Shown here piece by piece: positions 1 through 58,926 of a stretch of DNA of 58,926 nt. Under the pieces are notes generated by a model. The model was not told the origin of the DNA and ran no database searches. It was given only the letters and a program-made list of their open reading frames with translations. How positions within the stretch are numbered: the first letter of the stretch is position 1; every line of letters begins with the position of its first letter. Both the position numbers and the translations under genes were made by a program. Source of the stretch: Bacilli bacterium (GTDB lineage Bacteria > Bacillota_I > Bacilli_A > ML615J-28 > CAG-698); contig JAFSVH010000070.1 of NCBI GenBank assembly GCA_017450215.1, positions 1 to 58,926 of the forward strand, given 5' to 3'.

Positions 1-3000
1 GTACCTTCATAATATGTTATAGGGTTTATTGATGTAGCATTAACTATTATATTATAAAAGCCAGGACCTTGATTATTATAATACTTTAACTGCACTCTAT
101 AATCATTTACATCTACTTGATGTAAATGAGGTAAGATATTGCAATTTCCATAAATAATTATTCCTTCACTAACCACGTGAATAGAAATATCACCATATGA
201 TATACTATCTAAATACTCAACATCTAAGTAATATATTGAATTTTGGTTGAGTGAAACTTCATCATTTGAATAAATATAATTAATTGGTATCATAACATCA
301 TTATATACAATTACTTGAGAATTAGTGTCCGTAGAAATGAAATAATTACTTTGACATTCCACAATAATTCTATACAATTTACTTTCACCACAAGCTAAAC
401 CTACATTAATATCTAAATTACTTGAGCAATCCAAACTAATCGTATCTACAATATCGAGTGGTATTATTTTATCACTATAATTAGACCAATTATTTGAAAT
501 TTTATATTCATAAACTTTACTTTTAGGAATTTTAATTTCTAAATTATTATTACATCCAATAAAAGAATTATTACCTATTAATATTAAAGGACTTATTTCT
601 CTTAAAATAATAATTTCAGATAATAATTCGCAATTTTCAAACGCCCTGTCGCCGATATTAATTACATTATTTAACAAAGTTAAACTTTCCAAACTACTAC
701 AGCCTTTAAACACTGAAGTTCCAATGCTTATTAAATTATTATTTAATATAATATTATCTAGTTTTGTGCAATTTTCAAATGTATTCGTTCCTATTGATGT
801 TACACTGTTAGGTATGGTAATGCTTCTCAAACTAGTACAACCTTTAAACACTGAAGAACCTATACTTGTTATATTATTATTTAATATAATATTATCTAGT
901 TTTGTGCAATTTTCAAATGCATTCGTCCCTATTGATGTTACACTGTTAGGTATAGTAATGCTTTTCAAATTGCTACAGCCTTTAAACGCTGAAGAACCTA
1001 TAGTTGATAAATTATTATTTAATATAATATTATCTAGTTTTGTGCAATTTTCAAATGCATTCATTCCTATTGATGTTACACTGTTAGGTATGGCAATGCT
1101 TTTTAAATTGCTACAGCCTTTAAACGCTGAAGCGTCTATATTGGTTAAATTGTTGCTTAAATCTATGCTCATCAACTTGGCACAATTTTCAAAAGCACTT
1201 TCGCCAATACTGGTAACACTATTTGGAATTGTCAAAACATAAATATTAGAATTTCCCGCAAATGCAAAATCACCAATGCTAAAAATTGACGTTAATCCGA
1301 TTTTATTTGGAATTGATAAAGATATATTCACATTTGATGACAAATTATTAAGATTAATTCCCAACAATTCATTATATTGATAATCATAAATATTAGTAAC
1401 ATTACTCGGTATAAGCAAATATCTTAACTTATTGCAATTTTCAAACGCATATGGATTAATGCTTGTTATTATATTTTCCTTAAATTCATTATTAATAATT
1501 ATATCTGTGACTAAGCTATTTATACCTAATTGAGTTGCAGTTAAATTAGGATTATAGTTCCAAGTGAAGTATTCTATGGATTCACAACCATAAAATGCAT
1601 CAATACCTATATCAACTATATATTCACACAAAGTAACTTTATTCAATTTATGGCAATTATAAAATGCATTATTTTTTATATTATAAACATTTTTGGGTAT
1701 TTCAACTTCCGTTAATAAATTGGCTAGCCCCCCTCCCAAATCACTAACAGTATAAAGTGAATTATATATCCATTTTACATTTAGAATTGAATCACAGCCA
1801 ACAAAAGCATTCGAAGATATACTTGAAACATTTTGCCCGATTGTTATATTCTCCAAATTTGCACAATCAAGAAAAGCATTTGATGCTATAGTCTGAACTC
1901 CACTTCTTATCTCAACATTTTTTAATAGTGCGCTTATACCCAAAAGAGATGAAGTATATGATGGATTATATATCCAGGTTAATTCTATATCAGATGGAAA
2001 GGCATCAATACCAATACTTGTAACACTATATGGAATAGTTAATTCGCATAATGAATTACATCTTTTAAAAGCACCATTGCCAATAAAAGTAATAGATTGT
2101 GGCAATATCAAACTTTCCAATTTTAAACAGCCCATAAATGTATAATCATCAATGCATACCAAACCATAAGGAAGGCTAATCGTCTCAATCTTGTTGCAAT
2201 TCTCAAAAGCATGCGATTGTATATACATAGTATCTTTTATTTTGATTGTAGTTAACGATATTGGTAAATAGTAACTTGTATTATTTTGAACAGTTATCAA
2301 AGAATTAGGATAATAACTCGAACCAAAAATATAACCAAAAGATGATTGGCTTCCTAGTGAGGTTCGACTATGACCAACAAATGGAATTGTCATTGATTCA
2401 AGATTTTTGCAACCACTAAACGCACCAAATCCAATTGTTTGAATACTATTCGGAATTTCTATATTGCATATTTCTTCACAATCACAAAATGCGTTAGACT
2501 CAATTGATACCACCATTTTTCCATTAATTCTTGATGGTATTGCAAAACTATTTGGCAATTCATCATCAACTCCAACAATAGTTACTTCATTACCATTTGT
2601 AGTTGTCAAAAAAGGGAAATTAGATATTCTATGACCACATATACAGTTAGTAACATAATAAGAACCTGCTGGTGCTCCATATGAATGTATATGTGGAACA
2701 ACCATCTTTACCCAATTAAAACACCAACCGCTATTTATCCAAACATTTGACATATTTTTCCAATTGTCTTTTTTACCCCAACCAAAATGGACTATATAGC
2801 CGAATTGATTATCTTGATTAGTTCCACTTCCTACTAATAATTGATATCCATATCCAATAACAGCATGATTAGTATATTCATTACTATGCATACTGATAAT
2901 AATTGGTCGATTAGCATCAATTTCATTTTTAATTTCATTCAAATCAGTCCCCCTTGTAACTATAGCCAAATCATCAGTTAAATTTAAAATGTTTTTTCTT

Positions 3001-3929
3001 TCTGCTAATAAATTTTCTAATCCGTTTTTTATAGTAATATATGAGGATGATCTTGGAATTTCATTAACTACCTTGGCAAAATAATTATATTGATAATTAT
3101 CTATTTCTGCATCGCCTTGTGTACCTAACGTATAACAAGTCATATCCATTGGATTCGTGCAAGTATTTGGATTATTTTCTCCATAAAACAAATAACTATT
3201 ATCTATTATACGTCGATCATTATAATAGTTATTGTAACTTAATAATAATTGCGATGCAACTGCACTACAAGTTCCTGTTGTATTGTTTCCATGATATGGT
3301 CCTATTGTAAAATATTCAACATTATCTATATATGTTGCTCCAGGGCCAAGTCCATCGCCAATTATATATTGATCTCCACAACTTGATAGTAAACTTAAGT
3401 TTTTGTTTTTTTCACTTATATATCTATTATTATTTTCTTTATTCAAGACAACTTTAATTTCTTCTTGATTATTTGAATAACCGATTAAATTCTTAGAAAT
3501 CTTAATCATTTCTTTTTTTTCGTCACTAGTTAATACTTCATTTGTCCCAATGTTTCTAAATTCATCATTTTCCTTGACGAGATAATGTGTTGGACCAGCA
3601 TAGTATTTTCTTTCGTCGCATACAAATGGTGGCCTACTTCCATAAGAGTATTCAAGTACATCTAATGTCAAAGCTGACAAAATCACATACCCTGAATCAA
3701 CAAATTCAACATATATAAAATCACCAGATTCATCTAGGTTATATAAATAGTCACAAGAACTAATTTCAATTGACCCAAATAATTCATTAATTTCAGTTTG
3801 AATTACTGATTGCTCAAGTAATTTTTCACTATAAGAATTTGCTTGTACATTTATTTTATATACCAATATGTTAAAAAACAAAATTATTAAAAATAATGCA
3901 AAAACAGCTAATTGTATCTTTCTCTTCAT
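1..3929 (-). CDS. Secreted C10/C39-like cysteine peptidase with BspA-type leucine-rich repeats (partial, C-terminus off the window)
   Basis: The frame is open from the ATG at 3929 to base 1 (at least 1309 codons), so the stop lies outside the window. An AGGAG site sits 9 bases before the ATG and overlaps the stop of the upstream lipoprotein gene, so the two are an operon. Residues 8-28 form a hydrophobic signal segment. A papain-like domain follows: Cys221 in GTCSAVASQ, His355 in NHAVIGYGY and the downstream HFGWG motif have the order and spacing seen in streptopain-like C10/C39 peptidases. From about residue 430 to 1110 there are many 23-residue LRR_5 (BspA) repeats of the form 'I..NAF..C..L..I.IP..V..IG', including an FGYIFG insertion typical of clostridial and gut surface proteins. 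Beta-rich sequence without LRRs follows to the left edge. Likely exported and acting at or outside the cell surface; the substrate is unknown. The peptidase assignment rests on motif order only. Confidence 0.85.
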   Translation of the reverse strand, partial: MKRKIQLAVFALFLIILFFNILVYKINVQANSYSEKLLEQSVIQTEINELFGSIEISSCDYLYNLDESGDFIYVEFVDSGYVILSALTLDVLEYSYGSRPPFVCDERKYYAGPTHYLVKENDEFRNIGTNEVLTSDEKKEMIKISKNLIGYSNNQEEIKVVLNKENNNRYISEKNKNLSLLSSCGDQYIIGDGLGPGATYIDNVEYFTIGPYHGNNTTGTCSAVASQLLLSYNNYYNDRRIIDNSYLFYGENNPNTCTNPMDMTCYTLGTQGDAEIDNYQYNYFAKVVNEIPRSSSYITIKNGLENLLAERKNILNLTDDLAIVTRGTDLNEIKNEIDANRPIIISMHSNEYTNHAVIGYGYQLLVGSGTNQDNQFGYIVHFGWGKKDNWKNMSNVWINSGWCFNWVKMVVPHIHSYGAPAGSYYVTNCICGHRISNFPFLTTTNGNEVTIVGVDDELPNSFAIPSRINGKMVVSIESNAFCDCEEICNIEIPNSIQTIGFGAFSGCKNLESMTIPFVGHSRTSLGSQSSFGYIFGSSYYPNSLITVQNNTSYYLPISLTTIKIKDTMYIQSHAFENCNKIETISLPYGLVCIDDYTFMGCLKLESLILPQSITFIGNGAFKRCNSLCELTIPYSVTSIGIDAFPSDIELTWIYNPSYTSSLLGISALLKNVEIRSGVQTIASNAFLDCANLENITIGQNVSSISSNAFVGCDSILNVKWIYNSLYTVSDLGGGLANLLTEVEIPKNVYNIKNNAFYNCHKLNKVTLCEYIVDIGIDAFYGCESIEYFTWNYNPNLTATQLGINSLVTDIIINNEFKENIITSINPYAFENCNKLRYLLIPSNVTNIYDYQYNELLGINLNNLSSNVNISLSIPNKIGLTSIFSIGDFAFAGNSNIYVLTIPNSVTSIGESAFENCAKLMSIDLSNNLTNIDASAFKGCSNLKSIAIPNSVTSIGMNAFENCTKLDNIILNNNLSTIGSSAFKGCSNLKSITIPNSVTSIGTNAFENCTKLDNIILNNNITSIGSSVFKGCTSLRSITIPNSVTSIGTNTFENCTKLDNIILNNNLISIGTSVFKGCSSLESLTLLNNVINIGDRAFENCELLSEIIILREISPLILIGNNSFIGCNNNLEIKIPKSKVYEYKISNNWSNYSDKIIPLDIVDTISLDCSSNLDINVGLACGESKLYRIIVECQSNYFISTDTNSQVIVYNDVMIPINYIYSNDEVSLNQNSIYYLDVEYLDSISYGDISIHVVSEGIIIYGNCNILPHLHQVDVNDYRVQLKYYNNQGPGFYNIIVNATSINPITYYEG
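694..1107. repeat. Three tandem near-identical 138-bp units inside the LRR gene
   Basis: The stretch starting 'aatataatattatctag' recurs at 745, 883 and 1021, exactly 138 bases apart, with only a few differences between copies. Each unit encodes 46 residues, that is two 23-residue LRR_5 repeats. A more diverged fourth unit follows to about 1240. The high identity points to recent duplication and allows in-frame gain or loss of units. Confidence 0.9.
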
Positions 3930-3935
3930 TTTTTA

Positions 3936-5195
3936 TTATCTCCTATGCGAATAATTGTATAATTTTGGATAACTATTTTTTAAATATTCTCCTGCTTTAA
4001 AATAGATATTATTGAGATTCCAAATTTCAGTATCCCATCCAAGTTTTCCTCTATAAAAATCAATATCATTTAAGTCTTTCTCATCACAATATCTATTCAT
4101 TTCATCATAATCTCTCATATCTCCACTAGTTATTTCATCATAATAACCATAACAATTAACTTGGCTACCTCCTATCGATGCATTTTTTATATATTTTCTT
4201 GTTTTTAAAAAATCTGATTTTATTATTATTTTACAAATAGCAAGAGAATTATAAACGTAACCATTACCATTTGATATTCCTGCAATTTTAATACCTTCAT
4301 CTATATTATAATAATTATAATCAACGCTAATATTTACCATAGAATAACAATTACTAATGCATTTTTTGTTAATACCTGATATCCCCCCAATGATTATTCC
4401 TTTATTTCCATTTACAAAATAATAATTGTCAGTTGAATATTCTACTTGCATAGTTCCTATTGCATAGCAATCATCAATAAAACCATTGTTGTAACAGCAA
4501 ATACTGCCACTCAAAAAACTTATTTTCTCATGTATATTATTCCAAATACATTCTACCTTGAAATTTTCAACGCCTACATTCTTAATAGTTCCACGATTAT
4601 ATCCAAACAAAACGCCATTATTCCCATTTGTTAATCCATACAAATAAAGATTTATATTTTCAACAATGTATCCGCAACCATCAAAAACACCTTCAAATGC
4701 TCTATTTTCATCATAACCTATAGTTATCCACCTAAAATTTTTTAAATTAATATTCTTGCCTAAAGCATAATACTTATTTAATGTTTTATCACAATAAGCA
4801 TCCTTTGATAAATTCAATAATTGTTTCTCGTTAATAATTATATATGGATCTTCTTTAGTACCATTCCCTCTATGGTAGTCTTCAATATCTAAAAACATAA
4901 CTTGTTTTTTTATTTTTTCTTCTATATAGTTCTTATAATTCAAGAGTAAATTGTCAACATCATTTTTTGTATTACATTCATTTATACTATTAATGTAGTA
5001 ATCTTTATTACTCAAAATAGCATCCCATTCTTTTTCAGAATAAAACGATTCATTTAATTTATCAAAATTACAATTAAGTTCATATATTGCTTCTTCCTTC
5101 TTTTGCGATAAAGATACTAGTCTATAATTGCAAGAAGAAAGAAAAAGCAAAAAAATAAGGACAACGATAGCAAATATTTTTTTTGTTATTTTCAT
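3936..5195 (-). CDS. GLUG-motif surface lipoprotein (419 aa)
   Basis: The start is taken at the ATG at 5195, preceded by GGAGG five bases upstream; the frame extends 29 codons further but without a ribosome site. The N-terminus is a lipoprotein signal peptide ending at Cys22 (LSSC), so the protein is anchored to the outer face of the membrane. Residues about 110-330 hold a repeated pattern: 'F.GVFDG.GYIVENI.L' followed by 'N.GVLFGYNRGTIKNVGV'. This matches the GLUG motif of adhesin and protease-associated beta-helical proteins. Function is unknown; adhesion is a guess. It ends six bases before the start of the peptidase/LRR gene, and its last codons contain that gene's Shine-Dalgarno, so the two are co-transcribed and may work together on the surface. 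Confidence 0.8.
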   Translation of the reverse strand: MKITKKIFAIVVLIFLLFLSSCNYRLVSLSQKKEEAIYELNCNFDKLNESFYSEKEWDAILSNKDYYINSINECNTKNDVDNLLLNYKNYIEEKIKKQVMFLDIEDYHRGNGTKEDPYIIINEKQLLNLSKDAYCDKTLNKYYALGKNINLKNFRWITIGYDENRAFEGVFDGCGYIVENINLYLYGLTNGNNGVLFGYNRGTIKNVGVENFKVECIWNNIHEKISFLSGSICCYNNGFIDDCYAIGTMQVEYSTDNYYFVNGNKGIIIGGISGINKKCISNCYSMVNISVDYNYYNIDEGIKIAGISNGNGYVYNSLAICKIIIKSDFLKTRKYIKNASIGGSQVNCYGYYDEITSGDMRDYDEMNRYCDEKDLNDIDFYRGKLGWDTEIWNLNNIYFKAGEYLKNSYPKLYNYSHRR

Positions 5196-5244
5196 AAAAC
5201 CCTCCATAATACTTAAGTACTTAATTGATATTAAAACCACTTTG

Positions 5245-5273
5245 ATTATATCATAATATTCAATCCAATTCAA
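5245..5273 (-). promoter_or_regulatory. Promoter of the GLUG lipoprotein / LRR peptidase operon
   Basis: On the minus strand: -35 TTGAAT (5268-5273), a 17-base spacer and -10 TATAAT (5245-5250) preceded by TGA, an extended -10. Predicted start of transcription near 5238, giving a 5' leader of about 43 bases. Confidence 0.75.
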
Positions 5274-5351
5274 TTGTAACAAATAACGATTTAATATATT
5301 GAATAAATAATTATAATCGAAACACTTAGAAAGGATATATTACATATTATA

Positions 5352-5380
5352 TAAAAAACTCCACAATAATTATTGTGGAG
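5352..5380 (-). terminator. Rho-independent terminator after topA
   Basis: A perfect 11-bp inverted repeat (CTCCACAATAA / TTATTGTGGAG, 5359-5380) is followed on the minus strand by a run of six T. It lies 42 bases after the topA stop. Confidence 0.9.
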
Positions 5381-5421
5381 CAATCATTTTATTAATTAAA
5401 TATATAATTATCAAATGTCAA

Positions 5422-7416
5422 TCAATGAATTTCATCTACTGATGTATAAGTAGCTTTACATTTAGGATATCTTGAACAAGCATAGAACTTTTGTCCTTTA
5501 CTTCTTCCTTTAGTACTAACACGTTCTACAATTTCACCTTTACCACATATAGGACAAACTATACCGACTCCTTTTGGTTTCATTTCTTCTCTTGGAGCAG
5601 TGTAATGACATTTTGGAAAACCAGAGCATGCCATAAATTCACCAAACCTACCATTACGAATCAATAGCTTAGAACCACATTCAGGGCATAATTCTTCAGT
5701 TTCAATAGGATACATTCTCACCATTTTAGCTTCAGCATTCTCTAATAATGGTTTAAATTCTTTATAGAAATTTCCTACTTCTTCATACCAAACCATATTT
5801 CCTTCACTTATATCATCAAGGGCTTTTTCCATTTCTGCTGTGTATTCAACATTAATAATGCTGTTAAAATATTCATCTAGCTTCTTGCTTGTGAGTCTTC
5901 CTTGGTCTGTTGGGTAAATAGCTTTACGTTCTAATTTAATATAATTTCTCTTCTTCAAAGTCTCAACAGTAACTGCATATGTCGATGGTCTACCAATCCC
6001 TACATCTTCCATTTTCTTGATTAATTTAGATTCTGTATAACGAGCAGGAGCTTGTGTGAACTTTTGAATTGCATCAATATGACCATCATTATATTCATCA
6101 CCAACTTTGAATAATGGTAATGCTTTAGCATCATCATCTTCATATTTATTATATATTTTTAAATATCCATCAAATAAAACTTTCTCACCAGTGATATAAA
6201 AATCATATCCATTATTAGATATTGTAACTCTTTCATCTAATACTTTAGCACTCTTCATAAGCGAGCTAACAGCACGATCAAAAATCATTGAATATATTTT
6301 ATATTCATCATTTGATAGATAATCTTTCATCTCTTCTAAAGTATTATCTAGGCTAGTTGGTCTAATTGCTTCATGAGCATCTTGAATATTTTTACCACTT
6401 TGCTTTGGTGATTTATATCCTTCATAATAATCTTTACCATATTTATCCTCTATATAAGACTTAGCTTGATTAATAAAATCACTACTTAATCTAACAGAAT
6501 CTGTTCTCATATAAGTAATCAAACCAATTCTTTTATTTTTCACATCAACGCCTTCATACAATTTTTGAGCAATTTGCATAGTCTTACTAGCATTAAAACC
6601 ATATTTAGATGATGCTTCTTGTTGAAGGGTAGAAGTGATAAAAGGAGGTTTAGGATTTCTAGATTTTTCTTTTTGAGTGATATCACTTACCTTATAAACA
6701 GGTCCTAATCTTTTCTTAACTAAAGAAGCATCATCTTCATATTTTAGTTCAATATCATCACCTTGATATTTTGCAAGTCTAGCTTTTAATTCCTTAGCTC
6801 TCTTATTAAAGATATAATAAATCTCCCAAAATTCTTCAGGCTTAAATCTTTCAATCTCTTCTTCTCTTTCCACAATCATCTTAAGCACAGCTGATTGAAC
6901 ACGTCCTGCACTCTTTGAACCAATCTTCTTTTGCAATAATTTAGATAAACTAAAACCGATGATTCTATCAATAATACGACGTGATTCTTGAGAATGAACT
7001 AAATCCATATCGATATCACGACCATTTTCAATTGCTCTTAATATCGCTGTTTTTGTAACTTCATTGAATACTATTCTTTCATAAGGTTTGACTTCTAAAC
7101 CCAAAGTCTCATATAAATGCCAACTGATAGCTTCACCTTCTCTATCAGGGTCGGTAGCAAGATAGACGATACTAGCACCTTTCACAAATGCTTTTAATTC
7201 TTTTACTACACTACCTTTATCTTTCATTATACGATACATTGGTTTAAAATTATCTTCAATATCAACCCCATAACCACCTGTTCCTTTTGTTGTTAAATCG
7301 CGAATATGTCCAATACTAGATGCAACAACATAGTCATTTCCCAAATATTGAGAAATAGTTTTTGATTTAGATGGGGACTCAACAATAACAAGTTTTTTAT
7401 TTTCTTCTTTTTTCAT
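5422..7416 (-). CDS. topA: DNA topoisomerase I
   Basis: A 664-residue type IA topoisomerase that relaxes negative supercoils by single-strand passage. The Toprim domain starts at residue 8 (VIVESPSK, Glu13) and carries the acidic triad in ATDPDREGE (Asp89, Asp91, Glu93). The catalytic Tyr302 is in LITYMRTDS. The C-terminus has two intact four-cysteine zinc motifs (CPECG...CSGFPKC and CPICG...CSRYPKC). Length is usual for Bacilli. AGAGG lies 8 bases before the ATG at 7416. It has its own promoter and terminator, so it is a single-gene unit, divergent from the serpin gene. Confidence 0.98.
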   Translation of the reverse strand: MKKEENKKLVIVESPSKSKTISQYLGNDYVVASSIGHIRDLTTKGTGGYGVDIEDNFKPMYRIMKDKGSVVKELKAFVKGASIVYLATDPDREGEAISWHLYETLGLEVKPYERIVFNEVTKTAILRAIENGRDIDMDLVHSQESRRIIDRIIGFSLSKLLQKKIGSKSAGRVQSAVLKMIVEREEEIERFKPEEFWEIYYIFNKRAKELKARLAKYQGDDIELKYEDDASLVKKRLGPVYKVSDITQKEKSRNPKPPFITSTLQQEASSKYGFNASKTMQIAQKLYEGVDVKNKRIGLITYMRTDSVRLSSDFINQAKSYIEDKYGKDYYEGYKSPKQSGKNIQDAHEAIRPTSLDNTLEEMKDYLSNDEYKIYSMIFDRAVSSLMKSAKVLDERVTISNNGYDFYITGEKVLFDGYLKIYNKYEDDDAKALPLFKVGDEYNDGHIDAIQKFTQAPARYTESKLIKKMEDVGIGRPSTYAVTVETLKKRNYIKLERKAIYPTDQGRLTSKKLDEYFNSIINVEYTAEMEKALDDISEGNMVWYEEVGNFYKEFKPLLENAEAKMVRMYPIETEELCPECGSKLLIRNGRFGEFMACSGFPKCHYTAPREEMKPKGVGIVCPICGKGEIVERVSTKGRSKGQKFYACSRYPKCKATYTSVDEIH

Positions 7417-7441
7417 TTTTATACCTCTAACCGCAATAAAG

Positions 7442-7471
7442 ATTATAACTTTAAAATATAATTATTGTCAA
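7442..7471 (-). promoter_or_regulatory. topA promoter
   Basis: Minus strand: TTGACA (7466-7471), 18-base spacer, TATAAT (7442-7447), both hexamers exact consensus. The leader is short, about 20 bases. Confidence 0.85.
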
Positions 7472-7561
7472 CCACATTTATAAACAAATTATAATAAATA
7501 AATTTAATTTAAATTAATTTAATTTTATGATTAGATTAAAAATATAAATCATGAGCTAAAT

Positions 7562-7585
7562 AATATAAATCATTAGATTTATATT
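7562..7585. repeat. Perfect 10-bp inverted repeat between topA and the serpin gene
   Basis: AATATAAATC, a four-base loop ATTA, then GATTTATATT. It has no T-run in either direction and lies upstream of both divergent promoters, so it could be an operator or simply AT-rich structure. Confidence 0.5.
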
Positions 7586-7613
7586 ATAATTTTAAAATTA
7601 TCCGTATCACATA

Positions 7614-7642
7614 TAGATTTTTTATTGTTTTTATAATATAAT
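7614..7642 (+). promoter_or_regulatory. Candidate serpin promoter
   Basis: TATAAT at 7637-7642 with a poor -35 (TAGATT, 7614-7619) 17 bases upstream. An overlapping second TATAAT is at 7632-7637. It is the only reasonable candidate before the gene. Confidence 0.4.
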
Positions 7643-7679
7643 GATATTAAGAGATAAGAAAATAAATAGGAGGTTATTT

Positions 7680-9143
7680 ATGATTAAAATTAAGAAGACT
7701 GTTATTTATTTGTTTATATTTTTGTTATTATTTCTATTTCTTACCGGCTGTGAAATAAAAGTAAATATTAATAATGATAATAAAGGAGACATAGAAGAAA
7801 GTAATAATCAAAAAATAAATGATAGAAACGATGAAAGAATTGATGAAAAGATTAATGATGAAACAAATCCTAGTGATTCTGTAGTCATTAGACCTGATGA
7901 AAAAATTACAGATAGTTATGATGATGAATCATTAAATAACGAATTAAGCAAATTAGGTGCAAAACATTTAAATAAAAAATATTTAAATATAACTAGTAAT
8001 AATAATATTTATAATACTGATGAATATAAAAATTATAAAGATAAAGTATTAGATTTTTGTAATAAGATAGGTTCAAAAATTTTATATGATAATTATGATG
8101 GCACTAATATAACATTTTCACCAATATCAGTATTTCTATGTGTTGCCATGTCAACTGGTATTATGAAAGATGAATTAGCACTTAATGAAGTGCTAAATGG
8201 TCTTGGCATAACACTAGAAGAATTAGAATATGTAAAATATATGATTGATCGTTTATGTGCTAGTGGTGATACTCAAATATTGGATGTTGTTAATACATTA
8301 TGGATTAATGATGAAGATTTATTTTATGAAGATACATTAGCAACTTTAGGTAAGAAGTTTTATTGTAATGCATTATATGCTCCATTTAGAACTGAAAATA
8401 TAAAAGCTAATCAAGCTGTTAGAGAATTTGTAAAAGAAAAGACCAGGGGCTTGATTGACCAAGATTTCAAACTTAACAATAAAACTGAATGTGTATTAAT
8501 GAATATATTATATGTAAAAGATTGTTGGAAAAATAATGGAAAACTATCTGGACAACCTGAAACATTCACACGTGATAATGGTGAAACAATTGAAGAAGAA
8601 TTTTTAATTGGTGATTATCAAATTGGTAAAATAGGACGTAGAGATAATTATTCATTTGCAAATATTAGTACAATTAATGGAAGAAAATTAGTATTTGTTC
8701 TTCCTAATGATGGAATAAGTATTACTCAATTATTAAATAAGGAAACATTTGATGATGTAACTAAAAATAAATATAGAGATACTAGTGAAGGACTAAGTAC
8801 TGCAATATACAAAACTAAATGTATCTTCCCTAAATTTACTTCTGATGGTGATGTTGATTTAGCTACTGTTATGGAAGAAGAATTCAATATAAGAAAAATA
8901 TTTAATGCATTTAACAGTGATACAAAAGAATTATATGTATCTAAAATGAAACAAAAAGCTAGACTAGTAGTAGATGAATTTGGATTTGAAGGTGCTGCCG
9001 TAACATATATGGTGTTTGGCGCAACTTCTGTTGGGCCAACTAATATTATTTATGAGACATTTATTGCTAATAAAACATTCTTATATTTTATAATGGATCG
9101 AGATGGTATTGTATTATTTACTGGTATCGTAAATAACATATAA
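7680..9143 (+). CDS. Serpin-family lipoprotein (487 aa)
   Basis: The start chosen is the ATG at 7680, six bases after AGGAGG; an upstream in-frame ATG at 7641 lacks a site. Residues 1-24 are a lipoprotein signal (LTGC, Cys24), followed by an Asn/Asp/Glu-rich linker to about residue 90. The rest is a serpin fold: NITFSPISVFLCVAMSTG, a central VVNTLWIND segment, the hinge region DEFGFEGAAVT near residue 433, and the C-terminal block NKTFLYFIMDRDGIVLFTG. Serpins inhibit serine or cysteine proteases by a suicide mechanism in which the reactive loop inserts into a beta-sheet. The hinge departs from the inhibitory consensus at P14 (Phe for Thr/Ser). Likely exposed on the cell surface, possibly guarding against host or neighbour proteases. 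Single gene with its own terminator. Confidence 0.92.
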   Translation: MIKIKKTVIYLFIFLLLFLFLTGCEIKVNINNDNKGDIEESNNQKINDRNDERIDEKINDETNPSDSVVIRPDEKITDSYDDESLNNELSKLGAKHLNKKYLNITSNNNIYNTDEYKNYKDKVLDFCNKIGSKILYDNYDGTNITFSPISVFLCVAMSTGIMKDELALNEVLNGLGITLEELEYVKYMIDRLCASGDTQILDVVNTLWINDEDLFYEDTLATLGKKFYCNALYAPFRTENIKANQAVREFVKEKTRGLIDQDFKLNNKTECVLMNILYVKDCWKNNGKLSGQPETFTRDNGETIEEEFLIGDYQIGKIGRRDNYSFANISTINGRKLVFVLPNDGISITQLLNKETFDDVTKNKYRDTSEGLSTAIYKTKCIFPKFTSDGDVDLATVMEEEFNIRKIFNAFNSDTKELYVSKMKQKARLVVDEFGFEGAAVTYMVFGATSVGPTNIIYETFIANKTFLYFIMDRDGIVLFTGIVNNI

Positions 9144-9153
9144 TTATATCTAT

Positions 9154-9179
9154 AAAAGGGGATAAGCTCCCCTTTTTTT
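9154..9179 (+). terminator. Terminator after the serpin gene
   Basis: AAAAGGGGA, loop TAAGC, TCCCCTTTT, then more T (9-bp stem, 9154-9176). Starts ten bases after the stop codon. Confidence 0.93.
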
Positions 9180-9221
9180 ATTAACATTATTAATCAAGAT
9201 GGAATAATCAATTTATAAAAC

Positions 9222-9257
9222 AAAAAATGAATATCTATAATCAAGATATTCATTTTT
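9222..9257 (-). terminator. Terminator of the T-box operon
   Basis: A perfect 13-bp inverted repeat (9223-9235 and 9245-9257) with a nine-base loop. On the minus strand it is followed by TTTTTTGTTTT. It lies just after the aminotransferase stop. Confidence 0.92.
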
Positions 9258-9261
9258 ACGA

Positions 9262-10476
9262 TTATTTATTTTTATATTCATCAAACAATGCTTTAAAAGC
9301 AGGAATACTACGTTTAATCATATCGAAAGAAACACAATATGATAATCTAACATAGCCAGTAAATCCAAATGAATCTGATGGTACGATCAATAATTCATGT
9401 TTTTTAGCTCTTTCACTAAAGTTACTAGCACTATCCTCTAATGCTTTCACAAACATGTAAAAAGCACCATCAGGATAAATAGCATCATATCCAATTTTCT
9501 TAAGTTCATTATATAGATAATCTTTATTCTTCTTATATTCATCAATATTAGATGTATAACCTAAAATAGATGGAATCATATATTGGAATAATGCAGGTGC
9601 ACAAACAAAGCCTAAACTTCTTCCAGATCCACAAATAGCTTTATAAACATTAATAGCATCATTACATTTATTAGATACTAAAATATAACCTATTCTTTCT
9701 CCTGGAAGTGAGATAGATTTACTAAATGAATAACATACAATTGCATCATCATAATAATTAGTAACAAAAGGAACCTTATCCATATTATATACAAGTTCAC
9801 GATATGGTTCATCACTAATTAGAAAAATTGGATGATTATATTCTTTTTCTTTCTTATATAATATAGCACTTAAGTTCTTAATATCTTCTTCTGTATATAC
9901 AACACCACTAGGATTATTTGGTGAATTAATCAAAACAGCTTTTGTATTTTCATTTATTGTTCCTTCAAATTTTTCAAAATCAATCTTTAAATCTTCTTCC
10001 CTGCTTTTCACTACTTTCACAATACCATTTGCTTTTTCAATAAAGACTCTATATTCAGGGAAAAATGGAGCAAAGACAATTACTTCATCACTATCGCTTG
10101 CAATCAAAGCATTGAATGTCACTGTTAATGATGCTGCAGCACCACATGTCATATAAATAAGTGAACCTTTCTCACTACAACCATATGTCTTATTTAAATA
10201 TGAAGCAATACTATTTCTAACATTCATATCACCAGGACCAGATGTATAACCATGAAGTAATGTTGCATCAGTATTTTTAATCAAATTTATTAATGTTTCA
10301 TTTACAATATCAGGACAAGGAATTGAGGGATTACCTAAACTATAATCAAATACATTATCCGCTCCTATTTCTTGTTTTCTCTTCTTTCCAAATTCAAACA
10401 ATTCACGGATTGCTGAACCTGTAGCTCCAAGTGCATAGCTTTTATCATTATAATTTTTATGTTCAATATTATTCAT
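9262..10476 (-). CDS. Class I/II PLP-dependent aminotransferase
   Basis: A 404-residue fold-type I aminotransferase of the aspartate/aromatic family. Visible family motifs are NSPNNPSG (residues 184-191), SDEPY (221-225, Asp222 for the pyridine nitrogen), the Schiff-base lysine Lys253 in YSFSKSISLPGERIGY, and the substrate-carboxylate Arg near residue 377 (FTGYVRLSY). Substrate cannot be read from motifs. As the last gene of an operon led by a predicted tyrosine T-box, an aromatic substrate (for instance 4-hydroxyphenylpyruvate with glutamate, giving tyrosine) is the favoured inference. The GGAG ribosome site lies in the last codons of the upstream amidohydrolase, and only four bases separate the genes. 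Confidence 0.9.
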   Translation of the reverse strand: MNNIEHKNYNDKSYALGATGSAIRELFEFGKKRKQEIGADNVFDYSLGNPSIPCPDIVNETLINLIKNTDATLLHGYTSGPGDMNVRNSIASYLNKTYGCSEKGSLIYMTCGAAASLTVTFNALIASDSDEVIVFAPFFPEYRVFIEKANGIVKVVKSREEDLKIDFEKFEGTINENTKAVLINSPNNPSGVVYTEEDIKNLSAILYKKEKEYNHPIFLISDEPYRELVYNMDKVPFVTNYYDDAIVCYSFSKSISLPGERIGYILVSNKCNDAINVYKAICGSGRSLGFVCAPALFQYMIPSILGYTSNIDEYKKNKDYLYNELKKIGYDAIYPDGAFYMFVKALEDSASNFSERAKKHELLIVPSDSFGFTGYVRLSYCVSFDMIKRSIPAFKALFDEYKNK

Positions 10477-10480
10477 AATT

Positions 10481-11338
10481 TTACTCCAAATTTAATAATT
10501 TAATGGCATTACGATATAAGATTTTTTCTTTATCATCATCACTTATGTTAATCTTATTTAAATTTTTAATAATATCTGATGATTTAGTCCAAGGATTATC
10601 ACTACCTGCTAATATCCTATCAACACCATGCTTTATTATTATTTTTTCAAATAATTCATTATCACATAATTTATTAATTTCGCCACTTCTATTTTCCATT
10701 ATTCCAAGGGTCATTGATTCATCCATATAAACATTACATCCTGCTAGTTTTTCATATACTTTATCCCATTCATAAAGACCACCAGTATGTGCAAGGATAA
10801 TTTTAGATGTGTTAACTCCTCTTTCAGTTAATATATCTATCATATTCCTCAAATGACAAGCCCCTGCTCTTTCATCTCCTGGAAAACCAGGATCAAGACC
10901 AGCATGAATAGATACAATAAGATTACGAGATAATGCATATTCTAATATATTAATGTATTTTAACTCATCAATATAGGTATGTTGATAAACTGGATGAAGT
11001 TTAATACCTTTAATATTATTATCGATTAATCTATCGATTTCAGTTTTGTAATCCTCATAATCAGGATGCATTCCACCAAATGATATCAATTTACCTTTAT
11101 ATTTTTCATTTATTTCAATTGCATAATCATTAATATGAATAGTATGTCTAGGATTAGTAATAACTGGAAGACAAATGGATAATTCAATTCCATTTGCTTC
11201 CATATTCTTTATTAATCCACTAGCAGTACCATCATAATAATTAATTGCATTTGCTGAATCACATAAATTCTTTATGGCAAGAGGTGCTACTCGATCAGGA
11301 AAAACATGAACATGAAAATCAATAACTCTATTTTTCAT
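10481..11338 (-). CDS. Amidohydrolase-2 family metal-dependent hydrolase or decarboxylase (285 aa)
   Basis: A TIM-barrel amidohydrolase of the ACMSD/Amidohydro_2 type. Metal and active-site motifs are in the expected order: DFHVH (His9, His11), KLHPVYQH, a SIHAG segment near residue 143, LAHTGG and AGSDNPW near residue 245 (the conserved Asp). Family members hydrolyse C-N or C-C bonds or decarboxylate small acids; the exact reaction is not evident. It sits between the acyl-CoA ligase (four bases upstream) and the aminotransferase (four bases downstream), so translation is probably coupled. The T-box context suggests a substrate linked to aromatic amino acids. A distant relative is encoded divergently at 13485. 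Confidence 0.85.
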   Translation of the reverse strand: MKNRVIDFHVHVFPDRVAPLAIKNLCDSANAINYYDGTASGLIKNMEANGIELSICLPVITNPRHTIHINDYAIEINEKYKGKLISFGGMHPDYEDYKTEIDRLIDNNIKGIKLHPVYQHTYIDELKYINILEYALSRNLIVSIHAGLDPGFPGDERAGACHLRNMIDILTERGVNTSKIILAHTGGLYEWDKVYEKLAGCNVYMDESMTLGIMENRSGEINKLCDNELFEKIIIKHGVDRILAGSDNPWTKSSDIIKNLNKINISDDDKEKILYRNAIKLLNLE

Positions 11339-11342
11339 AATC

Positions 11343-12980
11343 TTATTTAGTAGTTTGAGCTTCTACTAATCTTCCTCCACAATAAATACTTCTTAGTTTT
11401 GGTTTTTCAATCTTTCCAGTTGGATTACGTGGAACATCTGCAAAAATAATCTTACGAGGACGTTTATATCTAGGCATAGATAAACAGAATTTTTCTACTT
11501 CTTCTTCAGTCATAGTCATTCCTTCCTTAACCTCAATAATTGCAGCAGCAATTTCACCTAATCTATCATCAGGAAGTCCAATTACAGCAACATCTTTAAT
11601 CTTATTGTTTGCTCTTAAGAAGTCTTCTATTTGAACTGGATATAAGTTCTCACCACCAGTGATGATAACATCTTTCTTTCTATCTACTAAATAAATGAAG
11701 CCATCCTCATCATACTTAGCCATATCACCAGTATATAACCAATCACCATCAAGAATTTCTTTTGTTGCTTCTTCGTTATTATAATAGCACTTCATAACAC
11801 CAGGTCCCTTAACAGCAAGTTCACCTACAATTTCAGGATTCTTAATTTCATTCTTCTTCTCGTCAACAATCTTTGTTTCCCATAAATATCCTGCTTTACC
11901 AATTGAACCAACTTTATGAACATTTTCAACGCCTAAATGAACACAGCCAGGTCCAATAGATTCAGACAACCCATAATTAGTATCATAATCATGATGTGGG
12001 AATACTGATAACCATCTCTTGATTAAGCTTGGTGGAACTGGTTGAGCACCTACGTGCATAAGTCTCCATTGATCTAATTGATAATCACTCAATTTCACAT
12101 CACCACGTTCAATTGCATCCAAGATATCTTGAACCCATGGAACTAAAAGCCATACAATTGTACATCTTTCTTCACTAACTGTATCTAAAATCCATTCTGG
12201 CTTAACACCCTTTAATAATACTGCCTTACTTCCACTCATCAATGAACCAAACCAATGCATCTTAGCACCTGTATGATATAGTGGTGGAATACATAAGAAG
12301 CAATCATCTTTAACTTGTGAATGGTGATTTTGTTCAGTCAAGCATGAACTATAAATTGCTCTATGAGCATGTAAAATAGCTTTTGGAAAGCCTGTAGTTC
12401 CACTTGAGAAATAGATAGCTGCATCATCATCTAAAGTAAGTTCAATTCTTGGTTTCTCACTTGAGAAATAATCAACTTGACGATCAAAGCTTTCAGCGAA
12501 GCTTGGGGCATCTTCACCAACATAGAACATGTGCTTAATTCCATCTAATGTTTCAAATATTTGTTCAATACGACCGATAAATTCATTACCAAATACTAAA
12601 ATACTAGCTTCAGCAAGTTCAACACAATATTTGATTTCATCAGCTGTATAACGATAATTTAGTGGTACAGCTAAAGCACCTGTTTTCAAAATACCAAAAT
12701 AAATAGGTAACCATTCTAAACTATTCATCAATAGAATTGCTACTTTATCACCTTTCTTAACTCCCTTACAAAGAAGCATATTAGCAAATCTATTAGCTTT
12801 AGTATCAAATTCTTGCCATGTCATTTGTCTACGATATTCGCTACCAAAGCCAGGTTGAATCAAACCATATTCTTTCCAAGTTACATACTTATCTGGCTTC
12901 TTGGCTGGATTAATCTCAACCAAGCAAACATCATCTGGATAATTTCTTGCATTGTTTTCTAAAAAATCAATAATTGTCAT
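11343..12980 (-). CDS. AMP-forming acyl-CoA synthetase (545 aa)
   Basis: An ANL-superfamily acid-CoA ligase. The ATP loop is YFSSGTTGFPK (residues 190-200), followed by the adenylate-binding YGLSE segment, the hinge motif YTGD...GFIYLVDRKKDVIITGGENLYP, and the C-terminal NPTGKIEK with the catalytic lysine. It activates a carboxylic acid with ATP and joins it to CoA in the cytoplasm. The substrate is not predictable by eye; medium-chain or aryl acids are common for this type. It is the first gene of a three-gene operon controlled by the T-box just upstream, with GAGGAGAG as ribosome site. The gene may supply arylacetyl-CoA for IorAB encoded elsewhere in the window (inference). Confidence 0.92.
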   Translation of the reverse strand: MTIIDFLENNARNYPDDVCLVEINPAKKPDKYVTWKEYGLIQPGFGSEYRRQMTWQEFDTKANRFANMLLCKGVKKGDKVAILLMNSLEWLPIYFGILKTGALAVPLNYRYTADEIKYCVELAEASILVFGNEFIGRIEQIFETLDGIKHMFYVGEDAPSFAESFDRQVDYFSSEKPRIELTLDDDAAIYFSSGTTGFPKAILHAHRAIYSSCLTEQNHHSQVKDDCFLCIPPLYHTGAKMHWFGSLMSGSKAVLLKGVKPEWILDTVSEERCTIVWLLVPWVQDILDAIERGDVKLSDYQLDQWRLMHVGAQPVPPSLIKRWLSVFPHHDYDTNYGLSESIGPGCVHLGVENVHKVGSIGKAGYLWETKIVDEKKNEIKNPEIVGELAVKGPGVMKCYYNNEEATKEILDGDWLYTGDMAKYDEDGFIYLVDRKKDVIITGGENLYPVQIEDFLRANNKIKDVAVIGLPDDRLGEIAAAIIEVKEGMTMTEEEVEKFCLSMPRYKRPRKIIFADVPRNPTGKIEKPKLRSIYCGGRLVEAQTTK

Positions 12981-13012
12981 TTTTCTCTCCTCTTTGTTTT
13001 CTAAATATGTAA

Positions 13013-13307
13013 GGACGAAAAAAACGCCCTTAAAAAATTAAGGACGAATAATATCGTGGTACCACCTTATTTTACTATACTTTCACAAGTATAGCCTCAT
13101 TAAGCATTCAAAAATGAAAAGATAATATTACATTTTTTATGCTTCATCAATATAACGGTTGAACCCGTCACATCCTACTTAAAATAATTTTGTTCAGTGT
13201 GCAACATATGGAATGTATTCATATTAATCAATTAAATTGTTTTGCACCAACCAACAACTCTCTTATTAATTAAATTAATATTACTTCTTTCCAATCATAG
13301 TCTTTAT
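13013..13307 (-). promoter_or_regulatory. T-box riboswitch, predicted tyrosine specific (specifier UAC)
   Basis: The minus-strand leader has all T-box parts in order. Stem I contains AGTA on its 5' side, the GAGAG bulge and the GGTTGGTGCAA apical loop. The 3' side of the specifier loop reads GAA-TAC-A (13220-13214): GAA with AGTA forms the loop E motif, leaving TAC (13215-13217) as specifier, hence tRNA-Tyr. Next come an ACGGgttcaaCCGT hairpin in the stem II region, stem III (perfect 8-bp hairpin, 13075-13094), and the T-box core AAGGTGGTACCACG (13055-13068). Its TGGT can pair with a 3' ACCA end, consistent with the A73 discriminator of tRNA-Tyr. The terminator follows. Uncharged tRNA should stabilise the antiterminator and allow transcription of the operon. 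Confidence 0.92.
13018..13046 (-). terminator. T-box attenuator terminator
   Basis: CGTCCTTAA, loop TTTT, TTAAGGGCG (13025-13046, one G-U pair), then seven T on the minus strand. Its 5' arm also serves as the 3' side of the antiterminator. It ends 37 bases before the ligase start codon. Confidence 0.9.
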
Positions 13308-13314
13308 TTATTAG

Positions 13315-13343
13315 ATTTTATCACTCATAAAAAACTTTGTCAA
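13315..13343 (-). promoter_or_regulatory. Promoter of the T-box operon
   Basis: TTGACA (13338-13343), 17-base spacer, TAAAAT (13315-13320) on the minus strand. Transcription should start near 13308, at the foot of T-box stem I. Confidence 0.9.
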
Positions 13344-13383
13344 TAATATACTTTCTTATATTTACATATATTATTTCTTTTTC

Positions 13384-13412
13384 TTGAATTAACATAAAAA
13401 TTATCATAAAAT
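13384..13412 (+). promoter_or_regulatory. Promoter of the divergent amidohydrolase
   Basis: TTGAAT (13384-13389), 17-base spacer, TAAAAT (13407-13412) on the plus strand, back to back with the T-box operon promoter 41 bases away. Confidence 0.75.
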
Positions 13413-13438
13413 AAATATAGATATAGTCTATAAATAAA

Positions 13439-13461
13439 ATCTAGAGATTTTATCTAGAGAT
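13439..13461. repeat. Direct repeat in the 5' leader of the divergent amidohydrolase
   Basis: ATCTAGAGAT occurs twice (13439-13448 and 13452-13461) with three bases between. Each copy holds the palindrome TCTAGA. It lies between the predicted transcription start and the ribosome site, a position suited to an operator. Confidence 0.5.
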
Positions 13462-13484
13462 ACAATCAAAGAAAGGAAGAAAAA

Positions 13485-14594
13485 ATGAAAGATATTAAAG
13501 TTATAGATGGACACATCCATTATTCCCTACCTACAACACCTAAAATGATTTTAGATATGTTAGAAATGACAGAAACTGATATGGGAAATTTAGTTGCTTT
13601 ATATGATAAAAAAAGAGCAAGTGGAACAATTGATTGTTTATATGCAAAAGATGTACTAAAGAATAAATTATATGTTTATGGTGCCAATGATATCACTCAA
13701 TATATCAAAGGTGGTAACATGGGAGAAAAATTAGCAGAACATGTAAAAGATTTAATGGAATGTGGTTGTGATGGAATAAAAATGCTTGAAGGAAAACCAA
13801 CATCAAGGAAAAGATATCCTATTCCTAATTTTGATATACCTGAAATGGATGCTTATTTTGATTATTTAGAAAAAAACAACATCAATGTTGTTTGGCATGT
13901 AAATGACCCAGAAGAATTCTGGGATAGTGAAAAATGTCCAGACTGGGCTAAACGTAGTGGTTGGTTCTATAATGAAACTTTCGTAAATAATGAAGATCAA
14001 TATAATCAAATAGAAAACGTCTTAAAGCGTCATCCTAAATTAACAATTATCTTTGCTCACTTTTATTTCTTATCAACTCAATTAGATAGATTAAGTGCTT
14101 TATTTGATAAATATCCAAACATTGGTGTTGATATCACACCAGGAATTGAATTATTTGAAAATCTATCAAAGAATAAAGAAAAAGGAAGAGAATTCTTTAT
14201 CAAATATCAAGATAGAATCTTCTACGGAACAGATATATCAGGCGATGAAAGTGATAGTATACCTTTTGCAAAGGATGATTCAATAATAAGAGCAAAATTA
14301 TGTCGTGATTTCTTATCTAAAAAGGAATTATTTATGAAAGGTAATCCTGATTCACTTTTAGGTGCCAATGATTTCACTTTACAAGGCTTAGAGCTTGACA
14401 AGGAAATAGTAGACAAGATTCTATATAAAAACTTCTATAGACTAAATAAGGAGCCTAAAAACTTAAATTACAAAGCAATACTTAATGAAATTGAAAAAGA
14501 AAGAGAAAGAATCAAATTTTTAAGTGAATATTATAAATTTGATGCTAGTTTTAAATATTTAGATTTCTTAAAAGATTATTTTAGTAATAAATAA
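13485..14594 (+). CDS. Amidohydrolase family protein (369 aa)
   Basis: Metal-dependent hydrolase of the Amidohydro_2 type. Motifs: VIDGHIHYS (His12, His14 as first metal pair), IKMLEGKP, VVWHVNDPEEFW, IIFAHFYFL and FYGTDISGD (the late Asp). It is longer than the 285-residue relative at 10481, with a helical C-terminal extension of about 60 charged residues. Reaction unknown. GAAAGGA precedes the ATG. Transcribed from its own promoter, back to back with the T-box operon, and closed by its own terminator. Sharing one intergenic region with a gene set that includes a homologue suggests related metabolism, but its own leader has no T-box. Confidence 0.82.
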   Translation: MKDIKVIDGHIHYSLPTTPKMILDMLEMTETDMGNLVALYDKKRASGTIDCLYAKDVLKNKLYVYGANDITQYIKGGNMGEKLAEHVKDLMECGCDGIKMLEGKPTSRKRYPIPNFDIPEMDAYFDYLEKNNINVVWHVNDPEEFWDSEKCPDWAKRSGWFYNETFVNNEDQYNQIENVLKRHPKLTIIFAHFYFLSTQLDRLSALFDKYPNIGVDITPGIELFENLSKNKEKGREFFIKYQDRIFYGTDISGDESDSIPFAKDDSIIRAKLCRDFLSKKELFMKGNPDSLLGANDFTLQGLELDKEIVDKILYKNFYRLNKEPKNLNYKAILNEIEKERERIKFLSEYYKFDASFKYLDFLKDYFSNK

Positions 14595-14601
14595 ATATAT
14601 A

Positions 14602-14643
14602 AAAAACCACTAAGCTAAACGATATCATTGCTTAGTGGTTTTT
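14602..14643. terminator. Bidirectional terminator
   Basis: A 13-bp stem (AAAACCACTAAGC and its complement) with T-runs on both strands. It serves the amidohydrolase on the plus strand and the small lipoprotein on the minus strand. Confidence 0.9.
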
Positions 14644-14680
14644 AATTTAATAATTAATTAATAATTCTAATTAAATAAGA

Positions 14681-15079
14681 TTAGCTAAAATCTTTAACTC
14701 CTTTAGCATCTCCAGTAACAACCCATTTTCCTACTAATTTAATAGGTTTATTTTCACTAGAATTTCCTTTAACTCTATCATATGCTTCTTTTGCTTTTGC
14801 AGATGTTGTAAATAAAGTAGCACTAACATATGCAGTTTCAACATCATCACCAGTAATAGCACCAACAATACCAGATGCTAAATTATAAGTAGCAGATAAA
14901 GTAGCAGCAACACCATCTTCACCGATATCTTCTTCATCTTTTACACTGATTGATACCTTGTATCCTTTGTCTTCTAATTTTGCTTTTGCATCTTGAGCAG
15001 TTTTAGGAGCACATGCAACTAATGTTAAAGCGAATAAACTTAAAAATACAAAACTTAATACTTTTACAATTTTCTTCAT
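14681..15079 (-). CDS. Small lipoprotein of unknown function (132 aa)
   Basis: The signal peptide ends in the lipobox LVAC (Cys23). The mature part is about 109 residues: a short Lys/Ala-rich helix, then alternating hydrophobic residues suggesting a small alpha/beta fold ('DAKAKLEDKGYKV', 'AYVSATLFTTSAKAKEAYDRVK'). This resembles the helix-strand layout of small secreted domains, but I do not recognise a family. Single gene with a clear promoter (15112-15140) and the bidirectional terminator at 14602. Confidence 0.8.
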   Translation of the reverse strand: MKKIVKVLSFVFLSLFALTLVACAPKTAQDAKAKLEDKGYKVSISVKDEEDIGEDGVAATLSATYNLASGIVGAITGDDVETAYVSATLFTTSAKAKEAYDRVKGNSSENKPIKLVGKWVVTGDAKGVKDFS

Positions 15080-15111
15080 TTTTTTATCTTCCTTTCTTTT
15101 TTGGTAATTCG

Positions 15112-15140
15112 ATTATATACCTTTTTTAAAATAAATACAA
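15112..15140 (-). promoter_or_regulatory. Promoter of the small lipoprotein gene
   Basis: TTGTAT (15135-15140), 17-base spacer, TATAAT (15112-15117) on the minus strand. Confidence 0.7.
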
Positions 15141-15158
15141 TAAAACAAATCTTAAAAC

Positions 15159-16217
15159 TTATTCAAATGGATTAAAAGATGTCTGTTTATTTATTCTAAA
15201 ACAGAATTCAACTAATAATTCTATGATATCTTCAATATCTTTCATATCACACACTTCAACTGATGAGTGCATATATCTAAGTGGTATATTTACTAAATAA
15301 CCAACAACACCACCACAACGATCATATATACTATCAAGATCTGTATATGTATTAGATGAATCAACAGTATTTTGAATTTTCATATTTTTATCTTTTGCTA
15401 TCTCTCTTAGTATTTCATCAATTTTATCATTTACTAAAGATCCAATTTCTAAAATTGGTCCACCACCTAATTTAGTTTCACCATGTAAACCTTCTAAATA
15501 ATTCACATCATTAACATAGCTTACATCTAAGACAATAGCTAAATCAGGCTTTACAATATCACAAGCAATCTTAGCCCCTCTTCCAGTTGTTTCTTCACCA
15601 ACTGTAAAAGCAGCATAAAGTCCATTCTCACACCCTTTTTCTTTTGCTCTCCTTAATACTTCTCTTAAAATATATACACTAATTTTATCATCAAGAGCTC
15701 TAGCAGATAATCTATCATTAGCTAAGAGTTGATATGAACTTGCATGTAGTACATAATCACCAATAGAAACTAATTGTTCTGCTTCTTCTTTATTTCTTGC
15801 ACCGATATCAAGTCTTAAATCACTAACTTCAATACCTTTATTCATATTAGGTAAATAGCCAATAATACCACTAGCATTTTCTTTGTTCTTATCTCTAGTA
15901 ATTACTTTAACTTGTTGAGAAATATAAACATAAGGTCTAATATGACCAATACGATTTAACTTGATTAATCCATTATCTAATATTTCATCAACATAAAGTC
16001 CTATTTCATCGATGTGTGCACAAAATAATATTTTCATGTCACTTTTAGGATTAACTACATGAGTGACATTATAATTATGATTACATATTACTTCATCATC
16101 AATATCTTTCATCATATCAATGATTTTCTTTTGCATATTTAATTCTCCACCAGATGGTGAATAATCACTTAATATGTCATATAAAAATTGTCTATTATCA
16201 TTTTTATCTTCTTTCAT
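15159..16217 (-). CDS. M42 family metallopeptidase (glutamyl aminopeptidase / FrvX-like)
   Basis: A 352-residue zinc aminopeptidase. The start is the ATG at 16217 after AAGGAG; the frame extends 16 codons more, across a terminator hairpin, so the longer form is unlikely. Catalytic motifs: CAHIDEIG (His68), ALDDK (Asp176), VGEETTGRGA (Glu208/Glu209), VLDVS (Asp231) and the late RYMHSS histidine. M42 enzymes form large tetrahedral cytoplasmic complexes that trim N-terminal residues from peptides. A terminator stem lies just before its ribosome site, so expression may depend on read-through from the cyclase gene. Confidence 0.93.
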   Translation of the reverse strand: MKEDKNDNRQFLYDILSDYSPSGGELNMQKKIIDMMKDIDDEVICNHNYNVTHVVNPKSDMKILFCAHIDEIGLYVDEILDNGLIKLNRIGHIRPYVYISQQVKVITRDKNKENASGIIGYLPNMNKGIEVSDLRLDIGARNKEEAEQLVSIGDYVLHASSYQLLANDRLSARALDDKISVYILREVLRRAKEKGCENGLYAAFTVGEETTGRGAKIACDIVKPDLAIVLDVSYVNDVNYLEGLHGETKLGGGPILEIGSLVNDKIDEILREIAKDKNMKIQNTVDSSNTYTDLDSIYDRCGGVVGYLVNIPLRYMHSSVEVCDMKDIEDIIELLVEFCFRINKQTSFNPFE

Positions 16218-16230
16218 TTTTTCTCCTTTT

Positions 16231-16270
16231 AAAAAGATAGATGACTTACATTTTTTAAAAATCATCTATC
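16231..16270 (-). terminator. Hairpin with T-run after the cyclase gene, abutting the M42 ribosome site
   Basis: A 9-bp stem GATAGATGA/TCATCTATC (16236-16244 and 16262-16270) followed on the minus strand by TTTTT and at once by AAAAGGAG, the M42 Shine-Dalgarno. It is either a terminator or an attenuator for M42. Confidence 0.7.
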
Positions 16271-16290
16271 CTTTTTCTTAGAACTTTTTC

Positions 16291-18840
16291 TTAGAACTTT
16301 TTCTTATTAGTATCATCATTATAGAATGAATATGAACTCTTCTTCTCTTTTAGAAGCTTACGAGTTTCACTATCATATCCTTCAAAATCATCTACTGGAA
16401 CATCATCAAACAATTGACTACCATTGAAGTGTGTTGCTTGTGATGTAAATCTCAATACATAATCTTCATCATTAATAGTGATTACTTTACAAGTAACACC
16501 TTCTTTATGGTTAACCTTAATTGATTCAAATAATTCAAGCTTTACATTAGTATTTAAGACAATTGAAGTATTTCCAACTTCAGTAACTGTACCTTTATAA
16601 GTCTTAGCTGCATTAGCTTTGTCTTTATAAACAGTAAATGAAACTTTAATAGGATTATTCAATCTACGTCTTTCTTCTACTTTTACATCTAGTTTGAAAT
16701 CACCAATTCCATATACATAATAATATGTCATTTCTTGGTCGAATCCCTTAGGTGTAGCTTTAATGTTATCTAAGATACCTAAATTTTCATGACATTCATC
16801 TTTAGTTTCTTGAGAAATTAAGATTTGTCCACCAGTAGTATAGCTTTCAATCCGTGATGCAAGATTAACATTAGAACCTAATACGTCATATTTGAATTTT
16901 CCTAATGAACCAATAACACCAGCAAATACATCACCAGTACTAATACCAATTCCGCATTCTACATGGTTAGGGAAACCATGGCGTTCATTCCAGCTATTAA
17001 TACTTGGCATAGCCTTTTGCATTTCAATTGAAGCTCTAATTGCATTATCAGCATGATAATCATCATCTTCAACTGTACCAAAGCCAGCTAAGATTCCATC
17101 ACCCATAAATTCCAGTACATGACCACCATATTTCTCAATAATATCAGTCATTGTACCCAAATAATAATTTAACATTTCACCTAATCTATTGTAATTAAGC
17201 TTAGAGCTAATTTCAGAGAATCCTCTAATATCACTAACTAGAATTGAAGCATGACGTTCACCATGTCCAACTTTAATGATAACATCTTCTTCTTCAAAAG
17301 AGCCTCGTGCAAGAGCATCTTTTCTGTTTTTATAGACAGTCATTACATCATCGATATAACGTTCAGGAATAATGGTCTTAAATGCTTCACCCATAACTTC
17401 TTTTGTATTTTCGATTCTTCTACGATCATCAAACAAGAAATCATGTGCCTTTCTCTTTTCAGTTTGATCAGCAACATTGATACGATGAATAATACTCAAT
17501 AAAGCAATGAAGAATAGAATTAGAATACCAATTCTCAAGAAGTGAGCATTACTTTCTGTAGAATCAATATTAAAGAAATATAATTGCAATGCAGCAAATA
17601 AAGTGAATAAGAATAAACCAATAGTGAAACCTAAATAATAAATTCTATCTCTATATAATTCTTTTCTCTTACGATTTCTTGAATAAATCCAAAATGCAAA
17701 TATTTGTATCAATGAAGTAAGTAAAGTTAATCCAATAACAATATGACTAGTAATTAACAATTCAATGAATGTAAAAATGCCAAAGAATTGTAATACATTA
17801 ACAGCAACAAAATTAGCAACAATTATAACAAGTAATATAATATCAAATACTTTTCCAATCTTATTCTTTTCACTTGTTCTATAAACAAATAATAACAAGA
17901 ATAATGGAAGCAACATATATAATTCAAATGATGCAAAGCATACATTTCCAGCAGATAAACCCATTAGCATTAGATATTGTGAATCTAATAATTCCCAAAT
18001 TGCACAAGCAAAGAAGAACACATTAAATAAAATATATTCAGGTTTAAAATAATTCTTAGTACGTTTTGATAATTTTAGTCCAATCAAGAAAATAAATCCT
18101 GCAATTGAAGCAAATAATGTAATAAGTACAAAGATATATTCAAACACACATTGTACGATTAAGCTTTTTTCGCTTCCTACATTAAAGCCGTAAATATAAA
18201 TATCCTTATAACTTAAGAAGGTAATTTTAAAATTAACTTTAGTGACATCACTTTCAAAATCAGGAAGGCTGATTACAGCATAATAATTACCTAATTTTTT
18301 ACCTGTATCAAGGTCTTCTTGTGAGCCATATTGATATATTAATTCATCATTAATCTCGACTTTAATTGCACTATAATATGTTGATAAAGCAATAGCACTA
18401 AAATCAATGTCAGCTCTATCTACTTCTTTTGTAAGAACTAATTCATTTTTTTCAATCTTATCTCCAAATCTGTGAAATGAAAGAGTATATGGAGTTCCAG
18501 TTGAATCAATACTATTTTCAATCCAACCATCATTATACAATTTCACATCCAAATATTCCTTATTTTGGACACTTGGATAATAAACAATATTAAATACAAT
18601 AAATCCAATGAATACAAATAATAAAATTGTAGCAAAAAGTACAAATTTATTAATTTTAGTTTTGTTCTTTTCCCGCTTATAGATATCTGCAAGCTCATCC
18701 CGCTCATCTACTGAACCTTCATTAAAATTTAAGTAATAATATTTGTTCTTTTTCTTTCCAGTATCCTGAGCCATGTCAAGGAAATTTGGAACATAATTGG
18801 AGTCTTTTTGATTTCTCAATTTCTTATCAATTTTTGACAT
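16291..18840 (-). CDS. Membrane-bound class III nucleotide cyclase with 7TMR-DISM-like sensor and PilZ-like tail
   Basis: 849 residues: a cytoplasmic N-terminus, one membrane helix (about 67-87), an extracytoplasmic beta-rich domain (about 95-225, jelly-roll-like as in 7TMR-DISM receptors), seven membrane helices (about 230-452), a cyclase homology domain (about 525-685) and a C-terminal beta domain (about 724-815) with RRRLNN and TEVGNTSI motifs like PilZ. Metal-binding Asp537 (SDIRGF) and Asp581 (FMGDG), transition-state Asn659 and Arg663 are all present, so it should be active. Purine-selecting positions are mixed: Glu577 as in guanylate cyclases, Asp652 as in adenylate cyclases. Monocistronic, with a near-consensus promoter. 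It probably turns an external ligand into a cyclic nucleotide signal. Confidence 0.9.
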   Translation of the reverse strand: MSKIDKKLRNQKDSNYVPNFLDMAQDTGKKKNKYYYLNFNEGSVDERDELADIYKREKNKTKINKFVLFATILLFVFIGFIVFNIVYYPSVQNKEYLDVKLYNDGWIENSIDSTGTPYTLSFHRFGDKIEKNELVLTKEVDRADIDFSAIALSTYYSAIKVEINDELIYQYGSQEDLDTGKKLGNYYAVISLPDFESDVTKVNFKITFLSYKDIYIYGFNVGSEKSLIVQCVFEYIFVLITLFASIAGFIFLIGLKLSKRTKNYFKPEYILFNVFFFACAIWELLDSQYLMLMGLSAGNVCFASFELYMLLPLFLLLFVYRTSEKNKIGKVFDIILLVIIVANFVAVNVLQFFGIFTFIELLITSHIVIGLTLLTSLIQIFAFWIYSRNRKRKELYRDRIYYLGFTIGLFLFTLFAALQLYFFNIDSTESNAHFLRIGILILFFIALLSIIHRINVADQTEKRKAHDFLFDDRRRIENTKEVMGEAFKTIIPERYIDDVMTVYKNRKDALARGSFEEEDVIIKVGHGERHASILVSDIRGFSEISSKLNYNRLGEMLNYYLGTMTDIIEKYGGHVLEFMGDGILAGFGTVEDDDYHADNAIRASIEMQKAMPSINSWNERHGFPNHVECGIGISTGDVFAGVIGSLGKFKYDVLGSNVNLASRIESYTTGGQILISQETKDECHENLGILDNIKATPKGFDQEMTYYYVYGIGDFKLDVKVEERRRLNNPIKVSFTVYKDKANAAKTYKGTVTEVGNTSIVLNTNVKLELFESIKVNHKEGVTCKVITINDEDYVLRFTSQATHFNGSQLFDDVPVDDFEGYDSETRKLLKEKKSSYSFYNDDTNKKKF

Positions 18841-18880
18841 AATTCACTCCCGTTTATTATGTATATATTAACCTAAGTAT

Positions 18881-18909
18881 ATTTTACTTTTTTCTAATTA
18901 TTTTGTCAA
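18881..18909 (-). promoter_or_regulatory. Cyclase gene promoter
   Basis: TTGACA (18904-18909), 17-base spacer, TAAAAT (18881-18886) on the minus strand. Confidence 0.88.
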
Positions 18910-18930
18910 TAAACGCCTTTTCTTTTTTTC

Positions 18931-18959
18931 AAAAAAAGACCCTTCAATTGAATGAAGGG
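18931..18959 (-). terminator. Terminator after the 1653-residue amidase gene
   Basis: CCCTTCA/TGAAGGG stem (18940-18946 and 18953-18959) with seven T following on the minus strand. Confidence 0.88.
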
Positions 18960-19076
18960 CCTCTATCAATAAATAATTTTAAATAGTTATAAATAATTAC
19001 GAATAATTAAAATCCATATAAACCAATTTATTGATATAATTTTTTAAATAATTATTTTAATTTATTATTTTAATTA

Positions 19077-22000
19077 CTATAGATTGTATTGACCAATAAC
19101 TAATGTATTAAGAGTAAGTTCTTGAACATCTGTTCCCTTAGTTACGATAACTTTATAACTTACATTAGTAGTATATTCAGGAGTCTTTACAACTCTACCA
19201 GTATTATCTAAGATTGAAGGATTACTACTTTCAAACTTAATTTCATAATCACTATAATTCTTAGCGATTTCATATTCAGCATAAACAAGCTTCAAGAATG
19301 TGTCAACTCTATTTGCAGTAATCATAGTGTTAGGGCACTTCTTGTTAGAGAAGTTGTTATGGAACCAAATTCTATCAGCTGCTAAATTATGTTTAATAAC
19401 TAATGCAGCACAGAATTTAGCTGTGTATTGCCATGTTAGATATACATCACTACCCATATTAACAGCAGTTTCAATACCAATACCATTTAGTCCTCCACCA
19501 CGAGCACAGATATGAGCGCCATTGAATGAAGAATTTACATATGTAGTTGGAATGAAGTAATTTCCATTAGATCCCTTAACACATACTAAACCTAAAGTAT
19601 TGATTGTTTTAGTTTCAGTTGTAGGAGACTTAACATTTGACTTCTTACCATTTACATAGAAATAGAAATCAGTACCAACTGTAACTGTTGGTCTATCACC
19701 TTCATAAGGAATTCCTGTGTCATAGAAAGTAGTAGTTTCGCCCCATGATGTACCATCACCAGCATGCCACATTACCATATCATCTTCAGCTTGTTTGAAG
19801 ATACCATCATTACCAATTGTATAATGCCAACTTGTTCCACTATTAGATGGGTTAGTACACCAATGTGAATTAGCATATGCAGTTGATGTTGAAGGAGAAC
19901 CAGCTGTATCATGAACAACGATGAATTCAACGCTCTTCATCTTTTGGTTAGGATTGTTTGGTGCAGTTGAAGCTAACATATTTAATTGAACTTCTGGTAA
20001 TGTTCCAGCATAGTAATCATTAGCAGAACCATAAATGTTATGTTCATAATCAGCAGAACCATCATCACTACCAATGTAGAAAATATTTTGGTTCCAAATT
20101 GTAGCATGGTTACCATCAGCTAAAACTTTTAATACACCAGTTAATTCTTCTGTTAAAACTGTAAAGCTAATCTTTGCTTCTTTGCCATCTTGACTAGCAG
20201 TAATTTCAACTTGACCAGCCTTTAATCCAGTTACAACGCCACTTGCATCAACAGTAGCAATAGTTGGATCACTTGAAGTATAAGTGATTCCACTATTTCC
20301 ACTACCATAATAAGTAGTTTCTAATTTAGCAGTAGCTCCATTAACATATAAAATACCATTGCCTTCGCATCTGATTTCAACTCTTGATTTAGGAGCAACT
20401 TCAATTGTTAATGAATCAACAACACTGTTATCAGCTACGCAATAAGCAGTGATAGTAGCTGTTCCACCGCTCTTAGCACTAATTAAACCAGCACTTGAAA
20501 CAGTAGCAGCACTTGCATTACTAGTCTTGAAAGCAATCTTCTTATTAGTAGCATCACTTGGTCCGATTTGGAATGTTAATTGATATGTATCATAAGCATC
20601 CATATTAGTAATCTTATTAGTGATTTCTAATGAAGTTGGTTTAACTTCATTTGCAGCAGAATATGCAGGCATATCGCTCTCACTAGCATAAGATCCTTCC
20701 CAAGATAAAGCAGCACCACCGAAGTAATCATTGCTATCTGGAATAATTACATCGCCATCAACTTCATAGTAGTTATTATCCATATTGTAAATTACATTGA
20801 ATGGATCTGAAACAGAACCTTGTGATGGGTTATTAACGAATGTTAATTGACCATCAACAACTACATATGAATCAATGAATTTATTGTAATTTACATTAAC
20901 AACAATTTCATTTCCAGCTGCATAACCAGCTGTTCTAATTCTGATTGGTCTCCAATCAAGACCAGCTTCAACTAAAGTATTATTTAAAATATTGAATGTA
21001 GCTTTTGCATTTGCTTCAACCATTGTTCTAAAATCAATAGCAGTATTAGCAATATTTTCAATATAGTTACCTTGAATTAAAGCATTAATTTCACCAACGC
21101 TAATAACGTAAATGAAACTTTGATTAGAATTCTTGTATGTATTATCTTTGAAAACAACTTCTCCTCTAATATTTCCTTGAACATTTAAGAAGTCGAAACC
21201 AGCACCTGTAGTTTCAATATAGTTGTTTGTAGCTTCTAAGCCATCAACATAAGATAAGTGTAATACACGATATCCTTTATAAGCATTACTATAGTTACCA
21301 ATGAACTTAACATCATATACATATGCACCAGCATCTCCAGGAGAACGAACAATACCGTCTGTAGAAGTTGAGCCGATTACATTGTACTTCATAGCAATGT
21401 TTCTACAATCTTTAACAGGCCATAATGCAGCAGAACCAGTGAATTCGAATCCATCAACTGTGAAATTAGAAATACCTTCAACGAAGTTGATTGGTCCGCC
21501 TAATACAGCTTCAGCATCTCTATTAACATATTGAGCATTAACACCAGCATTTGGTCCCATTAAAGTAATGTTATTTCTACCGATTGTTAGAGTATCATCA
21601 TAATTACCAGCTAATACTTTAATAGTAGCGCCTTCTTCTAATTTACCTAAACATTCAGCAATAGATGCAAATGCATCTTTACCAATTGTCCATGTAAAGC
21701 CTTCAGCAGTAACTTCTGTATCAGCAGCTAAATCTTTCCAATCATCATCAACAACATATTTATAAGTAACACCAGTTAAACCTTTTAATGCTGCTTCATA
21801 ATCAGCAACACTTTGATAATTATTAGCCTTAGATAATACATCAATGAACTTAGCTTCATAAGCACTTAAATCAGTAATTACAGCACCAGCATCATCAATG
21901 AATAGGTTGTAATCCATATTAGCTAATACTGGGTTAGATGATGTTGTATCATTTGAACCAGGATTAGAGTTAATATGATAGAATGTTACAGGAACACCTA

Positions 22001-24038
22001 CGAACTTATTGTAATTAATATTCAATTCAAAATCAGCTGGAGCAGTACCATTATTTCTGAAGTGAATGAAGTTATTACAATTAGTGAATGTGTTATATAA
22101 TACATCAGCTTTTAATCCTTGTTCTTGGAATGTTCTAGCACCAAGAGCACAAATGTATGAAGAAGTACCTTCAACGCCAATGTTTTCAAATTCGTTATTT
22201 GTAATAGAAATAACTTGTGAACCATCATCATCTCTACCACTTACTGATTGTAAGTATAAACCAGCATATGCTTGTCTTTGATCATTATATAATTTGTTAT
22301 GATCAAATTCCCAATAACCATAGTTATAACCACCATCAGCTCTAATAGCATCTTTAGTGAAGTTATGAACAACGTTATTATTAACAGTTACGTTCTTACA
22401 TCTAGCAATGAAAATTGCAGGTTCATCAATATTTTCAAACTTGTTATATAGAACTTTAATATTCTTAATTTCATTACCAGAAGTAGCCCAGAAATCGAAA
22501 ATAGCTTCAAGTTCTACTCTTGTTTCAACCCATGCATCAGCAACAGCGTTAGTATTATAAACATTGTTATAACTTACTTCAATACCATCAACACTGTTTT
22601 GACAATCAATCATACCAGCACCAGTGAATGCGAAACCGTTAATAACGATATTCTTTAAGCCTTCACTTACAGTGATTGTACCAGTCATAACTGCTTCATC
22701 TAATCTAGTGATTGTATTTGGATTGATACCAGCATTTGGACCATATAATTCAATACCATCTTTGTTAATGATAACATTAGCATCATATGTACCAGCAGCA
22801 ACATAAACTCTCTTAGTTGTAGCTTCAATTGCAAGTTCAATTGTTGAGAAAGCAGTCTTATCAACAACATAAGTTTGTCCTTTGTATTCATATTCAGTTC
22901 CTGAAGCTAAATTAGCAACAGCTGGATCACATAATGTGTTTTCAATAATATTAGCAGAATCAGTTACAGTAACAGTGAATTCATATTTAACACCACTACC
23001 ATCATTAGCAGTAACTGTAATAACAGCTGTACCAGCTTCTAAAGCAGTTAATGTACCATCATTAGCAGCAATAATTACATCTTCATCTGAACTTGTAATA
23101 GTAACACTCTTATCACCAGCATCTTCAGGAGTAACAGTGATTACGATATCTTGAGAATCGAATACTTCCATTTCTTCAACATATTGAACTGAAATGTTTG
23201 TTACTAATTGAGCAACAGTTAATTCAAATGATTTAGAAACATTAGTTCCCTTAATTGTAGCAGTAATAGTAGTCTTACCATTCTTTAATGCAGTAACAAC
23301 ACCACTAGCAACAGTAGCAACTTCTTCATCAGAAGAACTCCATTCAATTTCAGCAGTAGCAGGATCAGCAACAGCAGCAACAGTTACTTTTCCACCAGCA
23401 GCAACACTTGTTGCACTTGGAGTGATTGTTAAAGTTGGTTCTTTTTCTAAAATAGTAATATTAACAGAATCTTTAACTTCTGGATAAGATGCTAATTTAG
23501 CAGTTAATGTAACTTCACCAACAGCAACTAATGTTAATACACCATCAGCATATGTAGCATTTGCACTACTTACTTCAAATGTAACAGTTTGATCATCTAG
23601 ATCATCAGCATCTTCTAAAGCAACAGATACATTGATCTTATCACCAGCATATCCTTCAGTCTTTGCAACAGTTAATTTAACTTTTGCATTAACTTGTGCT
23701 GTTTTTTCATTAACTGTAACAGTTAAAGTTGCAGTAGCATCGCTATATCCCTTAACAGTTCCTGTAATTTTAACTTCACCAGCAGCAACAGCAGTAAACT
23801 TTCCATTTTCGTATTTTACAATACCATCTTTATCGAAAGTAAACTCGACAGCAGTACTAGCATCAACACCAGATACAGTAGTCTTGATATCGAATTCATC
23901 ACCTACTTCAACAGTAAGAGTTGATTTTTCGAAATCTAGTTTTGCTTCTACTTTATCGCCATCGCAGGCAATTAAAACTAGTGCAATTGCAAGAATTGCT
24001 AACAAACAAAAAATCTTTTTAAATAAATGTTTTGTCAT
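19077..24038 (-). CDS. Giant lipoprotein N-acetylmuramoyl-L-alanine amidase with Ig-like and beta-helix modules (1653 aa)
   Basis: Lipoprotein signal ending LIAC (Cys25). Four Ig-like Big_2 type domains follow (about 33-370, each ending 'aVITVTA' or similar). Then two homologous parallel beta-helix modules (about 380-780 and 800-1150), each opening with a 'V.AGTYD' strand and a GPNAG(I/V)N motif, evidence of an internal duplication. Two more Ig-like domains lead to a C-terminal Amidase_2/PGRP domain (about 1360-1610). Its zinc ligands His1376 (VVHDTAG), His1560 and Cys1568 (FHNNFSNKKC) match the T7-lysozyme set. It should cut the lactyl-amide bond between MurNAc and L-Ala, tethered outside the cell. 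The beta-helices may bind glycans. A smaller paralogue is at 38321. Confidence 0.92.
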   Translation of the reverse strand: MTKHLFKKIFCLLAILAIALVLIACDGDKVEAKLDFEKSTLTVEVGDEFDIKTTVSGVDASTAVEFTFDKDGIVKYENGKFTAVAAGEVKITGTVKGYSDATATLTVTVNEKTAQVNAKVKLTVAKTEGYAGDKINVSVALEDADDLDDQTVTFEVSSANATYADGVLTLVAVGEVTLTAKLASYPEVKDSVNITILEKEPTLTITPSATSVAAGGKVTVAAVADPATAEIEWSSSDEEVATVASGVVTALKNGKTTITATIKGTNVSKSFELTVAQLVTNISVQYVEEMEVFDSQDIVITVTPEDAGDKSVTITSSDEDVIIAANDGTLTALEAGTAVITVTANDGSGVKYEFTVTVTDSANIIENTLCDPAVANLASGTEYEYKGQTYVVDKTAFSTIELAIEATTKRVYVAAGTYDANVIINKDGIELYGPNAGINPNTITRLDEAVMTGTITVSEGLKNIVINGFAFTGAGMIDCQNSVDGIEVSYNNVYNTNAVADAWVETRVELEAIFDFWATSGNEIKNIKVLYNKFENIDEPAIFIARCKNVTVNNNVVHNFTKDAIRADGGYNYGYWEFDHNKLYNDQRQAYAGLYLQSVSGRDDDGSQVISITNNEFENIGVEGTSSYICALGARTFQEQGLKADVLYNTFTNCNNFIHFRNNGTAPADFELNINYNKFVGVPVTFYHINSNPGSNDTTSSNPVLANMDYNLFIDDAGAVITDLSAYEAKFIDVLSKANNYQSVADYEAALKGLTGVTYKYVVDDDWKDLAADTEVTAEGFTWTIGKDAFASIAECLGKLEEGATIKVLAGNYDDTLTIGRNNITLMGPNAGVNAQYVNRDAEAVLGGPINFVEGISNFTVDGFEFTGSAALWPVKDCRNIAMKYNVIGSTSTDGIVRSPGDAGAYVYDVKFIGNYSNAYKGYRVLHLSYVDGLEATNNYIETTGAGFDFLNVQGNIRGEVVFKDNTYKNSNQSFIYVISVGEINALIQGNYIENIANTAIDFRTMVEANAKATFNILNNTLVEAGLDWRPIRIRTAGYAAGNEIVVNVNYNKFIDSYVVVDGQLTFVNNPSQGSVSDPFNVIYNMDNNYYEVDGDVIIPDSNDYFGGAALSWEGSYASESDMPAYSAANEVKPTSLEITNKITNMDAYDTYQLTFQIGPSDATNKKIAFKTSNASAATVSSAGLISAKSGGTATITAYCVADNSVVDSLTIEVAPKSRVEIRCEGNGILYVNGATAKLETTYYGSGNSGITYTSSDPTIATVDASGVVTGLKAGQVEITASQDGKEAKISFTVLTEELTGVLKVLADGNHATIWNQNIFYIGSDDGSADYEHNIYGSANDYYAGTLPEVQLNMLASTAPNNPNQKMKSVEFIVVHDTAGSPSTSTAYANSHWCTNPSNSGTSWHYTIGNDGIFKQAEDDMVMWHAGDGTSWGETTTFYDTGIPYEGDRPTVTVGTDFYFYVNGKKSNVKSPTTETKTINTLGLVCVKGSNGNYFIPTTYVNSSFNGAHICARGGGLNGIGIETAVNMGSDVYLTWQYTAKFCAALVIKHNLAADRIWFHNNFSNKKCPNTMITANRVDTFLKLVYAEYEIAKNYSDYEIKFESSNPSILDNTGRVVKTPEYTTNVSYKVIVTKGTDVQELTLNTLVIGQYNL

Positions 24039-24111
24039 AATTTTTGTTTTTTTCTTCCTTTCCTTTGTTTTAGTATAAATTATTCAGTATAAACCTTTTA
24101 TACCTAATAAC

Positions 24112-24140
24112 ATTTTACCATCATTCAAAACCATTTTCAA
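24112..24140 (-). promoter_or_regulatory. Promoter of the giant amidase gene
   Basis: TTGAAA (24135-24140), 17-base spacer, TAAAAT (24112-24117) on the minus strand. The leader is about 65 bases. Confidence 0.7.
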
Positions 24141-24171
24141 TATTTTTATTATCCTTTTTTATTATCATTTT

Positions 24172-24216
24172 AAAAAAAGTCTTATTGATATCAATTTTAC
24201 TGACTTCAATAAGACT
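24172..24216 (-). terminator. Terminator of the long sftA-lepB-rbgA-rnhB-ior-paaK operon
   Basis: A perfect 11-bp stem (24178-24188 and 24206-24216) followed by TTTTTTT on the minus strand, ten bases after the ACT gene stop. Confidence 0.92.
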
Positions 24217-24226
24217 AAAAATTCAA

Positions 24227-24658
24227 TTATTCTTCTTGTATATCTTCTGCTTTAATCATTTCAATACCATTATCTTTAAATAATTTTCTTGCTTTTTCAA
24301 GATCATCTACTTTTAGCATTACACTTGCACTATTACCAAGACTAGCAACAAAAGCATATAAATAACTAATTTCTATATTATTACTGCGTAATAAATCTAA
24401 AGCACTAACTAAACCACCTGGTTTATTATCTATTCTAATAGCTATAACATCATGAATCTTTACAATAAAATTATTTTCTTTTAGTATCTCAACAGCTTTT
24501 TTTGGTTTATTTAAAACTAATCTCAAAATACCATAATCAGTTGTATCAGCAATTGATAATGCACTGATATCAATATTGTTATCACCTAATAATTTTAATA
24601 TTTCAAATAATTTACCTGATTTGTTTTCTACAAACACAGAAACTTGTTTTAATAACAT
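24227..24658 (-). CDS. Tandem ACT-domain protein (143 aa)
   Basis: Two ACT domains, about residues 1-70 and 70-143: each begins with a 'V.V.NKSGKLFEIL.LLGDNNIDI' or 'IRIDNKPGGLVSALDLL..NNIEI' strand-turn-helix. ACT domains bind amino acids and act as sensors. Stand-alone tandem ACT proteins often sit beside phenylacetate-CoA ligase and IOR genes, as here (16 bases after paaK). A role in sensing aromatic or branched amino acids to adjust the pathway is an inference. GGAGG precedes the ATG. Confidence 0.9.
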   Translation of the reverse strand: MLLKQVSVFVENKSGKLFEILKLLGDNNIDISALSIADTTDYGILRLVLNKPKKAVEILKENNFIVKIHDVIAIRIDNKPGGLVSALDLLRSNNIEISYLYAFVASLGNSASVMLKVDDLEKARKLFKDNGIEMIKAEDIQEE

Positions 24659-24673
24659 TTAATACCTCCACTC

Positions 24674-25981
24674 TTAATGTAACTTTCTCTTGTCAACTAC
24701 TCTTTTAGCTTTTCCTTCACTTCTTTCAATAGTCTTAGGTCCAACTAGAGTAACCTTAGCGCCAATACCTAAAACACTTCTAAGTTTAGTTTCAATATCT
24801 TTTGCTACTTTTTCAATTGACTTAACATCATCAAAGAATAAATCTTCATTCATTTCTACCATAACATCTAAAGTATCATTATTATTAACTCTATCAACAA
24901 TAATCAAATAATTAGGAGTTACACCGCTAACATTTAGTAATACTTCTTCGATTTGTGATGGGAATACATTAACACCACGAATGATTAACATATCATCACT
25001 TCTTCCTTGTGGTTTACTCATTCTATAGAATGTTCTTCCACATTCACATTTATCTTTAATAATCCGTGCTAAATCGTGTGTACGATATCTAATTAATGGA
25101 AATGCTTCTTTTGTTAAAGTAGTGAAGACTAATTCACCTAAAGAACCATCAGGTAATACTTCTCCTGTATCAGGATCAACTATTTCAGCAATGAATGCAT
25201 CTTCATTGATGTGCATGCCTTTTTGGCATTCACATTCATAAGCAACACCAGGACCTAATATTTCTGATAAACCATAAATATCATAAGCTTTTAAATTGAG
25301 AGCTTCCTCTATCATTTTTCTCATTTCTTCAGTCCAAGGTTCTGCACCGAATATACCAGCTTTTAATTTTAGTTTGTCTTTACTTCCTGCTTCTTTAATT
25401 GCTTCACCTAAATACATTGCATATGAAGGTGTTGAACATAAAGCTGTAGAACCAAAATCAATCATAGTTTGAATTTGTCTAACTGTATTTCCAGTTGATG
25501 TAGGTATAACTGTTGCTCCAATTTTAGTTGCTCCATCATGAGCACCTAAGCCACCAGTAAACAAACCATATCCATATGATACTTGAATAAAATCATTTTC
25601 GTCTAAGCCTGCAGCAGTAAATGCTCTTGCTGTGCATTCACTCCATAAATCTAAATCTTTCTTTGAATATCCTACTACAATTTGTTTTCCTGTTGTTCCA
25701 CTTGAAGCATGTACTCTTACAACATCTTTTAGAGGAATAGCAAATAAACCATATGGATAATAATCTCTTAAATCCTGTTTATATGAGAATGGTAATTTAC
25801 TTAAATCTTCTTTTCCCTTAATATCTTCTGGTTTTAAATTTAATTCATCCATTCTTTTTCTAAATAGTTCAACGTTCTCATACATTCTTTTAACTTGTTT
25901 TACTAACTTCTCACTTTGTTCTCTTTCAAGCAAAGTCCTATCCATGCATTCGCATTTTTCATTCCAATATCTTTTTTTCAT
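24674..25981 (-). CDS. paaK: Phenylacetate--CoA ligase
   Basis: A 435-residue ANL ligase of the PaaK subfamily. ATP loop SSGTTGKQ (residues 93-100), the GYGLFTGGLGAHDGA segment, YGLSE, RYRTHDLARII and the C-terminal RGVNVFPSQIEEVL motif are all typical. Two CxC pairs in CECGRTF and CECQKG recall the metal-binding cysteines of the family. It makes phenylacetyl-CoA, or a hydroxyphenyl or indole analogue, from the free acid with ATP and CoA. Placed 53 bases after iorB and 16 before the ACT gene. With IorAB it can either finish oxidative degradation or, in reverse, feed arylacetates into aromatic amino acid synthesis. Confidence 0.93.
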   Translation of the reverse strand: MKKRYWNEKCECMDRTLLEREQSEKLVKQVKRMYENVELFRKRMDELNLKPEDIKGKEDLSKLPFSYKQDLRDYYPYGLFAIPLKDVVRVHASSGTTGKQIVVGYSKKDLDLWSECTARAFTAAGLDENDFIQVSYGYGLFTGGLGAHDGATKIGATVIPTSTGNTVRQIQTMIDFGSTALCSTPSYAMYLGEAIKEAGSKDKLKLKAGIFGAEPWTEEMRKMIEEALNLKAYDIYGLSEILGPGVAYECECQKGMHINEDAFIAEIVDPDTGEVLPDGSLGELVFTTLTKEAFPLIRYRTHDLARIIKDKCECGRTFYRMSKPQGRSDDMLIIRGVNVFPSQIEEVLLNVSGVTPNYLIIVDRVNNNDTLDVMVEMNEDLFFDDVKSIEKVAKDIETKLRSVLGIGAKVTLVGPKTIERSEGKAKRVVDKRKLH

Positions 25982-26034
25982 AATTCCTTCCTAAATATAA
26001 TAATTTTTATTATAATAATTTTTATTAATTAATT

Positions 26035-26610
26035 CTATAAATTATATCCTAAATCAAAAGCAATTAAATTGACATCTAAAAACTTTGCTGGAACAATTTG
26101 CTTAATTGTTTCAATCCATTCATTATATTCAATATCCATTGTCTTTGCTAAGATACCAATTAAAACTACATTAACAGCTTTTATATTCCCTGCTTGCTTT
26201 GCAAGAGCGAGTCCATCAACATCAATTAATTTTAAATCCTTTGCCTTAATCTTTTCTATAATATCAACTGGATAAGTTGTTGCTCCAGTGATAACAGGCA
26301 TTGGATCCATCTTTTGAGTATTGACAATCATTGTGCCACCCATTTTTACATAAGGTAGAGCACGATATGCTTCTAATTGCTCGAATGCTAAAACGAAGTC
26401 AGCTTCACCTTTATCAATAATTGGAGAATAAACATTCTTACCATATTTTACATAAGTTACAACAGAACCACCTCTTTGACTCATTCCATGAACCTCAGAT
26501 ACTTTAACATCGTAGCCTTTGTCTAAACAAACTTTTCCTAATATACGACTTGCTAGTAGTGTTCCTTGACCACCAACACCTACTATCATAATACTAATAA
26601 CATCACTCAT
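26035..26610 (-). CDS. iorB: Indolepyruvate:ferredoxin oxidoreductase, beta subunit
   Basis: 191 residues, the normal size. It starts with VGVGGQGTLLASRILG, the gamma/beta-type nucleotide motif of 2-oxoacid:ferredoxin oxidoreductases, and has SEVHGMSQRGGSVVTYVKYG. With IorA it interconverts aryl pyruvates plus CoA with arylacetyl-CoA, CO2 and reduced ferredoxin. The ribosome site AAAGGAGT overlaps the iorA stop, with four bases between the genes. Confidence 0.95.
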   Translation of the reverse strand: MSDVISIMIVGVGGQGTLLASRILGKVCLDKGYDVKVSEVHGMSQRGGSVVTYVKYGKNVYSPIIDKGEADFVLAFEQLEAYRALPYVKMGGTMIVNTQKMDPMPVITGATTYPVDIIEKIKAKDLKLIDVDGLALAKQAGNIKAVNVVLIGILAKTMDIEYNEWIETIKQIVPAKFLDVNLIAFDLGYNL

Positions 26611-26614
26611 AGTC

Positions 26615-28363
26615 TTACTCCTTTACGATTGCTTTGAATGGACAAACATTCAAACACAATCCACATCCATTACATTGATTTTGATCTATTACGATTTTAC
26701 CTTCTTTAATAGAAATAGCAGGACAACCTAATTTCATGCATTGTTTGCACTTTCTACAATCATCAGTAATTCTTGCTTTACCAATATATTTAACACTCTT
26801 AAGCAATGCACAAGGTCTTTGTGCAATGATTAATGATGGCTCTTCAGCGTTAACTTCTTCTTTCACAATACGTTCAAATTCTTTTACATCGAATGGATCA
26901 CAAACATTAATTCTTTCAATTCCAATTGACTTAGCTAAAGCAATTAGATTAAGTTGTTTTGTTTCTTCTTTTCTAATTGTATAACCAGTTGTAGGATTAT
27001 CTTGATGTCCTGTCATACCAGTAATTGAATTATCTAAGATAATTACAGTATTAATTCCCTTATTATAAACGATATCAATTAAGCCAGTAATTCCAGAATG
27101 AACGAATGTTGAATCGCCAATAACGCTTACTAATTTTTTATTGAATTCTTTACCTCTTGCCTTAGCCATACCGAATGCAGCACTAATTGATGCACCCATG
27201 CAGATTGTAGAATCAACACTAGCAAGTGGATTTACAGCACCCAATGTATAACATCCAATATCACCAGAAACAACCAAACCTAGTTTTTTCAAAACATAGA
27301 AAGTTCCTCTATGAGGACAACCAGGACACATTACAGGTGGACGAACTGGAATAGTTTCATCAAGTTTATTGAATTCATAACCTTCTTCATCAAATACAAC
27401 TTTCTTAATTAATGTTGGTGTATATTCACCTAATAAAGTAAATGAACTCTTTCCAATTAATGTTACTTTACTATAGTCACAATAAGCTCTAACATGCTCT
27501 TCAATGAAAGGATCTAATTCTTCAATAACATAAACTTTACCAAGGCCCTTCATAAATTCATTAATTTTTTTAACTGGTAATGGATAACTAATACCTAATT
27601 TCAAATAATTAACTCTATCACCAAGTGCTTCTTTTGCATACATATAAGAAATACCATTAGTAATAACACCAATTTTACTTCCATTATTTTCTATCTTGTT
27701 TAGTTCGCTTACTTCAGCTAGTTCTTGTAGCTTCAATGTTCTTTCTTCAACAACAACATGTCGTTTAATTGCATTACCAGGCATCATTACATTTTTCGCA
27801 ATGTTCTTCTCATATGGTTTAAGTTCATAATTGTCTTTTTCAACTTCTTCCACAATGCTTTGAGAATGTGATACTCTTGTTGATAAACGAAGTAATACTG
27901 GAACATCATATTCTTCACTAAATTTATATGCTTGTTTTGTAAATTCTTTACATTCGCCACTATCACTAGGTTCAAGCATCAATACCTTTGATGCTTTTGC
28001 ATAATGACGTGAATCTTGTTCATTTTGACTAGAATGCATTCCAGGATCATCAGCAACGCAGAATACTAAGCCACCATTAACACCAATATAACTAACTGTA
28101 AATAATGGGTCAGCCATTACATTCATACCAACATGCTTCATACATGCCATACTTCTAGCACCAGCCATACTAGCTCCAATGGCAACTTCACTAGCCACCT
28201 TTTCATTTGGTGCCCATTCAACATTTATTTCTTCATATTTCACAATGTTCTCTGTAATTTCAGTACTAGGTGTTCCTGGATAACTTGAAACAACGCTGAC
28301 ACCCGCTTCATAAGCACCTCTTGCTACTGCTTCATTACCTAACATTAACTTTTTATTGCCCAT
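26615..28363 (-). CDS. iorA: Indolepyruvate:ferredoxin oxidoreductase, alpha subunit
   Basis: About 582 residues from the ATG at 28363 (AAGGAA seven bases ahead); an ATG two codons earlier is too close to the site. The N-terminal pyruvate-binding half begins LMLGNEAVARGAYEAG, with SSYPGTPSTEI. The thiamine diphosphate half has PVMCPGCPHRG, GDIGCYTLG and GDSTFVHSGITGL...DNS. The C-terminus carries two 4Fe-4S ferredoxin motifs (CRKCKQCMKLGCP and CNGCGLCLNVCP). It overlaps rnhB by 11 bases, so it is translated within the same operon. Oxygen-sensitive chemistry implies an anaerobe. Confidence 0.96.
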   Translation of the reverse strand: MGNKKLMLGNEAVARGAYEAGVSVVSSYPGTPSTEITENIVKYEEINVEWAPNEKVASEVAIGASMAGARSMACMKHVGMNVMADPLFTVSYIGVNGGLVFCVADDPGMHSSQNEQDSRHYAKASKVLMLEPSDSGECKEFTKQAYKFSEEYDVPVLLRLSTRVSHSQSIVEEVEKDNYELKPYEKNIAKNVMMPGNAIKRHVVVEERTLKLQELAEVSELNKIENNGSKIGVITNGISYMYAKEALGDRVNYLKLGISYPLPVKKINEFMKGLGKVYVIEELDPFIEEHVRAYCDYSKVTLIGKSSFTLLGEYTPTLIKKVVFDEEGYEFNKLDETIPVRPPVMCPGCPHRGTFYVLKKLGLVVSGDIGCYTLGAVNPLASVDSTICMGASISAAFGMAKARGKEFNKKLVSVIGDSTFVHSGITGLIDIVYNKGINTVIILDNSITGMTGHQDNPTTGYTIRKEETKQLNLIALAKSIGIERINVCDPFDVKEFERIVKEEVNAEEPSLIIAQRPCALLKSVKYIGKARITDDCRKCKQCMKLGCPAISIKEGKIVIDQNQCNGCGLCLNVCPFKAIVKE

Positions 28364-29141
28364 TTTCATTTCCTTCTTTTTTATCTCTTTCTATTATTTT
28401 TCTAACTGGATCAAAACTCTTCCTATGATATTTACAAATACCATATTTATCAATCATATCTAAATGATATTTAGTAACATAACCTTTATGGTTATCAAAA
28501 CCATATAATGGATAAGTTTCTGCGAGTTTAATCATAAAATTATCTCTTTCAACTTTAGCAACAATGCTGCTTGCAGCAATTGATGCACTTGTTGCATCTC
28601 CCTTGATAATTGATAAAGACTTTTTATCGATATCTAAAACCATACAATCTGTTAAAACAAAATCAACTTCTTTTAATTTCTTTAAACATTCGCACATACC
28701 TTTTCTACTTGCCTCAAGAACATTAATTCTGTCAACTTCTTCAACATCAATATAAGTAATACTGTAAAATAGAGCTTTTTCTTTAATTTCTTTAGCTAAT
28801 TCTTCTCTTCTTTTAGCAGTCAATTTTTTAGAATCATTAAGTCCTTCAATTCTTTCGTTCTTGTCAAGTACAACACTAGCAACAACCAACGGCCCAGCCA
28901 TTGGTCCACGGCCAACTTCATCACATCCTGCAATGTAATTGTAACCTTTAGACCAAAGATATTCTTCTATTTCATAAATATTATTTACTTTGATTCTTCT
29001 ATTTTTCTTCTCATTATATAATTCTTCATCAAAGATTTCTTCAATAGATTTAATATCTTTAGATTTGAAACCTTTAGATTTAATATCTTTAGATTTAACA
29101 TCTTTAGATTTAATATCTTTAGATTTAACATCTTTATTCAT
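28353..29141 (-). CDS. rnhB: Ribonuclease HII
   Basis: 262 residues. The catalytic core starts at residue 70: GCDEVGRGPMAGP with Asp74 and Glu75, then LTDCMVLD and ASIVAKVERD with the remaining acidic residues. It removes RNA from RNA-DNA hybrids, including single ribonucleotides. The N-terminus carries an added tail of six 5-residue units (KDVKS-type, residues 3-32) absent from ordinary RNase HII. The start overlaps the rbgA stop as TAATG, a sign of coupled translation, and lepB-rbgA-rnhB order is common in Bacilli. Confidence 0.96.
   Translation of the reverse strand: MNKDVKSKDIKSKDVKSKDIKSKGFKSKDIKSIEEIFDEELYNEKKNRRIKVNNIYEIEEYLWSKGYNYIAGCDEVGRGPMAGPLVVASVVLDKNERIEGLNDSKKLTAKRREELAKEIKEKALFYSITYIDVEEVDRINVLEASRKGMCECLKKLKEVDFVLTDCMVLDIDKKSLSIIKGDATSASIAASSIVAKVERDNFMIKLAETYPLYGFDNHKGYVTKYHLDMIDKYGICKYHRKSFDPVRKIIERDKKEGNENGQ
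29046..29135. repeat. Six 15-bp tandem units encoding the rnhB N-terminal tail
   Basis: Period-15 repeats around 'atctttagatttaat' on the plus strand, encoding (K-D-I/V-K-S) on the minus strand. One unit differs (KGFKS). Unit length is a multiple of three, so copy-number changes would stay in frame. Confidence 0.9.
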
Positions 29142-29995
29142 TATATTTCACCACTTGGTCTTTCTAATGTGATATGTCCTAATTTCAAATTTCTAAAATC
29201 ATTAAGAATTAAATCATATATTCTTTCATAATCAACAAATTCGCCTTTATAAAAAACCTTATTTTTTGCTATATTTTCTAAGACTGTCAAATTATCATCA
29301 GTCAAAGATACTTCATATCTTTCTTCAAAAAATGATGAATAAGAAGAATTTCTCAGAAAATCAAGAAAATATAAAATCATATCATCACGGCGAATTACAT
29401 TATCTTTTATAGCACCAGTCAAAGCTAAATTATAACCAACTTTTAAGTCTTCAAATTTTGGCCATAATACACCTGGAGTATCTAATAAGTCTAAATCTTT
29501 ATTAATCCTTATCCATTGTTGAGCTTTAGTAACACCTGGAGTATTACCAGTATTAGCCACACTTTTTCCAGCTAATTTATTGATTAGTGTACTTTTCCCA
29601 ACATTAGGAATACCAAGAACCATTGTTCTAATACTTCTAGGCTTTAATCCTTTTGCTTTTTCTTTATCTAATTTTTCTTTTAAGATGTCTTTGCACATCA
29701 CACTAATCTTTTTAATATTTTCACCACTTTTACTATTAACAAAAATACAAGGAATATTATTATTAGCAAAATAATTCTTCCATTCTATATTAATAGCCTC
29801 ATCACTCATATCACTCTTATTCATAATCACAAGTCTAGGCTTGTTTTTTAATTTATCTTTAATCACTGGATTAAAGGAAGAAAGGGGAATTCTTGCATCA
29901 ATCAGTTCTAATATAATATCAACTAATTTAATTTTTTCCTCAATTTCCCTTATGGCTTTTGCCATATGTCCAGGAAACCATTGAACATTTTGCAT
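29141..29995 (-). CDS. rbgA: Ribosome biogenesis GTPase YlqF/RbgA
   Basis: 284 residues with circularly permuted GTPase motifs: G4 NKSD (59-62), G1 GIPNVGKST (128-136), then G3 DTPG (172-175), and the N-terminal WFPGHMAKA that is diagnostic of the family. It is needed for late assembly of the 50S subunit. AAAGGAGGG precedes the ATG. It shares one base with rnhB and follows lepB by 52 bases. Confidence 0.97.
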   Translation of the reverse strand: MQNVQWFPGHMAKAIREIEEKIKLVDIILELIDARIPLSSFNPVIKDKLKNKPRLVIMNKSDMSDEAINIEWKNYFANNNIPCIFVNSKSGENIKKISVMCKDILKEKLDKEKAKGLKPRSIRTMVLGIPNVGKSTLINKLAGKSVANTGNTPGVTKAQQWIRINKDLDLLDTPGVLWPKFEDLKVGYNLALTGAIKDNVIRRDDMILYFLDFLRNSSYSSFFEERYEVSLTDDNLTVLENIAKNKVFYKGEFVDYERIYDLILNDFRNLKLGHITLERPSGEI

Positions 29996-30047
29996 TCTTC
30001 CCTCCTTTTATAAATATAATAATATAAATTATATTAAGTTAATATAA

Positions 30048-31094
30048 TTATTCTAATCTCTCCCAACCAGAAGTTCTACCTTTATAGAAAGTAACAACAC
30101 CACATATTTGTGATTCTTTTACTAACCCAAAATATCTTGAATCATTAGCAACTAATCTATTGTCACCAAGTAATATACAATATCCTTCTGGAATTATATT
30201 ATTGCCTTTATAATCAATTTCTTCTTTATTCGAATTATTATCAATAACCTTATTTAAATCATAATTAACATGATTACTATAACCATATACTACATAATCC
30301 TCATTAAGCATGCAATCATCAATATAAATATGACCATCAATAACTTCAAATTTTTGTCCAGCTTTTGCAATTAATCTTTTTACTAATAATTCATTATCTC
30401 TTACATTTCCTTTGATTTGAATATCATCATCATATTGAAATACTACAACATCACCAATATCATAACTATTTAAGCGAGATGCAATAATCTTATCTCCACT
30501 ATAATCATTCTTTCCACCATATAACAATGGTTCCATACAATCTCCAATTACTGTTGCAGGGAATAGGACGAATGTGAAAAGAAGGGAAACAACAAAAAAT
30601 GATAAATATAGAATTGTTATAATTTCACCAAGGAAATTGAAAATTGAGATTAATTTTCCATTCCTTGATAATTTATATTTCATTGGTTTATATTTATTTA
30701 CATCAATTGGTGTATCAAATGATTTATCAATTGATTTATCACTTGATTTATCATTTGATTTATCATTTGGTATTTGACTTATATATATCTTACTAAAATA
30801 TTCATTATCTTTAGTTCCATTTAATGCTAAAAAGGCAAGGTCTAAATCACTTATTTCTAACATCCTAGTAAAAATAATATTTAAGATGAATATCATCAAA
30901 CCGATAATTATAATTGCATAAAAGATAATCAATCTTGAACCAACTAAGATTCCATCTAGAAAAGTACCAAATGTTTTTAGTATTAAAATACCAATTAAAG
31001 AAATCAAGCCAACAACTAAATTGATAATAAAAGATCTTTTTCTTTTATCTATTCTTTTATCAAGAATCTTATTAATTTGTATATTTGATTCCAT
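30048..31094 (-). CDS. lepB: Signal peptidase I homologue with Cys in the nucleophile position
   Basis: 348 residues, longer than the roughly 180 of most Bacilli enzymes. Two or three N-terminal membrane helices (about 20-78), a soluble insert with a 4-residue repeat (111-126), then a further membrane helix (about 150-178) and the S26 catalytic domain. Motifs: VIGDCMEPLL (the serine of the usual GxSMxP is Cys186, codon TGT), general-base Lys239 in LVKRLIAKAG, and LLGDNR...NDSRYFGLV near 309-324. It removes signal peptides outside the membrane. The Ser-to-Cys change is the notable point; the Lys is kept, so the protein may still be active. Eight bases after the SftA-like gene. Confidence 0.88.
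   Translation of the reverse strand: MESNIQINKILDKRIDKRKRSFIINLVVGLISLIGILILKTFGTFLDGILVGSRLIIFYAIIIIGLMIFILNIIFTRMLEISDLDLAFLALNGTKDNEYFSKIYISQIPNDKSNDKSSDKSIDKSFDTPIDVNKYKPMKYKLSRNGKLISIFNFLGEIITILYLSFFVVSLLFTFVLFPATVIGDCMEPLLYGGKNDYSGDKIIASRLNSYDIGDVVVFQYDDDIQIKGNVRDNELLVKRLIAKAGQKFEVIDGHIYIDDCMLNEDYVVYGYSNHVNYDLNKVIDNNSNKEEIDYKGNNIIPEGYCILLGDNRLVANDSRYFGLVKESQICGVVTFYKGRTSGWERLE
30717..30764. repeat. Four 12-bp tandem units in lepB
   Basis: Encodes DKSN-DKSS-DKSI-DKSF (residues 111-126) in the cytoplasmic insert before the last membrane helix. In-frame, slippage-prone repeat. Confidence 0.85.
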
Positions 31095-31102
31095 TTTATC
31101 AC

Positions 31103-33241
31103 CTATAGTCTTGCCAAAATGTCTTCAAGATCAGCAGGTTCCATTAATACAGTTCTTGCTCTACTTCCTAAATTCTCTGATACAACACCCAATTCACTCA
31201 ATTTCTCAATTATTGCTTGAGCACGATTGAAGCTGCACTTAAATCTTTTTTGAATACTATTAATTGATGCATTTTGAGTTTGCACTACATATCTTGAAAT
31301 TGTAGCAAATAAATCATCACCAGTTACATCATCTTCACTTTCTTCTGTTTTTTGCTTCAAATCATCTTGAGTAAACATAAAATCAAAATTACCACTTCTA
31401 ATAGAATCAGTTATAGCTTTTAGTTCCTCATTAGAAACAAATGAACCCTGGATTCTACATTCTTTTCCTGTATCATCAAAATAAAGCATATCACCATTAC
31501 CAAGCAGTTTTTCTGCTCCAGCATGGTCTAAAATGATATTAGAATCTAATGCAGTTTTAACTTTGAATGAAATTCTTGTTGGTAAATTAGATTTAATAGT
31601 ACCTGAAATAACATCAACTGATGGTCTTTGAGTAGCAATAATCAAGTGAATTCCAGCAGCTCTAGCTTTAGCTGTTAACCGAGATACAATCTCTTCAATT
31701 TCTTTTCCACCAACTAGCATTAAATCAGCAAATTCATCAATAATTAAAACAATATATGGAATATGTTTCATATCAACACTATTTCTTTGTTGTCTCATAT
31801 AATCATCATAATCAGTTAAACCAAGACTAGCAAAGAAATCATATCTAGCTTCCATTTCATCAACTAACCACTTCATTGCACTAATTGCTATCTTTGGTTC
31901 TGTGATGATTGGAGTTGCAAGATGTGGAATATTATTGTATTTAGTGAATTCTACCTTTTTAGGGTCAATCAATATTAATTTTACATCATCTGGATGAGCA
32001 CGATATAAAATTGATGTGATAATAGAATTAATACATACACTCTTACCACTTCGTGTCGTACCACCAATCAAACCATGAGGCATCTTGGTGATATCAAGAT
32101 AAATAGCTTCACCTGTAACATCAGTACCAAGCACAACCTTTAATGGATTCTTATCTTCCATTAATTCTGGTTTTGTTAGCATATCACCTAATAAAATCAT
32201 ATCACGTTTATAATTAGGAACTTCAATACCAATAGTTCTTCTACCAGGAATTGGTACTTGTAATCTTATAGCAACTGCTTCAAGATTACCTTGAAGATTT
32301 TGTTGAATTGAAGGGACTTTTTGATATTTAACACCAGGTTCAAGTTGAACTTCAAATAAAGTAACCGTAGGACCTTTTTGGAAATCAACAACTCTACCAG
32401 CGATATCAAATTCTTTAAGTGTTGAATCAATGATTTCTCTTTGTCTATTAACACCTTCTAAATCGGAAGTAGCATTCGGATTTCTTCTCTTTAATAAACT
32501 TAAAGAAGGGAAATTGTATTTAGTTTTTCTTTGTTTTCTTATTTCGTTATAACGATCATTTTTACTCTTTAATTTCTCTTCAGGATTTGTTTTAGATGTA
32601 ACACTAATTCTTGCTTGAACTTCTTCATCATTATAATATTGATTATTATCAAGATAATTATTATCTTCCTGATAAGTCTCTTCTTGATAATTATCATCAT
32701 CTTTTAAGTTATAATTCTCATCTTCATTATTAAGTTCAGAAAAATAATCTTCCTTAACATTTTCATTATTTTTATATTCTTGATAATTATTATTTTGATA
32801 ATTATTATCATTTCTTTCTTCTTGCTTATAAATCTTAATAGTCTCATGAGATTGTTGTTCATAAGAATTCATTCTATCATCAGCACTCTTTTGAACTTCT
32901 TCATTTGCATCTTTCCCATTAACATCTACTTGTTTAACATCTACTCGTTTATTCTCAGGTTCATAGCCATTAAAATCTTCAAATTTTGGAACACAATAAT
33001 CTTGTATTTCTTCTTTTGATACTTTGCTTCCATTTCTCAAATAATCATATTGTCTTTCACTATATTCTAAATCTGATTTCGGATAATAATTAACATCTTT
33101 TACATTACTACCATAAATAGAAGAAACAAATCTCTCGCTCTTATCTATAATAGGTTTAGGTGTGCCATTTATATCAAGTGGTTCTTCTTTTTTAGTAGTT
33201 TTATCTGTAACTTGTGGAATAACAAACTTTCTTCTTTCCAT
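31103..33241 (-). CDS. Soluble FtsK/SpoIIIE-family DNA translocase (SftA-like)
   Basis: 712 residues. No membrane helix is visible; residues 1-230 are a hydrophilic Asn/Glu/Tyr-rich linker. The motor begins near residue 265 and has Walker A GTTRSGKSVCINSI, LILIDPKKVEF, Walker B VLIIDEFADLM and ATQRPSVDVISGTIK. The C-terminal winged-helix gamma domain (about 645-712, SINSIQKRFKCSFNRAQAII...SRARTVLM) reads polar chromosome motifs. The lack of a membrane anchor matches SftA (YtpT) of Bacillus rather than SpoIIIE/FtsK. It moves chromosome DNA away from the closing septum. AGGAGGG precedes the ATG. First housekeeping gene in the long operon. Confidence 0.9.
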   Translation of the reverse strand: MERRKFVIPQVTDKTTKKEEPLDINGTPKPIIDKSERFVSSIYGSNVKDVNYYPKSDLEYSERQYDYLRNGSKVSKEEIQDYCVPKFEDFNGYEPENKRVDVKQVDVNGKDANEEVQKSADDRMNSYEQQSHETIKIYKQEERNDNNYQNNNYQEYKNNENVKEDYFSELNNEDENYNLKDDDNYQEETYQEDNNYLDNNQYYNDEEVQARISVTSKTNPEEKLKSKNDRYNEIRKQRKTKYNFPSLSLLKRRNPNATSDLEGVNRQREIIDSTLKEFDIAGRVVDFQKGPTVTLFEVQLEPGVKYQKVPSIQQNLQGNLEAVAIRLQVPIPGRRTIGIEVPNYKRDMILLGDMLTKPELMEDKNPLKVVLGTDVTGEAIYLDITKMPHGLIGGTTRSGKSVCINSIITSILYRAHPDDVKLILIDPKKVEFTKYNNIPHLATPIITEPKIAISAMKWLVDEMEARYDFFASLGLTDYDDYMRQQRNSVDMKHIPYIVLIIDEFADLMLVGGKEIEEIVSRLTAKARAAGIHLIIATQRPSVDVISGTIKSNLPTRISFKVKTALDSNIILDHAGAEKLLGNGDMLYFDDTGKECRIQGSFVSNEELKAITDSIRSGNFDFMFTQDDLKQKTEESEDDVTGDDLFATISRYVVQTQNASINSIQKRFKCSFNRAQAIIEKLSELGVVSENLGSRARTVLMEPADLEDILARL

Positions 33242-33258
33242 TCTTCCCTCCTAAATCT

Positions 33259-34077
33259 CTATTCTTCATCATTTAACTCCTCTATTAATAACTCTTCATC
33301 ATTAATAGTTATTTTATTTTCTTTATTAAATAAACTCTTACTATATACCTTAGCAGCTTCAGATCCTATTATTTCAAGAATTGATCTCACTAATTTAGGT
33401 AAGCCATATTTAATTAATTTATTAATTGTTAACTTTCTTACCCATACTACTGGATTAATAATATTCTTAATTTTTAAAAATGTACTAGCAGCTTCATCAA
33501 TATTATATTTTTTTATATTCTTTACTATTTTATTATTATTTATTTCACTAATTTTATTAATTGAATTTAATACTAAACTAATAGTCAATCTCTTAAACAC
33601 TCTAATTGTACGATGCTTCTCAAATATCTCATCTATTCTATCTAAGATATATCTAATTAAATCCATTAATTCCTTTAAAGAAATCTCTCCAAAACTATAT
33701 TTACTATCTGGATAATATACTTTCGCAATATCTTTAACCATTAAAGCAATAATATCAGATACAACACTAATATGATCCTTTATTTTATCAGCAGTAAACA
33801 AACTTTTGCTAATATCATCATATCTTGATAAAGATAAGTCAATGATTTCTCTTACTTCATCATTCTTTATCTTTAAATCTTTCTCATCTTCTTCTATCTT
33901 CTTAACTTCTTTATCTACTTTTTTGATATCAATTAAAACAGTTATTCCATAAAATAAGAATACTATCATAATACCAATAATAATACCGAAGAATAAAGTA
34001 ATGAGATTACCAATTAAATTCTTAGTAAAGAATTCTTGAAAATATAATTTTATATTATCCCAAATATTTAATATCAT
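33259..34077 (-). CDS. Unknown membrane protein (272 aa)
   Basis: One strong membrane segment, about residues 22-49, then a charged coiled-coil-like stretch (IKKVDKEVKKIEEDEKDL...) and a helical domain with many Lys/Ile/Asn. The sequence around 175-235 has further amphipathic helices but no clear second membrane span. No family recognised. It lies 17 bases upstream of the SftA-like gene and seems to head the operon, so a link with chromosome translocation or division is possible but unproven. Confidence 0.72.
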   Translation of the reverse strand: MILNIWDNIKLYFQEFFTKNLIGNLITLFFGIIIGIMIVFLFYGITVLIDIKKVDKEVKKIEEDEKDLKIKNDEVREIIDLSLSRYDDISKSLFTADKIKDHISVVSDIIALMVKDIAKVYYPDSKYSFGEISLKELMDLIRYILDRIDEIFEKHRTIRVFKRLTISLVLNSINKISEINNNKIVKNIKKYNIDEAASTFLKIKNIINPVVWVRKLTINKLIKYGLPKLVRSILEIIGSEAAKVYSKSLFNKENKITINDEELLIEELNDEE

Positions 34078-34099
34078 TTGCTACTTTCCCTTTTAATAG

Positions 34100-34128
34100 A
34101 TTATACAACAAATGTCAAAAAAAAACCA
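34100..34128 (-). promoter_or_regulatory. Weak candidate promoter of the nine-gene operon
   Basis: Exact TATAAT (34100-34105) on the minus strand, but the hexamer 17 bases upstream (TGGTTT) matches the -35 consensus poorly. No better candidate lies between this gene and the divergent HAD gene. Confidence 0.35.
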
Positions 34129-34223
34129 TAATATTATATACTAAATTATTGATAAATAAAAAACTATTATTTTATTTTACATTACACCTTATTATATGGT
34201 ATTATGGTAATAGAGGAATATTT

Positions 34224-35045
34224 ATGAACTATAAAGAAATAAAAGGATACTTGATTGCTGTTGATCTAGATAATACAATTATCACGGGCTTTGACAACAA
34301 AGATTTGGAAAGCTTTCAAGTATTAAAAGAATTAGCAAAAAACAATTATATCATTATAGCAACTGGAAGACCTTGGAGGTCAAGCTGTGGCTTTTACAAC
34401 TGGCTTGAACTTAATACTCCAATTATCAATTATAATGGTGCATATGTCCACCATCCAAAAGATCCTAATTTTAAAGAAATAATGATAACTATTGAAAATA
34501 AAAAAATTAAAGAATTCGTTCACAAAGCTAAAGATTATTTAATTAATATATTTTGTGAGAACAAAGATGATATCTATTTATTAAATGATACAGATAAAAT
34601 CCTTCCTTATCTTCATCAGGAAGGTTCAAATCTAATCATTGGAGATTATGATAAAATATTAAATTGTGATACCAATGGAGCTATTCTATTCACTAAACCA
34701 GGAAGTGAAGAATTATTAGAAAAATTCATTCATGAAGTATATCATGATGAAATCAGATTAAGACATTGGTTTACTCTTGATACATTAGTATCTGAATTCT
34801 ATAGCCCAGAAACTTCTAAAGCAAATGCTTTAGAAGTAATAAGGAAATATTATAATATTCCAAAATCAAAAACAATTGCAATTGGTGATGGTCACAATGA
34901 TATCGAAATGTTAGATTACGCTCATATTGGAGTAGCTATGGAAGATTCACATAATGAGTTATTACCACATGCTACATTTATTACTAAAAATGTAACTGAA
35001 CATGGCGTAAAATACTTTTTTGAAAATTATGATTTTAAGGAGTGA
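34224..35045 (+). CDS. HAD-superfamily (Cof-type) phosphatase
   Basis: 273 residues from the ATG at 34224 (GAGG seven bases ahead); the open frame begins 25 codons earlier without a site. HAD motif I is VDLDNT (catalytic Asp pair), motif II ATGRPW, motif IV IGDGHNDIEML, with a Cof-type cap between residues about 85 and 190. Such enzymes dephosphorylate sugar phosphates or flavin intermediates in the cytoplasm; the substrate is not predictable. The downstream gene's ribosome site is made by its final codons. Confidence 0.9.
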   Translation: MNYKEIKGYLIAVDLDNTIITGFDNKDLESFQVLKELAKNNYIIIATGRPWRSSCGFYNWLELNTPIINYNGAYVHHPKDPNFKEIMITIENKKIKEFVHKAKDYLINIFCENKDDIYLLNDTDKILPYLHQEGSNLIIGDYDKILNCDTNGAILFTKPGSEELLEKFIHEVYHDEIRLRHWFTLDTLVSEFYSPETSKANALEVIRKYYNIPKSKTIAIGDGHNDIEMLDYAHIGVAMEDSHNELLPHATFITKNVTEHGVKYFFENYDFKE

Positions 35046-35049
35046 AAAA

Positions 35050-35340
35050 ATGAGTTTTATAAGTTCAAACAATCTTGAAAAGTGCATCACAAATGCACCA
35101 ATTGGATATCTTATTAAAGTTTTAGAAGATGAGGGATACCAAGTAACAAAATCAAATCTTCAAGTTACTGCTATAAGCCAAGCCTTCCTTTCTAGCTTCT
35201 CTTCAACAATAACAATCATTGATATGGGAAGTTATAGAGAATGTAGTGACAATGAAGTTGCTATTGGATTATTGCTTAGACCAAGAACTGGAATCCTAGC
35301 AAATATTGTACAAAAAGCTGAAGCAATGATGAATAAATAA
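35050..35340 (+). CDS. Small conserved-looking protein of unknown function (96 aa)
   Basis: The start is the ATG at 35050, preceded by AAGGAG that overlaps the HAD stop, so it is translated in the same transcript. No signal peptide or membrane helix. The composition is balanced, and codon use looks like real coding sequence (Thr, Ser, Ala and Gly rich compared with intergenic frames). No family recognised. Confidence 0.75.
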   Translation: MSFISSNNLEKCITNAPIGYLIKVLEDEGYQVTKSNLQVTAISQAFLSSFSSTITIIDMGSYRECSDNEVAIGLLLRPRTGILANIVQKAEAMMNK

Positions 35341-35649
35341 TCATTGTTATGAAACTACTAAATAATATATATATAAAAAAATAATATAGTTATTTAGTAT
35401 ATATTATTTTTAACTGCTTTGATAATAACTCTATTTTAATTCTAGATTTAAAAATCCTAACTATTAGCCTGAACTTAATAGTTAGGATTTTTATCTTGGA
35501 TAAATAAAGATTTATGTTGATAATGGGTGTCTTTTGACTCATTTCAAAAATATTATTAATAGCATAGATTCTAATATGGAAAGAAAAAATTATCAACAAC
35601 AACAAAAAGCTAAAAAAGTACAAGATTGTGTTTTTAAAAATTCTAATAA
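35341..35649. other. Intergenic region between convergent genes
   Basis: About 310 bases between the plus-strand small gene and the minus-strand lipoprotein. It holds an AT-rich stem (35360-35370 with 35399-35409, then T) that could end the plus-strand transcript, and the strong bidirectional hairpin at 35451-35491. A GTG-started 87-codon frame (35390-35653, minus) runs straight through that hairpin and is not called as a gene. Confidence 0.6.
35451..35492. terminator. Bidirectional terminator
   Basis: A perfect 16-bp stem (35451-35466 and 35476-35491), nine-base loop, with T-rich tails on both strands. It separates the converging HAD/small-protein and lipoprotein units. Confidence 0.9.
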
Positions 35650-36402
35650 TCACTCACCTTCTATTATACAACTAATTTGATAATCATTTGTATTATTAAC
35701 AATCAAAGACAATAATAAATTGTCTGAATCAACACTTAGATTAATCATTCCATCTACTAAATATAACCCACCTTTATATTGAATTTGTAATAGATATTCT
35801 CCTTCATCAAGGTTCATTTGTTTTGCATCAAACAAAAACATAGAAGCAGGTGATGAAATGTAATCAATTATTTCTGTGGCAATGCACACATCATCGTATT
35901 TAGATATTACTTTTATGCATACATTCATTATTCCTAATTCATATGGGTTTTTATTATTAATTAGATACCAATTAATTTGAGATGAATTAATATTGATATC
36001 TCTAGGTTTATCTAATTTTATAAATTGTTCATTTTTTTTGACTTCTTTATCAATAAAAAGCTTGTACTTTTTATTATTCATTGATAAAGTTAGTTCATCA
36101 TTGTAAAACCAAAAAGATATAGCATTCCTCTCATTACAACCTTCATAGATGTTATTAGACATTATAAACTTAAATGTGTCTGATAAAACATACTCCTCAT
36201 TAAATTCGTTGGAAGCAACTACACGTGAAACAGTTATTAAATCATTGTAAATAATACAATATAGATCACCATTCATATTAATATATAGACCATCACTAAC
36301 TTCCGTTGTTTCTTTTTGGGTGCAACATACAAGGAACATTGCATATAATAATGCAAATAATATAAGTGCTATTTTTTTCAATTTCAAGCCACCTTTTCTC
36401 AT
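35650..36402 (-). CDS. Lipoprotein of unknown function (250 aa)
   Basis: Signal peptide with a double cysteine at the lipobox (FLVCC, residues 23-27). The ATG at 36402 has no ribosome site; a TTG at 36381 lies seven bases after AAGGTGG and gives a classical MKKIALILF start, so the real protein may be 243 residues. The mature part is beta-rich with few cysteines and no recognised domain. It shows spaced Trp/Tyr and 'NDYQISCIIEGE' at the end. Its terminator-like hairpin lies 160 bases downstream. Confidence 0.72.
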   Translation of the reverse strand: MRKGGLKLKKIALILFALLYAMFLVCCTQKETTEVSDGLYINMNGDLYCIIYNDLITVSRVVASNEFNEEYVLSDTFKFIMSNNIYEGCNERNAISFWFYNDELTLSMNNKKYKLFIDKEVKKNEQFIKLDKPRDININSSQINWYLINNKNPYELGIMNVCIKVISKYDDVCIATEIIDYISSPASMFLFDAKQMNLDEGEYLLQIQYKGGLYLVDGMINLSVDSDNLLLSLIVNNTNDYQISCIIEGE

Positions 36403-36413
36403 TTATTTTTTTT

Positions 36414-36440
36414 AAAAAGCTCTCTTTTCAAAGAGAGCTT
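36414..36440 (-). terminator. Terminator after the 360-residue exported protein gene
   Basis: AAGCTCTCT/AGAGAGCTT stem (36417-36425 and 36432-36440) followed by five T on the minus strand. It lies only 12-30 bases before the start of the next lipoprotein gene. Confidence 0.7.
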
Positions 36441-36563
36441 AACACATTTATAAATAATCAATTGTAACAATGCATTAAAACACACTTTTGAAAAGCAACT
36501 ATCTAATACATCATTTTATCATATTCTCTAATATCACAAAATACTTTATTATTCATTCATACA

Positions 36564-37646
36564 TCATTCATCAAAAGAATAGCAATAATCTTGCATATTC
36601 ACATACCAATTATATCCATCTTCTTCATTTAAATTATATAATGATAAATATTTATCATTTATTAGTGTATATGGATTTCTACTTTCTAATGGTATCTTTT
36701 TATAATCCTCAAAAGACATATATTCTAATTTAAAATAAAATACTTTTTCAGTATCTGGATCATATGCTGCCATATAAATGTTTTCACCATTCTTGCATAA
36801 TGGACCAGCTAATCCAACATAATCACCCAAGGTAGCAAAAACATCATTTGAGCTAGTCCAAATTATTGGATCATCTCTAAATATGTCTAAAATATCGTAC
36901 ATATGTTGAATATTGACAAAACCATCTTGTACATTTGGTTTATATAATTCTTTAGCTCTTTCAATATAATAATCAGGAAGTTCAGTAATTACTTCATTTA
37001 TATCAAATGATAAAACATGGATAATTTCTTCTTTTCCAAAAGCTTTAATAGTGATATCAGTTATACATTTATCAAGTGGATTAATTATTAAATCATCACC
37101 TTCAAATCTAAGTTCAATTAATTCATCATCATATTCAAATTTATATGCTTCTTTATTATAAGATAAATAAGGTTTTTCTTTACCAAGTTTTTCACAATTG
37201 TGAAATAAATAAGAAATATAGAAATCTTCAATTCTTGTTTCAACATCTTTATTTATTACAATATAAAACATATGATAAAAAAACTTATCACTTATATAAA
37301 ATTCAATAGAATCAACTTCTTTATCACCAATGCAAAAAGACATTTTTGTAGTACCATTTCTTAATGCAGTAATTATTCCATCTTCACTTACATCAATAAT
37401 TCTCTCATCATATTTAATACTTATACCTTCTGGTAAATTAAAAGATTTAGGATTTAATTTTGTATCAGTAATTAAATAATTATATTCATATAAAACATTT
37501 ATGTCTTCATCATTCAATTCACCAACACCAACTTTAAAATTAGATGCAGCATATTCCTCTGCTGAAGTTGCATTAAAATTTAATGCAAACATAATAACAA
37601 AAATACAAAAGCAAAACGCTAATACTAAATAAGATATTTTTTTCAT
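36564..37646 (-). CDS. Exported protein with a Big_2-like domain (360 aa)
   Basis: Signal peptide (residues 1-29; likely cut near NATSA-EE), no lipobox. Residues about 58-125 read as a Big_2-like immunoglobulin fold: 'TKLNPKSFNLPEGISIKYDERIIDVSEDGIITALRNGTTKMSF' split over the domain, with the usual 'G.iTAL..GTT' motif. The C-terminal half (residues 230-360) has no recognised family. Shares the Ig-like theme with both amidases, so it probably works on the cell surface. AAAGGAG precedes the ATG. Confidence 0.78.
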   Translation of the reverse strand: MKKISYLVLAFCFCIFVIMFALNFNATSAEEYAASNFKVGVGELNDEDINVLYEYNYLITDTKLNPKSFNLPEGISIKYDERIIDVSEDGIITALRNGTTKMSFCIGDKEVDSIEFYISDKFFYHMFYIVINKDVETRIEDFYISYLFHNCEKLGKEKPYLSYNKEAYKFEYDDELIELRFEGDDLIINPLDKCITDITIKAFGKEEIIHVLSFDINEVITELPDYYIERAKELYKPNVQDGFVNIQHMYDILDIFRDDPIIWTSSNDVFATLGDYVGLAGPLCKNGENIYMAAYDPDTEKVFYFKLEYMSFEDYKKIPLESRNPYTLINDKYLSLYNLNEEDGYNWYVNMQDYCYSFDE

Positions 37647-37696
37647 AAAAACTCCTTTTATTATATTTGAGTACTACAAAGCTTTTTTCTAACACC

Positions 37697-37725
37697 ATTA
37701 TATCAAAGTCATAAAGCTATTTCAA
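37697..37725 (-). promoter_or_regulatory. Promoter of the 360-residue exported protein gene
   Basis: TTGAAA (37720-37725), 17-base spacer, TATAAT (37697-37702) preceded by TGA on the minus strand. Confidence 0.82.
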
Positions 37726-37783
37726 TTGATTTTTTTTAGAGCAGTAATAATTTAAGTAATAATTAAATTTTCTAATGATAAAT

Positions 37784-37828
37784 AAAAACAATCCTGACTA
37801 ATCAGTTCGTATTGACTAGTCAGGATTT
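37784..37828 (-). terminator. Terminator of the amidase-lipoprotein operon
   Basis: A perfect 11-bp stem (37790-37800 and 37817-37827), then GTTTTTATT on the minus strand, just after the lipoprotein stop. Confidence 0.88.
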
Positions 37829-37832
37829 TAAA

Positions 37833-38294
37833 TTAGCTTACTTCTTTGATTGTATAATTTAATTCATATTCTAATGATTCACAAGCAATTTTTAGATATG
37901 TTAAAGAATCTCCACCTAAATGATAAATATAATCATTTTCTTCATTAAGCTTAAATTCATAGACTATTTTACCTTCACAAACTAACACAACTTTTGCATT
38001 ACCTTTTGTGATATCAATTCTTAGATTGATCTTATAAGTAACATTACCATCTAAAACTGCTAATGTTTCTACACCATTTGCTTTCAATACTGATCTTGTT
38101 TTAGAAACCTCAGTATTAATTTCAGCCATACCAATATTAGTAATAGATTTACCACTATTATCAATAATTGCTTCATCAGTAATATGTTCTAATGTATAAA
38201 CATCATCACCATTAGTATCTTCATATCTACTACATCCTACTAATGTTAATAGCATTAATACAATCAATATTATTATTAAACTATGCTTTTTCAT
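37833..38294 (-). CDS. Lipoprotein of unknown function (153 aa)
   Basis: Lipobox LVGC (Cys21). The mature part has alternating beta-strand patterns ('VTYKINLRIDITKGNAKVVLVCEGKIVYEFKLNEEND') suggesting a small beta-sandwich. No family recognised. It lies 26 bases downstream of the 1007-residue amidase gene in the same orientation with one terminator after both, so it is probably an accessory of that amidase. No clear Shine-Dalgarno is visible; a palindrome covers the gap. Confidence 0.75.
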   Translation of the reverse strand: MKKHSLIIILIVLMLLTLVGCSRYEDTNGDDVYTLEHITDEAIIDNSGKSITNIGMAEINTEVSKTRSVLKANGVETLAVLDGNVTYKINLRIDITKGNAKVVLVCEGKIVYEFKLNEENDYIYHLGGDSLTYLKIACESLEYELNYTIKEVS

Positions 38295-38307
38295 ATTTTT
38301 AAGTTAT

Positions 38308-38333
38308 TTATCAAAGATAATTATCTTTGATAA
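38308..38333. repeat. Perfect 26-bp palindrome across the amidase stop codon
   Basis: TTATCAAAGATAA followed immediately by its complement, with no loop. In RNA it would form a hairpin covering the amidase stop and ending 14 bases before the next start codon. It has no T-run, so termination is unlikely; a processing or stability element, or a dimeric operator, is possible. Confidence 0.7.
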
Positions 38334-41300
38334 TATCCTTCAACAATGCTATATAGATGAATTATTTCTGTCTTTGTTCCTGTCTTAACAGTTACAGCAT
38401 ATTTAACTAATTGAGGTTCAATTCCAAGTTGTTTTGTGATTCTACCATATTTATTAGTATTAGTATATGTTTCATCAAATGCCATTGTTATTTCAGAATT
38501 TTTATATTTAGTTCTTAATTCATATTCAGCCTTTATCATTTCAACAAGTTCCCACCAAATCTCATTATCATTTTCAAGCATTGGTTGAGGACAATTCTTA
38601 GCACTATAGAAATGGTGACCCCATACACGAGTAATATCTAAATCAAATTTTTCCATTAGCATAGCAACTAATTGAGCAGTTCTTTGCCATGTCCACCATA
38701 AATCAGATTCAGGGTTAACAGCAGATTCAATACCAACTGAATTTAAGTTACCACCTTTACTACAAATTCTACCAGCACTAATTTGACTATAGCACCACCA
38801 TGTAGTACCCATATAATACTCGCCATTAACAATCTTAAATGGTAAGCCCATATTGTTAATGCACTTATTCTCAACACCATTATACATGAATGTATCGCCA
38901 GTAACTTTCTTAGTAGCTTCTGTTGTTCCTGTTGGAACATCTATTGTAGTTTCTTTACCATTGATCTTGAATTTAGAATTTGAACTAATTCCCCAAACAG
39001 GGTAAGTTGGATCTCCTTCTTCATACATAACACCAGTTGGATACCACTTAAATTCAACTGTAGTTCCATCTCCTGCATGCCATGCAACATAATTGTCATC
39101 TAGACAGTGGAATATACCATCATTACCTGTAACGTAATGAATAGAAACAGCTGATGTACTTTGACACATATAATTTGCATTAGCTCTTGCAGTTGCTCCC
39201 TTTGACATATTACCAGTATAGTGAACTGTAATAAATTCAGTTGATGATTTTACTCCACCATGATGTGTATCAGCCATAGCTGATTTTTCAAATGATGTAT
39301 CAATAGTTAATGGATCATTAAATAAAATCTTGTTAACTGAACTATAGATATCGCGATAATAATCTTGTTCAGTTCCATCACCGATTAATAGATTATATCT
39401 TGTGAAAATATTAGCATTATTGGTACTAGCAAGGAATTTCACAACATCACTTTCTTCTCCACCTAATACAGTAACACCAAATTCAAATTTATCATTTGAA
39501 TTAGTTTCAGTTACAGTAATAATAGCATTACCTTTTTTAACACCTTTTACAACACCATCACTAACAGTAGCAATTGATGCATCACTTGTTGCCCATGTTA
39601 ATTTTGGTGTAATATCTTTTGATAAATAATTAGCATTAAGCTTTATTTCTTTACCAACTTCTACATATGAATTAGTTTCATATGAAACATCAAAATAATT
39701 AGGTGTATAAACTTTCAAATCAAATTCAGCATAAGCTCCTGTTAATGAATTACTAATAACTTTAATCTTAACAGTACCAACACCAACTCCTTCAATTTTA
39801 CCGAATGAATCGATTGTTGCAATAGAAGGATCACTTGATTCAAATTCAACAGATTTAATGCTTGCATCACCTGGAGAGAGTGTATAATTTAATTCATAAG
39901 TAGTAAATTTCATAACTCCATCATTAGGAACATTATCAATCTTTATACTTTGAACTGGAACAGACTCACCAAATTTAGCATATAATGTAATATCACTATA
40001 GATGCTTGTAACTTTTCCTTCTGTCATTTCAGCATCTCTATACCAACCAAGGAAAATATAATTTTCTTTTGTTAATACAGGAAGATCAATATTATATCCA
40101 CCAGCTTTTTCTTTGTATTGTTGGAAAGAACCTAAAGTATTCCAGAATCCATTAGCATATTTTTCAACACCAAAATCAACTGTTACTGCTTTATTACTTC
40201 CAAGTTGAATTCCATTTAAGAATGCTCTAAATGAACAAGAAATAGCAGTAGTTTGAGTAGTATTGCTTCCATCAAGTGTTCCATCAATTAATGTTTTCAA
40301 TGCTGCAGCATTATAGTTATTATTTGGAAGTAATTTAACACTTAATTCATATAAATATTGTGCTAACCATCCCCATTTATCTTTAACTAATGTACCATCA
40401 GCTAGTGTACCATTATAGAATGTATGGAATGTTAAAGGCTGAGTATCAGTAACACCAATTAATTTAATAGTCTTATGGCTCTTACCTAAAACTTTATTAT
40501 AATCTACAAGGAAATCAGCAAGCATTGCACTTCTTGATTTATAAGTATTAGAGCCTCCATTGAATTCATAAACAACATTAAAGCTCTTACCCTTACTCAT
40601 TATTCTTCCATATAAATCTAATTTACCATCAACAAAATTATCTTTAGAAATAGTTTTATATTCATAAATAAAACTATCACTGTTATACCAACCACTGAAT
40701 ACATTATATGATTCATAACTTGGTTCATATAATTTTACATTATTAAAGTCCTTAATTACTTCTTCTTTAGTCTCTAAATTATCATCTTCATTATATAAAT
40801 GATATACAACTTTATATTGAAGTTCAGACCATTTTGCAAATAATTTAGTAACATCCATATTAGAACTATCTAATTTTGTAATCTTATTACCACTGAAATC
40901 ACTAGATGCATACCAACCAGCAAAATCATAACCTTCTTTAGTTGGTGTAGGTAGAGTAAGTTCATCATCGCTAGTTCTCTTATTAGCAAACGTTTCACTT
41001 AAAGCACCACCATTAAGTTCTAAATCAATATTAACTTCATTAGTTACAACAGTAATCTTAACTGATGCAGTTACACTTTCATATTTACATGTAATAGTAG
41101 CTTCACCAGCACTTAAAGCTTTTAGCTTTGATTCTTCAATCTTCAAAACACTTTCGTTATCGATTGACCATTCAACATTACTATTAGCTTTTCCATCTAC
41201 TAAAGCTTTCAAATCTTGGCTTTCGCCAACCTTCATCTCTAATCCAACTTTAATCTCTAGTTCAGCTTCACCACAAGCAACTAAAAACAAAGCTAGGATA

Positions 41301-41344
41301 AATGCGAAAAACATAACTAAATATCTAAATATTTTTGTTCTCAT
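38321..41344 (-). CDS. Lipoprotein N-acetylmuramoyl-L-alanine amidase with Ig-like and InlB-type repeats (1007 aa)
   Basis: Lipobox LVAC (Cys24). Order of domains: Big_2-like (about 30-98), two InlB/Listeria-Bacteroides repeats (about 103-172 and 177-250, 'GYDFAGWY' and 'SYNVFSGWY'), a unique region, a third repeat ('NYIFLGWYRD', about 435-475), two Big_2-like domains (about 480-635) and an Amidase_2/PGRP domain (about 700-925). Zinc ligands His708 (TVHYTG), His910 and Cys918 (HHFYSAKNC) match T7 lysozyme. Predicted to cleave peptidoglycan stem peptides from outside the membrane. Paralogue of the 1653-residue protein but with a different N-terminal half. AAAGGAG precedes the ATG. Confidence 0.92.
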   Translation of the reverse strand: MRTKIFRYLVMFFAFILALFLVACGEAELEIKVGLEMKVGESQDLKALVDGKANSNVEWSIDNESVLKIEESKLKALSAGEATITCKYESVTASVKITVVTNEVNIDLELNGGALSETFANKRTSDDELTLPTPTKEGYDFAGWYASSDFSGNKITKLDSSNMDVTKLFAKWSELQYKVVYHLYNEDDNLETKEEVIKDFNNVKLYEPSYESYNVFSGWYNSDSFIYEYKTISKDNFVDGKLDLYGRIMSKGKSFNVVYEFNGGSNTYKSRSAMLADFLVDYNKVLGKSHKTIKLIGVTDTQPLTFHTFYNGTLADGTLVKDKWGWLAQYLYELSVKLLPNNNYNAAALKTLIDGTLDGSNTTQTTAISCSFRAFLNGIQLGSNKAVTVDFGVEKYANGFWNTLGSFQQYKEKAGGYNIDLPVLTKENYIFLGWYRDAEMTEGKVTSIYSDITLYAKFGESVPVQSIKIDNVPNDGVMKFTTYELNYTLSPGDASIKSVEFESSDPSIATIDSFGKIEGVGVGTVKIKVISNSLTGAYAEFDLKVYTPNYFDVSYETNSYVEVGKEIKLNANYLSKDITPKLTWATSDASIATVSDGVVKGVKKGNAIITVTETNSNDKFEFGVTVLGGEESDVVKFLASTNNANIFTRYNLLIGDGTEQDYYRDIYSSVNKILFNDPLTIDTSFEKSAMADTHHGGVKSSTEFITVHYTGNMSKGATARANANYMCQSTSAVSIHYVTGNDGIFHCLDDNYVAWHAGDGTTVEFKWYPTGVMYEEGDPTYPVWGISSNSKFKINGKETTIDVPTGTTEATKKVTGDTFMYNGVENKCINNMGLPFKIVNGEYYMGTTWWCYSQISAGRICSKGGNLNSVGIESAVNPESDLWWTWQRTAQLVAMLMEKFDLDITRVWGHHFYSAKNCPQPMLENDNEIWWELVEMIKAEYELRTKYKNSEITMAFDETYTNTNKYGRITKQLGIEPQLVKYAVTVKTGTKTEIIHLYSIVEGYYQR

Positions 41345-41374
41345 TTTTGTCTCCTTTATTTTTATTACATTTAC

Positions 41375-41403
41375 ATTTTATCACAATTTCAAATAATATG
41401 AAA
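41375..41403 (-). promoter_or_regulatory. Candidate promoter of the 1007-residue amidase gene
   Basis: Extended -10 TGATAAAAT (TAAAAT at 41375-41380) with a weak -35 (TTTCAT, 41398-41403) 17 bases upstream. Confidence 0.45.
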
Positions 41404-41413
41404 TAATAAGCAT

Positions 41414-41454
41414 TAAAAAAACTCCATTATTCATATACTTACGAATAATGGAGT
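41414..41454 (-). terminator. Terminator after the Cthe_2159-like gene
   Basis: A perfect 12-bp stem (41421-41432 and 41443-41454) with seven T following on the minus strand, ten bases after the stop. Confidence 0.92.
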
Positions 41455-41464
41455 ATAGATAGGG

Positions 41465-43846
41465 CTATTTTATATAATATAAACCATCAACTAATTCATT
41501 GTTGTTTTGAGTTGTTACTGTGACTTTTGCATTAGGATAAGTAGAATTAGAATATGCCAATACACAATAATTCTGACTTGATTTAATTACTTTCATAGTT
41601 GCAATGATTTCATTTCCAACTACAACATTAACATATGATGAAGTATTCGTGGAAATAGATTGTGAATTTGAAGTACAGCCACTTGCGGCTGTTGGCTTTT
41701 GATTCATACCACTACAACCAATAGCAAGTAATAAACCACCACTGAATGTAAATGAACGATTAAAGTCAATAACACCATTACCACCATTTTGTGGACCTGT
41801 AGCAAGAACGATACCACCACTCATAGTAGCAACACCATTACAATCTAGACCATCACCATTAGCATTCATATAAACAAAACCACCACTAATATTAAGTTGA
41901 CTTCTCGCATTAAGTCCATCATCACTTGATGTTAAAACGATATTACCACCTTTAATATTAATAATTGTTCCTTCAATTCCTTCATAACTCTTAGTAATTT
42001 TGATATCACCATCATTGATTGTTAATGTGGAATCTGCATGAATTCCATCATCTTCAGTTGTCAGTGTAATTGTACCACCATTAATTACTACCTCACCTTT
42101 TCCAAGTGAACCAGTTTCTAGCGTTACATCTCCATTAGCATGAATTGCATCATCATGACTTGAAACATTTATTATTCCACCATTAATAGTCACAACATTA
42201 TCAGCTTTAATTCCTTTACATGAATAAGCTGCTTTATCATTATTACCATCCATACCACCAGGGCCACCACCAGGACCACCTGGTTGGCCTCCTCCAGATG
42301 TACCATAATTAGTCCATTGACCACTTATCCTTTGATTATTTACATTTGATACATAATAACAATCATTTGATGTTGGTAATGTTAATTGGTCAGAACAATA
42401 TACATAATTAGATGTCTGGCCCCCTGTTTGACTAGAATTATAAATATAGAATTTTACATATTTAGCACTTGAAGGTTTATCAATTACATAATAGATTTGT
42501 CTACCTTCTGCTTTATATGTTCCTTGCTTCCAAGTCTCACCATTATCATCAATAAACATAGCATAATATTTATATGTATTATTAAGATTTAGTCGTGATG
42601 AAACACGCAAATATAATTTAGATGAACTAGTAACAGTTACTGCACCAGAATAACTAGAATATTTTTCTGTATAAATATTAATAGTTCCACCATTAATTAT
42701 ACAATCATAAGAAGCATCAATACCATCACATGCAGCATATAGATTAATAGTACCAGAATCAATTTGAATAATACCTCTTTGATTTCCTTTACTACTAACA
42801 TCACTATTTTCAGTTTTTAATGCATCTCCACCAGTTGAGATTGCAGTAATATTACCAGAAGAAATAGTAATTGAATCATTTCCTTTTAATGCATTGTTTG
42901 GTGCACTCACTTCTAAAGTTAGATTTTTAATTTCTAAATCATCTTTTGTTGCAACACCATTATTATATGTTGCTTCAACTTTTAATGATCCTTTACCTTT
43001 TAATTCCAAATCACATAAAGCATATATTGTTCCACCAGTACCTTCACTATCATATGCTCTCTTATCATATAAATAATTCTCAGTACCATTCTTTGCACTG
43101 ATTTCAACTTTATTTCCGCTTTCAATATAAATAACATGAGTTAAAGTAGAAGTTATATTAACACCAGCAAGATTAATTGTTGCTTTTGCATCATCATCAA
43201 GTTTAAGGATAATATTACCTTCACTTAAAGTACCACTTATTGTATATTCACCACCAAGTGTAATTGTAATAGTATTTCCATTAATTGTAACCCCACCATT
43301 GTCATTAGACACTATACTTTCATTATCAACAAGTGTTATAGCAGTTGGACTTGTTGGGTCATAATTTCCTACTACAGCCAATATCTCTTTATAAGTCTTA
43401 CCACACTTTTCGCATTTATATTCAATATAACCTTCTGCTTCATCAGTTGGATCTACTTTAGATAACACAATATATTCATGAGTTTCATCAATTTCTTTTT
43501 GTGCAATTAATATTTCACCACAAATACTGCAATGACTTCCTTCAGTAAGTCCCTTAGATGTGCATGTTGCTTCAACCTTCGGATCGATTACCTCAGTATG
43601 ACCACTTGCCTTAATTGTTTCTTCTTCTAATACTTTCCCACAAATCGTACAAGATTTAATTTTTGTTCCGTCCTTAGTACAAGTTGCATCAACAATAACC
43701 CAATCACCTTCTATATGCTCTCCATCTTCACAATAATTAGGATTAACTGGATCAGGAGGAGTATTAATCTTAAATTCACAACCTACTAAAATAAACGATA
43801 AGAAAAGCAAAATCAAGAAACTGCCTTTTTTTATTATCGCACTCAT
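41465..43846 (-). CDS. Cthe_2159-like carbohydrate-binding beta-helix lipoprotein (793 aa)
   Basis: Lipobox LVGC (Cys23). Residues about 35-165 hold three to four repeats of a CxxC...CxxC type ('CTKDGTKIKSCTICGKVL', 'CTSKGLTEGSHCSICGEIL', 'YIEYKCEKCGKTYKEIL'), as in small zinc-ribbon-like surface repeats. Then a parallel beta-helix with the typical 'KGNDSITISSGNITAISTGGDALKTEN' and 'DDGIHADSTLTINDGDI' turns, the pattern of the Cthe_2159 polysaccharide-binding family. A Gly/Pro-rich loop (about residue 530) interrupts the helix. Probably binds acidic glycans such as pectin at the cell surface. AAGGAGG precedes the ATG. Single gene. Confidence 0.85.
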   Translation of the reverse strand: MSAIIKKGSFLILLFLSFILVGCEFKINTPPDPVNPNYCEDGEHIEGDWVIVDATCTKDGTKIKSCTICGKVLEEETIKASGHTEVIDPKVEATCTSKGLTEGSHCSICGEILIAQKEIDETHEYIVLSKVDPTDEAEGYIEYKCEKCGKTYKEILAVVGNYDPTSPTAITLVDNESIVSNDNGGVTINGNTITITLGGEYTISGTLSEGNIILKLDDDAKATINLAGVNITSTLTHVIYIESGNKVEISAKNGTENYLYDKRAYDSEGTGGTIYALCDLELKGKGSLKVEATYNNGVATKDDLEIKNLTLEVSAPNNALKGNDSITISSGNITAISTGGDALKTENSDVSSKGNQRGIIQIDSGTINLYAACDGIDASYDCIINGGTINIYTEKYSSYSGAVTVTSSSKLYLRVSSRLNLNNTYKYYAMFIDDNGETWKQGTYKAEGRQIYYVIDKPSSAKYVKFYIYNSSQTGGQTSNYVYCSDQLTLPTSNDCYYVSNVNNQRISGQWTNYGTSGGGQPGGPGGGPGGMDGNNDKAAYSCKGIKADNVVTINGGIINVSSHDDAIHANGDVTLETGSLGKGEVVINGGTITLTTEDDGIHADSTLTINDGDIKITKSYEGIEGTIINIKGGNIVLTSSDDGLNARSQLNISGGFVYMNANGDGLDCNGVATMSGGIVLATGPQNGGNGVIDFNRSFTFSGGLLLAIGCSGMNQKPTAASGCTSNSQSISTNTSSYVNVVVGNEIIATMKVIKSSQNYCVLAYSNSTYPNAKVTVTTQNNNELVDGLYYIK

Positions 43847-43874
43847 ACTAAATCCTCCTTTTTAATATATAATT

Positions 43875-43903
43875 ATTATACTCTATTTACCTAAAAAAAA
43901 CTT
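43875..43903 (-). promoter_or_regulatory. Candidate promoter of the Cthe_2159-like gene
   Basis: Exact TATAAT (43875-43880) on the minus strand; no good -35 17 bases upstream, where the DNA is the T-run of the preceding terminator. Confidence 0.35.
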
Positions 43904-43926
43904 AAGCTTCTTTAATTTTTAAGTTT
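43892..43926 (-). terminator. AT-rich terminator after the 292-residue membrane protein gene
   Basis: AAACTTAA/TTAAGTTT stem (43898-43905 and 43919-43926) then a further five T on the minus strand. Confidence 0.6.
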
Positions 43927-43939
43927 CTTTTAATCTTTC

Positions 43940-44818
43940 TTAAAGGAGTAAACCAAAAAATTGCAAAATAAGTCCAATTATAAATGATGCAAAATTAGCT
44001 ACAATTCCATAAATAATATGAACATATATACTTCTAGATGGTCTATTTAATTTTTCATTAATCTTTTTAAGTATAAATATTAATGCTAATATTTCAGAAG
44101 CAGTAACTAAAATCTCTAATATCAAATATATTAAAAGCATTACACCAGATAACGAACCATTAACAAATAATAACAATATAACATTTAATATTAGTTGTGT
44201 TATTACATTTATTCCTAATATAAATAATAAATCCCATTTCTTATATAAAAACAAAAGAGCAATTAATAATTCAATTATTAATGTTATTGTTAATCTTAAA
44301 AAGAAATATAATACTTCTTTTGATGAAGTTGTTTTTTCTATTATTATATTATTCACATCTTTAGCATCACAGCGATAGAATGATTTAAAAGCATATCTAT
44401 CTAATATATCATCAGGTGCTATAAATAAATCATTCTCAATATCATATATTAAAATCTTAAAAGTTTTAGGTGGATAATATCCCCATCGATAGGTTCCACT
44501 TCCTTCCATGTATTTAAAATTATTCCATATATAGAAGCCATCTTTATCAACATAATCTTTAAAATAATTAAATCTCTCTTTCTCGCCTTCATAGTCTAAT
44601 TCGTCAGGATACTCTTCAAAATATTTTTTTGCATCTCTCCATGGTCCATATTCTTCATCTTGACTAAGTAATGTAACATAATATTTACCTTCATTTAATT
44701 CCATTTCAATCTCTACATATGGTTTAGGACCAGTATCGGCACTTACTTTGGTAGTTATGAATGATAAAATAAAAACTAAAATAAAAATAAAAAATAATAG
44801 GATTTTTTTAAACTTCAT
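43940..44818 (-). CDS. Exported N-terminal domain with five C-terminal membrane helices (292 aa)
   Basis: Start at the ATG at 44818 (AGGAG nine bases ahead). A signal peptide (1-27, cut near KVSA-DT) is followed by an extracytoplasmic domain of about 140 residues rich in aromatic residues (FKILIYDIENDLFIAPDDIL). Then about five hydrophobic segments (165-290) separated by short loops. Family not recognised, though the layout of outer domain plus helical bundle resembles small Firmicute sensor or transport-like proteins. Single gene with its own extended -10 promoter. Confidence 0.78.
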   Translation of the reverse strand: MKFKKILLFFIFILVFILSFITTKVSADTGPKPYVEIEMELNEGKYYVTLLSQDEEYGPWRDAKKYFEEYPDELDYEGEKERFNYFKDYVDKDGFYIWNNFKYMEGSGTYRWGYYPPKTFKILIYDIENDLFIAPDDILDRYAFKSFYRCDAKDVNNIIIEKTTSSKEVLYFFLRLTITLIIELLIALLFLYKKWDLLFILGINVITQLILNVILLLFVNGSLSGVMLLIYLILEILVTASEILALIFILKKINEKLNRPSRSIYVHIIYGIVANFASFIIGLILQFFGLLL

Positions 44819-44837
44819 ATCAATATCTCCTATTTGC

Positions 44838-44866
44838 ATTATATCATAAAATGAAAGAATAAGAAA
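44838..44866 (-). promoter_or_regulatory. Promoter of the 292-residue membrane protein gene
   Basis: Extended -10 TGATATAAT (TATAAT at 44838-44843) on the minus strand; the -35 region (TTTCTT) is weak. Confidence 0.5.
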
Positions 44867-44890
44867 GTGAACTCATAAAAAGAGTTCACT
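44853..44890 (-). terminator. Terminator after plsX
   Basis: AGTGAACTC/GAGTTCACT stem (44866-44874 and 44882-44890) followed by TTCTTATTCTTT on the minus strand; the broken T-run makes it moderate. It overlaps the next promoter. Confidence 0.65.
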
Positions 44891-44915
44891 AATAAATGAT
44901 TTATTTATTATAGAT

Positions 44916-45920
44916 TTATTTATTATATATTAAACCTAAATAATCATTTTTCTTCATTACATATGCTTGTTTTACAATATTAACAATTGTATCACTTGTA
45001 GCAGCACCATGTCCCTTTACAACTATCTTATTAACACCAAGTAAAGTACTACCACCCAAACTATTAAAATCATATTTTGACATCAAATTAGAAATAGTCT
45101 TCATTAATACATCCATAGTTTGTATATCGCCTCTAATTTCTGCTTTTTTAGCTTCTCTAAATAAATCCTTAATTAACATTTTAGCTGTTCCTTCTATATT
45201 TTTAAGAACAATATTTCCACTAAAGCCATCACAGACTAATACATCACAACTATCTTCTGTAATCTTATTTCCTTCAATATTACCAACAAAATTGATTTTT
45301 AATTCTTTTAATAATTGAAAAGCTTCCTTAGTAAGCTGATTACCTTTACTTTCTTCACTACCATTGGAAATTAAACCAACACGTGGACTTTCAGTTCCTT
45401 GATATGCTTTAATAAATGCACTACCAAGTTTTGCAAATGCAACTAAATCACTACTTTTAACTTCAGTTGTTGCACCACAATCTAGAATGCAAAAATATCT
45501 GCCTGATGAATTAGGTAGACAGGCTGCAAGGCATGGACTAGATTTAACGCCATCAAGTTCAAGTGGCTTTAAATAAAGCATTGCACCTGTAACTAAAGCA
45601 CCAGTTGTACCTGTAGTAACAAAACAATCTACATCATCATTATCTCTAATATAACGAAGTGCTCGTGCCATTGATGCATTTTTATTTGTTTTTAATTCTA
45701 GAAAATAATTATCTAATGACTTAATTCCATAATTAGCATCAACAATTTTCACATTACTTCCTTTATATCCATTTTCTTTTAATAATTCTTCTACTTCTTC
45801 TTTAGGTCCAAAAGCAATCAATTCGATATCACAATCAATTAATGATGCTTTATATAATCCTTTCACAATTTCTTCCAAAGAATTATCAGAACCTAATAAA
45901 TCAACTGCAATTTTAACCAT
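44916..45920 (-). CDS. plsX: Phosphate acyltransferase PlsX
   Basis: 334 residues from the ATG at 45920 (GGAG nine bases ahead, overlapping the degV stop). Motifs: KIAVDLLGSDNS at the start, TTGTTGALV, ILDCGATTEVKSSDLVAFAKLGSAFIKA, VCDGFSGNIVLK and the C-terminal GVNKIVVKGHGAA. It converts acyl-ACP to acyl-phosphate for phosphatidic acid synthesis at the membrane. Placed directly after a DegV/FakB gene, which suggests use of exogenous fatty acids. Confidence 0.95.
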   Translation of the reverse strand: MVKIAVDLLGSDNSLEEIVKGLYKASLIDCDIELIAFGPKEEVEELLKENGYKGSNVKIVDANYGIKSLDNYFLELKTNKNASMARALRYIRDNDDVDCFVTTGTTGALVTGAMLYLKPLELDGVKSSPCLAACLPNSSGRYFCILDCGATTEVKSSDLVAFAKLGSAFIKAYQGTESPRVGLISNGSEESKGNQLTKEAFQLLKELKINFVGNIEGNKITEDSCDVLVCDGFSGNIVLKNIEGTAKMLIKDLFREAKKAEIRGDIQTMDVLMKTISNLMSKYDFNSLGGSTLLGVNKIVVKGHGAATSDTIVNIVKQAYVMKKNDYLGLIYNK

Positions 45921-45922
45921 TA

Positions 45923-46810
45923 TTATTCTCCGCAAATAGTAACTTCTTTACCCATAAAAAATATTCCAATAGTTCCTGGTCCAGTAGTTGAACCAATAAT
46001 AGGACCTAGATAATTTATATATACACCTTTACATTTAACTGCTTCATTAATTTTTTGTTCAATTATTTTAGCAGTTTCAAAATCATCACCATGAGAAACA
46101 TAAATAATTTGATTTTCAGAATCAATGATATTTTCTTTCACAAAATTAACTAAATAATCAATTGAATTATTTCTTCCTTTAACTTTAGTAAAGGCATAAT
46201 TATTACCTTTGATATCAGAAATTAAAATAGGCTTAACTCCAAATAAATTGCCAAAGAAAGCTTTTGTTGTCTTAACTCTACCTGCTCTAGCTAAATAATC
46301 TAGTTTTTCAACAGAAGCAATTTGATTAGATTTTAATTTATTATCTTCTAACCATTTCACATTTTCTTCAATGGTAAAACCATTTTTTCTGTTTTCACTT
46401 GCTTGTATAGCAAGTAAGCCTTGTCCTATACAACTAATAAGTGAATCAACACAAAGGATTTTACTTCCTTCATATTCCTTCATTAATTCACTTGCTACAT
46501 TCTTTCCAAAATTTATAGATCCAGATAAAGCAGATGAACAAGATAAATACAAAACATCCTTGCCTGCTTTCAATTCCTTTTCAAATCCTTCCTTAAATTC
46601 AACATAGCTTACTTGTGAAGTTTTAATCTTCTTTCCATTTCTTAACCAATCATATAATTCTTTTGCACTATATACATCCCAATCTAAACTAGCTGGATAT
46701 TCTTTTCCATCAACTGAAATAGCCATCTTAAAATATTTGATATCATATTCTTCTCTTAATTCTTTTGTTAAATCGGCTGTAGAATCTACATAAATTGCGT
46801 AATCTCTCAT
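45923..46810 (-). CDS. DegV family fatty-acid-binding protein (FakB-like)
   Basis: 295 residues. N-terminal 'YVDSTADLTKELREEY', SQVSYVEF, LSCSSALSGSI and the C-terminal 'YLGPIIGSTTGPGTIGIFF' are typical of the DegV fold. FakB-type members bind a fatty acid for phosphorylation by FakA, giving acyl-phosphate that joins the pathway at PlsX, the next gene. ACAAGGAG precedes the ATG. The promoter overlaps that of the divergent tetR gene. Confidence 0.92.
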   Translation of the reverse strand: MRDYAIYVDSTADLTKELREEYDIKYFKMAISVDGKEYPASLDWDVYSAKELYDWLRNGKKIKTSQVSYVEFKEGFEKELKAGKDVLYLSCSSALSGSINFGKNVASELMKEYEGSKILCVDSLISCIGQGLLAIQASENRKNGFTIEENVKWLEDNKLKSNQIASVEKLDYLARAGRVKTTKAFFGNLFGVKPILISDIKGNNYAFTKVKGRNNSIDYLVNFVKENIIDSENQIIYVSHGDDFETAKIIEQKINEAVKCKGVYINYLGPIIGSTTGPGTIGIFFMGKEVTICGE

Positions 46811-46841
46811 TTCGTTCTCCTTGTATATCTATTGTTATTTA

Positions 46842-46870
46842 TTGACTATAACCATTTTATCATATATAAT
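46842..46870 (+). promoter_or_regulatory. tetR promoter
   Basis: TTGACT (46842-46847), 17-base spacer, TATAAT (46865-46870). Confidence 0.82.
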
Positions 46871-46881
46871 CGATATAACAA
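46854..46881 (-). promoter_or_regulatory. degV-plsX promoter, overlapping the tetR promoter
   Basis: On the minus strand TTGTTA (46876-46881), 16-base spacer, TAAAAT (46854-46859) with extended TGA. It lies face to face with the tetR promoter over the same 28 bases, so only one can be occupied at a time. Confidence 0.65.
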
Positions 46882-46942
46882 TAAACAATAATGAACATAT
46901 GTCGCATAAACATCAAATTACTATTTTTATTAGGAGCAAAAT

Positions 46943-47548
46943 ATGAATAAAAATGACAACATAATAAGCGCAGTACAAAAGAAAGATTTACGTATTCTCA
47001 AAACTGAGAAAGCCATCAAAGATGCTTTTCTCGATTTACTAAAAAAGAATAGATATGCAAAAATAACAGTAAATGACATAGCAATGAATGCAATGATAAA
47101 TAGAAATACCTTTTACCTCCATTATGTCGATAAAGATGATTTATTGGATAATATCCTAATTGATGAATTAGGATATTATGCTAAGACACTTGCAAAGCAC
47201 ATCATTTTATTTATTCAATTTAAATCTGATAATTATAAAAAGCAATTTAAAGATACATTAGTTGAAGCAATGAAGAAAATGAGAGAAAGTGAAATATTCA
47301 TGAAAAGCTATGCTAAAGACATAGATTTTAAAAATCATATTGAGAAATTGACAGAGCAATCAAGATATAATCTAATTAAGTTTTATGATAATTATGACAA
47401 TGAAATAAAACTAAAGATAGAATTCACTTATAATGGTTCTTTAGGTCTATTATATCGTTGGATGCAATCAAATGGTGAATTCGCAAAAATAGAAGATATT
47501 GCTGAACTGATAACTTTAAATTTATCTTCCTTATTAGAATATTTTTAA
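46943..47548 (+). CDS. TetR-family transcriptional regulator (201 aa)
   Basis: The N-terminal helix-turn-helix (about residues 15-60) reads 'TEKAIKDAFLDLLKKNRYAKITVNDIAMNAMINRNTFYLHYVDKDDLL' over the motif, the classic TetR layout. The C-terminal ligand domain resembles the TetR_C_8 type ('NGSLGLLYRWMQSNGEFAKIEDIAELI'). AGGAG precedes the ATG. It may repress itself and the divergent degV-plsX unit, whose promoter overlaps its own; the ABC exporter behind its terminator is another possible target. Ligand unknown. Confidence 0.92.
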   Translation: MNKNDNIISAVQKKDLRILKTEKAIKDAFLDLLKKNRYAKITVNDIAMNAMINRNTFYLHYVDKDDLLDNILIDELGYYAKTLAKHIILFIQFKSDNYKKQFKDTLVEAMKKMRESEIFMKSYAKDIDFKNHIEKLTEQSRYNLIKFYDNYDNEIKLKIEFTYNGSLGLLYRWMQSNGEFAKIEDIAELITLNLSSLLEYF

Positions 47549-47553
47549 ACAAA

Positions 47554-47591
47554 ACACATCATATCAAAAATTGATATGATGTGTCTTTTTT
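47554..47591. terminator. Bidirectional terminator between tetR and the ABC exporter
   Basis: A perfect 13-bp stem (47554-47566 and 47572-47584), five-base loop, T-run of six on the plus strand and TTTTGTTT on the minus strand. Confidence 0.93.
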
Positions 47592-47613
47592 GTATAATAA
47601 TATTTATTTATAA

Positions 47614-49410
47614 TTATTTATTATTATGTCTTTGATATTGAAGTCTATATAATTGGTAATATCTACCTTTTTTCGCAAGTAATTCTTGATGATTACCATA
47701 TTCAATAATTCTGCCATGATCAAATACATAAATCCTAGTTGCATGTTGAATAGTACTTAAACGATGAGCAACCATAATCATTGTATTCTTCTTGATAACT
47801 TTTTCTAGTGAATCCTGAATCAATACTTCAGTCTCAGTATCAATATTAGATGTTGATTCATCCAACATCATAATCTTAGGTTTATGCACAATTACTCGAG
47901 CAAAGCTAATTAATTGTTTTTCACCAAGAGATAAATTATTGCCTCTTTCTCCCACAATTGCTTTAATTCCATCTTTTTGCTTGTTAATGAAATGACTAGC
48001 ATTAACTTCGTCACAAGCTTTTATAATCTCTTCTTCAGTAATCCTAGGATCATTAAGTCTAATATTCTCTTCAATAGTTCCACTAAATAAGAATACATCT
48101 TGAAGCATTTGTCCTATTTGACTTCTTAGAGAAGCTAGTTTTATTCTTTTGATGTCAATACCATCAATTAATATTTGACCTTTTTGAATATCATAATTTC
48201 TAGTAATTAAACCAATGATAGTACTCTTACCAGCTCCAGTTGCACCAACAAAAGCCACAACTTCGCTCGGTACTATTTTAAATGATACACCTTTTAATAC
48301 CCATTCATTATCAGTGTATTTAAACCATACATCTTTAAATTCAATTTCACCTTTTAAATCGATATCAATTGCATCTTCACTATCTTTAATTTCAGGTTCA
48401 ATATCTAAGACCTTAAATATCTTCTCAGCTGCAGCAAAAGATGATTGTAATATATTGAATTGATCAGCTAATGATTGAATAGGATTAAAGAATTTTAAGA
48501 TATATTGATAGAATGCATATAATTCATAAAATGTAATAGCAACAGTTGTAATTCCTAATGTGAAATTAACAAATTCATTACCACCTGTCCAAAGTATCAA
48601 TATTACAGTTAAAATATAAATCAAATATATAGATGGTCTATATAATCCAAAAGCCATAATTTCTTTTAAAGATGCTTTCTTTAAATTATTATTTGCATTA
48701 CTAAATTCCAAATATTTCTTCTTTTCTTGATTAAATATTTGTGTTGTCTTCATTCCACTAATATTTTCAGATAAGAAAGCATTCATATTTGATACTTCTG
48801 TCCTTACCTTTCTATGCACTCTTCTAACTACAGTTTTAAATACAATAGTAAGAACAACGATTAATGGGAATATTGCAAGTATTATTAAACCTAATTTGTA
48901 ATTAAGTAACATCATAGCAATAAATACACCAACAATAGTAACCACATATTTAATCATATTAACAATTACATTTGTATATAATTGATATAATACATTAGTA
49001 TCACTAGTATTTCTTGTAACTAATGTACCAACAGGAATCTCATTAAATTGATGATGAGATAGAGATTGAATATGATTAAATATATCTAGCCTAATCTTAT
49101 AAATAATCTTATTTCCAGTTTTATGCATTAACATAGTTTGATAATATTGCACAATATGCATTACAAGAATAGTTATTAATGATATAACAAACAACATAAC
49201 AACTTTAGAAAAGATGATTTGTTCTTTTCCAAGTTCAGCCAAAGATAAACTCATTAAATATGGTGATAATATATCAAGTCCTACAACGATAGTCATTAAT
49301 ATAATACCTAATATATAATTACCAATATATGGTTTCATATAAACAAATAAACGCATTAATAATTTTCTATCATTCATTGTGCGTTCATATTTCAATTCTT
49401 CTTGCATCAT
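47614..49410 (-). CDS. ABC exporter subunit, consensus Walker B (598 aa)
   Basis: A half-transporter: six membrane helices (about 25-310) then an ATPase domain with Walker A FVGATGAGKST, signature LSLGEKQ (unusual at the third and fifth positions), Walker B IMMLDES and H-loop AHRLSTI. The start overlaps the partner gene's stop (ATGATG), so translation is coupled; the second ATG, three bases on, has better spacing from GGAGG. With the partner it forms a heterodimeric exporter of the BmrCD/TM287-288 type. Substrate unknown; drugs, lipids or peptides are usual. Confidence 0.94.
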   Translation of the reverse strand: MMQEELKYERTMNDRKLLMRLFVYMKPYIGNYILGIILMTIVVGLDILSPYLMSLSLAELGKEQIIFSKVVMLFVISLITILVMHIVQYYQTMLMHKTGNKIIYKIRLDIFNHIQSLSHHQFNEIPVGTLVTRNTSDTNVLYQLYTNVIVNMIKYVVTIVGVFIAMMLLNYKLGLIILAIFPLIVVLTIVFKTVVRRVHRKVRTEVSNMNAFLSENISGMKTTQIFNQEKKKYLEFSNANNNLKKASLKEIMAFGLYRPSIYLIYILTVILILWTGGNEFVNFTLGITTVAITFYELYAFYQYILKFFNPIQSLADQFNILQSSFAAAEKIFKVLDIEPEIKDSEDAIDIDLKGEIEFKDVWFKYTDNEWVLKGVSFKIVPSEVVAFVGATGAGKSTIIGLITRNYDIQKGQILIDGIDIKRIKLASLRSQIGQMLQDVFLFSGTIEENIRLNDPRITEEEIIKACDEVNASHFINKQKDGIKAIVGERGNNLSLGEKQLISFARVIVHKPKIMMLDESTSNIDTETEVLIQDSLEKVIKKNTMIMVAHRLSTIQHATRIYVFDHGRIIEYGNHQELLAKKGRYYQLYRLQYQRHNNK

Positions 49411-51197
49411 TTCACCTCCACTTCTTTTTCAAGTTCTTGAAGGTGAACTTCCTTCTTATATATCTCATTTGTTTCTACTAATTCAGAATGTGTTCCAATA
49501 CCACTAATATGACCATCATCTAAAATAATAATCTTATCTAGTGTTTCTAAAGTAGTAATACGATGAGCAATGATAATAGTTGTTTTATCTTTTCTTAATC
49601 TTCTAATCTCACTTAAAATAAAGCTTTCTGTAATGGTATCAACAGCTGATAAAGAATCATCCATAATTAAGATTGGTGCTTCTTTAATCAAAGCACGGGC
49701 AATCGCAATTCTTTGCTTTTGTCCACCAGAAACCGTAACACCACGTTCACCAAGAATAGTATTATATCCATCTTTAAAATCTTCGATATCATTTGCAAGT
49801 CCACTTGATACTGCATAAGAATGTGATTTTATTCTGTCTACTTTAGGAAAAGCGAATGAGATATTTTCATCTATTGATTGTTTGAACAAGAAAGTTTCTT
49901 GTGCAACATAAGCAATAGCATCTCTAACTAACTCAAGTGGTAATTTCATAATATCTTTATCATCAATTAGAATCTTATCTTCTTCTAAGTTATATAATCT
50001 TAACATCATTTCCACAATAGTACTTTTACCACTTCCAGTTGCTCCCATAATACCGACTATCTCGCCATGATTAATCTTGAAGCTCACATCAGTTAGGATT
50101 GGAATATCACTACCAGGATATTTAAATGATACATTCTTAAATTCAATATCACCTTTAATTTTATCAGGAGTTAAATCCTTATCTTCATCTTTCACTAAAT
50201 CATCATTTATTTCTACTTTAATATCTAATAATTCATTAACTCTTGCTTCTGCTGCCTTGCTTTGTCCTCTTAAATTAATTAAATCACCAATCGCCATAAC
50301 CGGCCAAATTAAAGAAGCAAATAAAGCATTAAAAGTAATTAATTCACCGACAGTCAAATTAAATAAAGTATTACCAGTTTGAGTAGTATAAATAAAATAA
50401 CCACCAATCAAAATAATAATAACACTAACAATAGCAACAATTCCTCCAACTAATGCACCAAGTAAAGCTTGGTCACTTACTTGAGCAACTGTTGTATCCA
50501 TATTAGCTTGGTTATGATCTAAAAATAAGAATGCTCTTCTTTTTTCTTTCACATAAGCTTTTATTACACTAATACCAGAAAAATCTTCTTGAACATAATC
50601 AGACATATTAGAAAAAGCTTCTAAATTTTTCTTTACTTTTTTTGATATCCTTCTTCTCATTATCAATGAAATAACACAAATTAATACAAGAGGAACTATA
50701 CAGATTAAAAGCAGCATCCAATTTATTTTAATCATCTTAATACAAGCAAGAACACCAAGTGAAACAGCATCAACAAGCATTAAAGTACCACCTGCAAATG
50801 CTTGTCTAATTGTACTTAAATCATTAGTATAAAGTGCCATTAATGCACCAGTTTTATTTTGTTGATAAAACGTTGAAGAAAGTTTTTCCATATGCAAAAA
50901 CATTTCATCACGAATATCAGCTTCAATTTTTGTTCCATTACCAAAAATACAAACACGCCATAAGATTCTTCCTGTAAATACAATCACTGCAATTATACAA
51001 AGATTCTTTATAATCGATAACAATAATTGCTTTGTTAAAGGGGTAGCAGCACCTTCCTTCATTCCATCAACTATAGTTCCAACATACTCTGGAATATAAA
51101 GTTGTGCATAATCAACTACAACTAAAGATAGTGCACCAACAAGAAAGAAGAACCAATATTTAAAATAATACTTTGTGAAATGTTTACCTATTACCAT
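49407..51197 (-). CDS. ABC exporter subunit with degenerate Walker B (596 aa)
   Basis: Six membrane helices (about 15-315), then an ATPase domain with Walker A IMGATGSGKST, a canonical signature VSGGQKQR and Walker B ILIMDDS, where the catalytic Glu is Asp. This pairs logically with the altered LSLGE signature of the partner: one nucleotide site of the heterodimer is degenerate and one is active, as in known asymmetric exporters. First gene of the two-gene operon, with a strong promoter and no terminator between the genes. Confidence 0.94.
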   Translation of the reverse strand: MVIGKHFTKYYFKYWFFFLVGALSLVVVDYAQLYIPEYVGTIVDGMKEGAATPLTKQLLLSIIKNLCIIAVIVFTGRILWRVCIFGNGTKIEADIRDEMFLHMEKLSSTFYQQNKTGALMALYTNDLSTIRQAFAGGTLMLVDAVSLGVLACIKMIKINWMLLLICIVPLVLICVISLIMRRRISKKVKKNLEAFSNMSDYVQEDFSGISVIKAYVKEKRRAFLFLDHNQANMDTTVAQVSDQALLGALVGGIVAIVSVIIILIGGYFIYTTQTGNTLFNLTVGELITFNALFASLIWPVMAIGDLINLRGQSKAAEARVNELLDIKVEINDDLVKDEDKDLTPDKIKGDIEFKNVSFKYPGSDIPILTDVSFKINHGEIVGIMGATGSGKSTIVEMMLRLYNLEEDKILIDDKDIMKLPLELVRDAIAYVAQETFLFKQSIDENISFAFPKVDRIKSHSYAVSSGLANDIEDFKDGYNTILGERGVTVSGGQKQRIAIARALIKEAPILIMDDSLSAVDTITESFILSEIRRLRKDKTTIIIAHRITTLETLDKIIILDDGHISGIGTHSELVETNEIYKKEVHLQELEKEVEVK

Positions 51198-51280
51198 ATT
51201 TATTCTCGCTTTAATAAGCTCATAAATTAATATATAAATTACTATATGAAGTATAATAAATAAGAGCTCAACTAGAAAAC

Positions 51281-51309
51281 ATTATAACAAAAAATGTATT
51301 ATTTATCAA
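51281..51309 (-). promoter_or_regulatory. Promoter of the ABC exporter operon
   Basis: TTGATA (51304-51309), 17-base spacer, TATAAT (51281-51286) on the minus strand. Confidence 0.85.
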
Positions 51310-51450
51310 TTATAATACATAATGTGTGCTATGTTTTACGCACAATTTAAAACTTGATATTAGCATAGCCTTATAATTTAATTCTCTATATTCTCGTATC
51401 TCTGTATTTTTTTCTATTAATAATTCATCATTTAAATAAATATAATAATT

Positions 51451-51483
51451 AAAGTCCTAATTAATTCTATCAATTAGGACTTT
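51451..51483 (-). terminator. Terminator after the InlB-repeat lipoprotein gene
   Basis: A perfect 12-bp stem (51451-51462 and 51472-51483); the following minus-strand bases AATTATTATA are only weakly T-rich. Confidence 0.65.
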
Positions 51484-51498
51484 AATTATTTATATTCA

Positions 51499-52191
51499 TT
51501 ATTTATTATTGTATCTAGCAATTAATGTGAAATCATTAATTTCTGTTATTATATAATTTTCATCAATTAATTGATCTCCTAAATGCCAACCGATGAAATC
51601 ATATCCTTCCTTCTCGCACACTGGAAGTGGACCAATCTTATCCCATCTACGAACTGAAATTGATTCAAAAACTCCACCACCAACTGAATTAAAATTGATA
51701 TTAATTTTAATCTTATAATCACTATCTTTTTCAAAATATGCTTTTAATGTAATATCACTTGTGATTTTAGTATTAAAATCAAAAAGTGATGAACCATTTA
51801 ACCATCCTAAGAAAAGATATTCATCTTTAACTGGATCATTAGGCTTTTCCACAAAGAATCCATTCTTTACTAATACTTCACTATTCTTTTCTTCATCATT
51901 ATCATCTACAACGAACTTAACTTTCCATTCGTTGATATCATAATAAGCATATAAATGAAGGTTCTTAGTAATTGGAGTATTAATATCAAATAATTCATCA
52001 TCAATAGTATACCATCCAATAAAAGTATATCCTTCCTTAACAGGAATATATTCTTTTATTGTATCTCCATTTTTTACATCTTGATATGTTTCATCATCCA
52101 TATCATAAAAAGTAACACGATATACCATTCCACAACTACTAAGCATTATTAATAATAATACAATTAAGCTAATTGATATAATTCTTTGCAT
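51499..52191 (-). CDS. Lipoprotein made of InlB-type (Listeria-Bacteroides) repeats (230 aa)
   Basis: Lipobox LSSC (Cys20). The rest is three InlB B-repeats, each ending 'GYTFIGWYTIDDELFD', 'EYLFLGWLNGSSLFD' or 'GYDFIGWHLGDQLID' followed by 'T..LYA.Y'. There is no other domain, so it looks like a pure beta-grasp adhesin or spacer. AGAGGTGA precedes the ATG. It lies 61 bases after the GHL10 gene and may be co-transcribed with it. Confidence 0.82.
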   Translation of the reverse strand: MQRIISISLIVLLLIMLSSCGMVYRVTFYDMDDETYQDVKNGDTIKEYIPVKEGYTFIGWYTIDDELFDINTPITKNLHLYAYYDINEWKVKFVVDDNDEEKNSEVLVKNGFFVEKPNDPVKDEYLFLGWLNGSSLFDFNTKITSDITLKAYFEKDSDYKIKININFNSVGGGVFESISVRRWDKIGPLPVCEKEGYDFIGWHLGDQLIDENYIITEINDFTLIARYNNK

Positions 52192-52252
52192 ATATCACCT
52201 CTTAATAATAAATTATACTTATTTAAATTATATTTATTATTTTATTTATGTA

Positions 52253-54307
52253 TTAATTAAATATATTTTCTAAATATTCATCAATATACATAAAGATATC
52301 TTTAAACATATCAATAGATTTTTCCATTTTAATATTAATTACGATATCCTCAGAATACATGCTACCAAAGTCATTATATGCATATATTCTAAGTGTGATA
52401 GGACAACCATATTTATCCATAGCAAAAGCACTATAATATGTATCAGATAGTTTATTTACTTCTAGTTCTTCTTTTTCATCTTCATTAAATTCTAATCCTC
52501 TAGACATATAAACCTTATAATTAATATCTGCACCATATAGAATAGTTGCTTCATAGAATCTAATATTAAGTCTAGCGTTCCTTTGAGGAACTCCAGTTAA
52601 GAAATATCCTTCAAAACGAACAATATTATTTACATCACTATTAAAATCCTTTGCTTCATTAACATTAACAATTTTTGCTTTTTCTTGTTCATTGCTACTG
52701 TTAATTGGAACAATAGCAAACGAACTGAATGCATCATCTTTGATGTTAAAGATGCAAGCATCGAGATCACAATTACCAATCATACCAACAATTGATGTAG
52801 GTTCATTTAAAGAATCACTATTTACATATCGATATATTAAATAGTTTTTCACATTATCTAATTTATCCCATTTAATAGCAATAGAATCATTCTTTTTATA
52901 TATTTGAGCGCCACTAACTTCGTTATTTTCACTAAATTTATCTTTATATCTTAAGATATCAGGTAATTTAGTTTTATTAGTAAAACAATTATTCAAAACA
53001 TTTGTAATCATTTCACTATTAATATTTCGTGTAAGTGTCTTATATTGATAAATACATGTACCTTTTACATATTCACATGATTGATTAAATCTCAATTGAT
53101 TTATCCATTCAGTTGTAGTTTCAGACCAATCTTCACCAAGATTATGATTCATTCTATATAGTCCAGTACCAATATAAAGATTACATTTTTTATTTTTAAC
53201 AACTCCATTCCACCACTCTACAATAGCAGCATAACAAGCAGATGAATTATCAAAACCATGATAAACCTGAGGAATAATATAATCTATCCATTCATTATCA
53301 ATCCACTTCTTGGTATCACAATATAATGGACCATCATAATGTGAATAACCACTACCAACAGAACCAAGTGGATAAGTCAAATCACCATTTGCATTATATT
53401 TATAATTACTAGGTGCAACATATGAAGAATAATTTTGATATATTCCACTAGGAGATATTCCTAATTGAACACATCTATTATTATTAATATTATAATCATA
53501 CATTGCATCACTTAATTTCTTAATAAATTTATCAACACTTTCACGTCTAAAATTAGCAACAGATAATTTATTAGTATTATATAATTTTCTAGTTTCACTA
53601 TCATCTACATCTTCAATATAGAAATAATCATCAAAATGAATAGCATCAACATCATATTTTTCTATAATTTCCATGCAAACATCAACGATGTAATCTTGTA
53701 CAATTGGTCTACCTGGATCAAGAATAGCTGCACCTGATTTATTAATCAATACATTGTTAATATCACTTGCTGGATTAACCTTATAATCTTTATATTTATT
53801 ATTAATGGCATCAACTGTAGTACTAGATGAAATACGATAAGGATTTAACCAAGCATGGAATTCAATTCCTCTTTTATGGCATTCATTGATAAACCATTCA
53901 AGATAATCAAATCGTTCAAAATCCATACCACGAATATATGAACTCATTGGAGCAAGTTCTGTATCATATAAAGCATCATTATGTGTTCTAATATGAAACA
54001 TAATAGCATTGAGGTTAAACTTCTCCATCGTTGATAAAACTTCTAATAATTGCTTTTTCATTGATGTATCATTTTGATATCCATAAATATCACCAGCAAA
54101 AAATGAACACCAAACACCTCTAAATTCTTCAGTTTGTTTTTCATATTCTGGCATAGTTATTATTGTTGAAGAAGCAGGATAATAGATAACACTGTTATTT
54201 TGATCTCTTACTACTTCCGCTTTTACATTTTCATTAAAAAATAAAAACGCGAAACATAAAACGAAAAGCAAAACATATAAAATTCTCTTATATCTTATTT
54301 TAATCAT
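52253..54307 (-). CDS. Secreted glycosyl hydrolase-like 10 (GHL10/DUF187) protein (684 aa)
   Basis: Signal peptide (1-30, cut at VKA-E). The GHL10 TIM barrel runs from about residue 60 to 430: 'TEEFRGVWCSFF', 'NAIMFHIRTHNDALYDTELAPMSSY', 'GIEFHAWLNPYRIS', 'DAIHFDDYFYIED' with the acidic pair Asp-Asp, and 'DYIIPQVYHGF'. The C-terminal 220 residues contain a fibronectin-III-like domain ('NNEVSGAQIYKKNDSIAIKWDKL') and a further beta domain. GHL10 proteins are secreted glycan hydrolases, some acting on peptidoglycan glycan strands. GAGG lies ten bases before the ATG. Confidence 0.9.
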   Translation of the reverse strand: MIKIRYKRILYVLLFVLCFAFLFFNENVKAEVVRDQNNSVIYYPASSTIITMPEYEKQTEEFRGVWCSFFAGDIYGYQNDTSMKKQLLEVLSTMEKFNLNAIMFHIRTHNDALYDTELAPMSSYIRGMDFERFDYLEWFINECHKRGIEFHAWLNPYRISSSTTVDAINNKYKDYKVNPASDINNVLINKSGAAILDPGRPIVQDYIVDVCMEIIEKYDVDAIHFDDYFYIEDVDDSETRKLYNTNKLSVANFRRESVDKFIKKLSDAMYDYNINNNRCVQLGISPSGIYQNYSSYVAPSNYKYNANGDLTYPLGSVGSGYSHYDGPLYCDTKKWIDNEWIDYIIPQVYHGFDNSSACYAAIVEWWNGVVKNKKCNLYIGTGLYRMNHNLGEDWSETTTEWINQLRFNQSCEYVKGTCIYQYKTLTRNINSEMITNVLNNCFTNKTKLPDILRYKDKFSENNEVSGAQIYKKNDSIAIKWDKLDNVKNYLIYRYVNSDSLNEPTSIVGMIGNCDLDACIFNIKDDAFSSFAIVPINSSNEQEKAKIVNVNEAKDFNSDVNNIVRFEGYFLTGVPQRNARLNIRFYEATILYGADINYKVYMSRGLEFNEDEKEELEVNKLSDTYYSAFAMDKYGCPITLRIYAYNDFGSMYSEDIVINIKMEKSIDMFKDIFMYIDEYLENIFN

Positions 54308-54341
54308 AAATGAGTCCTCATCTCTTTATTTACATATATAA

Positions 54342-54370
54342 AGTATAACATATTAAATACTTAAAAAAAA
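54342..54370 (-). promoter_or_regulatory. Candidate promoter of the GHL10 gene
   Basis: Extended -10 TGTTATACT (TATACT at 54342-54347) on the minus strand; the -35 region falls in a run of T. Confidence 0.42.
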
Positions 54371-54374
54371 TAAA

Positions 54375-54412
54375 AACATAAATAAAATCAGTTTGAAAAT
54401 ACAAACTGATTT
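54375..54412 (-). terminator. Terminator after recX
   Basis: A perfect 11-bp stem (54385-54395 and 54402-54412, overlapping the recX stop) followed by a long T-rich tail on the minus strand. Confidence 0.88.
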
Positions 54413-55232
54413 ATTTCATTAGTTTTTCTATATCTTTATAATTATATCCTTTTCTAATAAGTGATGCTTTTATCTTTTGTTCAGTTTCATAATCTTTATT
54501 AAAACCATATTTAGCTTTTAATTTTTCAAAATCCTTCTTAAGTGTTTCACTGCTATCATCTTCATATTCTAATCTTGATAGCACTAATTGAGAAAGTGAA
54601 GAATCAAAACCAAGTGATATCAATTTATTATATATTTTAGTTTTTTGTTTTAAGATTGGTTGTTTATTAAATCCTTCAACATTCTTTATCTTTAAAGCAA
54701 TATTCATTGCTTTTTCCTCTTCATTATCAAACATCTTTATCACTTCATTTATAATATCTTGATGAATTCTTTTATTAACTAATTTTTCTTTGATATAATT
54801 TGGTCCTTTATTATCTTTATATGTATTTAAAAATGATACTGCATAATCATAATCATTAATATAATTATATTCTTTCAATAATTTAATACATTCTTCAATT
54901 GTGTAATCATCAAAAGGATCATTGTAAAGATTTTTCTTTCTTAAATATTCTTTTACTTCAAATGTTGATTTTTTAGATTTAGATAAATATTTAATTGATT
55001 TATTAAAAGCTTCACTCACTTTTGCTTTTTTAAGAATATCTTTAAATTCTTTTTCTTTAAATGTTTTACCTTTTAATATTACATATTTTACAATTGTATC
55101 TTCATCAAAATAATAATTATCATCACTTGTTTCAACATAATATCGATTTTTCTTTTTACCAACTATACTAATATTAATGATGTATACTTCATCATTCTTT
55201 ATTTCATTTACTTTCTGATTAATCATTCTCAT
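54411..55232 (-). CDS. recX: Regulatory protein RecX
   Basis: 273 residues from the ATG at 55232, nine bases after GGAGAGG; a GTG six codons earlier would contain that site. It is made of three-helix RecX repeats: 'ALKYLSKSKKSTFEVKEYLRKK'-type segment near 85, 'ECIKLLKEYNYINDYDYAVSFL', 'GPNYIKEKLVNKRIHQDIINEV' and a final repeat near 240. RecX modulates RecA filaments. The start overlaps the yitT stop by 14 bases, so the two are co-translated. Confidence 0.92.
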   Translation of the reverse strand: MRMINQKVNEIKNDEVYIINISIVGKKKNRYYVETSDDNYYFDEDTIVKYVILKGKTFKEKEFKDILKKAKVSEAFNKSIKYLSKSKKSTFEVKEYLRKKNLYNDPFDDYTIEECIKLLKEYNYINDYDYAVSFLNTYKDNKGPNYIKEKLVNKRIHQDIINEVIKMFDNEEEKAMNIALKIKNVEGFNKQPILKQKTKIYNKLISLGFDSSLSQLVLSRLEYEDDSSETLKKDFEKLKAKYGFNKDYETEQKIKASLIRKGYNYKDIEKLMK

Positions 55233-56124
55233 AAGAGAAGCCCTCTCCACCTACTTCATTAGCTCTCATAACATAATAGAATGCTTTAGGATCTAATTCA
55301 TTAAGAATCATCTTAAGTTTAGAGAATTGATTAGATGATAAAACACAAATCAATTGTGTTTTATTGTCTCCAGTATAGCCACCTACAACCTTAACCTCAG
55401 TAACACCACGCTTAAAATCATTCAAGATTCTTTCTTTTATTTCAGCACTCTTTTCACTAATAATCATAACAGCTCTTCTATTAAAGCCACTAAAGATTAT
55501 TTGATCCATTACTACTCCATTTAAATAAAGAAAGATAATTTCATATAATAAAACATCAAATAAGAATTCATTATTATTTCCTCTAATAAAGAAAAAACCA
55601 AGTAAAACTATAACACCATCAATTAAATATAATGATAAAGAATAAGGAGTTCTCCAAAGTTTATATAATATATTTTGTGCTATTTCAGTCCCACCTGTTG
55701 TACCACCATGTTTTACAACAATACCTAAACCAAAGCCCATAATGATGGCTGCAAACAAAGTTATAAGTAACATATTTGTTGGTTCAATTAAGTATTCTGT
55801 TCCGTTTATTTTCACAATCTGTTTATATAATAAATCAAGCACCCAAACCCATGCTGGGAATGTTAAACTGCCATAGATGGTTTTTATTAAAAAGTCTTTA
55901 CCTAAAAATATAAAACCAATAATAAGTAATATGCCATTGATTCCAAAAATAAATACATTTGATGGTATACTAGTAAAATTCTTAAAAATGACAGCAAGAC
56001 CACTAGCACCACCTATTACTAAATTGTATGGATCCAAGAACCAACTGAATGCTAAAGCAATTAAGATAACTCCTAAAGTAACCCATAAAAATTCTTTTAT
56101 TTTCTTCTTTACAACTTTATTCAT
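55219..56124 (-). CDS. YitT family membrane protein
   Basis: 301 residues: five or so membrane helices in the N-terminal DUF161 part ('WFLDPYNLVIGGASGLAVIF', 'MGFGLGIVVKHGGTTGGTEIAQNILYK', both diagnostic) and a C-terminal DUF2179 cytoplasmic domain ('GFNRRAVMIISEKSAEIKERIL', 'RGVTEVKVVGGYTGDNKTQLICVLS'). Function unknown, perhaps a transporter with ligand-binding regulatory domain. AAGGGAG precedes the ATG. A hairpin lies immediately upstream of that site. Confidence 0.93.
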   Translation of the reverse strand: MNKVVKKKIKEFLWVTLGVILIALAFSWFLDPYNLVIGGASGLAVIFKNFTSIPSNVFIFGINGILLIIGFIFLGKDFLIKTIYGSLTFPAWVWVLDLLYKQIVKINGTEYLIEPTNMLLITLFAAIIMGFGLGIVVKHGGTTGGTEIAQNILYKLWRTPYSLSLYLIDGVIVLLGFFFIRGNNNEFLFDVLLYEIIFLYLNGVVMDQIIFSGFNRRAVMIISEKSAEIKERILNDFKRGVTEVKVVGGYTGDNKTQLICVLSSNQFSKLKMILNELDPKAFYYVMRANEVGGEGFSYEND

Positions 56125-56136
56125 CTTTACTCCCTT

Positions 56137-56175
56137 CGATAAAAATAAACATAAAAATTCTTTTATGTTTATTTT
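56137..56175 (-). terminator. AT-rich hairpin after prfB, abutting the yitT ribosome site
   Basis: A perfect 15-bp stem (56142-56156 and 56161-56175) with four-base loop, then ATCG and the yitT Shine-Dalgarno on the minus strand. The T-run is formed by the end of the stem. Confidence 0.65.
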
Positions 56176-56180
56176 ATCTC

Positions 56181-56222
56181 TTTAATTTCTTCAATTTAAT
56201 TTCTTAAATTTAATTTCTTAAA
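56181..56222. repeat. Three 14-bp tandem repeats between prfB and yitT
   Basis: tttaatttcttaaa occurs twice exactly and once with one change (56181-56194, 56195-56208, 56209-56222), just before the prfB stop. Confidence 0.85.
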
Positions 56223-56227
56223 TTTGT

Positions 56228-57328
56228 TTATTTATTATTATATGGTGATTTTAAATATGCATTAATGAATCCATCTAAATCTCCATCCATAACTGAATTA
56301 ACATTAAATTCTTCATAATTAGTTCTATGATCTTTAATCATAGAATATGGATGGAAAGTATAGGTTCTAATTTGTGCACCAAAGCTATTATCACTAACTT
56401 CACCAGTTATATCTTTAATTTTCTTGTTTTGTTCTTCCAATTCCATCATATATAACTTATTCTTAAGTAACTTCATTGCAACATCTCTATTTTGAAATTG
56501 ACTTCTTTGAGTTTGGCAAGTAACTACAATTCCAGTTTTTAAGTGAGTAATACGAATTGCTGAATCAGTTTTATTGATATATTGTCCACCTGCACCACTA
56601 GATCTATATGTATCAACTCTTATGTCTTCAGGTCTAATTTCAATATCAATATCCTTATCAATTTGAGGAACAATCGTAACAGCGCAGAATGAAGTATGAC
56701 GTCTAGCATTAGAATCGAATGGTGAAATTCTAATTAATCTATGAACACCTTGTTCACCTTTTAAATAGCCATAAGCTTTTTCACCATGAACAATAAAGCT
56801 TACACTTTTAATTCCAGCTTCTTCTCCATCAAGATAATCTAATACTTCCATTGTGTAATTATGTTTCTCACAATATCTTTGATACATTCTATATAGCATT
56901 TGACACCAATCTTGGCTTTCTGTCCCACCAGCACCAGGGTGCATATCAATGATTGCTTCACAGTCATCATATTCATGGCTTAAAAGCATTTTAATTTCAA
57001 AATTATAAAGCTTTTCTTCAATAGATTTAATTGATTCTTCTATTTCATTATCTAAGCCACCCTCTTCTTTTTGCATATCAAAATATAATTCTAATTCATC
57101 AATAAATTCTTCTAATTCTTTACAAGAATTAATCATATCATTTTGATTCTTAATCTTCTTCAATACTTCAGCAGATTCTTTTTGATTATTCCAAAAAGCA
57201 GGATCATTCAATTTTTCTTCGTTTTCTTGTTTTTCATTTTTTACTTTTTCGATATCAATTGCTTTAGACAATTCATCAAGTCTTGTCCTAAAATCAGATA
57301 TTGCTTTTGTTATCTCATAATTTTCCAT
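56228..57328 (-). CDS. prfB: Peptide chain release factor 2
   Basis: 366 residues from the ATG at 57328 (GGTGA eight bases ahead). It has the RF2 stop-recognition tripeptide SPF (RISPFDS), the catalytic GGQ in GAGGQYINKTDSAIR and DMHPGAGGTESQDW. It releases peptides at UGA and UAA. Unlike most RF2 genes it is one open frame: there is no in-frame TGA near codon 25 and so no programmed frameshift. Its presence confirms that UGA is a stop codon here. Own promoter. Confidence 0.97.
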   Translation of the reverse strand: MENYEITKAISDFRTRLDELSKAIDIEKVKNEKQENEEKLNDPAFWNNQKESAEVLKKIKNQNDMINSCKELEEFIDELELYFDMQKEEGGLDNEIEESIKSIEEKLYNFEIKMLLSHEYDDCEAIIDMHPGAGGTESQDWCQMLYRMYQRYCEKHNYTMEVLDYLDGEEAGIKSVSFIVHGEKAYGYLKGEQGVHRLIRISPFDSNARRHTSFCAVTIVPQIDKDIDIEIRPEDIRVDTYRSSGAGGQYINKTDSAIRITHLKTGIVVTCQTQRSQFQNRDVAMKLLKNKLYMMELEEQNKKIKDITGEVSDNSFGAQIRTYTFHPYSMIKDHRTNYEEFNVNSVMDGDLDGFINAYLKSPYNNK

Positions 57329-57352
57329 ATTCATCACCATTATTCTATTAAC

Positions 57353-57381
57353 ATTTTATCACAATTTGACTTAATTGTCTA
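57353..57381 (-). promoter_or_regulatory. prfB promoter
   Basis: TAGACA (57376-57381), 17-base spacer, TAAAAT (57353-57358) with extended TGA on the minus strand. Confidence 0.75.
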
Positions 57382-57433
57382 TTCACTAAAAAATGCTAAT
57401 ACTAGACTAATATTATCATTTTCCATTATTACT

Positions 57434-58783
57434 TTATTTTTTCTTATGTTCAGCCTTCCACTTCTTAATGACTTCTAATCTTTCTTTAAATTTTATTTCA
57501 TTGCCTAATGTATTAGGAATATAATATTCTTTACCAATTAATGATGGAGGCAAACATTCCATAGTTGTAACTTTTTCTTTTGTATCATGAGCATATTGAT
57601 ATCCTTTGCCATAATCCAAATCTTTCATAAGCTTAGTTGGTGCATTTCTAATTATAAGCGGAACGGGTTCAGCTAACATTCTCTTTGCATCTTCACTTGC
57701 CATAATATAAGCAACATCACTTGAATTAGATTTAGGCGCTAAAGACATATAAATTACTGCTTCAGTTAAGTGTACACTACATTCAGGCATTCCAATTAAA
57801 TGACAAGCTTGATAAACATTAATAGCAACATTTAGTGCATTAGTATCAGCAAGACCAATATCTTCAGATGCGAATCTAGTAACACGTCTTGCAATATAAA
57901 TAGGGTCTTCTCCAGCTTCAAGCATTCTAGCTAACCAATAAACAGCAGCATCAGGGTCAGAATTTCTCATTGATTTATGAAGTGCTGATATCAAATTATA
58001 ATGTTCTTCTCCGTCTTTATCATAAAGAAAGGTTTTCTTTGACAAACAATCTTCTATTATTTCTTTACTAATATTAACTATACCATCTGAAGCAATTTCT
58101 CCATTGCTAATTACCATATCTAATGTGGAAAGGGCACTACGTGCATCACCATTAGCAAATTTAGCAATAATCATTAATTCTTCATCAGTTATATTTATTT
58201 TATCATTACCATATCCTTTTTTATCATGTATAGCTCTATATAATAATTTGTAAATATCATCGCTACTTAATTCTTTTAATACAAAAACTCTACATCTTGA
58301 TAAAAGGGCATTATTAACTTCAAATGAAGGATTCTCAGTAGTAGCACCAATTAAAATAATAGATCCCTTTTCAACATATGGTAAAAATGCATCTTGTTGA
58401 GCTTTATTAAAACGATGAATCTCATCAACAAACAAAATAGTCTTAATACCAATATGTTTACTTTCTTCAGCATCTTGCATAACTTTCTTTATTTCCTTAA
58501 TTCCAGAAGTAACTGCAGAAAAATTAACAAATTTAGATTTTGTTTTATTTGCAATAATACGAGCTAAAGTTGTCTTACCAACTCCAGGTGGACCCCAAAA
58601 TATCATTGAAGGTATATTATCACTTTGAATAATCTTTCTTAATATTTTACCTTCTCCAATTAAATGATTTTGTCCAACAAATTCATCTAAATCTTCTGGT
58701 CGCATTCTTGATGCTAATGGTTCTAGATTATAATCATCAAATAATGTTTTAGATAATACTTTAGATAATTCTTTATTATTCAT
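57434..58783 (-). CDS. rarA: Replication-associated recombination protein A (RarA/MgsA)
   Basis: 449 residues from the ATG at 58783, six bases after GGTGA. AAA+ ATPase motifs: Walker A WGPPGVGKTT (63-72), Walker B ILFVDEIHRFNKAQQD, sensor 1 GATTENPSF and the C-terminal 'LARMLEAGEDPIYIARRVTRFASEDIGLAD' and 'YKYAHD'-type block (YQYAHD here). It acts at stalled replication forks together with SSB and the clamp-loader family. No promoter of consensus type is visible. Confidence 0.95.
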   Translation of the reverse strand: MNNKELSKVLSKTLFDDYNLEPLASRMRPEDLDEFVGQNHLIGEGKILRKIIQSDNIPSMIFWGPPGVGKTTLARIIANKTKSKFVNFSAVTSGIKEIKKVMQDAEESKHIGIKTILFVDEIHRFNKAQQDAFLPYVEKGSIILIGATTENPSFEVNNALLSRCRVFVLKELSSDDIYKLLYRAIHDKKGYGNDKINITDEELMIIAKFANGDARSALSTLDMVISNGEIASDGIVNISKEIIEDCLSKKTFLYDKDGEEHYNLISALHKSMRNSDPDAAVYWLARMLEAGEDPIYIARRVTRFASEDIGLADTNALNVAINVYQACHLIGMPECSVHLTEAVIYMSLAPKSNSSDVAYIMASEDAKRMLAEPVPLIIRNAPTKLMKDLDYGKGYQYAHDTKEKVTTMECLPPSLIGKEYYIPNTLGNEIKFKERLEVIKKWKAEHKKK

Positions 58784-58820
58784 TTGCTTCACCATATAAT
58801 ATTATGATTAATTTTGATAA

Positions 58821-58850
58821 ATAAAAGTTTGGTAAATCCAAACTCTTATT
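58821..58850 (-). terminator. Terminator after the SEC-C motif gene
   Basis: AGTTTGG/CCAAACT stem (58826-58832 and 58838-58844) followed by TTTTATTTATC on the minus strand. Confidence 0.7.
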
Positions 58851-58875
58851 TTAATTAATTTTATAATTTTTATAT

Positions 58876-58926
58876 TTATAATTTTCCACAACAATTTTTA
58901 TATTTCTTTCCACTTCCACATGGACA
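58876..58926 (-). CDS. C-terminus of a SEC-C motif protein (partial, 16 codons)
   Basis: The minus strand enters the window reading CPCGSGKKYKNCCGKL and a TAA stop (58876-58878). This is the zinc-binding SEC-C motif (CxC...CC) found at the end of SecA and of several small proteins. Too little is present to choose between secA and another SEC-C protein. Confidence 0.85.
   Translation of the reverse strand, partial: CPCGSGKKYKNCCGKL

Follow-up and report, generated by a model that had tools for sequence, protein, structure and literature searches.

Type I signal peptidase is a textbook Ser-Lys peptidase and an antibiotic target. An engineered Ser90Cys form of E. coli LepB, described by Tschantz et al. 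in 1993, reportedly remains active and is sensitised to thiol reagents, and the box E residues, including Ser278, are said to matter for activity (work ascribed to Klenotic et al., 2000). In S. aureus SpsB the oxyanion hole includes the backbone NH of Ser36 (PMC4704075), while in E. coli Ser278 has been given a role in stabilising Lys145, the general base (PMC4049620), and contacts the ligand (PMC12984324). Two more distant members of the comparison are S. pyogenes SipA, which has Asp and Gly for the catalytic Ser and Lys and no peptidase activity (PMC4049620), and lambda CI, which is without the Asn277-Ser278 dipeptide (PMC12984324). We found no description of a natural Cys signal peptidase in the open-access literature, the older subscription papers lying mostly outside this search. 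Here we examine a lepB gene with a Cys codon at the nucleophile position, located in a 58,926-nt stretch of bacterial DNA (the window).

Identification of the gene and its surroundings

The open reading frame is full-length and intact, from its ATG start to its TAA stop, and its product scores 91.4 bits against TIGR02227, the curated signal peptidase I model (cut-off 47), and 86.6 bits against PF10502 (cut-off 22.9). The closest PDB sequence matches are Gram-positive signal peptidases (4me8 and the SpsB entries 4wvg and 4wvh). An AlphaFold2 model, for which an alignment of related sequences served as input, has a mean pLDDT of 71, with the catalytic core mostly scoring above the linker, and in structural comparison it again comes closest to SpsB (top PDB entry 4wvi, S. 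aureus, E 6.7e-9). A predicted helix at residues 145-175, hydrophobic in sequence, immediately precedes box B and corresponds to a membrane anchor before the catalytic domain. The gene order ftsK-lepB-ylqF-rnhB is the same in the window as in relatives (Table 1). We identify the frame as a genuine type I signal peptidase and as the orthologue of the family's lepB.

The extra membrane helices reported in the initial annotation lie at the N-terminus and, in the alignment with relatives, are common to the other family members; as a novelty of this protein they were discarded. The repeat insert reported alongside them was confirmed as a tandem repeat, and this DKSx insert lies within the linker ahead of the last membrane helix, outside the catalytic domain. 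The neighbouring rnhB contains an in-frame 15-bp tandem repeat of its own (29045-29136, minus strand, 6.1 copies), which encodes a KSKDI-type N-terminal extension of RNase HII, and it is possible that the in-frame repeats of these two housekeeping genes are slippage-prone protein tails. Elsewhere in the window, a 138-bp tandem repeat (685-1151, 3.4 copies, 89% match) is found inside a large exported protein encoded on the minus strand from 3929, and the plus-strand gene at 7641-9143 is predicted to encode a lipoprotein that contains a serpin domain (PF00079, 125 bits). Serpins are a protease inhibitor family that is unusual in bacteria.

Table 1. Positions in the window of lepB, its active-site codons, its repeat and its conserved neighbours.
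Feature	Position	Strand	Evidence
lepB, type I signal peptidase with Cys nucleophile, 348 aa	30048..31094	-	TIGR02227, PF10502, SpsB fold match
Codon TGT, Cys186, nucleophile position (E. coli Ser90)	30537..30539	-	Alignment, codon reading
Codon AAA, Lys239, general base (E. coli Lys145), invariant in alignment	30378..30380	-	Alignment, codon reading
Codon GCT, Ala316 replacing the Ser278 equivalent	30147..30149	-	Alignment; Ser278 role from PMC4049620
12-bp tandem repeat, 5.7 copies, encodes DKSxDKSx linker insert	30702..30769	-	Absent from aligned relatives
ylqF, conserved neighbour downstream of lepB	29141..29995	-	TIGR03596, 347 bits; same order in relatives
ftsK-type DNA translocase, conserved neighbour upstream of lepB	31103..33241	-	Same order in relatives

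Active-site residues

The initial annotation had proposed that Cys replaces the catalytic Ser and that both the general-base Lys and the GDNR...DSR motif are intact. The first two of these statements were borne out, as the nucleophile motif reads VIGDCMEP with Cys186 and the Lys is retained as Lys239. The third was wrong: box E reads GDNRLVANDSR, with Ala316 at the position of E. coli Ser278, and this position is Ser in 28/28 other homologues of alignment A1 and Ala in the window protein only. When columns with the same residue in at least 85% of the rows of this alignment (29 proteins) were considered conserved, the window protein departed from them at three sites, namely 186 (Cys for Ser), 245 (Ala for Pro) and 316 (Ala for Ser), with several relatives varying at position 245 as well. 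Box B carries additional changes, a Leu for Thr94 (E. coli numbering) followed by a 4-aa insertion. Lys239, Arg240, GDNR, Asp318, Ser319, Arg320 and Gly323 are kept, and V182, M187 and V238 align with the S1-pocket residues described for SpsB and LepB. Judged from the aligned sequences, both active-site serines have been replaced in the window protein.

The retention of Lys239 sets the protein apart from two known groups of variants. Signal peptidases of the S26B type have a His general base in place of Lys, as seen in two rows of our wider alignment (L038 and L090), and inactive homologues of the SipA kind have lost the catalytic Lys as well as the Ser.

The double replacement also bears on whether the Cys codon could be an artefact of sequencing, assembly or strain mixture, the true residue being Ser. 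TGT is one base away from the Ser codons TCT and AGT and the genome is a draft of 141 contigs, but a single error accounts for just one of the two active-site changes, the second, independent one having occurred at the other invariant active-site Ser, and box B differs further while the frame remains intact. A base-call error is therefore unlikely, and we consider an artefact of any of these kinds highly improbable. While the replacement of the Ser278 equivalent makes a sequencing error less likely, it also makes full activity less certain.

Distribution of the Cys nucleophile and rate of change

Among 28 genomes sampled from the same family, matches were obtained in the window's own and in 23 others; one of these 23 ends before box B, and the nucleophile is Ser in 22/22 of the orthologues with a readable box B. 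The sole genome of the same genus (L005) has the motif NQSSMEP, with Ser. In a wider alignment of 63 rows, the nucleophile column contains Ser in 58, a gap in 2 and Cys in 3, these last being the window protein, an S24 repressor and one protein from Dependentiae. Searching 395 genomes of the class with a gapped DNA motif for a TGT-type nucleophile identified one in-frame signal peptidase, the window's own; this survey is incomplete, as the motif requires the codon TGT and its spacing fits 32 of 55 related homologues. A Cys fixed in the clade, for which the initial annotation had suggested aligning homologues, is thereby ruled out; the substitution is confined to the window species within the genomes sampled. 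The best reading of this distribution is that the Cys nucleophile arose after the species split from its sister, the only same-genus genome.

We compared the mean identity to relatives of the window's genes with that of the sister's. For lepB the values were 0.304 (window) and 0.353 (sister), compared with 0.545 and 0.536 for ylqF, 0.531 and 0.528 for rnhB, and 0.526 and 0.554 for ftsK, which displays a mild trend. Since identity is lower for lepB and not for ylqF or rnhB, lepB has changed faster in the window lineage, beyond the mild trend of ftsK. This faster change fits either active-site adaptation or relaxed constraint and does not decide between them.

On a broader scale, about 85,000 genomes were scanned with a narrow motif, which returned six stretches, corresponding to one signal peptidase, three S24-type repressors and two unrelated ORFs; a slightly stricter Ser form of the motif matched only 4/149 genomes near the window, and the count is to be read as a lower bound and not as a frequency. 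The signal peptidase is a Candidatus Dependentiae paralogue (L048, 4693-5781, plus strand) with a Cys nucleophile, an intact Lys and an altered N-terminus. As two Ser-type copies stand in tandem in the same genome, its own Ser278 equivalent is kept and the title of its contig gives a coverage of 1.1, the support that it provides is weak. The box B motifs of its Dependentiae relatives comprise 24 with Ser, 1 with Cys and 2 false motif picks. The three repressors (L043, L044 and L047) combine an HTH with an S24-type domain and have Cys at the nucleophile (DCMEPTL, DCMAPTL and DCMAPTL, respectively). The motif scan of viral contigs found no Cys signal peptidase, just two short unrelated ORFs.

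Copy number and predicted substrates

The genome assembly is 94% complete and 0.35% contaminated. The initial annotation had called for a search for a second lepB. Three family models (PF10502, TIGR02227 and TIGR02228) and a lineage profile detected no further type I signal peptidase in this 94%-complete genome, which supports the absence of a canonical second copy. The other S26-like protein is a SPASM-like ORF that ends in a domain of the Ser-His type (IYGSSMSPF ... VVHRI) and has no evident membrane helix, and it passes TIGR02228 (55.6 bits, cut-off 51.85). This ORF (L002, contig C46, 1432-2370, minus strand), whose C-terminal domain is of the S26B type, adjoins a radical-SAM-like ORF (93-1442) and possibly represents a peptide-modifying enzyme fused to its protease. 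The same genome has two adjacent genes for the lipoprotein signal peptidase LspA (L204 and L205, contig C103:25646-26688, plus strand), alongside many predicted lipoproteins.

A simple signal-peptide scan, covering the window and about 200 kb of the remaining genome, found exported non-lipoproteins whose signal peptides end in VKA, TSA, VQA, VFA, VNA and VKA, all canonical (V/T)xA sites of the AxA type; one further match (L111 12874) is probably a false positive. The genome is predicted to provide the kind of substrates that an ordinary type I enzyme would be expected to cleave.

These observations are relevant to the suggestion that the protein is losing or has lost its peptidase activity, as in SipA, the working signal peptidase being encoded in the 6% that the assembly lacks or its task being done by some other enzyme. 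Such decay would be in keeping with the replacement of both active-site serines, the further changes in box B and the faster evolution of lepB in this lineage, but, in contrast to SipA, the protein retains Lys239 and the remaining box E residues, and the gene sits at the usual locus as the family's lepB orthologue. Inactive signal-peptidase homologues do exist (SipA, PMC4049620) and two genomes of one genus of the family (g3) carry a second lepB-like gene, whereas the other S26-like protein of the window's own genome carries a domain of the Ser-His type and lacks an evident membrane anchor. Moreover, Cys is chemically competent as a nucleophile, which is atypical for loss. We regard loss of activity as unlikely.

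Alternatively, the enzyme may be active but specialised or redox-gated, with Cys186 acting as a switch, for example through oxidation, or serving a narrowed set of substrates. A thiol in an extracytoplasmic active site can be oxidised, and an indolepyruvate:ferredoxin oxidoreductase (TIGR03336, NF005325) is encoded by nearby genes. Iron-sulfur enzymes of this type are characteristic of anaerobes, in line with the anaerobic lifestyle suggested in the initial annotation. However, no other type I enzyme was found that could serve general secretion, the cleavage sites of the substrates look ordinary, and no partner is evident for Cys186 among the other cysteines of the protein (Cys261, Cys306 and Cys331). 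This makes a dedicated switch or a narrowed specificity decidedly improbable.

Proposed function and significance

We favor, with a probability of roughly 0.7, the reading that the window protein is the organism's housekeeping type I signal peptidase and works with a Cys186-Lys239 dyad. The intact frame, the family scores, the kept box E and S1 residues, the gene order, the status as sole copy, the substrates, the SpsB fold and the activity reported for the engineered Cys90 LepB all argue for it, while the Ala at the Ser278 equivalent, the faster change of lepB, which fits relaxed constraint, and the 94% completeness of the assembly argue against it. The sequence itself shows the Cys, the Ala, the retained Lys and other box E residues, the orthology and the single copy in this assembly; we infer both the catalytic activity of the Cys186-Lys239 enzyme and the functional link between the two changes. 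In the proposed mechanism, Lys239 would deprotonate the Cys186 thiol or form an ion pair with it, and the thiolate would attack the carbonyl of the P1 Ala in Sec signal peptides, the backbone NH of residue 186 sitting in the oxyanion hole. The acyl-enzyme would be a thioester, from which a water activated by Lys239 would free the mature protein. The switch would have taken place in the window lineage after its split from the same-genus genome, together with the change of the Ser278 equivalent to Ala and the changes in box B. Since thiols have greater acidity than hydroxyls, the Lys may get by with less exact support; hypothetically, this could explain the loss of Ser278.

It is probable, if somewhat less so than the dyad itself, that in a single natural lineage an essential, single-copy housekeeping serine peptidase turned into a Cys-Lys enzyme and that the loss of the Ser278 supporting the Lys was coupled to this. 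The nucleophile of signal peptidase I is all but invariant in the homologues compared, and if the only copy found is a natural Cys form, the divide between Ser and Cys can be crossed in the dyad of an essential enzyme. It would also constitute a natural experiment on rebuilding a Ser-Lys dyad around a thiol, and the change of the Ser278 equivalent to Ala provides a concrete hypothesis as to which neighbouring residue must change alongside the nucleophile. Motif-based annotation and inhibitor design presume a serine that is not universal. The enzyme is a variant of a known one, and the change of two active-site residues makes it somewhat more interesting than first noted.

Comparison with known systems

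The S24 (LexA/CI-like) repressors L043, L044 and L047 belong to the same superfamily and share with the window protein a Cys for the nucleophile Ser, but they are DNA-binding repressors and not signal peptidases. S. pyogenes SipA resembles it in having a signal-peptidase fold with a replaced nucleophile, whereas the window protein retains the Lys for which SipA has Gly. The Dependentiae protein L048 likewise combines a natural Cys nucleophile with an intact Lys; however, it keeps Ser278 and its genome has two Ser-type copies, while the window protein is without Ser278 and is the sole copy found. S. aureus SpsB and E. coli LepB (S26A) are like the window protein in fold, membrane anchor, Lys base and GDNR and DSR residues, their S1-pocket positions are matched in it, and (V/T)xA sites occur in the window genome; the differences lie in its Cys for Ser, its Ala for Ser278, and its Leu for the box B Thr with the 4-aa insertion. 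Engineered Ser90Cys LepB has a Cys-Lys dyad in the same fold, but it is a laboratory mutant that keeps Ser278, whereas the window protein is natural and without Ser278.
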